NCBI GenBank assembly: GCA_001557505.1 | Contig: LSAX01000002.1 | Span: forward strand, 124,001-188,000 | Length of the DNA: 64,000 nt | Source of the DNA: Reticulascus tulasneorum | Taxonomy: Eukaryota > Ascomycota > Sordariomycetes > Glomerellales > Reticulascaceae | Direction of reading: 5' to 3' | Shown: positions 1-64,000 of the stretch, in pieces | How positions within the stretch are numbered: the stretch's first letter is position 1 | How the letters are laid out: each line of letters begins with the position of its first letter | Translations under genes and position numbers: made by a program | The notes under the pieces: model-generated | What the model was told of the DNA's origin: nothing | Database searches by the model: none | The model's input: only the letters and a program-made list of their open reading frames with translations

Positions 1-129
1 CTCAGATTTATGGCCATCCTCGTGGCGACCCTCAGATTCTACATGATGGCCGTTGCCGCGTCTAATAGTTCCGGCAGAAACGGCTGAGGCCACGAGGACA
101 ATGGAAGCGATGACAGATGTCGTCTTCAT
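1..129 (-). CDS. Secreted protein, C-terminus cut off by window edge
   Basis: The reading frame starts at ATG 129-127 on the minus strand and stays open to the left edge, giving 43 codons. The first 19 residues (MKTTSVIASIVLVASAVSA) form a classic fungal signal peptide: Lys near the start, a hydrophobic core and an A-x-A cleavage site. The short mature part seen is hydrophilic and rich in His, Glu, Gly and Arg. A TATA-like box lies about 125 bp upstream. The protein is inferred to be secreted. The visible mature region is too short to name a family. Confidence 0.6.
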   Translation of the reverse strand, partial: MKTTSVIASIVLVASAVSAGTIRRGNGHHVESEGRHEDGHKSE

Positions 130-253
130 TTTGAATTTGTGAGTTTTACGGTTTTTGGGTTTTTCTTTTGGTTGGGTACGAGATTGGACTTGTAAAGAGT
201 GAATTGTGATGTGCTGATGGAAACCTGTCATTATCCGGTAGAGAACACCGAGC

Positions 254-262
254 TCTATATAC
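254..262 (-). promoter_or_regulatory. TATA-like box for the secreted protein
   Basis: A TATATA core at 256-261 lies about 125 bp upstream of the ATG at 129. The placement is plausible for a fungal core promoter, but nothing else supports it. Confidence 0.3.
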
Positions 263-2142
263 TGAACTGGAACGCGACGAATATCTCTCTTTGTCAACGA
301 ATGACTCATTACAAAGCTCCATGCGAACTAAATTCAATCAACATTGTGCCAATATCTACCAACTGTTCTGATTTAGGCCGAATGTCCCTCAGCCAAGTCG
401 CTACCGCGAAACACTTGAGATTGAGACTTTCCCATCATCATAATGACCTGTGCGATTAGTGATAGGGTGGTACTGGCAAAATTTGACAGGCTAATAGACC
501 ATGTTGTGTGTGGAAATATGAGCTTTGCAGTCTATCTGGATACCGTATGCCCCTCGTGCCAAAGGCTTGCCAAGGATGTTAGTAAAGTAGTTGGTGAGAC
601 ATTTGGTTGAGACTAGTGTACGGATGCCGACCCAAAGCACACATTAGTTAGGAGTAATAATCTTTTCTTTTCCTTTTTCAATTTCACCGTTGACCCTACT
701 CGCCGTGACTGTGGTGCAGAGAATGCTTGGCTGGCGCTTTCCTCACAAATTCACGAACTCTAAAGACTGGTGGCTAAGGCGCCATTGACGCCAAAGCCGC
801 AGCCCGATATTTTAATAATGGTACATAGTTCGCTAGTGCGAAGTAACGCCCTTTGGATGCACCTGCATACTTGCAGGACTGAATTGCGGTGGAGACGCAG
901 CCGATCACTAAGTACGTGCAATTTGTTTCTATGGGCTAATCTGTTAACCTGCCCGATTGACCAAATCTGGCTTTCTCAGCGTACATTCTTCTACTAAGTA
1001 TTCCGTTTACATCAAAGAGGCCACCTTACGAGAAGACTATTTGTGAGGGCATATCGCATTGACGTCTAGCCGTGATCTGCATCTTGACATATCTCCTAGG
1101 CATCATGGCTTCATCAATCTCTACCCTTCCATTCCATCCGAGCTCGATGATGAGGCTGACGAGGTCGAACTGTCTTCCGACAGGTTTAGGCCTACCCATG
1201 AAAGCCTTCTCCGTGTATTTTTAAGGCCAGTCCTGGCAGCTGCGAAGCAACGTCCTCCTCCATTTACAGAACCCCCCTCCCCGATTGTCGTTCCCGGGAG
1301 GATCTTGACGAGCAAGTCTGGAATTACAACTTTAGAGACGATAACGGCAAGATAGTATGTGATAGAGGCACAATGAAGTAAACGGCAATGCATAAAGCCT
1401 TAAGATGTTTGTAAGTAGAAGGAATGCCGGTCGTATAACTGCCCTACTGGCACAGGGAGTTGATGTCGCACCGTAGGGTACGAAAATGTCGAAGGTTTCT
1501 TAGGATTACAGCACAGAGTAGATATATCTACAATCAGCATTGCAGGCTTATCTTATGACCTCACCATTGCTATAGATACAATGCAGAAGCCATCTTGGGA
1601 GGTGAAAATCCGGTTTTGAGTGATGTGACTAAAGTTAATTAACTTCTAATGTGATAAAGACCGTAGGGTTTGCTCTATCGGAACGGGTCTTCAGACCCGA
1701 CAGGGCGTGTCGCAGGGTCCATATTTTCTTGTGTGAGTCATTGATATTCGTAGGTTGCGTTTATGTAAACTCTCTAGCACTTTGTTAAACTCTTTTGAAC
1801 ATCTCACTACTTAGAATCCTCAGTCCCAACATGATTCGTTTTAACAACGAGACCTAACAGAATCCCTACGCAGTAAAACACGTGCCAACGCGCTGGTATC
1901 GGAGTCCACCGTCTTAACAACTTCTCACGACGAGGCTCAAACGAGCCGAAACAATACCACAAGATTTGAGGATTGGCTACTAGACAATGTGATACTCAAA
2001 CGAGGTACAGAGAGAGACATGATAACGTTTCAATTACAGTTCCCTTCGATATCTAAATTGCTGCTCCGACACTTGAGGCGAAACACCTTATGGTAATTAA
2101 CGTTGACATAATTCTTGTGATGGGTAAGCCACAAACGTTAGG
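263..2142. other. Gene-poor stretch, no supported gene
   Basis: Nearly 1.9 kb has only short frames without recognisable domains. The longest plus-strand frame (1059-1355, about 98 codons) has no family resemblance I can name. A perfect 7-bp inverted repeat with a 2-nt loop sits at 1684-1699. No transposon ends or RNA genes were seen. Confidence 0.5.
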
Positions 2143-4505
2143 TCAAAGGCTGCGGGCCAGCAACAGCCGCGTGCCATTGATGTGGTCTCGTAGCGCGCCC
2201 TCCATGCAGAATTCCTTCTCCCCCGACCACGAGAGCCAGTCCCGCGCCGGTTGTGAACTGTACAGCCAGTCCGTCGAGAAGTGCTGCAACATGGCAGTAT
2301 TGCCGTCGTCGTTGTCGTAGCCACTGTCGTCGTTGTACATGTTGTAGATGGGCGTGCAAGGACCTTCTCCATACCCGCACCTCCACCGAGCATCACCGAC
2401 CACACGGTACGCAGCCAAGCCAGTCTGACCCCGATCATCATCATCATCATCATCACCAGCAGAAACAGCCGAAAGTGCCGGAGCAGCGAAAAAGGAGGTA
2501 AAGTGGCGCCCGTCTGTCTCGGGAATGAGCTGGCAAATGATGCGCTCGGCTGGATCGGGATATTGCTCCAGTGGTGGTGGTGGAAGTGGTGGTGGTGATG
2601 ATAATGACGATGATGATGATGTTATGAATGATGGACAATTGCGCTCACCACCGCATCTGTGCCTGTAGTTATGTCTATGCGTCTCGAAGATGTGTAGAGC
2701 CTCTAGATTCGTGGCAAAGGTGTGGCCCTTGAGCACACCTTCCTGAACAATCTGGTCGCTCAGGCCCTTGATCCACTCCAGCCAGCGGGGTTCGGGGCTG
2801 CAGAGACCGGTGATGTGCAGCACGGGTAGCAGACCGACTCTAAGCGCTTCGCAAGGGACGTAGGAGCCATCCTCCGGGCCGCCCACGTTTCCCCAACTGG
2901 CGGGCGTAGTGGCTGAATAAGAGGAGGCAGAGGCGGCGAGGAATGATACGTGAGAGGCCGCGTGTCGAAGGACCTCGTAGAAGTAGAAGTCGGCCGTCAG
3001 CTTGTTGTGCTGCTTGTCGTCTCCGAGCAGCAGCAGCGCCCATTTGATGCGGGCCTTGTAGAAATTGTAGTGCGCCGCGGCCAGCGAAGTGTAACGCGTC
3101 GTGGACTTGTACGCTGGTGGTGGTATGACGAATGTAGACCACCTGTAGACGAGCAGGGCGCTGAGAGCCGACTTTGAGTCTAGCTCGGGGATCAGATGTA
3201 TATGATCCGTCTTCCAGCACTCAAGTCTTTGCTCAAAGTCGCCGATCGCTTGCGCCGAGGTTTCGCGCGCGTACGGTGCGATAGGACTCCACACGAGTTC
3301 CTCTATCTCGTGGTCTTCGGAGATCAGGTCGACAAGGCTATACAACGCTGTGAGGGCGGTCGGTAAGCTGTGTATAGGGTGGCCCACCGTCTTGTGGTAG
3401 AAAGCATCGAGATGTTGTTCAGTTGTGGCATGGATTGACTTTAGTGGCAGCGTAACATAGCACGTCTGCCCCAGCGATCGCAAGCAGTCTCGCAACGGCG
3501 CTAAGTCTCTGTTCCGCCACCTGTCGTCGCCCGGGCCCAAGTCAGCTGGCAACAAGGTCGTGAAGTAATGGTCAGCCGCTTGGATGCGGCCGATGAAGGC
3601 AGGGATATTACCACTGAAAGCCTTTGTTATTGCTCTCGGTTAGCTTGGCCAAGATAAGATAAGGATGATAATGATGATAGGGATTGACAACAAGCCATAA
3701 TTAGACTGTCTGCTACGTTACCTACCTCAAAGTAGGCCATGAGACAAAGCGCGGCCACAAGCAGCACGGGAGTGTACTTGGCTTCTTCCAGGTGTTCTGC
3801 CAGACTTTCAAGGGCCTGAGTGTAAAGTTGCACAGCAGTAATCTTCATATCGAGACCGTTAGCTTGGTCGCATCTATCATCCGAGACAGTCATCAAGGCC
3901 GCACGATGAATATTACCTAGCGCCACAAGCGTCAGGTACAGGTAATCGCAGCCCCACGCTTCCTGGAGAAGCTCGTCCTGCCAGAACGACAGGCGCTCGG
4001 GGGCGAAGAGGATGGGAAGGGTTCGTAAGTGGACTTGATGATAGCCAAGCACATGCCGGGCGCCGAGACTCGGGCACTGGCTCTGATGAGGGCCGGATGG
4101 GAACGCGACCAATGGCGCTTGAATGCCGGTAGTCCTAGTACTGTTGGTGATGGCGGCAGGTTTTGGCTGTACCATCTGCAGGCTGGAAAAAGACGCAGAA
4201 GATGATGCCGTTTCTACTGGATCATCGCTTGCGGACCACCGAGGCTGAGAGGCTGGCGATGAGGAGGACGAGGGGTCTTCTTGGTGCTGTTGCAGTGGTG
4301 GTGGTTGTTGTGGCTGCTTTTGCTGTTTCCACTGCTCGCAGTCCTGGTGCTTGACCGGGACAACGACACGACGCTGTTCGTATCCGGCGCAGGCGACATT
4401 GGCAACGATGCACCGTCTGCAATCTGGTTCCTGCTCGTCACATTTTACACGCCGAGCTCTACATGTCAGACAGCCCGTACGAGCCCTGCGATTCTTGTCC
4501 CGCAT
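2143..4505 (-). CDS. Zn2Cys6 fungal transcription factor with C-terminal fungal_trans_2-like region
   Basis: The model has two exons, 4505-3726 and 3621-2143, joined in phase 0 by an intron with donor GTAGGT, branch GCTAAC and an unusual AAG acceptor, giving 752 residues. The N-terminus carries the six-cysteine binuclear zinc cluster at C12, C15, C22, C29, C32 and C39 (C-x2-C-x6-C-x6-C-x2-C-x6-C) with the basic RRVKC stretch, so it should bind DNA. A low-complexity Gln/Pro/Ser linker follows. The rest matches the helical regulatory region of fungal-specific factors; the join restores a YFEAFSGNIPAFIGR block typical of that family. The C-terminal part contains Ser/Pro and Asp runs encoded by trinucleotide repeats. 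It may regulate the nearby dehydrogenases, but only its position suggests this. Confidence 0.8.
2433..2456. repeat. Trinucleotide microsatellite coding an Asp run
   Basis: Seven or so ATC/GAT units encode poly-Asp inside the zinc-cluster gene. A second imperfect tract at 2570-2622 (GGT then GAT units) encodes the Pro/Ser run of the same protein. Both could vary in length between strains. Confidence 0.7.
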
Positions 4506-4999
4506 GGTCAGCTAGAGAGCTGTAGTACAGAGAGCAATCTTCAACAGATACAGAGACAGAGACAGGTATACGAATTCACAGAGGCAGAAGGTGGCAAATA
4601 AGAGACAACCGATGTTGCAGGGTGACGATGAGCACAGACCTGGGGCACCTGGGAATAGGCTAAATAATCCCTGCTAGCCACTACGTCAGAGCTCCCCACC
4701 ACACGCTGTAATTTCCAATGCCCTTGCACAGTGGGTCCTCACATCGCAGCTCTTTCCAGGATTTAGGAGTCTTTAGCCGCTCCACACAGTGGCAATGGCC
4801 CCCCTCAGGTTTGCAAATTCATGTCGAAGCCACTTTATTAGTATTAGCAAGGCTGAGCTGCATTCAACGTTGACGGGGCCACTATTTCTAGGTACCTGCC
4901 TAAATGGCATACTCTACAAAGTAGCGAATACTCCAGTCCCGCCAAACGTGCGGCAATTTGCGCCAATAATCCCCGAGGAAACCAGCTGCTCAACGGGAT
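4506..4999. other. Intergenic, promoter side of the zinc-cluster gene
   Basis: This is 494 bp between the start of the regulator and the stop codon of the alcohol dehydrogenase. No coding frame of interest was found. A short CAGAGA-rich stretch at about 4548-4566 lies in the presumed 5' leader. Confidence 0.4.
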
Positions 5000-6117
5000 C
5001 TACATGAGAACGACAGCTCTGCCAGAGAGCTTACGGTTGTGAGTCATCTCGGGCAGGGACTCGGCTTCGGCCAGTGGCACGCATGAGATGTGACTGCGCG
5101 TCTGGTGCTTAGCCACTAACTCCAGCATGTCCTCCATGTCGGGCACGCTCGAGTGAATAGAGCCCTTGATGACGAGTTTCGGAAGATAAGATTCATGGCA
5201 TCAAAGGTTAGCCCTGTGACAGGCAGACCAAGCAGCATGGCGGTGCCCCGTGGCTGCAGCTGGTGCAGGATCCAGTCGTTGGCCTCGGAGCTATCGGTGC
5301 TGACGACGGTGGTGGCCAGGCCGATGCCGCCAGTGAAATCGAGAATCTGCTGCGCGGCGTCCGCCCCATTCCGGTTGACGTACAAGTCCGGGCGCAAACC
5401 TTCGGGGATCATGTCGAGGTTAGAAGCCGTATCGCGACTGCCGACGGCCACCACGCGGTATCCCAACGCCTTGGCGAACTGGATACCCAGAATGCCGAGG
5501 CCACCAATGCCCACAGTGGCCATCGTGCACCCTCGGGGGCCTCCGCGGCGCCGATGGCAGACCAGATGGTGGCGCCAGCGCACGTTAGCGGCGCTGCCTG
5601 CTCAAAGGGCACGTTCTCAGGGATGCGCATGACGGCGTCGTCCTCGGTCAACATATACTCGGCGAAGCCGCCGTCGGCTTTGCTGATGCCGCCCATGGCC
5701 TTGTTCTTGCAATATCGCGGATTAAATGCGCCCTCGTGTGTTGAGGCGTACCACTTGCAGTCGGCGCACTCGCCGCAGGGCTTCCGGAAGAGAAAGACGC
5801 CTACGCGGTCGCCGACTTTCCACTTGGGAGACACTTCGGGGCCCAGGGCTGCGATGGTGCCAACGGGCTCGTGAGACCCCGTGGCTGGGAGTTCGGTATG
5901 GTAGTCTCCCTGGTACACCTGGTAGTCGGTGTGGCAGAAGCTTGCGGCCACGATGCGGACCAGCACCTCGTTGGCACAGGGAGTAGGCGTGGGAATCTCT
6001 TCGAGTTTGTAATTCTCGTTAAACTAGAGGTTGCATTAGTATGGCTTGGAGTCTGAATATTGTGGAACTTACCTTCTTCAGCCGCAGGGCTTTCATCGTC
6101 TTGGGAACTGCGTCCAT
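5000..6117 (-). CDS. Zinc-dependent alcohol dehydrogenase (MDR family), two frameshifts
   Basis: Exon 1 (6117-6073, 15 codons) joins exon 2 (6023-5000) through a canonical 49-nt GTAAGT...CTAG intron. Corrected for frame, the protein would be about 356 residues, normal for AdhP-type enzymes that oxidise alcohols with NAD(P). The catalytic zinc motif FCHTD, a His-Glu GSHEPVG block, the structural zinc cysteines CGECADC...C and the GIGGLGILG nucleotide loop are all present. The frame breaks twice, near 5530-5532 and 5177-5179. Each break is repaired by adding one base to a three-base homopolymer, and the sequence stays well conserved on both sides. It is therefore either a very young pseudogene or an intact gene with two sequencing undercalls. 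The neighbours are a zinc-cluster regulator upstream and another MDR enzyme. Confidence 0.8.
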
Positions 6118-7030
6118 GGTGAAAAGTGAGGTCGGAGGGTGTCGTTGTAGTAAGCGCCGTCTGAGGAGGAAGTGGGACAAAGTCAACGGAAGTGGTGCAA
6201 TGCTAGTGGATATGGCATTGAAGGCAATCCACAGGAAAGGTCGAGGCTATTTTGTATTTCAATCCAATATCATCCGCGGCTAGAAGCAAACACCGGGCGG
6301 TCGTCATAGATCAAGTACGTGACTGAACGAGTATGATCGTCTACCGCCATGACTCCATCACCAATATGACGAAGCCCAATGCCATTGGCCGACAAGTGAA
6401 GGATTGTCATGCTCGTCTGCGAGGCTGGACATGTCTGGTATTGAGCAGGCTGCGATGCGATTCAGGCGGCGCAAGCGAAAGGGCTAGACAAGCGTATGGC
6501 GCGAGCCCAGGAAAGAACCTTGACCTGGTAGTCCACCTCACTCCAAGAATAATCTGGCTCTCGGAACTTGCACAAGCCGAGCTTGGGCGCCCCACCGCTG
6601 CACCACTGTCGTGCGCAGGGCGATATCAACGAGTGGGGCGATATCAACGAGTGGGGCGAGATAAACGAGTTAGGCGAGCTCAACGGGCTTCATGAGGCGA
6701 ATGGCAGTAAGTATACGCCTCGGATTTGTAAATGCATTATTGAAGAGACGTCATGTTGTGGGACGAAGTGAGGTCGTGTCTAAGTCCCAGGTATCATGTT
6801 CTGTTTACACTGAATAGCAACACAAGAGTATAAAGCAATGTCAACCTTGGCCGAGAGGAGAATCACTTTGAACATGCTTAAACACCAGATCGAAGCAACT
6901 TTGCACCCACCCGTAACAACTCTGCCTTAGGAAAGCACCCAGCACATTGGCGACATTGCCTATTATTAAGATAGACGAATGAAACACGAAGAAGGCGAAC
7001 CAGAAAAAGCAGCATTGCTTGTCTCCGAAA
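6118..7030. other. Divergent intergenic region with a minisatellite
   Basis: This 913-bp region separates the divergent starts of the alcohol dehydrogenase (minus) and the trans-acting enoyl-reductase-like gene (plus), so it should hold both promoters. The only distinct feature is the 18-bp tandem repeat at 6618-6689. No further gene was seen. Confidence 0.5.
6618..6689. repeat. 18-bp minisatellite, four units
   Basis: Two perfect units of GGGCGATATCAACGAGTG (6618-6653) are followed by two diverged units to 6689. The period is a multiple of three and the translation is open, but there is no surrounding gene, so I treat it as non-coding. Confidence 0.85.
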
Positions 7031-8116
7031 ATGTCACTCCCATCCACTTTCCAGGGCTGCGAAGTTCTCACGCCCAAAGCCAAGATGAGCGCGACGCAGC
7101 GTAGCCTTCCTGCTTTGGGATCCAACGAAATCCGCATTAAGATCACCGCCACAGCCATCAATCCCGTCGACCGCAAGATGCGCGACCACGACGCCTTTCT
7201 TGAGGAATACCCAACCATTCTAGGCTCTGATGCAGCTGGTATGGTGGCAGAAACCGGGTCCGACGTCAAGGGCTTCTCTGTCGGCGACCGCGTCTTCTTC
7301 CAGGGCATTATTGGCAACTATGACTCTTCAACATTCCAGCAGTACTGTAACATGCCCGCCGAGCTGGTGGCCAAGACGCCCCGGTCCATGACCGATGAAG
7401 AGGCCGCAGGCGTCATGCTGGCCACTATGGCAGTCGTGACTGCCTTCTACTCCAAGGACGGCCACGGAATGGCGCCCCCTTGGGCGGAGGGAGGTCGGAG
7501 CGCAGGGAAGGGCAAGTCTATCGTCATCATCGGCGGTGCATCTTCCGTCGGCCAGTACGCTATTCAGTTGGCACGGCTATCGGGCTATGAGCGTATCGTT
7601 ACCAACGCCAGCTCAAACAACCACGACTTCCTCAAGACCATTGGCGCTCATATCGTCTTAGACCGCTCGGAATCAACAGCAGATGCCTTCTTCGAGGCAA
7701 CGGGAGACTTGCCTATCGACTTTGTATTTGATGGGATTTCTGCCCCGACCACGCAAAAGCTCGGAGTCCAGATCCTTCAAAGGTCTAAGGTACCAGATCG
7801 ACATCTCGTCACCGTCCATGTCGTCGTGCCCGACATACCAGACCCTGAGGCCAAGGCGCTCGGTCAAAGTCAAGAGCCCCCCATCGAGATCAAGCAGATT
7901 TTGGGTATAGGCAGCTCCCCAGCATTGCGACCCCTTAGTGTACCCCTTGCGAAATTCCTCGGTGGAGAAGATGGATACATTGCCCATGGGCTTTTCACAC
8001 CGAACCGGCCGCACGTGGTGCCAGGGGGCCTCGCCGCGATCGAAGAGGCACTGGAATTAAACAAGAGTGGGGTGTCTGGCAAGAAGGTGGTCATTCGTCC
8101 TCATGGTGGAGATTGA
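7031..8116 (+). CDS. Medium-chain reductase, trans-enoyl-reductase/quinone-oxidoreductase-like
   Basis: An intronless 361-residue protein starting at ATG 7031. The N-terminal GroES-like half carries the INPVDRKMRD and LGSDAAGMV segments of zinc-free MDR enzymes. The Rossmann half has a nucleotide loop (IIGGASSVGQYAIQLA, about residues 160-175). The zinc cysteines of alcohol dehydrogenases are absent. The length and motifs resemble ToxD-type oxidoreductases and the stand-alone enoyl reductases that work beside polyketide synthases, but no synthase is present here. It likely reduces a double bond or quinone with NADPH in the cytosol; the substrate is unknown. It is divergent from the zinc alcohol dehydrogenase. 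Confidence 0.85.
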   Translation: MSLPSTFQGCEVLTPKAKMSATQRSLPALGSNEIRIKITATAINPVDRKMRDHDAFLEEYPTILGSDAAGMVAETGSDVKGFSVGDRVFFQGIIGNYDSSTFQQYCNMPAELVAKTPRSMTDEEAAGVMLATMAVVTAFYSKDGHGMAPPWAEGGRSAGKGKSIVIIGGASSVGQYAIQLARLSGYERIVTNASSNNHDFLKTIGAHIVLDRSESTADAFFEATGDLPIDFVFDGISAPTTQKLGVQILQRSKVPDRHLVTVHVVVPDIPDPEAKALGQSQEPPIEIKQILGIGSSPALRPLSVPLAKFLGGEDGYIAHGLFTPNRPHVVPGGLAAIEEALELNKSGVSGKKVVIRPHGGD

Positions 8117-9099
8117 TAGGAGCAAGCAAATTTCGTAAAGGGGTTAACCCGAACTTCAGTGAATTTTGTTATCACCAACTGGTCAGGCTAATGGCTATTC
8201 GTATTTAGTCGTCGTGTACGCGACCCCTTTGTTCATAGCCTGCCAAACCTTTTACCTTACACAATAGTTTCCCTTTGGTTAAGACCTGATAATCCGACAC
8301 AACGACCACTGGTCGTCGAGCTTTTCTAACTGTATCCCTTCTACTACACTACACGAACAATAACCCCTTAACAAACAAACGACAGCCGAGTGAATATCGT
8401 CGACTGATCTGAGCAGTCGACGACTTAAGGGTGCGATGGCCTACCTTGCAGTGTGTTGATGGCTGATAGCCTCGAATGGCCAACCCGAACATCGATTTCT
8501 GTGTTTTTAGCGTTGGCTTGGACAAAGCTCGGTCGTAAATGGAACTGGACATTTCACAATATATATCTTGCTAGGTCACGTAACGTCTTCTGGCGCAGCC
8601 TTTTGAGTTATGATGCGCACCATCATATTCATCTTGAGTGACCATTTGGAGACGTGGTCTGGCCTGCGGTGCTGGGACACTGCCACGATGGAGCGGAGCC
8701 GGGGGTAGAAAAGGAGAAACGCTGGTGAATGCAGACTGTGGACTGTGCCAACCGACTCTGTCGAGACTTTGACCGTGTCGACAACAAATTACCCCTTGCA
8801 CTGTGTCAGTCGGCTATTAGACGCACTACTCATGGGCACGGTGGTGGAGCATCATGTCATATGATTCATTTGGATTGACTATGCTAGCAAATCCCGTATT
8901 GCCGCTGTATGAGCTACATGGATACATGCAGAATTGACCTGAACCTTAGTTTCACACCCAGCATCCTCGAGGGAGCCCCGATCAGCTAACCCACGGACTC
9001 CATACTTGCAGATGAGACCTAGTCGCACCACACAGAGTTCAGGACACGATGTGGGAGGCACTCGAAAGCAATCCCCTCCTTCCTCAGTCCTATCCCATT
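8117..9099. other. Intergenic, nothing recognised
   Basis: About 1 kb between the reductase stop and the EthD-like stop (genes point toward each other). Frames are short and unlike any family I know. No repeats or RNA genes were noticed. Confidence 0.4.
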
Positions 9100-9420
9100 C
9101 TAGGCAGCCACAAAACCACTGAGCGCAATCTTGGCAATCGTCCTAGAGGGAGTCGAGCTCGTAAAATTGCGGACATCGGCCGCAACCTCTTCCATGAATC
9201 CCGCGCTGCGGAAGGACTCGAGACTCTCCCAGATCAGAGTGGCCTGGACGTGGTAGTCCTCGCCCTTCTCTCCGACGGAAACGATGTATTGCCGGAGTCC
9301 CTGGCCCTCCCAGCGTTTCTTGAGGAGTGGCACGTGGCTATTGATGTAGTATTCCAAGTTGAAGTCGGAAGCGGCAGCGGCCGGATAAGTGAATTGAACG
9401 AAGGCTTGATTGGTCGTCAT
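9100..9420 (-). CDS. EthD-domain protein
   Basis: An intronless 106-residue protein of the small dimeric alpha/beta-barrel (ferredoxin-like) EthD type. Supporting features are the beta strand with FVQFTYP, the YYINSHVPLL helix with the conserved H-x-P, and the later YHVQATLIWES strand. Length is normal for the family. EthD-like proteins act in degradation or decarboxylation steps of polyketide or ether metabolism, often beside oxidoreductases. Here it sits about 1 kb from an MDR reductase and 3 kb from the alcohol dehydrogenase, which hints at shared metabolism but does not prove it. Confidence 0.75.
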   Translation of the reverse strand: MTTNQAFVQFTYPAAAASDFNLEYYINSHVPLLKKRWEGQGLRQYIVSVGEKGEDYHVQATLIWESLESFRSAGFMEEVAADVRNFTSSTPSRTIAKIALSGFVAA

Positions 9421-10485
9421 GATGATGGAGTGTGTCGCTGAGCTTGCTGGGGCAATTTTGGGAAGTAGAGTGTCCTTTAAGTGGTATGGGCGGTTCGAGT
9501 GCGTTGTGATTTTTGCTTTGCTGTGTCTTCTTGTATCTTCATGAAGCGGGACCTACGGTGGAATAAATACTTGAGCTCATTACTCGACAATGGCAGTGGG
9601 CAGTAGATATGATTGCCAATTCGCTGAAGGCATTCAAAGTATAGATCTCACGAATGTGCACATCCCGCCTAGCTCTGCTCTCTATGCTGGATCGCTTCAG
9701 TCGCCTACAGCAAGTGATAGAACCCGACAAATGTATAGGTGCTTACCTCATGGACGTGGGTTCATTACAGCAGTGGCGGGTATTATTGAGGCAACGTACG
9801 ATGCCATGGTCGCACCATGTCGACTACAGGGGCCAATCTCGGTCTGGGCTGGATCCGTTCAAGATACGCGAGCTAAGCGAGACACTTGCTACACACTAAG
9901 CGTCACGTGGTCTAGAGGGCTAGCCGGGATTCAAGAACATGCGTTGACATCGTTGCCACCTTGCAGAGGGATGACGTTGGCATGGATGGACAATCGAGCA
10001 TGGCTACCAGTAGGATGTCAGAGAGGATGTTGATTCGAGCGCTTGTTCTCTGTATGAGCCGTGTGATCCTTTCCTGCCACCTCATGGCATAGCGACCAGG
10101 TACCGATATCTTGGCATCGGTGAAATTCCGCACAGGACGGTACTGGGTTCCGCGGTGGGCGGTGGTAACTATCAGAACGTTACCATGTGACAAGCTGCTT
10201 CATTGTTTCATAACGAGCTGCCCCGTTTGTTCCTAAAATTCCTTCTTCTGCGGTCATGCTGCTTGGTCATCCTCAGCCTGGTCCATACCCGGAATCGCAT
10301 GGGGATGCTGGTAAGAGGGTCAAGGTCTGGCAGCGGGACAATACATAGCAGCAAAGACAAGTCCAATAGGACTTCATTTTGGTATAGGCGATTTATGGGC
10401 TACTTCGTCAATGGGGGGGTGAATGGTCATGGACGATAACATCAACTGTTCAATCTTATATAAATACACACACTAAACAGCTAAT
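9421..10485. other. Intergenic, no supported gene
   Basis: About 1.1 kb with only short frames on both strands. A GGAATAAATAC element near 9561-9571 could be an AT-rich promoter element of the EthD-like gene. Nothing else was recognised. Confidence 0.4.
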
Positions 10486-11078
10486 CTATGGAATCCCTTC
10501 AATATCCGATGGCTGATGCATCCCTACGGCCTGTCCCGCACCATCTATCGGCTTAGACCAGGCGACTCGCCTCTCGATGAATTGCTCCACCTGGGGCCGC
10601 AACTTGGTTTCGGCTAGTGTGAGGTCGTCGACTGTGCCCGTACGCAGGATGGTCATGCCGGGGAAGCGGGCGCCACGGCGGTACATGAGCGTCCCGCACG
10701 TCCTGCAAAAGTAGTTGGTCATGGTTGCATTGGCGCGTATCGTCTTGGACTGGCTAAAGGTCGCCAGGTTTTCCTCGCCTTGAACGTGTCTGAGATGTGA
10801 GTCGGCTACGGTGATGTTGGACTGGTAAAAGGCAGAGCCGATCTTGCGGCAGTCGGTGCAGTGACAGACATGACGGTTCATTAGACCGGGTTTCTTAAGT
10901 GGCTGTACGTGTTTACACTGCCGTTAGCGCTGGCAGTCTGGGGCTTTAGGGAAATTGGTCGACTCACGAGCACTAGTTGCACAGCACCGCAGAAGCAAGT
11001 GGCGGTTGCTTCATCTTCGTTCGACCAACCATCGGACATATGAACCACGGGGAAGCCATGGTCGTCGAAGGAGTCCAT
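10486..11078 (-). CDS. GFA/CENP-V domain zinc protein (glutathione-dependent formaldehyde-activating family)
   Basis: Two exons, 11078-10968 and 10902-10486, are joined in phase 0 by a 65-nt intron (GTGAGT donor, GCTAAC branch, ACAG acceptor), giving 175 residues. The zinc-binding cysteines of the GFA fold are complete: C-F-C in exon 1, CHCTDC with the following RK, and CRTCG. The splice restores a KKPGL-type segment typical of the family just before the CHCTDC motif. Fungal members are small cytosolic carbon-sulfur lyase-like proteins of unknown substrate. Formaldehyde activation is only the name-giving activity of a bacterial relative, so the function should be read loosely. Confidence 0.85.
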
Positions 11079-12045
11079 GACGCGAAAGATTGGACAGTGA
11101 AGCGTCACGGGCAAGCGAGAGTTGCAGCTTGAGAAGGGGGTGGGAAGACGCTGGAGTTGTCCCTGCTACAAAATTGCTGAAGCGAGGTTCAGGGTTGAAA
11201 TTTGTCACGGAATCTAAGATGATCGCGAAGTCTGGTTAATGTAAGGACCAGACACCGAGGGAACGTCCGACCTTACGTTAAGTAGTTCAGTAGTTACGTC
11301 ACGTTTCTTGCTCTCTCCTCTGCCCCGCTAGCAAAGTTGGAGATACTCGCCCAATTGCCTGAGCGAGAATCGCTACCAGCCAAGGCGAGTTTTGATTGGT
11401 CCTAGTTGTGGTACAAGCACTATTGTTTTGGCATTCAAATAGATTAAGCGAGATACACGAGATAAGCGATGCACAGGCAGTGCGGTGCCCACTTAAAACC
11501 TGTGCTGCGTAGACAAGACACTTCCGATGTGCTGGATTACTAGTATCCTTTACGCCTCTGTGCACCAGGTTGGTATATCATATCCCATATTCAGTCGTAT
11601 CTGCCCTGCTGCTCATCTCCTTGTTTGACCGGCCGAACCAAGCTTTCAGTAATACACTGCCAAGCAGCCAATCGATGCCTACGTCACCAGAACTGGGTTA
11701 CCCTCGCATAGCATGGTGAAGGCAATCAATGCCTGTGTTTTGGCAAGCATCAGAACGGGCTAAGTTAGCCGAGGGAAACGCCTTTGCCTTTCTTCCCCCT
11801 TGTCATGGGTTCCTGCTTTGCTAGTGTTGCCATATGCGACTAGCGCTAACCGGGCTCGTCGTTGCGGCCGTCACTCCTCTATGCCAGGCTTCTGACGGCT
11901 GCATCGCAATGCAGTTGACATAAAAAAGGGTGAAGCCGACAACTTTCCTCAAAGTCATTTTCACACGCTTTCTGGACCCAAAGCCCTCATCAGCCGGCTC
12001 TTTCGCATCGGGTAACCATCAGCCAGTAGTACAAACACAACAGAC
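11079..12045. other. Divergent intergenic region
   Basis: This is 967 bp between the starts of the GFA-type gene (minus) and the MetX-like gene (plus). A CATAAAAAAGG element at about 11919-11929, some 120 bp before the ATG at 12046, is a plausible TATA-like box. Two GAGATA(A/C)-type motifs near 11450-11466 were seen but mean little alone. No gene found. Confidence 0.4.
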
Positions 12046-13071
12046 ATGTCGGAGACGAAGTACTTTCACAAGGAGCTCATCCTCTCCCCCAATTCGAAGC
12101 CAGCACTAGGCAAATTCCCAGCCAAGCTGGCTTACAGGACCTATGGCTCACGCCTCAACCCTGCAGTCCTGCTGTCTTCAGCCTTCCTAGGATCCCTCGA
12201 CATGACAACGCCGTTCCTCTACACCGGCGACCACGCAGTACTCTCGCCCAGTCGATTTTTCATCATTGTCGTAGGACTGATAGGTGGAGGAGAGTCATCC
12301 TCGCCCTCCAACCAGCCGGCCCCGTTTGACGGGCCCCGTTTCCCCAACGCGACGTACCAGGATAATATCCATCTCCAGTACGCCCTGTGCACAGAGGAGC
12401 TGGGTATGTCGCAGCTCTTCGCATACGTTGGCTACAGCATGGGCGGGCAGCAGGCCTACCATATGGCCACCATGTATCCAGACTTTGTCCAGGCCATGGT
12501 GGGTCTGTCGACGAGTGCGCGCACGAGCGTAAGCAACTGGATGTCGCTCGAAGGCAACCGCCACGCCCTGATGACGGCGCACGATTTCCATGACGGTTCC
12601 TACAAGCAACAGCAGCCCCCACAGTCGGCCAAGGACGGTGTCAAGGCCTTCATGCGGGTACAGGTCGGCCGGGCACTCAGCCCTGGCTGGTTTCGCCAGC
12701 AGTGCTGGCGTCAGGCTGGGTTCGATAGCTTGGACACCTACCTGGAGGCGTGGTGGACCGGTGGCCCGGACGCCAATGATCTTCTGGCCATGCTGTGGAC
12801 GTGGCAGCACGGCGACCTTGCACTCCTGCACCCCAAAGAAGACCAGGGGGATTTAGCCACGGCGCTTGGGCGCATCAAGGCGAGGTGTTTGCTTCTACCT
12901 TGCAGTACCGACATTTTTTTCCCACCCGAGGATAACGAGGAAGAGGTCAGACACTTGGCGAATGGGGAGCTTGCCGTTTTGAATTCCGTGTGGGGACATT
13001 TGGCAGGATTGGGACCCAAAGAGGACCTGGACTTCATGAGCAGCAAGATCAAAGAGTTCTTGCGGATTTAG
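12046..13071 (+). CDS. Alpha/beta hydrolase, MetX (homoserine O-acetyltransferase)-like
   Basis: An intronless 341-residue protein. The nucleophile elbow GYSMGGQ places Ser131, an acid residue lies in CSTDIFFPP and the catalytic His in WGHLAG near the C-terminus, so the triad is complete. The overall plan (N-terminal AYRTYG block, GSMGG-like elbow, lid with WWTGG, C-terminal D and H) is that of the MetX-like branch. True homoserine acetyltransferases are longer and have a GGSMGG elbow, so this is more likely a MetX-like esterase or acyltransferase of secondary metabolism than the methionine-pathway enzyme. No signal peptide is present, so it is cytosolic. Confidence 0.8.
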   Translation: MSETKYFHKELILSPNSKPALGKFPAKLAYRTYGSRLNPAVLLSSAFLGSLDMTTPFLYTGDHAVLSPSRFFIIVVGLIGGGESSSPSNQPAPFDGPRFPNATYQDNIHLQYALCTEELGMSQLFAYVGYSMGGQQAYHMATMYPDFVQAMVGLSTSARTSVSNWMSLEGNRHALMTAHDFHDGSYKQQQPPQSAKDGVKAFMRVQVGRALSPGWFRQQCWRQAGFDSLDTYLEAWWTGGPDANDLLAMLWTWQHGDLALLHPKEDQGDLATALGRIKARCLLLPCSTDIFFPPEDNEEEVRHLANGELAVLNSVWGHLAGLGPKEDLDFMSSKIKEFLRI

Positions 13072-13841
13072 CAGGCAATATGACATGTCTCAGCCAGGCA
13101 GAATCTAGCATTTTTTTGTTCTTGTGAAAGACTTTCCGGACATGAGATCTCCCTAGGATGCGCTAATAGGCAAATCCTTATGTATAATATAGGCTAGCAA
13201 CGGTGATGTGATGAGCGACCCCCTCATCCAAGATTTCAACATGTGACTTCCTGAATCATAGTCTCGGAGCTCGCGCAACGCTCTTGCATGCCAATGCTGT
13301 TAGTATTGAAACTTTTGAAGGATGTCTCGACATGAACTTCTACCTGGATAGCGTCAAACATCAAGTAGTACACGAGGGATCTGCAAGAATGGTGTGTCAT
13401 ACCATCGCATTTTGTGCCAAGTCTTCCCGACATCTGTGATCATGGCTCCAGCCTACAGTTCTACGTTGCAGCGTCGCAAAACATCTACACATCCAGTCAT
13501 GGCGACCGTAGAAGGCGCAGAACTTATAAATTCCCATGCGAGAGCAGCTCGCTTCGGACGCTGCACAGAGCTGAATACGTAATATTGACATAGACGATAC
13601 ACCTCCTCTAGTTACAAGGGCTTATTTGAATTCCTTCACCAGACCTAGAATAGGGCTTTCAACGACCACGCCTCTCAAGATTCTGACCAATCTGCAGAGG
13701 AAGCAAGTGCATTGCCGGCGTCATTGGCGGCAGTCGTCACCCGCGCAAAGCGATAGCATCCGCGTCGCAATATCAAAAAGTGTTTTTAGTCATCTCTCAG
13801 CATAGCCTGACGCGTCTACAGTATATAAAATAGATTCAAAA
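13072..13841. other. Intergenic, nothing recognised
   Basis: This is 770 bp between convergent ends of the MetX-like gene and the nuclease-like pseudogene. Short frames only, no repeats noticed. Confidence 0.4.
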
Positions 13842-15188
13842 TTAACGAGATGCTTCCAGAGCACTAAGTGCAGAATGCGAAAGTTTCCAGTGGCTTATCG
13901 TTAGGACGTCAAGCTCACTAGCCCTCTTTGCCAGCATGATCAGCTCCACGAGTCTCTTCGCTACATTCCTGTCTGTGAGAGCGTATGATTTGATGAAGAC
14001 GTGGGTTATATCTTCAGCACGATAGTCTTCCTGGAAATCGGAAGGACTGACTGTCTCAATCTGTGACGACGAGAACTGAAAGGTTCTATCCGTGAGACTC
14101 TCACTCGCAACGTCCGGATTCGGCGATGGGGTACATGGCGCCAGAACAGTGTGCTGCGATCTGGTAGACTCTTCTGGGGTAGGCTCCCGGCCTCTCTTTT
14201 TTAGCAGCGGTGACGACTGTAAGACGATGCGGTCTAGTGGTGTTTTTGAAGGTGTCTTAGGGTAGTCGAGACTTCGATGAGAGGTACGCAGCGGAGTCGT
14301 GAGTTGCCGTGAATTATCCATGAAGTGATTGCCAATAATGTGATTAATAGCCGGAATCTCTTCGTCCCCATCATTAAATCCTTGCCAATGATGCGTAAGT
14401 CGGACTATTGGTGATGAGAATTCGGGCTCCAAGGGGGCATCCGAGGGAAGATATTCCAACCGGGATGAGGATGGTTTCAAGGAACGTGTTACCAAAGCAT
14501 TTCCCGAAGCGCTGTTGTCGTAACATCTTGACAAATGGAAGAAGACCACTTCGAGGTTGGTCTGAACCCAACCGAGAGGGATATCTAAGTCAATACAACA
14601 TTGGACAGCCTGCGCTAACCACGACTCGTATCAGCCAATGGTTCCGGGAAGAAGCTTTTCCCTATAACGTGTTGAACCCGGATGCTTGACCTTTATGTCG
14701 CCGATGGTCCGTATCTTCGTGTGGAGATCTCCTAGATCTGGCAGACCTTCGAGACCTCCATCGAGTGCCAACAGGTCTGGGCCAATGAGTTTCTCAGGTG
14801 CGCCTTCCAGTCTGTTATCGTCCGTTCCGTAGCTAGGGAAATGTTTAGGCGTGCCAATGATCGCCAAACCCGGGGCGATAATATCCAGAGCTACGTTGAC
14901 GCGAAGCATTAAGGTCGACTTCAAGAGGTCTGCCACAGTGGTCTCACTACCGGCATATCGAGTCAATGGGATGACTGTCGGTTGCCATGTTGCTGGATAT
15001 TCAGTTCGACGCTTCATAAAGCTCTGAAGTTCCACAGGATCCTCTTCAAAACTGACCCATGTTCGCAACCCAGTGCGCGGGACTCGAAGTGTCTGGAACC
15101 TCGGATCGGTACGATCTTGGGGCAAGTCGCGGGGGTAGACAAACTCGAGCTCGTCCGGAGGTATGGTCAAGAGATGCTCGACGTCCAT
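13842..15188 (-). pseudogene. PD-(D/E)XK nuclease-like gene broken by one in-frame TGA
   Basis: One reading frame runs from ATG 15188 to the stop at 13842-13844 and is interrupted only by TGA at 14633-14631; the two halves are 185 and about 263 codons. The first half ends with GPDLLALD and, about 30 residues on, IGDIKVK, fitting the PD...(D/E)xK active-site spacing. The second half opens with a helix (SWLAQAVQ) and LGWVQTNLEVVFFHLSR, as in fungal PD-(D/E)XK-like proteins. The tail is disordered and rich in Ser/Pro. The TGA would be an Arg codon (CGA) before a single C-to-T change. I checked for an intron that would skip the stop and found none in phase. It could still be an allele or a read-through case. 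Such genes are common in fungal accessory regions, and this one lies next to the recombinase remnant. Confidence 0.6.
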
Positions 15189-15235
15189 GATGTTGTGGGG
15201 ATCATGATGAAGTCAACGTGAGAAGAGGTTGATGC

Positions 15236-15246
15236 AGCATATATAA
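15236..15246 (-). promoter_or_regulatory. TATA box of the nuclease-like gene
   Basis: A CATATATAAG element lies about 50-58 bp upstream of the ATG at 15188. Its sequence and distance both fit a core promoter read leftward. Confidence 0.4.
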
Positions 15247-15522
15247 GTCTGACTTCAGCTACTTATGCACAGGATGATTAGCGGTCGCTGCCTAAGTGTT
15301 AGTTTAGTAGGAGGAGCTGTGAACAAAGCCAAGTGGGGCAATTAGCGTCACGATAAGCAAGCTTATTTGATGTATAGTGGGACTACTGCCTGAGCACAGT
15401 TTTCCTGGTACAGTCGTTTGATGGGATCACTACTGTAGAGGCTAGCCGAATCGGACCAAACAAAAACAAAACAAAAAACACCATGGAAATATGCCATAAC
15501 CTCAAGATACCGGCTACACGTT

Positions 15523-16682
15523 ATGCACATTTCTCAACAACGCCAACTCCACTTGACTACAATCCCACTGCTCAGATGGCGTCCGTCTCCCAGTCATTCT
15601 CAATTGAAACTGAAGCACGGCAAGCATTGGCGAGCCTTACAATCAATACCAGAGTCCTTGGGGGACATAGAGTTACCAAGCCAGCGCCAACGAGGCGAGC
15701 AAGGACGCGTAATATCCGCCCAAACACCATGCGATATAGACGAGAGTCAATTCAACTGCGACCGGAGCAGCGCGAACGCGCAGTCTTTATATTTCAAGCG
15801 CTACAAGAATCCTCGCATTTTGCGAAATGAGCGCCAACATTACGTTCTGTGCGTAGCGACCATGGCAGCAACGACGTCGAGCTCGAATATCCGAAGCACC
15901 GTTTCTGGCGACTCCTCCGGAGACCCGTCTATGCCGCCTTTAACGAAGAAGCACGTACGACTGCTTCGGAAAACCGTCGTATCAGATGTTGCCCTGCTCT
16001 ACGCCAAATATGTTGCCTATGCTCCCGATCTGACAACGCTTCACGTCGTATCGGATATGGCGGTACCGCCTAATTACTGGGCATTATTGAATACCTTCGA
16101 TTACGACATAGAACCCAGTGATCCGACAGTCCCATGGGTCAAATTGAAGGAGAAAAGGATACAAATCATTGAGGCTCAATTTGATGTTCTTGAGGTCAGT
16201 GCCGCCCCTCCGGTTTTTCTTTGTTCGTAAGTGTTGCTTGGTGCTCGTTGCTGATGTGTCCCTCGTAGCTATTAGCCATATTGCCAGATCCCTCCGAAGC
16301 TCAGAGACTATCAATCAAACTCGATCCGAGCGTCGTCGCTAGCATACTCCGGGAGCAGCGCCCGCCCGACAAGTGCAATCTTGCCATTCGGCACGTCAAT
16401 ACTTACTCTACCGAGCTTGGCAAATTGGTGATCGAGTCCACCGGACGATACTTACGCAGCCTCCCGTGGCGTACGAGCTTCCCCATGTTGTCAAGCCAAG
16501 ATACTGTGCACGATTATTGTGACACCATCAGCCATGTGCTGCGCATAATGGAAAAATGCATACAAGACGGCTGCGTAGAGACTGATGACTTTCTCTCCAA
16601 CCGCGCAGCCTTACGGATTATGCATGCTGTCTTGCTGGTCCATTGCCATGCTAAGGCTATCACAGTAGTAATCGTCTTTTGA
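15523..16682 (+). CDS. Hypothetical protein, two exons
   Basis: Exon 1 (15523-16194) and exon 2 (16269-16682) are joined in phase 0 by a 74-nt intron with GTCAGT donor, GCTGAT branch and GTAG acceptor, giving 361 residues. I do not recognise a domain. The first 110 residues are basic and low in complexity, so the true start could be the internal ATG at 15862. The later part is predicted helical and has a PDKCNLAIRHVNTY segment. A possible donor (GTAAGT) lies just past the stop, so the 3' end may be incomplete. It is divergent from the nuclease-like pseudogene with about 330 bp between, and it is probably part of the same accessory block. Confidence 0.4.
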
Positions 16683-17063
16683 TGAGTAAGTACGGTGTCT
16701 ACCTGTGTGTTTTCCTCGTTGCCAGTCTCGATAGCGATCGCGCCAACCTCATCACCGTTCAGTTCTAACTTGGTTGCGGTTCTCCTCATAGTTAAGTCGA
16801 CGGGGTTTTCTGAAAGGTCGGTTGTTTGCCTACTAGGGGAGCATTAGGATGATCCGCAGATTCGGCGGCTGAAATATGTAGGTATGTGGGTGGTCCCAAA
16901 TTTGGGCACTTTTGCTGAAGTGCTCTGTTGAAGGCCGTGGGCTTGTTATTGGTTTCATGAACTGCCCCCTCTGAGCGCGGACCCACACAAGAATATCAAA
17001 CACACGATGCGTTGATCAGCGATTAATACTCAACTCATATAGGGACAGCAGCTGGCGGAAGCT
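16683..17063. other. Intergenic next to the recombinase remnant
   Basis: This is 380 bp without a gene. It carries GATTCGGCGGC at about 16859-16869, which resembles the AATCCGGCGGC motifs beyond the other end of the recombinase (20002-20034) and may be a subterminal element repeat. Confidence 0.35.
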
Positions 17064-19587
17064 TCAAGCCATGTTGGCGATCTGCGTGGTTCGCAAAGTG
17101 TTGGCCATTGCAAGGATCGCCCAGCAATCCACATACGGACAATAGAAAGTAGTAGGTTTCCACTTTAGATGTTGATCCCGAAGATGCCTTGCTAGGCTAG
17201 ATATATGATACTGATGGTTCCGCTGGTCATCGCCAACCTCATCGTCTGTTTCGCAGAAAGGACATAGGACTTTAGACCTAGTAGAAACTGGCGTGGCCTT
17301 GCTAGGCTTCTTCATGGATCTAAATTGTTCAGCTTGTAGGTTTGAGCCAAGCCGAGCGGTGGAGCGCAGCGTCGATCTTTTCAAAGTCGCCATAGTTCGG
17401 TCGTGCTTTACTTCGTTCCGACATGGGCTTTCTCGCCGCTTGCATAAGCTGACAAGTGTTTTGATCAGGGACACCCGTATAGAATGTAGCTCCTCCCGGT
17501 CTTCAGCTTCTACCGCTTTTGAAAATAGCTTTGCCACATGAGCTCTCTCCGGTAGCTCATATTCATTGTAGGTGGCACAAGAATCGTGGATGGTTTCTGG
17601 CCATTGAGCTGCCGGTCCACTTCCTCAATTTGCACTCGGTCGTGGAACTCTTTGATAGTGCGTGTTAGCCGGTTGTTCATTTAATTTGATCCGTAGATTG
17701 TCCGCCTTCTTCTTGAAATCGTCATAGCGGCTTGCAAATGAGGTTCCCTCCGCCGCAGCACGGCTGGAGAATCCTGCACGGTGCATATCTGCCAGTGCTT
17801 TCGTTCTCTTCGCACGATATTCTACCAATTCTGGGTCCTGCATTACTTGAAACTTCTGCTGAGATGTCAAAGCTGTGGGTGCATCACCGTGGCGCAGGAG
17901 CCTTCCAGCAAGATGGATTAGATCATGCTTTGGGGCACTTCCAAAGCAGATACTCTGGCAATCGGCATCGACAAAATTGAACATGTAGTATAGTACGTAG
18001 ACTTTCGAGTCGCCTTGTCGATGACCCATGATCTTGTTTCTCTCCTCAGGTGTAAGAGCCTCTGTCACCTAGTTAGCATTGTATACCTCAAAGTAGCCAT
18101 TTTCGTACCATTTAGCTTTTTCCCAGAACCTCGTCGAAGGTCGTACCACTCGAGAGCCTTTGCCAACCCTATTGCCCGCCCGAGTCGAATGAGGTGGCGC
18201 CGTTCTTTCGAGTAAACAAGTTTTTTTTATCAATTGCCACTCGAATACCTTCCTCTGTTGCTTCAACATCATGAAAAACAGGTTTGTCTTTCCATTCCTC
18301 CTTCCACTGTAATCGAAGTCGATCGGAGTTTGCCGGAACCAGAAGCTTGCAAATATCCTCAGGCCTTGTAAGATTGGTCGCAAAAGCCTGGTCCACGAAG
18401 GCAAGGGCCTGGATTGGAATAAGGGGATCATAGAGGAGCATATCATCCTCACGAAAGGCGAACTCTTTCGATTCGGATTTTTCACCTGATCTCTTGATAT
18501 GCTCTAAGTTTACCATCAGCACCTGTTGTGGTCGTGTCTCCCCTTCGAGAGGTGGGAATAGCTGGAATTCCAAATGCTTATAAAGAAGCTGGCCGATCAG
18601 GGCGTTTGGTCTCGTTGCAGTTGCACCCGCGAGAATGAGATTCGCTGCTAATTGTACCCTTAGTCGCTCATGAGGGAAGACTTCTTCATCGCGAATCCAA
18701 TGATGTTAGAGAAGTAGAGCAAGATCTTCGATGAAAATTCCTGCCTTCTCCTTTTTGGAAGTGTCTAAACCGAATTTTGGCGTGAGCCAAGTGAGAATCC
18801 ACTGAAATATTGGTCAGACCTTCAACTCCTTTTGATTCTACTCAAGCTACCTACATTTCTGATATCGTACAAGACAGCTTCTGGCATCCAGCTTGCAGTT
18901 TTCTGAGAGTAGACCATGCTGAGGACTTTCTAGTACGTCATTATAGTTGACTGCTTCTTAATTCTGGAGTTTTTCACTCTCCAAACCAGATAGATCTTGA
19001 ACAGAGCAGCATCGCACTGGGTCAGCGATTGTATAGGATCATTCAGCTTCCGTTCGCGACAAAATCTGAATTGCGGCTATTAGCTTTAGTCACCATACGG
19101 CTAGCAAGGGAATTCACTGATTCTATTTCTCTTCTTGGTCAAATATCATCTCCTTTGTCCCGTCGCCATGGTTTGCAAGTGTTGGTCCCTCTTCACGGAA
19201 CCTTGCGAATAGATCGTCGTAATAATCCGCAGTGTCATCAGAGTTGTCTTCAAGAGAACAATAGCCAGAGTCTGGATCACTGTCTGCGATGGCATCAGGC
19301 CATGCACTTGAACTGGAGCTGTCGTTTGAGGTGCCAGTTTGCTGCGTTGGCTCCTCAAGAGTGGCCGGAAGTTGCTGAAGGTCCAGCGTTGAAATCTCGC
19401 TCGTAACGACGCTCAGACTTTCATCATCGCTCTGTTGCAGAGGGTTGCCATTTCGCAACTGTGGACTTTGTGCCTGGCTAATCCGTTGGTTGTTAAAGGT
19501 TGGAAGGCAAGATTCGCCAGTGGTTTTACTTCGCGAAATACCACTACGAGCACGAGCTCCTCGTGGAATTCTTTTTGGCAAGTCCAT
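17064..19587 (-). pseudogene. DUF3435 tyrosine recombinase (Starship captain), degenerate
   Basis: Pieces in order on the minus strand reproduce a DUF3435/YR protein. They are an acidic N-terminus from ATG 19587; a core-binding part with VWRVKNSRIKKQSTI and MVYSQKTASWMPEAVLYDIRN; the block DEEVFPHERLRVQLA plus GATATRPNALIG with a conserved Arg; EFQLFPPLEG; the NLEHIKRSG segment; WYDLRRGSGKKLN; the LTPEERNKIMGH...VYVLYYM part; the FGSAPKHDL...GRLLRHG part; and a C-terminal zinc finger with CPFC...RHLRDQH. Introns typical of the family can be traced (for example GTAGGT...TTTCAG near 18.8 kb). The gene is dead: in-frame stops sit where TGG (about 19120 and about 18930) and CAA (18708-18706) are expected, there is a frameshift in the T8 run at 18221-18228, and two more between 17.5 and 17.7 kb. 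Captains begin at the 5' end of Starships and face inward, so any element would have extended leftward. Confidence 0.85.
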
Positions 19588-19902
19588 GTATAGGGATGTT
19601 GACAGAGTTTCACAAGATGATCCAATATAGCATTTAGATTTTCAAACGCGGAACGTTCAAGAGGATAGAAGAGGAGCTAGGAGGATATCCAGAAGTCCAG
19701 AGCCGGTGGGCACTGTCCTGAAATAAGACCATGCTGCGAGGCACGATTGCTAGTATAGCCTCCGTAGTGAACGGAAACGCCATGCTGGGATCAGTTACGT
19801 GGTCCGTTTTGTCATGTGTAAACACGTAAATGGGACAAGGTCATATAGATGTATATGGCCCGGATTTGGGACTTTTGATTTAGATAATCGTATGTAAAAG
19901 GC

Positions 19903-20034
19903 AGGCGGTGAAAGTGTTTTAGGTAGGCGGTGAGGCTGTCTGACCATTTCTTATAGGCCGTAAGTCGGGGAAGTGGGGACTAGCGTGTGCAATGACCGCC
20001 AAATCCGGCGGGAGCTGCCTACCCAATCCGGCGG
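19903..20034. repeat. Paired short direct repeats upstream of the captain remnant
   Basis: AGGCGGTGA occurs at 19903-19911 and 19925-19933, and AATCCGGCGG at 20002-20011 and 20025-20034, each pair spaced 22-23 bp. Such phased repeats are seen near ends of transposable elements where the recombinase binds. The rest of 19588-20178 holds no gene. Confidence 0.45.
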
Positions 20035-20178
20035 CTTTTGCTCACGGAATCACATATTATCAGATGATGTCACCGACTAATTAGATGTCCGTTAGTTATA
20101 TGATTCGAACTTTATCAAGCCCTAAAATATCCTGCTAGCCTCGTTACAGATTATCCAATACGCTCTCAAGATTGGAAC

Positions 20179-20700
20179 ATGGAGTTTCAAGTTCGTTCCG
20201 AGCTGCCACGGGACATTGAAGCCATATCGCAGCTCACGGAAGCCGCCTTCAAAAACAAATGGTACAGCAACGGCGCCGAAGGGCGTATTGTCGGCGAACT
20301 CCGTGAGGCTGGGGCACTCTCGGTGTCTCTCGTGGCCATTGTTGGCAACGACGAGCAGGTGGTTGGACACGCCGCCTTTTCACCAGTCACAATCCACACA
20401 GAAGGGTCCAGAACGGAAATGGGCTGGTTCGGGCTTGGCCCGTTTTCTGTGCGGCCGGACCTTCAGAGACGCGGCATTGGAGGCGCACTCATCCGCGAGG
20501 GGCTTGGCCAGCTGAAAAGTGCTGGGGCTCGGGGATGTGTCCTTCTTGGCGATCCCGAATACTACCGACGATTTGGCTTCGTGAACGATCCAGGGCTGAA
20601 ATTTGAGAGTACGCCAGCCAAACACTTCATGAAGCTCTCTCTTGATGGGTCCACGCCTCAGGGGACGGTTAGCTTCCACGACGCATTCCCAGCTTCATAA
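20179..20700 (+). CDS. GNAT N-acetyltransferase, YhbS-like
   Basis: An intronless 173-residue protein of the GNAT fold. The acetyl-CoA binding motif A is LGPFSVRPDLQRRGIG (R/Q-x-x-G-x-G/A pattern), followed by the LLGDPEYYRRFGF block that marks YhbS-like acetyltransferases. It should transfer acetyl groups to an unknown small molecule or protein in the cytosol. YhbS-like proteins are mostly bacterial, and the lack of introns fits either a short native gene or an old transfer from bacteria. It is the first intact gene beyond the recombinase remnant. Confidence 0.85.
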   Translation: MEFQVRSELPRDIEAISQLTEAAFKNKWYSNGAEGRIVGELREAGALSVSLVAIVGNDEQVVGHAAFSPVTIHTEGSRTEMGWFGLGPFSVRPDLQRRGIGGALIREGLGQLKSAGARGCVLLGDPEYYRRFGFVNDPGLKFESTPAKHFMKLSLDGSTPQGTVSFHDAFPAS

Positions 20701-21277
20701 CTTGTGGACATAGATGCAGAGTTAATCAACGGCGGCGGCACCAGAATCAAGCCCAGTAATTCATGAGCCTAAACTGGGGTCCGGACATTTGTCCTGAAAA
20801 GGCACTTTCATTATGGTCGAGGGAATGAAATCTGGCTTTATGGCTGCCCAGACGCTCGCCACCCGAATCACCCTAAAGCAACAGCAGCTCTGGAAAATGC
20901 ACATGCCAATTTCTGAGGCAACCCCGTGCGTGATGCAAAGTGCTGTTGCACCTGATGTGACAATCTGGCTATGCGTGTTGGTATTAGGTCATGATGTAAC
21001 GAAAGACACTTTCCCCTTCACTATGACATGTCCCAAACGCCAGCAAGGTGCAGGATCCTAGACACCAGCTAAACCAGGATGATGTGGACAGCCTTTACTA
21101 CATGCGCGCCCCTAGGAAATGCGCCAGCCCTTGCGTATGTCCCATTCCGGCATAGTTCAGCCACAGCTGGAGTGAAGCCTTTGCAACGTTCTCGACTCAA
21201 ACCAACCCCGCTTTGTCACTCAAAGAACACCGCAAAATCATAGTCGTGTGGTTTATCAATCGACCACCCAAAACAGA
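20701..21277. other. Intergenic, nothing recognised
   Basis: This is 577 bp containing the promoter of the HET-domain gene. No clear TATA box, repeat or coding frame of interest. Confidence 0.4.
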
Positions 21278-23164
21278 ATGGCCAGTCGATACACATACTC
21301 GTACCTTGGCACTGGCTACATTCGGCTTCTGCATATACTCTCCGTGGCGCCGGAGATCCGCCTTCGGGTCAAGGTGGTCTCTCTTGAGACACTCCCCACA
21401 TACAATGCGCTATCGTACCTCTGGGGTCCTGATGCCCCGTTCAAGCGCATCATAATTGAGCGCGATTCTACCGACATCGAGGACCAGTATGTTGATATTG
21501 CAAGAAACCTCTCGATCTGTCTCTCCCATCTGGAAGGATTTGTCGGTACAGACATCTGGGTCGATGCTCTATGTATAAACCAGACGGACGACGAGGAAAA
21601 GTCCCGCCAAATCCACGCCATGACGTCGGTATATGGGCAAGCGACCAATGTGCTGATTTGGCTGGGCCCTAGTGCTGACGATAGCGATTGGGCCATGGAT
21701 GGCATTGTCCGATACGGCAAGCCGGCACTCGGGGCCGGGCTGTTGAACTTGCAGCGTGAGGACCTGAGCAAGTGGCCTGACATCGGTAATGATGTTGAGC
21801 GCCTAAAGACAAAGGACGCAGTACTGGCTCTCATGTCCACGGCCTCGGAGAGCGAGGGGAGTAGCGATATGGTCAACGAGCGCTTCCCTCGAGTAGCCTT
21901 TGCGGCGTTGACTCATAGACAATACTTCAACCGTGTCTGGGTCAAGCAGGAAATCACGCTCGCACGTAGCGCGGTGGTCATGTGCGGCCATAAGTTCGTA
22001 GGGGTGGAGGTTTTCCACGCGGCGGCCATGTTTTACGGCATGTTGATGACATGGGAGACTGGCGAATGGCGGGCTGGTAGACACACCCGGATCCCGGGTC
22101 CGTTTTCTGAGGCCATGCTGATGGCTACGTTGACGCCTTGGGATCTGATCAAGACGACCGTAGCTAACCCGGCCGTGGGTCCATTCTTCGCCGCCCGGAA
22201 GAAGTATCAGCTGAGTCCGCAGAGGCAGCCTCTGCATGAACTTCTCCACACGTCGTACGTAAGGAGTGGCGCAATTGGTTTGCAATGCAAAGAGCCTAGA
22301 GACAAGATATTCGGGCTTCTCGGGATTGCGAGTGATGCAGACGATCTAGGCGTTCATGCGGACTGCTCGAAGACTGCGGAGGAGGTCTACGAGGCGGTTG
22401 CCAGGGCGTTGATCACGAAACAGGGCCACGTCGACATTCTGAAGTGGTGCCGTTCCCGACGAGTCGATCCTCCGACATGGGTTCCAGACTTCAATGCTGA
22501 TATCGCGTACACGTGGACTGACGAGGTAGGAACTCCGCTATTCAAAGCCGCAGGGTCTACGTCGCAGCCCCAAGACCCCAGCGGTATATATCCGACAAAG
22601 GGGACAATTCATCTCCAGGGTATCAGTCTCGATGCTGTCATCACCGTGGGCTCCGCTTTCACCCACGACAGGGACAAATCGTTTGATCAAACGGCTTTAG
22701 TACAGATGTTCAAAGAGCTCGCCTCGTTTCTGGAGAAGTCGATATATCCCGAGAAGGATTGGGTCGATGCCGTCTGGCGCATCCCGATATGCGATAGAGA
22801 AATGCATCCCACATCGATGTACTTTGTACGTGCTACCGAGCGCTCAAAAGAGCAATTTAGTGCACTTCTTAGCAAGGTCATGGGCGGAGATGTCATGGCC
22901 CAGACCATGTCTTATCAGGCTTCCATGCAGTATCAGGATGGCGCACGGCCAATCCTGTCTGAGAAGGGGTATGTAGGGTTAGCATCGAGTGAAGCTCAAC
23001 CGGGGGATGTTGTTTGTCTCTTATTTGGCGGCTCGACGCCTTTCCTTCTGAGACCTATGGAAACAGGTGCTTTTTTCCTTGTTGGGGAGGCGTACGTCTA
23101 CGGTATTATGGATGGAGAATTGATGCAGACTGACTTTTCTACAAGCACCTTTGAGTTGCGGTAG
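21278..23164 (+). CDS. HET-domain (heterokaryon incompatibility) protein
   Basis: An intronless 628-residue protein starting at ATG 21278. The HET domain occupies about residues 35-190. It has the YNALSYLWG opening, the IWVDALCINQTDDEEKSRQI block and the YGQATNVLIWLGP block, the three signatures of PF06985. The region after it has HRQYFNRVWVKQEI, a further conserved HET element (normally R..FxRxWxxQE). The C-terminal half has the CKEPRDKIFGLLGIASDA segment typical of long fungal HET proteins. HET-domain proteins trigger cell death after non-self fusion or act in related immune responses. No STAND, ankyrin or WD40 region is attached. The gene looks intact. Confidence 0.92.
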   Translation: MASRYTYSYLGTGYIRLLHILSVAPEIRLRVKVVSLETLPTYNALSYLWGPDAPFKRIIIERDSTDIEDQYVDIARNLSICLSHLEGFVGTDIWVDALCINQTDDEEKSRQIHAMTSVYGQATNVLIWLGPSADDSDWAMDGIVRYGKPALGAGLLNLQREDLSKWPDIGNDVERLKTKDAVLALMSTASESEGSSDMVNERFPRVAFAALTHRQYFNRVWVKQEITLARSAVVMCGHKFVGVEVFHAAAMFYGMLMTWETGEWRAGRHTRIPGPFSEAMLMATLTPWDLIKTTVANPAVGPFFAARKKYQLSPQRQPLHELLHTSYVRSGAIGLQCKEPRDKIFGLLGIASDADDLGVHADCSKTAEEVYEAVARALITKQGHVDILKWCRSRRVDPPTWVPDFNADIAYTWTDEVGTPLFKAAGSTSQPQDPSGIYPTKGTIHLQGISLDAVITVGSAFTHDRDKSFDQTALVQMFKELASFLEKSIYPEKDWVDAVWRIPICDREMHPTSMYFVRATERSKEQFSALLSKVMGGDVMAQTMSYQASMQYQDGARPILSEKGYVGLASSEAQPGDVVCLLFGGSTPFLLRPMETGAFFLVGEAYVYGIMDGELMQTDFSTSTFELR

Positions 23165-23685
23165 GTTAGCAGCAGACCTGGCATAATACGAGAAGTTAGC
23201 GTCTAGTACAGTTTTGTAGATGGCGCTGTATCAGTTCAGACTACATACGCATTAGTGGACTTACACCGCGGCAGCACGGGAGAGAGGCCTCACTAGGACA
23301 GAAGACTTGTCTTTTAGACTGACACGTCTTTTAGATTATGCTTGCACGTTCTCTCCAGCCTTTCAGATTAGAGACTCGCTACTCGGACGTAACATGCATT
23401 TATACAGAGGCCTCTAAACGTTGGCGAAACGACCATTATACTAATCAAACAGCTAACTAAGGTAGTCATCAGAGACCGATGCTTAGGGCTTTTCTTGATA
23501 TGCGTTTAAGCGTAATCAGAATTGTAAGAAAGTCTTGAAAGGCAAATGATTGGGCTGCAAAGGGAGCACACAGAATCTGAGCCAAGGAATGCGGATATAT
23601 GCATGGGTTTGTGCCATCACCGTAGTGACACCCAGAAAATTCTCAGGTCAAGCCTGTCACCACGACTTCGGGTGCAATCGCTTCA
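23165..23685. other. Intergenic between convergent genes
   Basis: This is 521 bp between the HET gene and the end of the GH55 gene. It has two similar CTTTTAGA elements near 23311-23337 but no gene or RNA that I can support. Confidence 0.4.
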
Positions 23686-26272
23686 TCAGGCACTCTGTCT
23701 TAGATAGGCTGCAACCACGGCGGTTTGAAAGACGTCGTGAACCGCCCCTTGGTTGGCTGCATGCGTGACGATCGCCGACAAGCTGCTTCCGGGTCCGGTC
23801 TCTAGGACTAGATTCTTCACGTTGATTGTGTCTAAGCCATAGACAAATAGCTTTGAGTTACCCTCGTATATGGCCCCATTGTCCTGGCAGTCAGTGGAGC
23901 AGAACGTGCGTGCCGGACCCATGACGAACGTCCACCAACCTTGGCTGTAAAGGTTTACGCCTGTCGAGTTTCTGACGATCTGGTAAAGTCCCATGCGGCA
24001 CTACAAGGTGTGGGGTCACGGCTGTCAGCGACACATCACGCCGGGTTGACACCTTGCGGGCGAGCATAGATATCTTACCTGAGCGTCTTTGGACGCACAC
24101 CATATGAAGTCGGGATCGGAAGGCAGAAGAGAATCAGTCCAGGGATCGGGAGGATAGTATGTGGTACCATTCCCCTGCCAGTGGGAGGTTTCGCTTTCCA
24201 TCAGTCCGATAAATACGTTCTGGGCATTGTTGATGTTTACCTGGTACAGGTCGTGGTGCTCTGAGTTTCAGCAAAATAAAACTCGTTAGTCTGCAAAAGC
24301 TTTGCTGGAGAGACGTTCAACTTTCCGGTACTTACCCGATCCCATACCAAGCATCCAGGTGCCTTTCTGAGACTCTATGAGAAATCCGCCGGCGGGGCTG
24401 GCTAGCACGTCACCGCTGCCGTCGACAGCGAGGTCACCGCTCCACGCCCACGTGTGCTCCCAGTACGATGACGAGGTTGCGGTCAAGTGAGCCGTGATCC
24501 GCGCCGCATTGCAGGTCTGCGGTTGAGCGCAGTTATTCCATACCTTCGATCCTTTCGCTCCTCCGATACGAAAGTGACAGAAAAAGAACCCGACGTCGCC
24601 AGGCTTCTCGCCCGCCATGTTGACCTCGACAAGCACAGCCCCTGGAAGCACGTCGCCGACGGTGAATATAAAGTCGTGCATCTGAGCTACTCCCACATCA
24701 CCCGAGTTCCCCACCTTATCATGGGCCGAGGATTCTTTGCATCCTTGAACTTGGAGCCGGTTGCGCTGAGTTGTGTAAAGGCTTCTCCCACAAGGCGACT
24801 GCCGGAGGGTACGAGAACGGTATCGCCCAGAAGATATATGCCATACGGAAAGTAGACAACCTTACCCATCGACTCATTAAGGATGGCTTGAATGTTGGCG
24901 GCGTCGTCGGTCGCACCGTCACCCATAACAGGATAAGCAGCGACGTCCTTGACGTTAACGACTTGTGAGACGTTGAACTCCGCATACGTCGGCTGGACAA
25001 CCGTATGATAAAATCCTGTCCCATTGACGAGCGCAGCAGGACGAGATACGGAGATATTTTCGCCGGTGAGACGTCTCGGGCTATTGGAATCCGTATACGT
25101 GTTTCCTCGTATCCACGCCGAGCCGGGCGGGATCGAGCCAGTCAAGATGGCTGCTGTACCCACTCTAACCGTCTGCGGGCGGCACCACCAAGTTAGCATT
25201 ACCATATTCCAACGACGATCCAAGAAAAGAATGTCGTACCGCTGGGACGGATAAATCAACAATCACATTCTCAACCACTATAGAGCTATAGGCTGTCGTG
25301 CTCGCAGGGGCATTCACTAGTGCTGCCGTGTTTGTCGCAGTCGAGTCGATCAGGTTCAGAACTCCGTTAGCACCGCTTGTGGTGTCGATACCGACTGTGC
25401 ACCCTTCAAACCGCAGAGCTTGGCTAGTTATGTGGACGGCTTTGATGACTCTGATACCAATGGCCACATCTGTACACTAGTCAGTCCCTGCTCTCCAATG
25501 GTATGTCTATGAGACTTTGATGACCCATACTCTTAAAAAGAATGTTCTTCAGATGAACCTGCGTGACCGACAGGTCGATGCCAACATTGCCGCCGACGAA
25601 TTGAAGGTCGTTGTAAAGGAGCTGCATGCACAGTCCGGGGGTGGCAATGCCGGTGTGTGTCGTTGCCCCGACGGGCATGTTGAACATGACATTGGACAGC
25701 TGATTAGCCTGGCTGATACCCCATTCGAGAACTGTACTGGTTCTGGTGGCGATGGCGGTGGTGTCTAATACCAGGTTCTTGATCCCGTGGTAGAAAGCGA
25801 TCAGGCCGGTGTATCGCAGATCGTGACCTACCAGTAAATAAGTGCCTGCGAAGTCCGAAGCGGCCTTGATGATTGCCCGATTCGTTGGATCTCCCATCAA
25901 GATGGTGCCCACCCGATTAGAGATCGTACTCTTTATCGAATACGTTCCAGGAGGGAAGTATACAACAGCTGGCTGGCCCATCATGCCGAAGAACGAGCCA
26001 GAGGCGCGGTTACCATTACTGTCGCCGGTATCTATGGCTCTCTGAATGACAACAGTGTCGTCGGTGATGCCATCACCCTTGGCACCATAGTCCTTGACGC
26101 TGCGAAAGACGGTCCAGTTCTTTCCGTTTGGTGCTGTCGGGTTGATGCCGTTATGCTTGATGCTTGCGTACCAATAGGCGTTGGCTGCCTGGTGCTTTTC
26201 AGCCACTTCAGATTGATGCAGCGTTTGCGCCGCAACGACGGCAAGACCAAAGAAAAAGACAATTGCCCTCAT
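23686..26272 (-). CDS. Secreted GH55 exo-beta-1,3-glucanase-like protein, one frameshift
   Basis: Five exons are predicted: 26272-25531, 25469-25240, 25172-24336, 24260-24079 and 24000-23686. All introns are short GT-AG with in-phase joins. With one base restored, the product is 768 residues, normal for fungal GH55. Residues 1-16 form a signal peptide. Two pectate-lyase-like beta-helix halves each start with the GH55 hallmark (DYGAKGDGITDDT near residue 60; VMGDGATDDAANIQ in the second half). Also typical are VVYFPPGTY and VVYFPYGIY, and a C-terminal part with GSEHHDLYQ and QNVFIGLMESE. It should cleave laminarin-type glucan outside the cell, in wall remodelling or attack on other fungi or plants. 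The frame breaks at 24714-24715, in a CC pair that must be CCC, with good conservation on both sides. The single indel may be a sequence error. Confidence 0.88.
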
Positions 26273-26603
26273 GCTTGCGGCTAGGGCACTCTCGGTGACT
26301 GCTTAACGCCGAGAGGGCTTCTCAGCGCCTCGCGATTATATAGCAAGTGGCCGAAATCCGCGGCACTTGGAGTCGGCACAGAGTAAACGAGGCCACGCAA
26401 ATTCAACCACCCCCCTCCACCCGGGTCCCATAATCAACCACCCCCTTCACAGCTGTTTTGGGCGGTAATACGAGCTCGGTTTCTGAAACGCTCATTAGTC
26501 CAGTGGATCTGACGGTTTCCTTGAAGCTCCTCGATACATAAACTCTTGAGCTGTGGATATACTTCCGCATGTCGCCCACTAAGTCTTTATTCAGTCGGCC
26601 AAG
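26273..26603. promoter_or_regulatory. Divergent promoter, glucanase and quercetinase
   Basis: This 331-bp region separates the two ATGs. A TATATAATC element (minus strand, 26333-26344) lies about 64 bp before the glucanase start. Its leader contains an inverted repeat, CTCTCGG at 26289-26295 and CCGAGAG at 26309-26315. At about 26402-26450 the phrase TCAACCACCCCC occurs twice, with a CTCCAC (GTGGAG) that fits the CreA consensus SYGGRG. Shared carbon-source control of both secreted enzymes is an inference. Confidence 0.5.
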
Positions 26604-27722
26604 ATGAAAAAATTAACCATGTTCGAAGCTTTGCTGTGCTTGGCCTCCATAGCTACCGCGGCTAACCTGTGGGCTGACACCACGCCTCAGCAGCCAGTGC
26701 CTTACGCATTGAAAAAGGGCGCCGGAATCCAGCTTGGCGGCGGAAACATCTTCCCGGTCACCGGAAACTCGTCCGGGAAGGCCTTCTGCATCATGAACAC
26801 GAACGCAGGACCGTCTGGTGGAAGCGGTGTCTTCCCACACGTGCACAAGAAGACATTCGAGAACTTTTACTCTGTCAAGGGCCGGGTTCAACTATGGGGA
26901 CAAAGCCTCGACACGTATCTTGCCAACTCGTCGATTCAACAGACCCGCATACTGGGTCCCGGCGATGTTGGAGCCATTCCTTTGAATACAATTCACACGT
27001 TCACCCTCCTGGAACCGGACACACAGCTCACCGGTGTACTGGTTCCGGGAGGCTTTGAAGAGTTCTTCTTCCACATGGCCAGGACGCCCCCAGCTCCAGG
27101 TTCGGGTCCCTCGCTACCTGGCTCTGGTGGCATTGGCTCCGCCGAGCTTTCAGAGTGGGATGTGTATCCTCAGACAGATTTCATACCTCGTCAAGACGTC
27201 TTAGATGGAAAGGCCGGCCCCGGAAACTGGTATGACGGGCCAAACACTCTGCCACCCAACATGTCGGCACCTATCTGGGTCGCCAAGAACTACGGGCCGA
27301 AATTCTTGAATTCGGAGAATGGGCGCCACCAAATCATCACACCGTTCGTAACGGGGCGACAGACAAACAACATGTTTTCTCAAGGAACCATCACCATAAG
27401 CCCCTTCGAGACCGCTACAGCAAAGGTGCCGGTCGTGACGAGCGACTTCGCCACAGCATTCATGATTGAAGAGGGGCAGCTGGAAGTCAAGGTCGATGGA
27501 TATGATGCAGTAACTCTGATTGATGGCGATGTTGTTTTCGTACCTGCCAAGATAGCATTCTCTTACACAGCCACGGCAGATTTCACAAAGTTCATGTACG
27601 TCAGCGGTGGAGGACAGGGCCTCGATTCCAGGCTGATGGCCACGGCACAATCGTGGGCATCGGCCTTCTACCCACGATCCGAAGCTGAAACGGCAGCAGC
27701 TGGGTCGTTTGTCAGGATTTGA
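26604..27722 (+). CDS. Secreted quercetin 2,3-dioxygenase (bicupin)
   Basis: An intronless 372-residue protein starting at ATG 26604 with a signal peptide (residues 1-19, ...LASIATA). The N-terminal cupin holds the metal ligands H79, H81, E86 (motif HVHKKTFE) and H131 (NTIHTF), with the same spacing as the copper site of Aspergillus quercetinase. A second cupin follows (about 240-350). The linker and VLVPGGFEEFF block are also typical, and the length matches the family (about 350-380). The enzyme opens the flavonol ring of quercetin, releasing carbon monoxide and a depside. This is a plant-phenolic catabolic function outside the cell. It shares a divergent promoter with the GH55 gene. Confidence 0.88.
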   Translation: MKKLTMFEALLCLASIATAANLWADTTPQQPVPYALKKGAGIQLGGGNIFPVTGNSSGKAFCIMNTNAGPSGGSGVFPHVHKKTFENFYSVKGRVQLWGQSLDTYLANSSIQQTRILGPGDVGAIPLNTIHTFTLLEPDTQLTGVLVPGGFEEFFFHMARTPPAPGSGPSLPGSGGIGSAELSEWDVYPQTDFIPRQDVLDGKAGPGNWYDGPNTLPPNMSAPIWVAKNYGPKFLNSENGRHQIITPFVTGRQTNNMFSQGTITISPFETATAKVPVVTSDFATAFMIEEGQLEVKVDGYDAVTLIDGDVVFVPAKIAFSYTATADFTKFMYVSGGGQGLDSRLMATAQSWASAFYPRSEAETAAAGSFVRI

Positions 27723-28463
27723 ACCGGGCGGGATTTGGGCGCCGAATGTTCAACCGCAGCTTAAGTTAATTGAGAACCGTATTAGGCTTACTTGGGAGAT
27801 TGCAGCGAACTTCCGTGAAAGACTTCCCTCATCAGTGTCTGTGATGCTCGTTCCAGTGTGACAAGAGAAGCGGGGCCAGAAGATATTTGAGGCTCAAGTT
27901 GCATGGCCGCAGGTTGTCTACATAATTTAAGATACTATAAGCCCGCCAGCTAGGAAGTCCCGGTTGGATAAATCTGTAATGACCGGGACTACCAATCGTG
28001 TGGGTCGACAGGGAGGGAGGCGCCGGCACCTAGGCACGGCATTCGGCTCTGTTGTCCAATGCTTGGAGTAATGCCCCCGCCCAGCCGCCTAAGCAAATGG
28101 CTTACGCGTTTCACGCAACAACTCTATGAAGCTCTATGCCACTCCATTCAGGTACTACGTAGTGATGCTTCACTAAAGCAAGCTTGTGTTCCACTGCTGT
28201 TATTGCTACGCAGGTGAATCGACTTTGATCGAATGGGCGCGGGATCTTTCATCCGTCTCGTAGATCGAAGTTGAGTATTCGTAGGGGTATATATCTGCAG
28301 GCCGACCGGATACATTAAAACTCTAGGTTTTGATCAAATGTTGAAGATGCTAAGATACACATAACTGCTGGCCATATTTCCATTCCGAACTTGTTGCCCT
28401 AATACATCCCTACTACAACCAGGCATTTAATTTGCACCGCTTGCATCCCCATCTGTTAGCGAC
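27723..28463. other. Intergenic, promoter of the esterase
   Basis: This is 741 bp with no gene. A GGGGTATATATCTGC stretch at about 28284-28298 is a possible TATA-like element, 165 bp before the next ATG. Confidence 0.4.
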
Positions 28464-29348
28464 ATGTTTCCGTTGCTGTTGTTTTGGGTGGCCCAATTCA
28501 GTCACGTAGCAAACGCTGGAGCACTTGGCCTGGCCTCGAGGCAGACCGCAAGTGGAGCATGCAAAGCAGTCCATTTATTCCTTACCAGAGGAGCAGGAGA
28601 TCCTTATCCAGGCACGCAAGGCCCGTTGGTGGCAGCTGTGTGTGGTAGTCTCCCAAGCTGCGACCACGAAGACGTCCTGTACGTTGGCACCTTCGACAGG
28701 GTCTGCAACTCAGTGCAGGTCGGAGTTGTCAACGCAACCAATCAGATCACTGCCTACGCTAAAAGGTGCCCGGAATCCAAGCTTGTTCTCTGCGGTCATT
28801 CTGAGGTGAGTCCGATGAGGCCGGCGCTGGTATTGTATACAAGGCGGGAACTGAATCCTGCAATCTAGGGAGCTGCTGTAACCGGCAATGTGCTTGGCGG
28901 CGGCTCTGTTCCCTTCTCTGGTTGCCAATTGCCAGAAACGACTGGAATGGACCCTGACACGGTCCCAGGAAACAGAAGTGCGGAGCCAGACTGCATATAT
29001 TCCGTGACAGATTGTTGCTGATTCCGTATAGTTCACGCCGTTGTCCTCACGGGGGACATGCGCCACACCGCGAGCCAGCCGTATAATGTTGGAACCGGCG
29101 CCGCAAAAGCTGGGGTTCGTCCTCCGAATGTACTCAAATCTTGATCTGAATGCTGACTCCGCTCCAAGATATGGCCCCGATCTGCGTCTGAACTTCAAGC
29201 TCTGAGCAAATGGTCGGCCAAGATCCGCTCCTGGTGCGACTCCGCAGATCCCGTCTGCGCAGGAGGTAGCAATGTTGCAGCACATGGGGCATACATGAAC
29301 ATCAAGACAGAAATCGCGACCTGGATTAACAGTAAGCTGGATCTTTAG
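28464..29348 (+). CDS. Secreted CE5 esterase (cutinase/acetylxylan esterase family)
   Basis: Four exons are predicted: 28464-28805, 28869-28977, 29032-29129 and 29169-29348. All joins are in phase and the product is 242 residues. The third intron is only 39 nt with an AAG acceptor and is the least certain. Residues 1-18 are a signal peptide. The nucleophile elbow is CGHSEG, spanning the first splice. The acid residue lies in SWCDSADPVC and the His in SNVAAHGAYM, so the catalytic triad is complete, and paired cysteines fit the disulfides of the family. The GDMRHTASQPYNVGTG segment is diagnostic for CE5. It hydrolyses ester bonds in plant polymers: acetylxylan is slightly favoured over cutin because of the size and the GHSEG elbow. 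Confidence 0.8.
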
Positions 29349-30477
29349 CGCGTGACTTGGGGGTTTATGCTGCTGTGTCACTATTGGTTGTCACACACCG
29401 GCGAGTCGCAGCCCTCCAGGCGTGGTTTGTTCTCTGGGATAGGGTTTCTGGTAATTAGTGAACCTCGGCTTTCTCATATATTTACCTCTAGCCCCCTGGA
29501 GAACACTATCGAACTGTGACTTCTTCATTATGCCCACCAGATGAGCCTAACTTTCATATGTAATTTGAATGCCTTTGGGCCGACCTTTTTGTCCACGTGT
29601 CTTCTCTCGTTTTGCCAATAGTCAGCTCGTATGTAGGCTCTACGGAAGGTTGCACATTCTAGGTTAGGTAAGCTAGGATTAGAGCCTGTTCTCAAACAAC
29701 GCTCATATTGGTCGGTAGGGGCTCCCCCATTCGACTGCTGGGGTGTTGGCTATGTTGTCGTAGTAAATTGCCGCTTTCCAATTCCGAGTCCTTCCAGCCA
29801 GTTTAGCTAAGTGGAGAGGTTTGCGCAGCATAACTAGCGACTTCCTCCTGACTAGCGTTAGAACTCGTCATCTCCGACTTTTCAATGGCTTTTCCATCGC
29901 AAAAGCTGCCCTCAAGGGTACGGAAGAGGAGTCTCCGAGCTGACGCGGCAAGGCAAGTTCCAAGATCGAGAACCCGGTTTGTAGATAAGACTCAGACATA
30001 TCAATCACAGCCATCAACTCGGAGTCGCGCAACCCTCATGAACCAGACTGGATTTGATACTTGAAGAAACGCACCCCCTTGATGTCACGACGAGGTATAT
30101 GTGTTTGTATAATGTAACAGCTGCAGACCGCGATGTCTGGGTACTGTCTCGTGGCCAAGAGTATAAAGATCTAGGTACCTATCGAAAGTATCCTAGATGC
30201 AGAGGTCATTTCTTGAGGGCATGTGGCAGTGACTGCTCCCTTATGACTGTTTCCGTTCAGTTGAGGCGGGGAACATGCAGGGCCAGAAAATACACCTGTC
30301 TATTGATCCTACCTTACCCAATAGTCAAGTCCCACAACTCTTAAAAATAATGTCAACCGTTTGCGACTGCTAATCGGCGGTTAGCCGTGACCGCGATATC
30401 CTCCTCTAAGAATACTATTTACCCATCTACCGACCAAGCCAGGATTCCCAACCAACTTAGAGGCGGTATTTCTCATT
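29349..30477. other. Gene-poor stretch
   Basis: About 1.1 kb between convergent ends of the esterase and the P450. A small basic frame at about 29885-30064 has no known relatives that I recognise. No repeats or RNAs were seen. Confidence 0.4.
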
Positions 30478-32358
30478 CTAACAAACAGTTGTAATAGGTT
30501 CAAACCTCGCATAGCACTCTCTTGGTTTCCGAAACATCTCCTCAGACGCCTTCATTTTGTCACGTGGTTCTGACAGAGGTAGAAGCTTAAAATTGAGAAT
30601 GGTGAGGGTGATCATGATCCTCAGTTCGTGCATCGCTAGTTTGCGTCCTGGGAATATTAGTCAGTTCCTCTAGATAAAGGCAAAAAAGAAGAGAAATAGG
30701 GCAGGCCTTACCAAAGCAGCCCCTTGGACCACCACCAAATGCTAAGCGTGGAATGGAGTTGGGGTCAAACACAGCCTTCCCATTTTCATCATTGACAAGC
30801 CAGCGCTCAGGCTTGAAATCTAGGAGATCTTCACCCGCAGGTCCATCCAAACCCCTGCTGCCAGATCTCTCCCGTGCGGCACGGCTTGTGGGACTGCGCA
30901 AATCCTCCGACACAGCTACGGGTCGGTGGTTTAGAATAGTGTTGAAGTAAATGCTTGTACCTTTTGGAATCCTGCATCCCAAAACCGTTGTGTCCACAGT
31001 GGCTTGACGTACGGTGATTGCCGTTCCCGCAAGACGCAGTGATTCTTCTATGGTGCCGTCGAGGTAGGGAATGCTGGAGTCAAGGATCGCGTTTGAGTCC
31101 GGAAAGCCAGGCTTAGGGAATGCATTCCTGAGAGTCGTACGAAGGATATTCTGTTCATCCTGGTGTCGAGCCATGTATTTTATCCACCACGATAAAGTGT
31201 TTGAGGTTGTGTCGAATCCAGCCCACAAAAACAGAAATAACTCATCGCGGATTTCAACATCTTGGGCCATGTCTCTCAAGATGGATCCATGTTTGTGCGC
31301 TTCCTCCACTTCTCGTCTCAGCACCAGATCCATGGCACATGTAACGGGGGCTTTATCCCCACGAGCAATGGCTTCTTGAAATCTCTGCACGGAATTTTGT
31401 ACCAATCTCTTAATCTGACTGTTTTTCGTGTGGTCGAACTCTCTGAACTCTGACCCTTGTCGCAATAACCATAGTTGGACTGGTGGCAGGACAAAGGTCC
31501 TCCAAGCCCAGGTAAACCTGTTGACTACGAGAAGAGAATTAGCCACCATGCTTGGTCATGATCGAATCGACAAGCATGATTCTCATAGCTAGTGCCAGCT
31601 TCTTTTGCAAAGGAGGGACGCGTGAGATGATCAAATGGAGCATAGCGCTTACTGTACTTCAAAGCAGCTTCCATATCAAGACCATGACCTTGGTCTTTGG
31701 AGAGTGTGTCGGCGGAGCCTTTCGAACATGCGCTGATGCGTTGCTGGAGACCTCCGAGCTTTTCCCCTAGGATCGCAACCCAGATCGCATCCAGTGCCGC
31801 CAAATCAAAATCTTGCTGGATGTCAACCTCTCTACCGGCAGCACTGGATGATTTGATACTCCAGAGCTTCATGAGATTCTGGGCAGTATCATGAATGTGT
31901 GGCGCAACAGTGTGCCTCAGAAATTCAGGAGCCATCACATCTCTCCAAATTTGTCGCTGGGCCTTGAAGTGCATACCCGTCTGCTTGACAATGGAAGCAT
32001 GGGGCAAAACGCTTCCAATAATCACGCTGGTAGCAGGTGCTCTGTCAAACTCCTTATTCCTTCGTACTAGTATATCTTCTGCTTCGCGCGGGTCATCCAG
32101 GTATACCAGGGGTGGCCGAAGAGGCGAAACAAAATGCTGAATAAGCGGAAACCCGAGTTTCCGTGCACTTTCAATTCGGTATCGCGTGAACTCTCCCGTT
32201 CTCTGGTAACTCTCCATAATAGACCTTACGTCGCCCCATAGCCTTTTTGTCGAATCTGGATGATACGGAATGTTCGGTAATGGTTTCGGTAGTAGGCACC
32301 GATACAAAGCCAAAATGACAAGTAGTATTAGAACACAAACCGGGAAGAGAAGAGCCAT
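30478..32358 (-). CDS. Cytochrome P450 monooxygenase
   Basis: Three exons, 32358-31653, 31524-30712 and 30647-30478, are joined in phase (1, 1), giving 562 residues. An N-terminal hydrophobic segment (residues 3-20) followed by KPLPNIPYHP is the membrane anchor and hinge of microsomal P450s. The I-helix has AGFDTT, the K-helix EESLR (ExxR), then FKPERW, and the haem loop FGGGPRGCFG with Cys505 as ligand, split by the last intron. All essential elements are intact. A run of Arg/Ser-rich residues precedes the PERW motif and makes the loop longer than usual. The substrate is unknown. The neighbouring flavin oxidase on the same strand suggests joint action on a secondary metabolite or plant compound. 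Confidence 0.92.
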
Positions 32359-32455
32359 TATGCCAGATAATACTTCCTTGGTGTATTCCGAGATCGCAAG
32401 AGTTACACGATGAATGAAGTGAGCCTTCTTTTCAAGTGACTGCTAGACCGATGCC

Positions 32456-32468
32456 GACTTTATATAGG
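32456..32468 (-). promoter_or_regulatory. TATA box of the P450 gene
   Basis: CCTATATAAAG read on the minus strand, about 100 bp upstream of the ATG at 32358, is a near-consensus TATA box. Confidence 0.55.
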
Positions 32469-33753
32469 TCAGACTAGAGGGCCACTGGTCGTGCCCTCAA
32501 CGTTCCAGCTATGTCAAGTATACATATAGGCTTACAGTGGAGCATGTACGTGAGCATGTCCATAGTGCCGCCATCCTTGTTTACTTAGCACCACAGTATC
32601 TGTATGTAAAGGATAATTTGTAGCTGGTGCTCGTATACCATTAAGTGGACGATAACGCAGAGTGCGCCAGGGATAAACATAAAGTCGAGATACGTAAGGG
32701 CGGGGGCAAACTTATTGGCCCTCGCCAGACGTATTGGGTATTGTGAATGGCAAAAGCTCCGGGGAGCTAACGAGTCGCTTATACTCGTAAATAGAGATTG
32801 TCAGGTCTTTTCATAGGACTCTCTACGCTTCGGATTGACAATGGGGATCAAGATCCCAACTATAACCTCGTCTAGATATGGACATACCTCGCGGCTGTGC
32901 TCCTACTGCATCATCTGTCACTCATTTCCTCTGGTAGTTGCACCACTAATGATAGATACCCAGAAAGCTTGAACCCTGCGACTCGAAATGCCGAAACCCG
33001 GGTTGATACGGCACACATCATCCGTTGGCTCGACTATCCAGTAAGTAGTCGCCCCAAGTAAGATAAGCTGACATAAGGGCCTTCTCAAAACCCGAGAGGC
33101 ACAACGTAACTACTCAACATACTTCTTACAGCAATTTGCTGCTTTGATAGGCTCAGCAGTGTTCTGTTGTTTGAGACAAAAATAAGTGGATTCGCCTCGT
33201 TGTGAATGGCCAACACGCAAGCTCTCGAGCCCACCAGATAGGGAAACTCGTTTAGCACCAACGCACTTTTATTAGCTCACCATTCTAAAAAAATCCTTTT
33301 CATCTATCAACTATCAACAGAACATTGCAGCTCGGCACATCAGTATGCGTCAAAGTGAATGCTACTCGGGCACCTGCGCACAACTTTATATCTAATATGG
33401 ACAGCAGACCATGTGTGACAAGCCATGGACCCGGGACTACTTTAAAATGCAACTGTCAATTCATGGAAATGAGGAACGGTCAAACAAATTATTGGATCCA
33501 TGTATTAAAGTTTGGACCAGTGACAATGCTGTCATGTTTAAATGATTGGTGAATTTAACCTGGGAGCAGTCATTTGGAGATGCAGACAATATAGGTTATG
33601 TTATTTAAGGTTGAAATCGGAAAGGTTAAGTCTCACAATGACAACTCTCGCGGTTTCATTTTGACGTGATAATGAAGGAGAACCACTCGCTAGTACCTAT
33701 TAACGGTACCAAACCACTGGTCCCGACTTTGAGAGTGCCGCCAAGCAAACGCC
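32469..33753. other. Intergenic between P450 and flavin oxidase
   Basis: About 1.3 kb with no supported gene. It contains the distal promoter of the P450 and the 3' region of the oxidase. Base composition is slightly AT-rich near 33280-33560. Confidence 0.4.
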
Positions 33754-35255
33754 CTACATCTTGTTCCAAGTGCCTAGATCCGGGTACATGACGTTGAATA
33801 CATTTTTTGGGTCGTACTTGGCCTTGAGAGCACGAAGTTGTTTCGCACTTTCAGCACCAAAGAATTGACCAAGGTCAGTAGCATCTGGCCCAGTAAAGCT
33901 CCAGTAGCCCTTCTCCAACTTCAAGCCTGCTTTAATGATTTCTGGGTATAGATTGTTGCCCCAATCAGCAGCTGCTTGTTTCGCTGCTGAATCTCCCTCC
34001 ATTCCAATGGGTACGGTTGCTTCTAGAGTAAGAACAAAATGGGGGAAGCGGTTTGCAAAGACGGACTCGGCGTTTTGCACCGTTCCTTTCCCGTGGGAGT
34101 TGTGCACGACAATTCCTGACATGGGAGGGGGTGGATGACTTTCGATGAGATCGAGTAAGCCCGGACTCAAAACACTGACGGATGCGGAACGCCTAGACAC
34201 ATAGTACAACTTGTGGCTAAAGCTTGGCGCTGTCTCTTCGAGGAACTCTGAAGGGGTTTCTTGAGTCTTGTCAGTACTGCGAATCACCATGACAAGTGCG
34301 ATCTCTTACTTTCTTCAACTGAGGAGCTCAGAACGGTCCCCAACCCTTTGATCTTCTCGAGGAAGCGTGCCGCGTTCTGTTCACCCCCAGCCTCAATTTC
34401 GTATGTATAAAGAAGCAGAACAACTGTCGCTGCACCCAGATTGAATAGAAACAAATCGCCAGAAAAATTGTCTGGCAGGGTTTGCCCGGATTCTAAGCCG
34501 GCGGCGACTCGTCTCGCATCCGTGTAGGGGAACGTGAGTACACCCGCGTGCTGCTTAAACATCGGGTATGTCTTGATGCGTAGCTCGGTTACGACGCCGA
34601 AGCTCCCAAGTCCGGCCCCTTTTAGAGCCCAGAGTAGCTCCTTGTTTTCCGCATCATCAGTGTCAACAATCGTTCCATTTGCGAGGACGACGCGGGCGCC
34701 AACGATCTGATCCACTCCCATCCCGTACTTCCCATTGTAGGAACCATAACCTCCGCCGCAAGCCCAGCCGACATAACCAACCTCGTTGCACCATCCGGTT
34801 GGCGAGAATAGTTCCATGGTCTCCAGAAATGCTGCCAACTTGCCGCTGAGTACACCACCACCAATGCGAGCAAATCGACGGTCCGCCGACACCGCAATGT
34901 CATCCAGCGAGCGCATATCAAAGTTGACGCCTCCATGTACAAATCCACGACCGTACGTGTCATGGCCCCCATTTCGAATCGCAACAGCAAGGCCATTCTC
35001 AGTCAAGAATCGCATCGCTTTGGAGATGTCTTGTTCGGTTTTTGGCCGCACTAGTGCTATCGGTTGGATTACCATCGCTCTGTTGTTGATCCGCCTGATA
35101 CTCTCAAACGCAGGAGCGGACTTGGTGTAAATAGTAGCTTCTGGAATCAGCTGAAGCAAAGGGACTAGTTGCGGTGCGTCAGCCCCCAACATGGTACTAT
35201 TACTCCCTGGTGGGCTCGTCGCTCTGTACTCGCTACCCGCGTGAATGAACGTCAT
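33754..35255 (-). CDS. FAD-linked oxidoreductase (BBE-like, PCMH-type)
   Basis: Two exons, 35255-34310 and 34247-33754, are joined in phase by a 62-nt intron (GTAAGA donor, ACTGAC branch, TTCAG acceptor), giving 479 residues. The FAD domain has the IRNGGHDTYGRG block, whose His normally binds flavin covalently, and a glycine-rich GYVGWACGGGYGSYNGKYG stretch. The C-terminal end is the berberine-bridge motif NVFNVMYPDLG with preceding YDPKN. Berberine-bridge-like oxidases oxidise sugars, alcohols or secondary metabolites with oxygen. No signal peptide is visible, so it may act inside the cell or in a vesicle. It lies 1.4 kb upstream of the P450 on the same strand. Confidence 0.88.
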
Positions 35256-37352
35256 GCTGGTAGTATGACTGTGGGGGTCGTAATAATCTGGGAAATTGCT
35301 TCAAAACCAAGATCCAGGCCTTTTAACTCCGACGGATAGTGCTTGATCGACAAATCTTATTTGGGTTTACTTCGTCACTCAGGTGTTGCGGTAAACGGAA
35401 TTTCGTGTGAATACTTGCTAAAACTGTTCATAAGGGGGAGGGGCTACTGAAGGTTGATTATAATTGCTGGAGAGAATGGAGAGAGTCATGCTGATGATGC
35501 GTTTGGAAACCAGGATATCGGCTGCTTACAGAAACTTAACCAACTAAGAAATGTCTAAGGCTTATCTGTCGGTCCTACAGCTGTACCACAAGTGAGTTCC
35601 GTCTGGCGTCTTAGTGGCAAAGTCTCTTCTCTCTTGACTTTGGACCCACAATCTAGCTGAAAATGTTCCTTTCTATACGAGGCCTACGTTCAAGGTTAGC
35701 CGATCACGTAAGAATGCACTGCGTTGGCAATTTATAGTAGAATGCTTCGGCACATGGAACTAACAAGGGTTGACTGTCCATAAGCGTTTGTACGTAACCA
35801 TATTTACACGATTTTATGTACTTCGACCAGCTACAATTATTACAACCGTCGTGGACCCAACAAAGGTTATGGGGCTGGTCAACAGCATCTATTGCGTGTC
35901 TAGGGAGGCACAGGCTATAAATTCCGAGAGCCGCGGTGGCTGATAACCACCCAACACGCGTTGAGCACGCCACAATTGCCAGTATCACGAAAATCTTAGC
36001 TTCTGGGAGTTGCAACGATGATGTTCGACGCCGTCACAGTGATGCTGGAAGAGTCAGTCTTTACGTAGAGATATCTTCCGCTTGTAAAAGCACGTAATTC
36101 TTGTGAGCAACACGAGCCAGCTCACATAGACTAATTGGAGGAACATGAATGGCATTGGCTAGAGTGTTGTAAAAGTATCGAAGCATTAAACTAGCGAATT
36201 TAGCATGACAACACACCCGAGATCCTTCTCACCCCGTCGATCATAATGACAACTACCGCGGGGAGTTCTACTCCACCCCGCAGGGATATCGGGTCGGTAA
36301 ATCATGTGTAAATGTTCCCGTTAATTGTCCAAATGGTGCAACGCCCATGACCACTTTCTTCGTTTGCTTCTGTCTACCACACCACTACGTTAGGGTCCAA
36401 ACTTAGCTCAAAGTCGGGGTTTGCTGTTCTCCAGAGCAGATGATAACGCTCAATACCCGAACAACGCTACGATCTGAAATGCCTGTACGTTGCATTATGT
36501 CAAAGTGGTCTGTGAACGCCCAAGGGTTGTTCTGGGACAATGCTTCGGCCCCACGCTGCGGAATTGCATCACAGCCAAGTTAGTCAGCGAGCTGATTTCC
36601 GTGACCACAAGTTAGCGTGATGAGTCCCGCGTTATCCCCAGGCTAAAGTAGTGTCCGATAGCTGGGGAACAACTGAGTCAGAGCCTACATGACGCAAACA
36701 CACAGCAGTGGAGGCGGCAACTCAATTAACGTAGTTGCCGGTTCCAAAAAAAGCAACTGTTCCGCGCCTACACCATGCTGCGGACTCTAACCGCAGACGC
36801 TCAAGGAGAACTGAGCCCATATGAGGTAGCTCGTACCTGTCTAAGTTCCCGGAACAAGCTCGGCATCTTACCACTCTGGTGGTACGGCGAATCTGACTCA
36901 CCGCTTCACATTCGACTCGGTTAAAATAAATGCGGAAGGCGTCCATGGTTGATTTGGATGTGCACGCTAAGGTGAGGCAACTCACAAACCCCGAAGTTTC
37001 TAGAGATCGGAGTTAAATTATATCCGGTAGCACTGGCCGGTAGTTTTGTTGATTCCCGTTGGGATCAAGAACCTTACCCGAACAAGCTCACTAGCCGCTC
37101 TTCTTTGATCTTACCTCAGCAACAGCAATGCCGTGAAGGCCGAAATGTTTACTTGAATTCATGTCAAAAAATACCCGTCTGAAGCTCTATGACAGTGGAC
37201 TGGGTCCGCTGGAGCCTGTCGCAAATGGCCCGGGACAGCCTCAACGAATGAAGGTCACTACATATAAAGGGGGGAAAAGCTAGTCCCGACATGATTTTCA
37301 GATCCCATCCTCTTTCTTGTCTGGTGCTATCTTGAACGAGCTGTTTCAGAAG
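35256..37352. other. Long gene-poor stretch
   Basis: About 2.1 kb between divergent starts of the flavin oxidase and dienelactone hydrolase. Only short frames without family resemblance were found. An imperfect inverted repeat, GCGGGGAGT and ACTCCACCCCGC, lies at about 36258-36283. I saw no transposon ends or RNA genes. Confidence 0.4.
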
Positions 37353-38221
37353 ATGGCGTCGAATCCAATGTCGGAATGTTGTACCATCCCACAGTATCAT
37401 AAGGGGGAAGCTACGGGGGCTTTGGTAACTATCGGAAGCAGTGTGTCTGCCGCCCACGCATGGTTTTCTATAGCTAATTCTTAGCAGCTGTCGCATATTT
37501 GTCAGAACCAGCTGCCAATAATGACAATAGTGTAGCGATTTTACTCTTGTCAGATGGGTTTGGGCTGTGTGGAAACGCGAAGCTACTCTCAGATAGGTTC
37601 GCCGCCCACGGTTTCCTCACCGTGGTTCCAGATCTATTTGAGGGAGACGCATTTCCTGATCCTCGTCCCCTGGATTTCAACCTTCAAAGCTGGCTCAGAG
37701 AAGGTGCTGGGGGTAGAGGGCATATGATGGAGGTCGTTGACCCGATCGTGGAGAGTATGATTAAGTGGCTCAAGACCGAGAAGGGTATCAAAAGAATCGG
37801 CGGATTGGGTTACTGTTTTGGCGGAAAGGCATGGATGAACATCTTCGGTACTATGTAGCGATGACTAACACGGCTACAGTATGTCGTGCGATACCTCCGC
37901 GGCTCTTTTATCGATGCTGGCTTCATTGCGCACCCAACCAACACAACTGCATCCGAGGTGGCTGCCATCGAAGGGCCATTATCTATAGCAGCAGCCGACA
38001 CTGATCAAATCTTCTCGATTAAAAAGAGGTATGAGACGGAAGAAATCTTGAAGAACAATACTGCGAAACTCGCATGGCAGATGAATGTCTATTCTGACGT
38101 AAGTCATGGCTTCGCGGCTCGAGCAAACAGAGATGAGCGCAGTGAAAAATGGGCGATGGATCAAGCTTTTCTACAAGCGGTTGCCTGGATGAACGAGCAT
38201 TTGATCAATAAGTTTGATTAG
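37353..38221 (+). CDS. Dienelactone hydrolase family protein
   Basis: Three exons, 37353-37440, 37485-37828 and 37880-38221, give 257 residues. The N-terminus (MASNPMSECC...GEATG) is typical for fungal members. The catalytic Cys140 lies in GYCFGGK, the acid residue in AAADTDQIF and the His in DVSHGFAAR, so the triad is intact. The second intron has a GC donor (GCATGG) instead of GT, with a GACTAAC branch and CTACAG acceptor. Only this splice gives the expected GGKYVVRYL join. The enzyme hydrolyses lactones in aromatic ring-cleavage pathways, or related esters, in the cytosol. It is convergent with the ACC-deaminase-like gene. Confidence 0.85.
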
Positions 38222-38589
38222 CAGTTTCTTAACTACACCGAACTTCATCCATCAGTGCAAGCTTGTCACACAGCTTGCTGCGCTCAGTTTCGGTTCCCAA
38301 GGAAGATTTTGTAAAACCCAGTTCTAGCCTTTGATACAACTAGTGATATTTGATATATAGATTGATATTTAGATTAGATTAGAAGTGTATTAGCCAGCAA
38401 AAAAGGTTAGCAGCTCAACAGAAGGTCGTTCCTTTTCGATGTTTATGAGATTATCAGTCAATCAACGTTGCCCTCCATGACTTATTGGCATGATATCAAT
38501 TTGGAGCACCACTATACAGCCAACGGGAAACGATCAATAACCTTTTTCACGGGAGGCGTAGTTACAGGAACTTGAGCATTCCAAAACGC
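38222..38589. other. Convergent intergenic region
   Basis: This is 368 bp between two 3' ends. AT-rich at 38339-38400 (TGATATTTGATATATAG-like phrases), probably polyadenylation sequences. No gene. Confidence 0.4.
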
Positions 38590-39718
38590 CTATCTTAAAT
38601 CTGGATAGGCGCTTAAGGACAAAACACCACCTGTATGAACAAACAGAATGTGTCCTTGGATCTCTTCCATCCTTATCATTTCGCATAGCCCCGTGAGCGC
38701 TTTCCCTGAGTATACCGGGTCCGCTACTAATCCCTCAATGCTGGCGGCCAACTTGGTGTTTTCTCCGGTCCTTTCATCCAACCGCCCGTACGCGCCTGCA
38801 TGCCATCTGCGATCTATCTCGAAGTCGGCTTCGGTTATTTCGTTCTCTGACAGGCCAATTTTCCCTGCTGTGGTCCTAGCTATAGCCAAAACTAAAGCAC
38901 TCATTTCTTCAGTGTCTTTTGGGCTGGCTTGCACCCCTATCAGTCTTCGTTTTCTGAATGTTTTCCCTTGCTTTGCTTTTTGTTTCTCGACGAGCTTGAA
39001 ACCTGCCACCATTCCTGCCAGTGTGCTTCCGGACATCAATGCTACAACGATCACGTCGAAGATAACATTCATCTCACGCTCCTGCTCGGCGATCTCGAAA
39101 GCCCATCGCGCGTAGCCCAGCCCACCGAGCGGGTGTTTCGATGCGCCGGATGGAATCCAATATCCGTTTCTGCTTTCTATCAGATCTTTTAAAGACACAT
39201 TCGAAGGATTCTCATGCACTGCAGACATCAAATGGGTCAGCTGTACATTCCCCAGCTCCGTATATTCCATCTTATGAGAACTCGATTCAGCAGTCTTCTC
39301 TAGAACCAAATCTTCTATTAGAAGCACTGCTTTGAATCCGGACTTTGCGGCTGCGGCTGCGACCTGTCTAACATGATTGCTTTGAATGCCCCCTTCAGTG
39401 ATTAGGTGAGTCGGCTTTGGGGACTGGCGGAGTGCATCGGCAACCACTTTGGCAACTTGTCAATGTCCCAGTACCTGTCTGTCTGTTTGTCTCAAGGTCT
39501 CCGGAAGACTGACCATATTCAAGCTTACGTAGCTTGTTTCCACCTCCTCCTCCTAGACCACTGTTCGAATCTTCCCGTTTGACGAATATTTGAATTGGGT
39601 TTGGCTGGTTCTTCGCAAGGTGTGCTGTCAAATTGGGAAGTTGCTCAATTGGGGCCGGCGTCGGGAAAAGCAGAGCCTGGCGAGGGATCGAGGCAAAAGG
39701 GTCTGGAAGATTCACCAT
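38590..39718 (-). CDS. PLP enzyme: ACC deaminase / D-cysteine desulfhydrase family
   Basis: Two exons, 39718-39514 and 39446-38590, with a GTCAGT donor and AAAG acceptor, give 353 residues. PLP is bound by Lys62 in the GGGNKLRKLEY motif. The next exon supplies ITEGGIQSNHVRQVAAAAA, which contacts PLP phosphate and the substrate carboxylate. PSGASKHPLGGLGY, SGSTLAGMVAGF and VHTGGVLSLSAYP are further family blocks. Length matches ACC deaminases (about 340-360). The likely reaction is breakdown of the ethylene precursor ACC to oxobutyrate and ammonia, or of D-cysteine. The second option is open because the residues that separate the two activities need an alignment. The splice acceptor could lie nine bases away. 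Confidence 0.85.
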
Positions 39719-40821
39719 TTTTGCGGAACCTGGTTCTAGTTTGACCTGTTCAAAAGTGGTTTCGATATGGTGCAGGTCTAAGAGGTTGGAGGCCGTTCTT
39801 TTATGTGGGCAAAAACATTTGGATGCTTACGATATGACATCATGCAAACACAAATTGCGTTGAGTAATTACGATCAGTCCTGCCTTGGTTGAGTCCCCAT
39901 CCCCAAAATAGGCAGGCAGACAGCGATGCATCAATATGCTACGTCCCAAAGACAGATCCCAACTCCATAGATCTTGCCGGTAAAAAGCCTCCTGTTTCCT
40001 GGCGCATCAGCAGCGGCACAAGATCGATCTAAGCAGCCCACAGCGTGTATTCTACGAAGCATTCTCCTATCTGAACCATCCACACCTCGAACACACTAGC
40101 AAAGCCTACAATACGCTTAAATCAGATTCACTGTTGGTCTTGTTGCCCCATCGTCCGAAAGCCCCGTCCCTGTCAAATCCAACAACGTTGCTGATTTTCC
40201 ACAACTTGGCCTCCAGTACTACGCTTCGCCAGAGGGCAGCTAGGCATGGCTGCATACGCCTCAAAATGTACGCGAAGTCTCCGAAGGGTGTGCTGCGTGC
40301 CGATTTTGTCATAGTACGGGACATTCAGTCGAACAAAGGCATGTATGAAATTGAGGTTGTTAACGAGAGATTAAGACGCATAGCATCGAAGCGCTAACGT
40401 CACAAATAAAGGTGTCCTTCCAGTAATGTCGCAATACGCAAATTATCTGCTTGCGAAGAAAGCTACTACGATTATCAGGAAGAACTTATGACGTCAAGCT
40501 TCGTTCAGAGATAACAACAGGGTCAACTGATCTGACGCATCTCATTCACCACCAGACCATGGTTGTGCATGAGATAGCCTATTGGAACGCTACGCTAGGT
40601 GCGGTACGAGCTGCCCCATTGGGAAATTCGTGGCCGTGGCTATCTGGTCGCTGTCCAGGAATGCTAGTATACTCGAGTATAAATATTATCTACCACGCAT
40701 CTCTTGAGCTTCAGCGACCGAATTCGACCAGGGTATGGATCATGGCGCAGTTACTGATTAGAAATTTTGGCATCCTAAAAGCAACGCGACATCCGGCTGA
40801 AAGAACTGGTCGTAGTGCCAA
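39719..40821. other. Intergenic, no supported gene
   Basis: About 1.1 kb between the ACC-deaminase-like start and the end of the next regulator. Frames at 40134-40397 and 40451-41053 (plus) are shadows or unknown. No repeat noticed. Confidence 0.4.
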
Positions 40822-42781
40822 TCAAAAATCAACTACGAGATTTCGTATGGCTGGCCGATGTAGAAAAGGCCAACCCTCTACTGAAACTAAATGGGCTGTC
40901 AATTGGCGTTTCTCTAGGTTCCATTCTGAACTCTTCCAAAAATACCGCAACGACGGTGGTATTTCACCATCCTCGTTTCTGCCCTCCTCTTCCACGTCCA
41001 TCATGCCCTGCAATGCCTTCATAAGAGCGAGGTTGCTCCACCCAGCGTCATGACAGATTGCTGATTTGAAGATACCCAGAGCCTGCTTCCGTATGTCAAG
41101 CCGGCGGCAAATCATGACCACGAAGCAGAGAACTGGAAATAGCCTCAAATCGAACAGGAACCTTCTCCTTTCCAACTTTGCTGTATCCGCAACTTTCTGT
41201 GCGAGCTTGACGATTTCTCGAAAGTCTTCGGTCTTTGCCTCAAACGCCACACCAGTCCTATCCAACCCGCACTCCATGAAAACCAAAGCCGTCAAGAGCT
41301 CGCTCTTGATAACCTGTAGGTCGTGCCGCTCGCGCGGATTGGAAGCTTTCTTTAAGCGTTTGGTTATCTTAGCCTTCCATTGCCTGAGCTGGGCCGCATA
41401 CAAGCATTGCTGCCACTCATAGTCCGTTGATGGAGATATGTTGAGGTCAATTTGGCGACGAAAACTCATGATGAACTCCTGGACGGACGAGAAGCTTTTT
41501 TCCCAATAGCTTAAAACAGTCTCGATGGGAGCCGTGTCTTCGGTCATCATCATAGACCCAAAAGCCCCGAGTTGCCCATACATATCCCTTTGGCAAGTGA
41601 AGTAAGGAGAGAGTGCGCACTTGATAGATATGTGGCGAAAAAGTACCTCCAAGTCTTTCATCTCTTCGTCGAAGATCCCCACGGCGGAGTTTCTACTAGT
41701 GCTTGTAGAAGCACCCTTTTTCGCATTGATATTAAGCAGTTTTTGTCCGTGGGCCATCAAATGGTCTGCGCTATTAATATCTCCTTGAAGAATCTCCAGA
41801 ATAACAAACATGAAGTTCGTCATTAGTAGCGACCGCAACTGTGCCGCAGTTTGATCTGTATTCGCTAGTTGGCGGCGACATAGTGAAATGGCCCTCGAAT
41901 ATTGTCTCAATGCGGCATGATGGTGCATGTCTGTTGTCCCGTGCACTTTTCCTTGCCCCATCAGAAGACGCGCCTGTAACAATTCCTCAATTCCCTTGCA
42001 GGGGTTCTCTGTGGCTCGAGACATTGCAGCAACTGCAAGGACAGCAGACCGAATGCAATCATCCTGAAGGCACTCGCGTATGACAAGACGGTCTATACGG
42101 ACGCCATGACACCAAGAGGACATTTCAGCTAGGATCTGATAGCGAAATGTGTCAAAGTACGCCATCTCCCAAGGACTGAGCACGACTGCTGAAGGACTGA
42201 GACCAACCGGGATGGGAGTATTGCGTGCGTCAGCGTGATGTGTGTGAAAGTGAGGTGCCTCTTGATGGCAAGTAATTTTTCGAAACAAGTCCTCCTTCTG
42301 ACAAGGTTCAACTGGATAGTCCAGAGCCTCTGAGTACATGTCGGCATGCCCAGAATCGTCATCTGCCGGGGCTTGATATCCCAGACAGTCATAGCTCCCA
42401 TTGGAGCAGCGATTGCAAATAGGCTTGGCTTCGTCACATTTTACCCGTCGTCTGTTCGTTCTCTCTATCAGCCGTCAATGCATAAGATGCGCAGAGAGAG
42501 CCCAAAGAGTCTAGGAAAGGAACACAAGCCTTGAGCCAATACCGTTTTAGGCAAACTAGCCCCTGTTTGACCTTAAAGGAAAGGGGTAGATTGGAGGGTT
42601 ACATACACTTTACAAGTGCCACAACCTTAATCTTCTCAGTCACAGACTCCAAAAATACTGACTGCATGGCAAGGGTGTACTTACCAGTTCTCACCTTGGA
42701 ATGTAGAGAGCGTCTGTGCCTCTGCCTCATGTGCAAATTCCCGCAGTCGATTCTTCGCCAATACACCTTTGACTTCGGCAT
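40822..42781 (-). CDS. Zn2Cys6 fungal transcription factor with a 19-nt micro-exon
   Basis: Three exons, 42781-42685, 42625-42607 and 42451-40822, give 581 residues. The zinc cluster is complete only when the tiny middle exon is included: it encodes the first two cysteines. The result is C34, C37, C44, C51, C54, C61 with spacing 2-6-6-2-6 and the RRVKCDEAKP context. Introns are 59 and 155 nt with GTAAGT and GTATGT donors. After the zinc cluster comes the long helical regulatory region (fungal_trans_2 type), with a PSAVVLSPWEMAYFDTFR entry block. It is likely a pathway-specific regulator. Neighbours are the ACC-deaminase-like and dienelactone hydrolase genes, which are possible targets by position only. 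Confidence 0.85.
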
Positions 42782-44238
42782 CTTTACCTTTCCTTGCGGT
42801 TAAAACAGCAGGTCCGTGAGCTCAAGAAGTAGCTCACCCTTTCGTCAGATTCTGCCACAGTATTCTCCTCGAGGAAAGTCCGAAACCGGGTGTTTTCAAC
42901 AATGCAAGTTCCTGGCAATACAAGTTGGAAATGGCCGATGGCACCAAAGCTCCAGTATCGCAAGATCAGCCGAATGGATCGCAAGACGAGAGGGATAGCA
43001 CGAATTCGATAAAGCATCTCGTTTAATCTACAGCCCTCGGAAAGGCTCAGAGGCAATCTACGAAGGGCGTCCTTACTTTGGTCACTGATGACTCAGCACG
43101 ATCTTTCTAGTCAGGGTTGTGATTGTTCTGATTCTCTGGGTCCACATCAGATTGCTACTACCGACAATAGCTGGGTGTTAATGACTTTTTCCTAACTCGG
43201 TAGCTCGTACGTGTTGCACCTATCAGATCCACTGATTCTGCCGTTTTCAATGGTTTCTTGTGAGCGCTACGGCATTTAGGTTCCGAGTGGGTGCCCCGTG
43301 CTACGGCATTTGGGTTCCGAGCGAAAGTATCGTTATATTGACGGCATCGTGGTGTGTGTCAGCATTGATTACAGCTGACGTCACTTGTTAGGGACGACAT
43401 GTCTTTTACGGCTTCAATCAGACGTCGAGCTCTGTTACAACAGGAGCATGGTCAAGAAAATCGACTCCCAGATAGCAAGCTTACTGCCACACCAGGCTTC
43501 ATACTCCTGGCCACCACAATCAGCACCACAATCAGCACCACATCTCGCTTCTGGCAATCCAACTCCGCGGTGATAGTCCTCCATTCCGTAGCCTCCGACC
43601 CTCTGCTCTAAAAGGGTTTGACCTCAATTCCGACATTGCGTTCCCTCGGCACCATCTCCTTTCTCTATACCTCGTCCATGGACCTGTGCTGCATTTGTTT
43701 GGCTACTCCCTCATGCCGGCCTTCTTGCACCTCAAGGGCGGGGACACCGGGGTGCGGTACCAAGCTGGCTTGATGCTTGCCCTGGCGGCGCTGGTACCAA
43801 TTGTGCTTTTTGTTGCGGATGTTTCCGACAGGCTTGTAGATCGGCCTTGTGGAAGGCTTGTTCGTTAGGTTGAAGTTTGGTGTTTTGTAAAGTGCGAATA
43901 GAAATTGCCTCGTAAATGATGATTCTAAATAACGAGGGTTGATTACTCGAACAAGTAATCTTGACGTGCTGATATCTTACATCATTTGATATCTGAGAAT
44001 GCGGTTGGAAATCAAACGAGAGTTTAGTTTGCGTATATGCCACCATCTTTGGCCTTACTTGCTACATCGTGCCGCTCCGGAAGCCTTGCTGTTGCATTTT
44101 GCTGTGCATCGGTTGGTACGTTATCAAAGCTGCAGGTGGCCCAGCATGCATGTCGCAACACAGATTTGATAAAAGATCGTCTCGCAACCAGTTGACCGAT
44201 TGCACAAGTTTCCTCTGCCATTGTTCCACGTCCCCAAG
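42782..44238. other. Intergenic with a short direct repeat
   Basis: About 1.5 kb upstream of the regulator and before the M3 remnant. No gene supported; a plus-strand frame at 43385-43611 has low-complexity Ser/Thr sequence. The direct repeat at 43266-43321 is listed separately. Confidence 0.4.
43266..43321. repeat. Direct repeat, 22 bp, two copies
   Basis: The 22-bp sequence GCTACGGCATTTAGGTTCC(GAG) at 43266-43287 recurs at 43300-43321 with one mismatch. The distance between starts is 34 bp. It is not part of a recognised gene. Confidence 0.8.
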
Positions 44239-45568
44239 ATGACGTCAAGGTTCCCTCCCCAACCTGACTTCGGTAACATCACCCCAGACTCGCTCCCTGC
44301 AGAGACAGCCTCCATCCTCGCCGCCTCGCGTTATTTGCGAGACTTGCTGGCTAATTCGATCACTCCGGAAACTCCAAGCTTTGCATCTGTTCTCATATCA
44401 CTGATTGATGACGAGAATGTTGCCAATTGCAGAATAAACAGTTTGTCCCCCTGGCTTCCACCACGCCAAGTGTGGAGCTTCGTGATGCGTCACCCAACGC
44501 GGAGAGACTCATTGCCAAAGCCAAGGCAGAGAATACGCTGCGACAGAATATTGCATTGCAACCTTGCTTAAGGCAGTGGTCAATAAAGCGGAAGACTTGG
44601 ATGCCGAGTCAGCTCGCCTGCTTGCCATGAAGAGCATGGAGTATTTACGGAGCGGGTCTTTGGCGGGGAACTCGCAATACCTGGCTGTCAGTATGGAGCT
44701 GGATGGACGCCTCTCGATGGCTCGAAAAAAGGCTTAGCGAAGGAGGCGACGATGGGGTTTCTGTGTCAAAGAGTCTCCTTGCCGGCGTTCCGGTATCCGT
44801 TCTTTCGACGCTGAAGCGTAAAGAGATGTCAAAGGACGGTGAAGATGATGCCAACGATCGCAATGAAGACGACAGACAAATGTGGGTAACGTTCCGCAAG
44901 AGCCACTACTCCACGGTCATGCGGCATGCCCCCTCGGCAGTGACAAGGGAGACGCTTTACACAGCAAGCGGAACCGTTTTCCAGAGAACGTAGAGAGATT
45001 GCAGAGGATCGTGATACTAATGGATGAGATCGCGCAGATGCTAGGGTTTGAGAGCCATGTCGCCCTCAAGATGTAGGACATGATGGCAAGGAGCGTCGGG
45101 AGTGCGAAATCGAGCCTAGAGGACTTGAGGGTCAAGCCGGGCCCTATTGCTCAGATGGAGAAAGAACGGTTTATGCGAGTCAAGCCCGACAGCTCATCGA
45201 CGTTTCAAAACAAGGAGCGGGAGGAGGACGTGGTTTATCCCTGGGACTGGAACTATTACGATCAGAGGCTAAAGGAACGAGACTACTCACTCAAGACAAG
45301 AGAGATGGCGGAGTATTTTGAGATTGCACACACCCTCGAAGGATTGCTCGAGACATTAGCGAACCTCTTTATTCTACGATTTGACAGCCTTCGAAAGGAG
45401 GTAGAAACATGCACCCGGATGTGTTGGTGTACAAAGTCTAGAATGTAGATGATAGCGACTGCGGCAATGACTTTCTAGGATACCTCTATCTCGACCTCTT
45501 TGGCAGGCCAGGCAAGTATGAGGGAGCCCGACATGCTGTTATATGTATTACTTCATCCTTGGAGTGAC
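44239..45568 (+). pseudogene. M3 (thimet oligopeptidase-type) metallopeptidase remnant, 3' truncated
   Basis: From ATG 44239, pieces in different frames follow the order of cytosolic M3 oligopeptidases: an N-terminal PPQPDFGNITPDSL start, a helical part (ASPNAERLIAKAKAE; VVNKAEDLDAES), then the helices with MDEIAQMLGFESHVAL. Next come DVVYPWDWNYYDQRL, MAEYFEIAHTLEGLLE and, in a last frame, FLGYLYLDLFGRPGKY. Several frameshifts and stops separate them. Homology ends near 45.55 kb, just before where the zinc-binding HExxH helix should be, so the catalytic core is missing. It cannot make an active peptidase. The whole gene is drifting, unlike the neighbouring intact enzymes. Confidence 0.7.
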
Positions 45569-45802
45569 TGAGGCCTCTTAACACTCCCTCCACCACCGAT
45601 CGATCTTAATGACTGGCAAGTTTTGGGGATCGCTACAGCACATAAAATGAAGGCACTTTTGCCCTATCTTGTGTTTGATAATGACAGTAATTCTATGGTT
45701 GGGGGGTGGGGGGTTGAAGCGTCCTTCAACCCCAGCATCTAGATCTAGGTAAAAGGAATATAAAGAAATTTCGGACTCTAAAGACGTGTATAGTGATGCC
45801 AT

Positions 45803-46201
45803 TTAGTAACTGAAACCAGAAGAGCAAACCAAATCCAGCTGCAGGCAGTTCAATGCAGTGTCAGAAGCTGGGGAGACCAAGTTACATCCACGCACAGCGG
45901 ATTGCGAGTCAGCGTTATAAGGAATAGCTGAACAATACTCCAGGAACTTATGAGTCCTTTCGTACCAGCACCAGCCAATATGGTTACCATTGGCGTCATC
46001 GTGAAGTGAGGCGTATGTTTGCAGATGATTACCCACACCCAGTGCGATATTAACGAATTGCTGGCAGCTGTTTGCATCACCAGTCCGACGCATTGTCAAC
46101 CTCCAGGCAGCGCCCGGATCCCGACAAAGAATACTATAAAAGCTCCTGCTAGAGCCTGCCCTCCCGACTACCTCATACCCCGCCCCAACCAAGTAAGACA
46201 A
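45803..46201 (-). CDS. Hypothetical protein, cysteine-containing
   Basis: An open frame of 132 codons with ATG at 46201. The C-terminal half has regularly placed cysteines and aromatic residues (HIGWCWYERTHKFLEYC; GCNLVSPASD; CLQLDLVC). No signal peptide is visible at this start, but an upstream exon could supply one. It is not recognised as a family member. It might be a small secreted or effector-like protein or a chance frame. Confidence 0.25.
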   Translation of the reverse strand: MSYLVGAGYEVVGRAGSSRSFYSILCRDPGAAWRLTMRRTGDANSCQQFVNIALGVGNHLQTYASLHDDANGNHIGWCWYERTHKFLEYCSAIPYNADSQSAVRGCNLVSPASDTALNCLQLDLVCSSGFSY

Positions 46202-46283
46202 TGCATGATGTAAGAAGATATGATCTATAAAAGCACATGCTTTCCCCTACGATTTTGAATGCCGTTTCATGACAACGATATGG

Positions 46284-47967
46284 CTATAAATCAATATCTG
46301 CCGAAGATGACCCTATCTGGACGCTCAAAGTCTCGGGAGCCGCGACTGTGAATCGAACGCCAATAGAAGGAAACAAGTCTTGGAATCTAGAGTAGACCAA
46401 GCTTAACTCCTCTTTTAATTGTCTCTGACTATTGCCAGTGATAAGATTTAAGGAGAAGCTGACTGGGATCAGCGTAATATCCTTGAGGTTACGGAGCTTC
46501 AGTTGGCAGCCCTGGTAGAGGTCGTGCAATGTATTGTCCATGAATTGTGGGGGGGTTGAGTCGAATATAAACTCCGGGAAGAAATCCTCGCCATTGTAGA
46601 CTCCCCAGTAATCGCTAAGTTCGAGGGTGGCAAGGGAAGGAGGTAAAATATTACTGATATGAAAATTGATCAAGCCACTGTCTCTTCCAAAAACGAATAT
46701 AGCCTCCGTAGCCAAGTGATTTAGTTTCGACATTTGCCCCAGGTCTGGGGTCAGAAAAGGTGGGATGACAGGTCTTTTCCATGACTCTCCTAGAGATGTT
46801 GCCAAAGTAAAGGATGTTAAAGTCCGCTTAAGGGTGGTAAGGTCCCGTGAAAAGGAGTCAAAGTCCGCCCACTGAAAGTGTGCTGAGCCATCCAAGAGTT
46901 CTATCTGCAACGTACGTAGCCTCGGGAAACCCTTGACAAGGTGCGGCATTGTGGCGTGAGGGAAGAGCCCCCTGAAAATACGTAGTTCCACAATCTGCAA
47001 CGATATCGCCGGGGTCGTAGGTGTTAAACCGTTGGTAGTCAGAACCCCAAGTGATGGAGCGCCTTTGGTATCGATCCTACGAAGTGATCGGGAGTTTCGC
47101 AAAAAGCGCCTTATAAAATAGGCTGGCGCATATACCCGAACAAAGTTATCCTCATGCGGTTCAAGTATAAGCACTTGGAGATCTTGTAAGAACCGGGTGC
47201 CAGGCGGATCACTGAAATCCCAGTGATGATGTGGAGCACTTGGTCCAGAACGTCTGGTCCCAGACCCAGCTACCGTAGTGCCCGCATCATACTCGTCGTA
47301 GAGGCGAGGACAGAGGAGCTTTAAAAGAGGTTCATGTTCCGGTACGGTTGGGTGAGGTGGCGATCCCCGGAAATTCGGCTCTACCCCCTTTTCTCTATAA
47401 CACTGTTATCTTGAGAGACCAGGGTGAATTGCTTCGATTGTTCGGTACTCTAGCTAGCAATCGGTGGTTGCGAGGCTTTATTCGTTCACTTTTCTGGCTT
47501 GGTATCTTATCAATCGATGGTATTAATACCGAGATGACAGAAAGGACCACTCGCGAGTTTATGCTGGCCGCAGCTGAGGGCTGGGAGGTGATGAATTGGC
47601 CCCGTGACGAAGACGACTTGCTCATTTCCTGGCTCTCAGGGTTGGGCAGTTCTGACACCTGGGATGCCGCAAGTCTTCTCGCGGCCACCCTCGCGATGAC
47701 GACCAAGCTGAAGTCGCTCTTCCTAAGTCTTGGCGCCGTATGGCCTCCCGGGGTCGCAGCCTGGTGCAGCCAGTGGCAAACCAAACAAGCTTATGCCAGC
47801 GCCGATCTTGATTCTAGGTAGTTGGAACATAGCCGCTGTCTTGAGGCGGTCGACTCGTATGTAGTAATAGGCCCAGCGGGTCCGAGGTGGCCTATGATTT
47901 TGTCAACAAGCTCGGCCGGCAAGGTAGTGAAGTTTGTCGTTAGCAGAGCGGCTTGGCGGCTACACAT
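46284..47967 (-). pseudogene. F-box/LRR protein gene disrupted by an internal inversion
   Basis: The minus strand begins at ATG 47967 with an F-box-like N-terminus (TLPAELVDKIIGHL) and ends with about 330 codons of LRR-like sequence (EPLLKLLCPRLYDEYD, then FLQDLQVLILEPHED, and FPRLRTLQIELLD) down to the stop at 46284. The middle third (PPFLYNTVILRDQGELL through AATLAMTTKLKSLFLSLG) is present, but on the plus strand at 47341-47823. Reading the flipped segment joins it in frame to the C-terminal part across the left breakpoint. One TAG (47819-47821) and a one-base offset at the other junction remain. F-box proteins recruit substrates to SCF ubiquitin ligases; this copy is non-functional. Confidence 0.6.
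47341..47823 (+). other. Inverted segment of the F-box gene
   Basis: About 483 bp whose coding sense is on the plus strand inside a minus-strand gene. ATGTTCC (47334-47340) on the left and GGAACAT (47824-47830) on the right form a perfect 7-bp inverted repeat exactly at the points where the coding strand changes. Confidence 0.6.
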
Positions 47968-48859
47968 CTTGTCGCAATACGGTAATCCGCTTGGGGGATT
48001 CCAGCCATTCGGTCTTAATAATGAGAACAGCGAAAGAAAAGATGGTGGCGGCTGATGTCGACCACCGCACGGATGGAGGCAGCTGAACGCGGGTCGACCC
48101 ACACTCTGCAGCTGCCGCTGACAAAGCTGCAGGGGGATGAGCCAAATTTGTGCAGCTCGGTCTTCCAGCCAATTACTCTACGGGACTCGAGGATTATGGC
48201 ATCGGCTTGAAACGGCCCCCCCTCTCCATCAATTACCTGAGGTTGCAGTTGCCTGTCTATAGACCTATCGGGCGCTCAGGGGAAGCCAAATTGCCTTAAC
48301 AAACATGCGCCATATTGCGCCATGGCTTCCGGCAACCAACACCGCGATCTGTGCGCCCCGTCCTCGTACAGCAATACAATAAGGGGTTTGACGGCCCTCG
48401 TTAGTAGGGAACCCTGCCACCTTCGCTATATCCCCCCGCGGCGATACTGCGTTCTCTCCCTTCCGTCGTCTGTGGAGGCGAGCCGTGTCTTCTAGAAGGA
48501 TTGGAGATTCACCTGCAGGAGCACTGTGGCACAGGGTTTCGGTTCCTTTCTTGTCTAGGCCCCCTGCTATCCCGTCCATCGCATCTGACCACTACTTTTC
48601 TCTGAGACCGGGCTTGACCTGTGCCTCGAAGAACTGTTCCAATTGTTTTCATGTATGGTCGCTGGTTCTGGATTCCTGGAGCACGAGCTAAGTAGGCAAT
48701 TATCCGGTCGTCTCCACCGACATATCTTTGAGAGCACCAGCAGATTTGTTCGCATATAGCGACATAGCGGAACACTCCACCCGACATTGTCCATCGGCAA
48801 CCCGACTGCACCAGTCTTTCCGCGTTATTTTTCGTCGCGGACACCTCTGGATTTATATC
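47968..48859. other. Intergenic, upstream of the ankyrin-protease gene
   Basis: About 0.9 kb shared by the divergent starts of the F-box remnant and the ankyrin-S8 gene. The frame of the latter is open upstream to 48728 without an ATG, so an additional N-terminal exon cannot be excluded. No other gene was seen. Confidence 0.4.
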
Positions 48860-51800
48860 ATGAAAGAGCCATCAACGAGCAAAGTACAATTCACACCGCT
48901 CCACAATGCGGCCTTGGACGGCGATGTCCGGGCAATCAAAATGCTGCTCGAAGGAAACGCCGATGTTGATGCGCGATATGAGGACAGTTGGTCGCCTCTC
49001 CATTACGCAGCAAGTTACGGCCATACCAAAGCCATTCAGGCCTTGCTTCGCGGGAAAGCCCAAACTAGCTCCAGAACTGAGTCGGGGGATTCTCCGCTTC
49101 ATCTTGCAGCAAGGAACGGTCATGCCGATGCTGTTACAGCTCTGTTGAATGGTAAGGCCGAGGCTGAGAGCCGAAACGAGAGCCAACAGACACCTCTCCA
49201 CCTTGCAGCACGTCGTGGCCATGTCGATGCTATCAAGGCTCTGCTGAGCCGCAAAGCCGACGTTGACAGTCGAGACAACAACCAGCAGACACCTCTCCAT
49301 ATTTCAGTCCACGAGGGCCATAGTGAAGCGGTAAAGGCTTTGCTGAAGAGGATGGCCGATGTGAATGCCCAGGATGAGGACCAGTGGGCGCCACTTCACT
49401 TCGCAGCCCTGATGGGCTTTGCAAAAGCAACCAAGATTCTCCTCGCTGGAGGGGCTGTTGTTGATCTGCATAGCCGTGCTCAGTCCACGCCGCTTCAGAT
49501 TGCGGCTAAACATGGCCATGTGGAAATCATTGGACTCTTGGTGGATGCGAAAGCATCATTGGAGAGTCAAGATAAAAACCAATGGACCCCTCTTCATCAT
49601 GCGGCAAAAGCTGGGCAGAAAGAGGCGATCAGGGCTTTAATTAGCAAGGGGGCTGATGTTAGCGCTCGCAACAAGTGTCAGTGGACACCACTTCATGTCG
49701 CGGCAGGGAATGGGCGCGACAAGGCCGTGTCGGCACTACTCGAGGGTGAGAGCGAGGTAGATGCTCAAGAGGAAGACAAGTGGACCGCTCTGCACCTTGC
49801 GGCACAGAATGGCCACATCGAGACCATACGAGTTTTAGTTCATGCAGGGGCCAGAGTAGAGGCTCAGACAGCTGCCCAGCACACTGCCCTCCATATAGCA
49901 GCAAAAAATGGGCAATCCGTAGCAATCACAGCTTTGATAGCCGATGGAAGGGCTGAGGTTAATGCGCGAAACAAGGACGAGTCAACGCCTCTCCATCTTG
50001 CCGCACAGAATGGTCACCCGGAGGCTATAAAGGTTCTATTCCAGGCAAAAACTGAAGTGGAAGCTCGCACAAAGTACCATAACACAGCTCTACATGTGGC
50101 GGCTAGAAGCGGTCAAGCTGCGGCAATCACGGCCTTGATAGTCAACGCAAAGGCTGATGTCGAGACACGAAACAAAGAGCAGTCGACGCCTCTTCACCTG
50201 GCAGCACAGAATAACCACGTGGAGGCGATAAAGGCCCTAGTTCAAGCCAAAGCATATACTGGCGCGCGGAATAAAGACCAGTGGACGCCTCTTTACACTG
50301 CAGCATGGAATGGCAAGGCTCAAGCAGTCACAGCTCTGCTTCAAGCGAACTCGGAAATAAACGCCAGAACCACAATGCTAAACACCCCCCTCCATGGGGC
50401 AGCACAGGGTGGCCATGTTGAAGTAATTAGCATCCTGCTGGAAGGCAAGGCTGAAGTCGACTCGCAAGATAAAGATATGCGAACCCCTCTGCATCTCGCA
50501 GCGCAAAATGACCAGGCCGAAGCAATTAAACTGCTAGTCAGAAGAAAGGCAAAGGTCGATGCTCGAGATAAGGACCAGCGGACACCTTTACACCTTGCAG
50601 CCGGCAGTCAAAGCACAACCAAAGCGATTACAGCTTTACTTCAAGCGGGAGCGAGCGTTGATGCACAAGACATTCAAAAAAGGACGGCACTACATATTGC
50701 AGCGGAGAACGGCTACATCGATGCTATCTGGGTTCTACTAGGAGCCAAGGCAGACGTTGATGCCCGGGACCAAGCCAGCTGGACACCTCTCTACCTTGCA
50801 GCACAAAACAACCGTGCTGAGGCGATTAGGGCTCTCATCAAGGCAAAGGCAAATATCGAAGCCAAAGATAAAGACCAGCGCACTCCTCTTCATATCGCAG
50901 CCAGCAGCAGCAGCGATACAGCTGTTACAGCCCTAGCAGATGCAAAGGCCAACGTCAATGCGCGGGATAAAGATCAATCAACGCCCCTTCATCATGCGGC
51001 AAAGAGTGGCTCAGCAGCGGTAAAAGCTTTACTTGGCAGAAAAGCTGATATTGGTGCTCGAAACAAGGACCAATGGACTCCGCTCCATCTTGCAGCGCAA
51101 TACGGTCATGCTATAGCAGTTTCGACCTTGGTAGATGCAAATGCCGAAGTCGATGCTCGTAGTGAGAGCAGTCGGACCCCTCTTCATATCGCAGCTTATA
51201 ATGGCCAAGCCGAGGCCATCAGGGTTTTACTCCCAAAGGCTAAAGTGAATGCTCGAGATAAAGAACAATGGTCCTCCCTTCACTTTGCGGCGCAGAAAGG
51301 CCATGTTAAAGCTATTGGGGTTCTAATTCAAGCAATGGCCGACGTAGAAGCTCTCTCAATGCAGCAGCATACTGCTCTCCATATTGCAGCACTAAATGGT
51401 CAATCGGCAGCAATTACAGCTCTGCTTAAGGCAAAGGCTAACCTCAGTGCCCAAAATGGGATTCTCCGAACACCTCTTCATCTCGCAGCGCAAAATGGTC
51501 ACGTCGAAGCTTGTACGGTCTTGTTACGTGCAGGGGCAGATGCCAACGCCCAAGATGAAATTCAGGTGGCGCCTCTTCACATGGCAGCACGAAACAATCA
51601 CGTCAAAGTAATTGCTATACTAGTTGATGCGAAGGCTAGAGTTGACGCGCAAAACAAAAACCTATTGACGCCTCTACATTCTGCAGCGGGGAGCGGAAAG
51701 GCTCAAGCGATCAAAGCTCTCCTCGACGGCGGCGCTACAGTTGATCCAACGACAGCCTTGCAGAAAACGCCACTTCTGATGGCAGCCCAGAACGGTCACT

Positions 51801-54800
51801 CCGAGGCGATCGCTGCTCTCCTTCAAGCAAATCCAGAAGTGAACGCTAGAACCGCGACATTGAGCTCGCCGCTACATTTGGCGGCGCAGGGTGGCCATGT
51901 TGAAGCGGTCAATATTCTTCTTCTCGACGGGAGGATTGATGTCGAATCCCAAAACAAAGAGCAGCAAACCCCTCTCCATCTCGCAGCACAAAACAACCAT
52001 GCTGAAGTCATTGAGGCTCTAGTGAAAAGGAAAGCGGAAGTTGGTCCTCGAGACAGGCAGCAACGGACCCCCATTTACCTTGCAGCGCAAAATGGCCACG
52101 CTCAGGCTATTGAGACTCTACTCAAGGCCAAAGCCAGATTTGAGGCCGAAACAGCATATCGATATACTCCTCTTCATATCGCAGCAAACAATGGCCACTC
52201 AGCAGCAATCGTGGCAATGATCAGTGCGAAGGCTGAAGTTGATATACGAGCTGAAGATCAGTCAACCCCCTTACACCTTGCCGCACAGAATGGTCACCAA
52301 GACGCGCTCAAGGCTTTGCTCAGATCAAGGGCCGACCCGGACGCCAAAACAAAGTCGCAGGATACACCACTGCACAGAGCGGCGAAACATGGCCGCATCG
52401 AAGCGATCAGGATATTACTGGATGGAAAATCAAGTCCTAATGCTCGCAACAAAGACGAAAGAACACCGCTCCACCTTGCTGCGCACCATGGCCACGCTGA
52501 AGCGATAGATCCCCTACTTGAGGTAACGGCAGCTCAATCCGGTACATTGGATAAATACCAATGGACACCTCTTCACCTAGCGGCAAAGAGTGGTCATGAT
52601 AAAGCTATCCAGACTTTGCTCAAATTAAAAGCTGATGTAAACGCACGAGGACAGTTTAAGCAGACGCCGCTTCACCTTGCGGTCAAGAATGCCCATGCCG
52701 GGGCTATATGGGCTCTTCTAGATGGAAAAGCCGACGTCAACGCTCAAGATAACAGTCAAAGAACTCCGCTTCATCTAGCCGTGCTGCAAGGCCTTATTGA
52801 GCCTGCCGAAATCTTGCTTATCAGAAATGCTAATACTGATTCTCTGGATAAGCAGCAAAGCACTCCGCTTCACATCGCATCAATGAAAGGGTATATCGAG
52901 GCAGTTAGACTCCTGATTAAACATAAGGCCAAAGTCAACGCCAAGGGCCAAAATCAATACACACCACTCCATGTTGCAGCGGAATACGGGCATGTCGACG
53001 CGATCACAGTTTTGGCAAATGCAAAAGCCGAGGTTGATGCTCAAAGCAGAACTCAAGAGGCACCTCTCCATGTCGCAGCAAAGAAAGATCACGCGGAAGC
53101 GATCACAGCTCTTGTTAGTTCGGGGGCTGACGTCAACGTGCGGGATAGCAAAGACCACCGTACCCCTCTCCATGTCGCATCTGGAGAAGGCAACGTGGCA
53201 GCGATCATAGCACTAGCGGACGCAAGCGCGGACGTTGATGCCAGAGATAAAGACCGGTCAACCCCGCTCCATCATGCGGCGAAGAGTGGAAAGCAGGAGT
53301 CAATCAAAACGTTGCTGGGAAGAAATGCCGATGCCGGTGCCCGGAATAAGGACCGATGGACTCCTCTTCACATCGCGGCACGGTATGGCCATGTAACGGC
53401 GATTGCAGCGCTAGTGGCCGCGAATTCCGACGTCAATGCTCGAAGTGAGGGTACTTTGGTAATGCCTCTTCACCTGTCAGCAGAACACGGCCAAAGCGAA
53501 GGCACAAAGGCTCTACTAAAGTCAAAAGCTATAGTAGATGCTCAAGATAGCGAGCTCCGAACACCGCTCCATCTTGCAGCCAAAAATGGCTGCACCGAAA
53601 CCATAGCTGCCCTCTTGGAGAAAAATGCCGATGTCAATTCTCGAAATAAAGTCCAATGGACGCCACTCCATATGGTGGCGCAGAACGGCCACGCCGAGGC
53701 CATCAAGGCCTTGCTCGCTGCGGGGGCCGTGGTTGATGCTTGCAATAAGGGCAAAAACACTCCTCTTCATCTTGCGGCACAGAGTGGCCACGCTATAGCT
53801 GTTAAGGCCCTACTTGAGGCAAAAGCCGCGACCAGCTCTCAAAACAGACAGAAATGGACAGCCTTGCACCTCGCAGCTCAGAATGGCCATACTGAGGCTA
53901 CGAAGGCTCTTATAGATGGGAAGGCCGAGATCGATGCTCGAGACCAAGACCAGTGGACGCCTCTCCATGCTGCGGCACAAAGCGGCCAGGCAAAGACTGT
54001 TCGAGCATTACTGAGAGCCGGCGCCAAAGTTGGAGCTCGAGATAAACACTTGGGGACGCCTCTCCATATCGCGGCTCAAAACGGTCACGTTGATGTCCTT
54101 AAAGCTTTACTCAAAAGAAAGGCTGAGATTGAAGCTCGGAACGTAGATCAGCGCCTGCCTCTCCATGTTGCCGCACAGAATGGTCACGTCGGGGCTGTCG
54201 AGGCCTTGCTGGGAGGAAGCTCGGACGCCGCAACGGTCACCGGGCACCTGCCAGGTAGCAGACTCGGCCATGCAGCCGTTGACACGCAGCAGCGCACGCC
54301 GCTGCATTGGGCTGCATTGAATGGACATGACTTGGTGGCAAGATTGCTGGTTGAGAAGGGGGCCAATGTTACCGTACTTGACGAAAATCAGCAGACGCCG
54401 CTGCAACTAGCAGAGAAGGAGGGCCACAGCTCAGCGGTAAGCTACTTGAGTCGGAAGAGGTCCGATGCCGCAATTGCGGACGAGTTTACGACATCCGGAG
54501 CGCCAATACAGGATCCAGCTATGCTGTCGACGTCTCCGATAGGGAATTCTTCCGACAGGTAAGCATCGTTAACTTGCTTTCAAAATTTGTTACTTACTCT
54601 TAGGTAGTCGAAGGGCTTCGGAACGGTGGCTATCCAGACTAGACGAGTTGAATGAAGAGTTGGAAAGGCACCACCAAGAAAATGGCGATTCTGCTTTAAG
54701 CAATCAACCTCGAATCAAGGTTGCGATTCTCGACACGGGGCTTGATGATTCGGCCCCATTTTTTCACTTTCGCCGGCAGCCGAGATGGAAAGATTTTGTG

Positions 54801-55622
54801 GAGAACCACTCAACTTATACCGACCAAGACGGACACGGTACCCACTTGGCGTCCTTGCTGATGAGGCTAGCTCCGGACGCCGAGATCTGCGTTGCACGGG
54901 TAGCGAGCGGATCGGATACACTTGAAACGGCTGCCGAAAACATCGAAAAGGTATTATAACCTGGGAGACGAGGATGGATGAGAAAACGGTATCAGAGCAG
55001 CTGACATGGTTCGCAGGCAATTCAGTGGGCTGCCGAAGAAATAAAAGCCGACATAGTTTCGATGTCGTTCGGATTCAGCGGGGAGCCTCTCGTCAACGGA
55101 GTGCCGGTCATCAGCAGAGCTATCAGAGCAGCGGTGCAAAATCGAAACGGACGCATTCTCTTCTTCGCGGCGGCGGCAAACGACGGCGCGAATCGGGAGG
55201 TAATGTTCCCGGCAGACCACGAGTCGGTCATTTCCGTCCGAGCCACGGACAGCTATGGGGCTTTCGCCACGTTAAATCCCCCACCAACAGACGAAGAGGG
55301 AGTCATGTATGGGACGCTAGGCATAGAAGTGCCGGGGTCATCGTTGGTGGAGGATCAGGACTGGATTGCGTACAAATCCGGCTGCTCGATGGCGACGGCA
55401 ATAGCGGCGGGCACGGCCGCCATGCTCCTTGGCTACGCCTGCGGCATGTCGGGAGGGCAAGAGTTGCAGGCCATCTGCGATGAGCTGAGAACCCGACGGG
55501 GGATGAGGTCGCTGCTTAAGAGAATCGCGACGGATATGGGCAGGCGGCGCCTTTACTTTACGCCATCCCGCCTTTTAGGGAAGTCGCACGCTCGGCACCG
55601 GGCGCTCATCATGAGTATATGA
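48860..55622 (+). CDS. Giant ankyrin-repeat protein fused to a C-terminal subtilisin-like (S8) protease
   Basis: Three exons, 48860-54558, 54608-54950 and 55017-55622, are joined in phase (2, 0) by canonical short introns and encode 2,215 residues. Residues from about 10 to 1870 are about 56 consecutive 33-residue ankyrin repeats of near-consensus TPLHLAAQNGH..AI.ALL..KA.VDAR type. After a linker (SERWLSRLDELNEELE) comes an S8 protease domain with the whole catalytic set: D1942 (AILDTGLD), H1976 (GHGTHLASLL), oxyanion N2069 (AAANDG) and S2138 (SGCSMATAIAAG; Cys replaces the usual Thr before Ser). No signal peptide or propeptide is seen, so it is an intracellular protease held on a sensor scaffold. 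Fungal S8 and caspase-like proteases attached to repeat or NLR-like parts are known partners of gasdermin-like killers. The next gene, 145 bp away and convergent, fits that role. Confidence 0.9.
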
Positions 55623-55767
55623 GGCGCGTGTCGGCCCGTTGATCTTTGTTAGCTGGTCTTTTCATTGAACTTTACATATCCATAATATGCCGTTGTGCTA
55701 GGTTGTCCGGATTCTATTGAAATGACAAGTCTTGATAATTCGCTTTTGAGGGCTCTGTATGCAACAT

Positions 55768-56616
55768 CTATCCGCTGAATGAAATGCACATCTCGCCATT
55801 GTCAGTCTCGTACATGGTGACGGCAGCACCATCATCGGCGCTTGTGATATCAGCTGTCGAGGCAACATCTAGACCCTCGACTACTAATGGGTCCTCTTTT
55901 CTCCTCTCATCACCATCACCTTGTCCAAGATACGCAGCTTTAGTTACATAATCTTTGACTTCGACATTGCCCCTTCTCTTCAGGGATATTTTCATCACCT
56001 CATATGCGAAGACGACATCCCCACCAGATTTAAATTCGTCCGTCTCTGTATTCTCGGAAAACCCTTCAACGCCTGCGCCGACCGATATGTCCGGCGTGAC
56101 AGGCGCACCCAGCTCCACACCACCAGCATGTCGCCTATCACGCCCGCTCGAGATGGAGAGGCTCTTTGCGATCTTCAAGCCCGTGATGATATATAAGGGC
56201 TTGAAGCTTCCAAAACCAAGGGCTCCGCTCTTGATAGCTGCCTGGATTCGGGGATTATTCAGCCTTGCGGCGATTTCTTCTTCGCTAGGTACTGTCTTGA
56301 AATATCGTGTTTCGAGACATGTCATAGTGCATTGCATGCGACTTTCAACATTTCTCTCCGCGGTGATTTTCGCAGAGGCTATTAGCAAAAACTGTGCCCA
56401 CACAGACAGTTTCCCGCCCCGTCGCTTGCCCCGCTCAAGACTGTAGTCGTGGTCTAGAAAGGTCTCGATTTGGCTCGGATCGAGCTTGTCAGGGTCCAGG
56501 GCATCGAGGACTCTGTGAGGCCGGAAGGGGTTCGCAAGGATGTTACCCAATGCTATGGGCCCGTCTGGCTTAAACGTGAAGTTGGGGGCGAGGAGGTATG
56601 ATTTAACCAGCGCCAT
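55768..56616 (-). CDS. Candidate fungal gasdermin-like (HET-Q1/RCD-1-type) protein
   Basis: An intronless 282-residue protein starting at ATG 56616. The N-terminus SYLLAPNFTFKPDGPIALGNI followed by PFRPHRVL, the central LYIITGLKIAKSL strand, a Gly-rich GGVELGAPVTPDISVGAG hairpin, and DVVFAYEVMKI belong to a widespread ascomycete family. I associate this family with gasdermin-like pore formers such as Podospora HET-Q1 (278 residues). A flexible acidic tail of about 50 residues follows KAAYL at about 226-230. In HET-Q1 a similar short tail is removed by a subtilisin-like protease to release killing activity. It is convergent with the ankyrin-S8 protease gene, 145 bp apart. The gasdermin assignment is from memory of family patterns and gene context, not from a search. 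If wrong, it is a conserved fungal protein of unknown function. Confidence 0.5.
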   Translation of the reverse strand: MALVKSYLLAPNFTFKPDGPIALGNILANPFRPHRVLDALDPDKLDPSQIETFLDHDYSLERGKRRGGKLSVWAQFLLIASAKITAERNVESRMQCTMTCLETRYFKTVPSEEEIAARLNNPRIQAAIKSGALGFGSFKPLYIITGLKIAKSLSISSGRDRRHAGGVELGAPVTPDISVGAGVEGFSENTETDEFKSGGDVVFAYEVMKISLKRRGNVEVKDYVTKAAYLGQGDGDERRKEDPLVVEGLDVASTADITSADDGAAVTMYETDNGEMCISFSG

Positions 56617-57323
56617 GCTTTGCAGAGTGGATGAAAGAAGCAATCAAAGACTCGTTGAAAGCTCCTTCGAGGACTGGGATTTGGGGATCTGGACGGGGAT
56701 GAACGCTCCTGCGGGACATCAGGGGTCACGCCTGATCCACGAGACCACCCTACTGGGCGGTCGACATCGGCAGAACAATATACAACACGTGACGTAGGCT
56801 TGAAGCCAACAACCCACCGCTGCCTATTAATCTACGCCGCTGGATGTCACGATCGCTGTACTGTACTGGCAAAGTACACAATGCCAATGACAGAGCTGAG
56901 AGTTTACGTTGGCGATGAGATCAGATGGCAGCGAATATCACAATAAGCTAGACCGTGGCCTGGGTTGCTGGGCTTGATACCCTGGCTGTCTTGAGCTATA
57001 GCACAGAGATAGGCTGGGGTGAGTCGGTACCTCTTCACGCGACAGCCTGTGGCATCTTTTGCCAGCCCGCAGATCTGAAGGCGGTCCGGTTCCACCGCCC
57101 CCCCCCTTTCTCAACGAGCTGCGCCCTGCTCAGTGGCTAAGAATACACCGTCCGTGGGGCATCGTTCCGGACGGCATACTGATTTCCCGCGTGCTGCAGT
57201 GTCGTTGGGCGTCCAACCTCACTTTCTCGGTGTGCCAAACCTTGATGTTCTCACGAGTTCGGAGCCCAGAGTCCCCATCCTAGACCGAACCCGCTTAATT
57301 GAAATCCGTTTTCTCGATAAAAA
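56617..57323. other. Intergenic, divergent promoters
   Basis: This is 707 bp between the starts of the gasdermin-like gene and the LRR pseudogene. A C8 homopolymer at about 57101-57108. An upstream exon of the LRR gene (for example an F-box) could lie here but I could not define it. Confidence 0.35.
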
Positions 57324-58874
57324 ATGGGACAGGCTCAGGTGAAGTGTCGCGCGGAGCAGGAGTTCTTCGGCAATTCGGACCTGCTGCACTGCCTGGCTGA
57401 ACAGGTAACTTGCAACAGTGATATCCTGGTCATTCACTAACTGGTCTCGCTAGACAAGGAATCGCCAGTCACTCCTACACACTTTTAGGTAAGTCTCAGC
57501 TATTCGCTCCCTGCTAATTCTGTGCCATAACTAATCGTGTAACTGAAAAGATGGCATGAAATACCCTTCGGGTCGACACCATTTTCGGGGAAATCACTTC
57601 AGATCCTTCAAAGATCTTGCTCGCGAATTAGATCCGTATCTTTTAGTTTGCCTGGAGATATTGTCCAGCAATCCCGGACCAGGCCGATTTCGAATGCTCC
57701 GACGGCCTCAATTAGGTCCTCCCCGCATTACACAAACTTGACAACCCCTTTTCTCGCAGATATAGTGTATGAGCTTATCCGACAGAGGAAAATAATCGTC
57801 GACATTCTTGTCGCATCTCCAGCTCTTTCGTCGTTAGGGTTCTTAATTAAGTATAAACTCTGGGGGCCGGAGTACACCGACAAGTTTTGGCAGTGTAACA
57901 ACCTCCTGTTCGATATTTGCATCGACTACAAACACGCCAAGGCAAAGCCTCTCAGGCTTCGAAAGCTTCATTTCAGGCAGGGTCTTCGACTTTATAGAGG
58001 TCAAGACCGGGCGATTATTGATAAAATCAAGCAAGGTGGTAAGCAGGTTCAAGACCTTCTACAATATGCGCAGACACCTGCACGTTATCTGTGCGATTTG
58101 GTTGATATGTCGACTCTTCAAGAACTTCTTGTCAATGATGATGAGCCAAGTCATTCGGATTTATCAACAACACAAGGCAGACTATAGGAGTCCGGAGGTT
58201 CACCTCGGTCGACATTTACTTGTGATATAGTGCCAAATCTTTGTCGCGTTATGGTTCCCAGGTACGAGCATGGACTTCATGAATGGTATCGAAAACACAG
58301 GCCTACCTATAAAAACCAGCCAGCTGTCTTATATCATCTCTACGACAGGAAAAAGAAGGTTACCATTGCAGATCTACTACGCGAGCATGTTGCCATAAAG
58401 CCAAGGATGCTCTTTGTGAATATGGCTGATGAAGTTGAGAGGGGAAACTCAGTCAACGATATCCTACACAGTATTTCAAACCTCAACTGCTGTGTAGGCC
58501 TCAAACTGAGTGCTTTAGATCTCTGGGATGCAACATTCGAGCATCTTTACCTTCCTGTGCTATGATCATTAAATGGCCTCGGGCAACTTTCTCTCCAACC
58601 TACAAGCTGGTGAAGTGGGCTGGTAAATAGCTGCGGGGAGGAGAGAGCAAGGGACGATGGTGAGAGATGTGCCAAGTTGAGAGCCACTGCTCTGCGTATT
58701 TCAGAAGTGTGCGCTTCTCTACAGTACATCAATCTCGCTGTGGCTCAGGTGGGGGCATGCACCTATCACATAATTAGAGACAAAAGCGGTGGCGTCTTCA
58801 GCCTCGATGAACTTGACAGAGGCGAGGCAGAGGAGGTGGAGCTATTCCGTCCGATAGCAGACCTAGGAGAATGA
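57324..58874 (+). pseudogene. LRR (F-box-associated type) protein gene with three in-frame stops
   Basis: Exons 57324-57404 and 57454-57488 (GTAACT...CTAG and GTAAGT...AAAG introns) lead into a long exon 57551-58874. The same frame continues through three stop codons: TAG 58185-58187, TGA 58563-58565 and TGA 58611-58613. Without them the protein would be about 480 residues. Leucine-rich motifs recur (LQILQRSCSRIRSVSFSLPG; PLRLRKLHF; LVDMSTLQELLV; LGQLSLQPTSW; CASLQYINLAVAQVG). The end DELDRGEAEEVELF is also found as a second partial copy 460 bp downstream. CAG-to-TAG and CGA-to-TGA changes explain all three stops. The family is not named with certainty; a missing upstream F-box is likely. Confidence 0.55.
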
Positions 58875-59575
58875 GAGGAGCATTATGTGGTTGGAAATAA
58901 TTGGCCAAGGGGGGGGAATCGAGTGGAGATGGACGGTTGTTCGGAAGTAGGTTAAGCTCGCAACAACGGATTGCAATGACATGAATCGTAAATCAGGATA
59001 GCTACAAATCTCTATATTCCCGCTGTGCTGCCATATCCCGTGGGCCTCTACAATTGTTATTCGACGCGAAATGGTCTGCAACAACAACCTCCCGTGACTG
59101 CAGACAGGCCAGGGAACAGGATGGGATGTCTTCTTATCCAAATTCTCCATTCAAATGAAGTCTCATACATGACCCGCTTAGCATGGCCTCTGGTAGCTAT
59201 ATTGCCGAGCATTCTTGGTATGAGTATCGGTCTCCAGGCGAAAAAGAATGATGGCATTTCCGCCTCGAAGACCTCGACAGAGATGAGGCAGAGGCGGTGG
59301 AGCTATCGTCTATTTTTAGAGGTGGTGACAGAGAGAAGTAGTATAGCCCACCACTTCCGAAGCTATTTGAACATGAAGACCGTCTGGGCTGTTCTTCACA
59401 GTGACAATATGGGAATTGTCTCGTGATCAGCAGCGTTGTTGCTGTTGCCTAACTGTTGGCTTTGCAATCCTTCTCGTCTTTATCTGGCTGCCCGTACGCG
59501 ATCACGATGTTCATTGCTTGCGTGCTTTCGGGGCCCGAAGATCGGCATTGAGTGGCAGTTGGTGCGACCGGTGGT
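58875..59575. other. Gene-poor stretch with a repeated LRR tail
   Basis: This is 701 bp. Apart from the partial C-terminal copy at 59190-59335, no coding or RNA feature is supported. A G9 homopolymer lies at about 58910-58918. Confidence 0.4.
59190..59335 (+). pseudogene. Second, partial copy of the LRR gene 3' end
   Basis: The segment 59262-59307 is about 80% identical to 58802-58847, and its translation (FRLEDLDRDEAEAVELS) matches the C-terminus of the LRR gene, with a stop just before. Upstream YIAEHSWYEYRSPG is probably part of the same decayed copy. It suggests an old tandem duplication. Confidence 0.5.
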
Positions 59576-60746
59576 TCATTTCCTTTCCGCTGTGCCTCTA
59601 TTCTGGCTACCCACTTCACCATCAACAGTTCGCTCTGGAATTTGAGAAGAGTTTTCTCCACCACTGACGACGAGTTCCAGAAGATTTGGACGATGTAGGA
59701 ACCTAAAATAGTAAGATGCCGATTCTTCTGAGAGGGATGTTGGGGAGTTTAAAATCCGGGTACCTGGTCTTGAGTACGTTACGACCTCGAAGATGTCAGC
59801 CATGAACAGGCGCCCCTTGAGCTTCATTTTGGTATCCGTAGTCCCGAGATCCGGTACCTCCGACCCCTTGTTGTTCTCACCTCGGTTTTCCTTGGACTTG
59901 ATTTCCTTGAGACAAAGTAGTATGTGCTCGAAGAGGTAGACCTTGTACTAAATTATGTGTCAGTCTCAGGGTCTTCATGCGATCATACTGTGCCTCGTAC
60001 ATGGCTCTGTTTCGATTGGTTGCGTATGACTACGCAATCTCCATGTAATAGTAGCCTTCCGAACATATCCACTTTGTAGCACTTCCAGTCGTCAACCTGT
60101 TGCACCAAATCCTCCATAGCCTCATCCAAGAGAGCTTGATCAGTGTCCATGTTGATCTTCTCCATACATCTCTCCAGGGAGCGAATGCCCCATTCCAGGT
60201 CGGCCCTCATATGTTGGCCATCGCTTTCTTTCAGCAGGTCCTACTTATAGTCAGTGACATGGCTATCTGCCGGAGGTGGGACGCTGAAACCTTCAACAGT
60301 AGTGGGTACTTCGCAAGTCTCGACATTGGTCTCAGCAAGGAGAGATGAAGAACGCTCAGATCTGAAGCTGCAGGATGCTCCGACACTCTAATGCTAGCAA
60401 AGGCTTGGCTCGCAAGTTGGGTTGCTCTCCCACAATTCGGTATAAACGCTTGGTACATATCGAAACCGTCTTGGCAGCCCACGAAGAGATGGCCCCATCT
60501 CTGCTCTGGTTGTGGCATTGATGCCGTGGTCTCGACCAAACTCAAGAAGTGCTTCTGGAAGTCGGCAATTGCGTCGATATTGAGGAAGATTTGGCGAATC
60601 ATGCTTTCGGGAATGAGACTCCTCTGCTGCAATGTGCTCTTGAGACTGTGCAGAGTCTCCAGGGATTTCACATAGCTTCGCTCTGTATCAAGCAACTCTT
60701 GCACAACATGGCCTCGATTACTCATGGCAGACTTAAGTGCGGGCAT
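59576..60746 (-). CDS. Cdc24-like RhoGEF (DH domain and partial PH), short form
   Basis: Three exons, 60746-60291, 60240-60001 and 59947-59576, are joined in phase 0 (introns 50 and 53 nt), giving 355 residues. The DH domain starts with VVQELLDTERSYVKSLETL, continues through IPESMIRQIFLNIDAI and LLRPMSRLAKYPLLLK, and ends with DDWKCYKVDMFGRLLLHG. The PH-like start YKVYLFEHILLCLKEI and MKLKGRLFMADIFEVV follow. These match Cdc24, the GEF for Cdc42. The normal N-terminal calponin-homology part and the C-terminal PB1 domain are missing, and the PH domain ends early. It is either a truncated paralogue or a gene with an unrecognised upstream exon (a frame with EVRAAGYFLERYA lies at 60.8 kb). The donor GTTTCA is weak. 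The true start is uncertain. Confidence 0.65.
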
Positions 60747-61579
60747 GTTCTCTGGACACAGCGTGGCTCAGCTGCTTTCTTGAGATTAACGGTGATCTTA
60801 TGTGAATGTTGTTCAAAATTACTCACACGCGTAGCGCTCCAGAAAGTACCCAGCTGCTCTCACTTCGTTGAGCAAGCCATTAACTGGTTCCTGTTGCGGA
60901 GTGGTGGGGAAGCCCCAGCATGATCAGTTGTGGTTGCAAACATCCATATCACGTGAGTGCCCCGCTTCTCTCAAGTCATCGCTCGAAGAATGCACATCTT
61001 GTAAACCACCCATCATGGCGCGTCCGATAATTAAAAGGCCCATTCCAAAGCTGGGCTATGTAGTTCTGGCAAAGTGGGATCAAATCGGCCTGTGGTGAAA
61101 GCTCCTGATTGCAACGAGAACACAAGAGGACCATGCCCTTTGGTTGTGCATTCCCTTTTCCCCACTTGCAGAACATCTTGTTTGAGTATCACCATGCAAG
61201 GGTACCCCACCAATGGTACAGGATAGGAAACGAATCTCCGCCTTTCACATCATCATGGTCACCACCAAATCACAGGGTCTTCGTGCTTCCACGTGTTGGC
61301 CATTTATGTGGGCACACTCGGAAGAGATGCTCAAGTTGGTCTTGGGCAAGAACAAGTGGTGAACAACCTACTGCTATCGCTCACGTTTCAATCGCCGAGT
61401 GGAGATGATCGATTAGATCTCGCCATACGGATTCCATACATTAATCGTCAATTCCCGGCCTGTCGGGCGTAATAAATAGCCATGCAGAACGCAGTCGCAT
61501 CACGTCCCGTGCATTTTCATCTGCTTGGGACTGACTTGATTTCGACTCTCGATCCGCGCCTCTCCATTTGCCGAGAAAG
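60747..61579. other. Divergent intergenic region
   Basis: This is 833 bp between the GEF-like start and the acid phosphatase start. It may hold an upstream exon of the GEF-like gene near 60.8-60.9 kb; otherwise no gene. No clear TATA box. Confidence 0.35.
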
Positions 61580-63331
61580 ATGACCATCACCCCTATTCTA
61601 AGGCCGGCGCTGGTCCTCCTGGCGACCGCAACTCTCGTCAATGCTGGTCCTCGCATGCTTGCTCCAATTCAAGACATCAATCTGCCATCCAGTGAAAGTG
61701 CAACAAGCCCTCTTCAGCATTTGGGCGCAAACAGCCCATGGTTTGCAGGTGTGCTTTACGTCGACTCCAGGTGGTGGCTCGGCTCTCAAATCTGACCGCG
61801 TCCAGGTCCGAATGTGCATAACATCTCTCCGGAGGTCCCTGAAAACTGCTACATTGACCAAGTAGCATCTACCTCTAGGCATGGCTCGCGATATCCTGAC
61901 CAAGGCGCCCATGATGGCTGGGTGGCGATGCAAAACCGTGTAGGTCTAGATCGTGGTCTCGAGCCAACACTGCGTCTCTAATTCGAACCAGTTCCAATAC
62001 GGTAATTATACAGCCTCCGGCAGTCTTTCATTCATACCGACGTGGCACACGCCTCTCACAAATCTCCCCCTCCAGATTGCGATGGAGAGTCCGACCGGAT
62101 ACAAGGAAAGTTATGATCTGGGATATACAATGAGAACCAGGTACTATGTTCAGGGAGGCACAATTGTAGGCACTCACTGACGTCGCTAACGTGTAGATAT
62201 CCCAACCTCTACACCGAAGGAGACGAATTCCTCGTGTGGGCTAACAACTACACACGCGTTCTTCAGACCGCGAAGATGTTTATGCGCGGCTTCCTCGGGG
62301 ACAACGCTGCACTTTACGGAAAGGTTGTGTCTGTCACATCCAGAGGGTTCCCGGCTGGCATCGGCGACTCCCTCGGACCATCCGACATGTGTCCAAACTT
62401 CAAAGATGTCAACGGCGGGGACCCAGGAACCACATGGAATGATATTTATATTCCCCCGATCATGGAACGCCTTCAGACTCTGATCGATGGGAATCTGACT
62501 CTCGTTTCGGCCGACATAACATCGATTCCTTACATATGCGGGTTCGAAAGCCAAATCACTGGGCGACTATCTTCATTCTGCGACGTCTTCAACGATGAGG
62601 AATTGCTGGATTTTGAGTATGCTCAGGATCTGCGGTACTGGTACGGAGTCGGACCTGGGAGTGGCTTGCCCGCTACGATCATGACACCGTACTTGAATTC
62701 TATCATGGCACTTTTGACCCAAGGGCCTGGTATCAATGGCACTCGGGCCGATGGCAGCCAGTTCGAGGTGCCGCGGCTCATCATGTCGTTCCTGAATGAT
62801 GGCCAATTGAATGAACTTGTCGCAGCCAGCGGGGTGTTCGATGAGCAGGCCCCTCTCCTGGGCACCGATAGAGATGATGGCAGGCTCTACGTCAGTAGTC
62901 GGTTCACGACACAGAGGGGGACTATTGCATTCGAACGACTCAACTGCGTTGTTTCTGGGGATGACACAACCAGCGCTACATCGCAGACTGCTCAGCCTAC
63001 TGCTAGCCCAACGTCGTCTGGCGTGACCTCGAGGACATGCCAGAGACGCCCTGCATCTACTGCAACACCACTGCCGGGAGGTCTTCGGAATGCGACCTTT
63101 ATCCGTATTCGACTAAATGATGCGGTCTATCCGGTACCATTCTGCAAGAGTGGGCCAGGATCCTCGTGTCTTCTAGATGATTATACCAAGTATGTGACTG
63201 AAAAACTGGCATCGCAAGGAAACTGGATTACGAACTGCAATGTTACAACCCCTGGGGCTCCCACAATGGCTAAAGGGGCCAGCTTCTATACCGATCTTAC
63301 GGTGCCGTGGGTACAAACCATTGCGCCGTAG
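61580..63331 (+). CDS. Secreted histidine acid phosphatase (phytase-like)
   Basis: Four exons, 61580-61748, 61806-61939, 61992-62140 and 62197-63331, are all joined in phase and give 528 residues. Residues 1-22 are a signal peptide (LLATATLVNA). The catalytic motif is RHGSRYP with R81 and H82. YTRVLQTAKMFMRGF and CGFESQITG are further family blocks. The proton-donor site, usually His-Asp, reads FLNDGQL (N351-D352), so the His is replaced by Asn. A Ser/Thr-rich linker (about 420-450) precedes a C-terminal block with FIRIRLNDAVYPVPFC. The enzyme should release phosphate from organic phosphates outside the cell. The His-to-Asn change may not matter, since Asp is the acid, but it is unusual. The gene is otherwise intact. 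Confidence 0.88.
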
Positions 63332-63404
63332 AGGGACTATGTGGATGCATACATGCCATATCTATTGATACAGATACCGCTAGATCTAATCTTCGCTCGA
63401 TAGC

Positions 63405-64000
63405 CTAATTCTTCCATCTCTCGAAAGCACCTGGAGGGTGGGTGGTAGACTTCAAAATGTCAACCATAGACTCTAATCCTGCCTCTTCTGCCATTTTCAA
63501 AACGCGACGCCTCCCTATCTCATACCCAGCACCAATGCTCGGCAGCAGTTCCACCACAGCCGTGTGCTCCAGCTTAACTGCATGCCTCAGTGTCCATGCA
63601 TCCCCCATTGCGACTCTGGCACCCGCATCTAGCATCTTCCGTAGCATCACCATGCTCCCTGTTTTTGCGGCGACCGTGAGTAGCGTGCCGCGGCGATACC
63701 CGCCCCGTTCGTTGGGATAGGCGCCACGCTCGAGCAAGAGATCGACGATGTCTCCATGCCCCGCCCTGACGGCGTATACGAGCGGTGTGCCCCAACCTGT
63801 CTCTTTGGCAGCCGGGTCTGCCTTGATCTCCAACAAATACCGTGCCATTACGATGTCGCCTGGTTTTGCCTTTGTCACGAGTTGTTCGGCTTTTGCATTC
63901 GGATCAAACTGGTTGAGAAAGCTACGCAGATACTGGTAGATCTCAGGGGACCGCGTTCTGCACATTCCACTTGCAATATAGAAATACAATTTGGATCCCG
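63405..64000 (-). CDS. Ankyrin-repeat protein, N-terminus beyond the window
   Basis: The frame is open from the right edge to the stop at 63405-63407, about 198 codons. It holds three to four ankyrin repeats (GTPLVYAVRAGHGDIVDLLLERGAYPN, shown here in spirit by TPLVYAVRAGHGDIVDLL; TLLTVAAKTGSMVMLRKML; TLRHAVKLEHTAVVELL) and a short tail. It is the C-terminal part of a separate gene, convergent with the acid phosphatase. The repeats are more diverged than those of the giant ankyrin protein. Confidence 0.75.
   Translation of the reverse strand, partial: GSKLYFYIASGMCRTRSPEIYQYLRSFLNQFDPNAKAEQLVTKAKPGDIVMARYLLEIKADPAAKETGWGTPLVYAVRAGHGDIVDLLLERGAYPNERGGYRRGTLLTVAAKTGSMVMLRKMLDAGARVAMGDAWTLRHAVKLEHTAVVELLPSIGAGYEIGRRRVLKMAEEAGLESMVDILKSTTHPPGAFERWKN

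Follow-up and report, generated by a model that had tools for sequence, protein, structure and literature searches.

A giant ankyrin-repeat S8 protease gene convergent with a gasdermin gene: a probable cell-death unit in Reticulascus tulasneorum

A pair of convergent genes in the ascomycete Reticulascus tulasneorum very probably constitutes a fungal cell-death unit of the Q2L-protease/fungal-gasdermin kind, in which a giant ankyrin-S8 protein would be the dedicated activator of the gasdermin encoded next to it. The pair lies in a 64,000-nucleotide stretch of contig LSAX01000002.1 (the window, to which unprefixed coordinates refer). The first gene encodes a complete protease domain, the product of the second has a gasdermin fold, and the pairing of the two families is conserved in other fungi. 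By analogy with characterised systems, the ankyrin-S8 protein would sense through its repeats and cleave its paired gasdermin, with death of the cell ensuing.

The ankyrin-S8 gene, of the Q2L type, occupies positions 48860..55622 of the forward strand, with its ATG at 48860 and a stop codon ending at 55622. The spliced gene model has three exons (48860-54558, 54608-54950 and 55017-55622), separated by introns at 54559-54607 and 54951-55016, and encodes 2215 amino acids. For intron 1, an acceptor four bases earlier would bring a stop after residue 1900, and the one chosen keeps the frame; splicing preserves a single frame, and the coding sequence before and after intron 2 is homologous to S8 proteases. 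The Peptidase_S8 domain (PF00082, E 3.8e-25) covers residues 1936-2162 (54714..55460, forward strand, split by intron 2). Its conservation was examined in an alignment of 115 S8 domains, comprising that of the window and those of 114 of the 120 relatives listed. The catalytic aspartate D1942 (codon 54732..54734), placed by its motif position, is D in all 115, six relatives without that motif having been left out beforehand, whilst the catalytic histidine H1976 (54834..54836) and the asparagine N2069 are likewise invariant (115/115). S2138 (55386..55388), which the sequence-only reading had proposed as the catalytic serine, stands at the motif position and is S in 112 of the 115 domains, the others being two gaps and one F. 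The protease domain is complete and its catalytic residues are intact.

Most of the protein is an ankyrin array of 56 repeats, located at residues 9-1875 (48884..54484, forward strand; Pfam Ank_2/Ank, E = 0), in agreement with the earlier proposal of an S8 protease fused to about 56 repeats. Motif search gave 53 of these; the other three, whose motifs are variant, were recognised by eye. The repeats start directly at the N-terminus, and a linker joins the array to the S8 domain. Of the 56 repeats, 46 span 33 residues, seven span 34 and two span 32, with a single step of 47. The repeats are diverged rather than near-identical, the 46 of exactly 33 residues having a mean pairwise identity of 42% and a best pair of 67%. 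Recent block duplication was rejected as the origin of the array, four-repeat blocks being no more alike than shuffled ones (78 of 200 shuffles as high) in a test that used fixed 33-residue cuts, which blocks with length changes may escape. Pfam searches, run to E 0.01 on residues 1-1899 and to E 1 on residues 1895-2215, returned ankyrin and S8 models only, with no NACHT or NB-ARC domain in the protein as modelled, upstream of which further exons may lie. A 157-amino-acid frame at 47348-47818, considered as a hidden N-terminal domain 5' of the array, has no Pfam match and was set aside.

The gasdermin gene (55768..56616, reverse strand) is a single exon encoding 282 amino acids, and its start agrees with those of its homologues. 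The gene models place 145 bp between the two stops, the distance given by the sequence-only reading. A Pfam scan of the 282-residue protein found no match even at E 1, so that Pfam alone would have missed its identity, and a search with the single sequence reached HET-Q1 at 0.083 only. A profile of 54 gasdermin-family sequences, by contrast, matched RCD-1-2 (1e-13), RCD-1-1 (2.3e-11) and HET-Q1 (1.7e-5). The predicted structure and fold searches gave a gasdermin pore-domain fold, the closest solved folds being those of RCD-1-1 and RCD-1-2; the HET-Q1 pore chain, matched by the sequence profile, is absent among the fold-search matches listed. The protein had been called gasdermin-like from its letters, and an unrelated fold had been named beforehand as the outcome that would count against this; the prediction was run and, together with the profile, it upholds the identity and eliminates the possibility of a protein unrelated to gasdermins. 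Elsewhere in the window, some 26 kb away from the pair, is a HET-domain gene (21248-23161, forward strand; PF06985, E 1.7e-25); a histidine phosphatase of branch 2 is encoded at 62234-63331 (forward strand; PF00328, E 3.1e-28).

The predicted structure and aligned ranges assign residues 1-214 (55975..56616, reverse strand) to the pore-forming domain. A linker follows at residues 216-244 (55885..55971, reverse strand), the candidate cleavage region, with pLDDT below 50 at residues 216-234 and, at residues 231-244, a segment of net negative charge in all 54 aligned family members. Residues 245-282 (55771..55884, reverse strand), with predicted strands and a short helix, form a C-terminal element that may be an inhibitory tail, a role suggested by HET-Q1. 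Structure prediction and charge count thus reveal both a C-terminal tail and an acidic linker of low confidence; the flexible tail that had been noticed earlier fits the low-confidence stretch followed by this short element. The S8 protease would be expected to cut the disordered linker by analogy with HET-Q1/HET-Q2, and Y229 (55930..55932, reverse strand) is a reasonable candidate for the P1 residue because 47 of 54 family members have F or Y in its column, 50 of 54 have the leucine after it and all 54 have the acidic segment. Y229 may be likened to F238 of HET-Q1, a projection in which F238 falls about seven residues beyond Y229 by ungapped count, chain numbers being taken as residue numbers.

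Under the proposed mechanism, a C-terminal tail of some 40-55 residues would keep the gasdermin inactive in the cytosol until the ankyrin solenoid meets a trigger, whereupon the attached S8 protease would cut the gasdermin in its linker near residues 216-244, possibly after Y229. Loss of the tail would then allow the pore domain to oligomerise in the plasma membrane, killing the cell or hyphal compartment. That the array senses a cue is suggested by the architecture of the protein.

In Podospora anserina, the gasdermin HET-Q1 is cut at F238, losing 40 residues, and death ensues (PMC10989679). Its cleavage by HET-Q2 has been tested, het-Q1 and het-Q2 being idiomorphs, that is, alternative genes at one locus (PMC12881547). 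That system resembles the present pair in combining an S8 protease with a gasdermin that carries a short C-terminal tail and is of similar size (278 amino acids as against 282 here), but HET-Q2 is a protease of 388 amino acids and not a giant ankyrin fusion (PMC10989679). The literature on these systems (PMC10197012, PMC12881547, PMC10989679, PMC11138114) puts the share of fungal gasdermin genes that cluster with a protease gene at about 80%, and with an S8 protease at about 63% (PMC10197012). The gasdermin-linked protease often carries fused ankyrin, TPR or WD40 repeats, and the published reading of such gene pairs is that of a sensor, a protease and a pore former (PMC10197012, PMC12881547, PMC10989679). 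Q2L proteases are S8 (or CHAT) proteases with intact catalytic residues, encoded less than 10 kb from a gasdermin gene, in which a repeat- or NLR-type sensor is common and not required. Here the distance is 145 bp and the repeat region fused to the protease consists of the 56 ankyrin repeats. The Q2L protease/fGSDM clusters of Clave et al. 2022, as the reviews report them, likewise have a protease gene adjoining a gasdermin gene, the member in the window having 56 repeats. The locus belongs to a system already described, and a sensor and protease in a single protein is not new, because fusion of ankyrins to the protease is among the architectures reported for Q2L proteins; the earlier suggestion that both sit in one giant protein paired with a pore former is supported, at the level of analogy, by its agreement with the published reading. 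RCD-1-1 and RCD-1-2 of Neurospora crassa, the best profile matches, differ in that their activation comes from two allelic variants present together and not from cleavage. Bacterial gasdermin/protease operons also place a pore former beside a protease (reviews, including PMC10197012), but they are prokaryotic and distant in sequence, with weak profile similarity to the window gasdermin (E 0.04-0.08).

Lack of conserved adjacency in other genomes had also been named beforehand as counting against the proposal; adjacency was in fact seen in other fungi and again in the same genome. Pairing in other species was judged from locus tags and contig sizes rather than from DNA. Four species have consecutive gasdermin/S8 tags (Glutinoglossum, Sarea, Colletotrichum and Trichoglossum, with FGG08_005308/005307, M1819_003533/003534, EsH8_II_001162/001163 and GP486_003623/003622) and two have close tags (Ophiocordyceps and Trichoderma, with XA68_17161/17164 and V8C40DRAFT_248018/248013). 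For Fusarium longipes the gasdermin and S8 protein are matched by equal-sized contigs only, and the Mollisiaceae gasdermin is on a different contig from the S8 match listed for that family. Among the 120 of 373 S8 matches listed, at least seven of 56 gasdermin relatives have a same-species S8 match on an equal-sized contig. Over nine pairs, gasdermin and S8 distances are correlated (Spearman 0.87; 3 of 5000 permutations as high), as they are without the second pair of this genome (0.74; 67 of 5000), an agreement that partly reflects species relatedness. The Trichoglossum hirsutum pair consists, like that of the window, of an ankyrin-S8 protein (GP486_003622, 484 amino acids) and a gasdermin (GP486_003623, 276 amino acids), but its ankyrin array is short. 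In Glutinoglossum and Sarea, the S8 domains of the paired proteins (P0061 and P0068) are 48-49% identical to that of the window, and their tags adjoin the gasdermins nearest to the window's among those with an assigned organism; these proteins differ in having an N-terminal DUF7580 domain (PF24476) where the window protein has ankyrins. Another gasdermin relative, P0001, encoded on a contig of 40 kb, is 56% identical to the window gasdermin.

The genome (42.8 Mb, 35 contigs) contains a second pair. Four gasdermins (that of the window, its paralogue, P0054 and P0048) served in turn as query, and every search gave two identical places and nothing else, the second being on contig C2 near 3.95 Mb, where the gasdermin (L002:1285-2205, reverse strand) is convergent with an S8 gene (ankyrin frame and S8 exons, L033:6755-9040, forward strand), with 193 bp between stops. 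The frame upstream of the S8 exons has seven ankyrin profile matches, the last only seven residues long, and probably forms one gene with them; all four motifs (D, H, N and S) are retained in the S8 domain. Additional ankyrin frames are found close by, at L033:2851-3978 and 5511-6251. Both clear gasdermin genes of the genome (2/2) thus end less than 200 bp from an S8 gene. The S8 repertoire is large, the PF00082 genome search giving at least 100 match rows (203 candidates, 90 scored), and we estimate the likelihood of chance adjacency at 1-2% per gasdermin, given random placement of 100 to 200 S8 loci; together, the second pair and the recurring pairs in other fungi dispose of chance adjacency as an explanation.

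A search with the window S8 domain (E up to 1e-3) found five places: the two pairs, C2:1.99 Mb, C6:0.24 Mb and C25:0.87 Mb. The gasdermin family profile (E 1e-3, about 10 kb at each place) found no gasdermin near C2:1995613, C25:870023 (both taken from that search) or C6:207500-217400 (taken from the PF00082 list). At the C2 place (L051:2194-5528, forward strand), a frame close to the S8 domain has a very faint match to an ankyrin repeat (E 0.0013, which does not pass the cut-off); the 337-amino-acid frame upstream has no clear family, and no gasdermin match was found at this locus. On C6 near 0.24 Mb, S8 and DUF7580 frames occur together (L050:4240-7398, reverse strand), and divergent from them is a 280-amino-acid frame (L050:7829-8671, forward strand) with an acidic C-terminal region, starting 430 bp from the next upstream frame, which is assumed to be part of the S8/DUF7580 gene. 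The family profile, with its threshold of E 1e-3, missed this frame, which had no match in a PDB sequence search, matched the gasdermin profile weakly by hhalign (probability 11.8%, E 0.0025), scored 8.1 bits with a widened profile, where none of 1000 residue shuffles exceeded 4.3, and gave a single-sequence AF2 model of pLDDT 32.5. It is possibly a very diverged gasdermin, and the locus a third S8/gasdermin pair. Beside it, at L050:1-1698, are NLR-like nucleotide-binding frames, named by eye.

Could the two neighbours be functionally unrelated, the ankyrin-S8 protein having other targets and the gasdermin answering to another protease or to RCD-1-like mixing of partners? Cleavage of this gasdermin by this S8 protease is argued from analogy, RCD-1 itself is not controlled by cleavage, S8 loci are many in this genome (at least 100 match rows), and at least one S8 relative, that at C2:1.99 Mb, showed no gasdermin neighbour, which counts against a dedicated pair. 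Against this, both clear gasdermin genes have an S8 gene less than 200 bp from their ends, where chance would give 1-2% for each, and the pairing recurs in other fungi, leaving us to consider unrelated neighbours very improbable. Less remote, if still improbable, is a heterokaryon-incompatibility locus, polymorphic between strains and killing mixed cells after hyphal fusion in the manner of het-Q1/het-Q2. The Podospora precedent and the presence of the HET-domain gene in the same window speak for it, but het-Q1 and het-Q2 are idiomorphs at one locus whereas here both genes are together in one genome, and a review places by far the most fungal gasdermins outside allorecognition.

As for the role of the repeats, the array could be a scaffold, or a spring keeping the protease off the gasdermin, rather than a ligand sensor; it is very long and its repeats are diverged, and the second pair has about seven repeats, so that 56 are not required for a pair to exist. 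Ankyrin repeats, however, commonly serve in binding, and the most variable repeat positions of the array are 1, 3, 19 and 23, positions of the kind that face outward, although this pattern is typical of ankyrins generally. We regard a scaffold or spring as rather unlikely, and favour a sensor.

How the fusion arose may be approached through the S8-domain tree (FastTree), in which ankyrin fusions are scattered and form no single group. The window S8 domain is in a group of 38 (support 0.68), nested in one of 48 (0.93), and DUF7580 is present in 14 of 14 listed members of the group that holds it; this placement is the least certain in the tree. The Trichoglossum ankyrin-S8 protein clusters not with the window but with two DUF7580 proteins, P0131 and P0162 (support 0.997), and Saxophila P0088 with two other DUF7580 proteins (0.94), the S8 domain of the second pair being outside. 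Because the ankyrin fusions are apart, the tree suggests that ankyrins were fused to the S8 protease several times independently. None of the 16 proteins of 1218-3876 residues that matched the 2215-residue query has ankyrin models, the only close one being a 1342-amino-acid DUF7580-S8 protein from Fusarium; only proteins with five-residue words in common with the query can be found in this way, and further giants may be concealed where gene predictions are split. Shorter S8 relatives with ankyrin models are two among the 120 matches listed (P0088 and P0155). Size is, on these sequence comparisons, the standout feature of the ankyrin-S8 protein, an unusually long member of a described cell-death system. 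We recognised no description of an ankyrin array of such size in the titles and abstract openings returned by searches of one open-access library, which does not prove its absence.

The stimuli for the diverse sensors of fungal death pathways have been called a major open question (PMC12881547). With two apparent ankyrin-S8/gasdermin pairs in one genome, of about seven and 56 repeats, the role of the array becomes open to a comparative test, and the S8 tree suggests repeated sensor swaps on a protease-gasdermin core. It is possible, though we hold it only tentatively, that this core is a conserved death switch with an exchangeable sensor module, that DUF7580 was here replaced by ankyrins which grew to 56 repeats, and that the result may be a giant single-protein receptor, watching several cues or holding several gasdermins, in place of an inflammasome.
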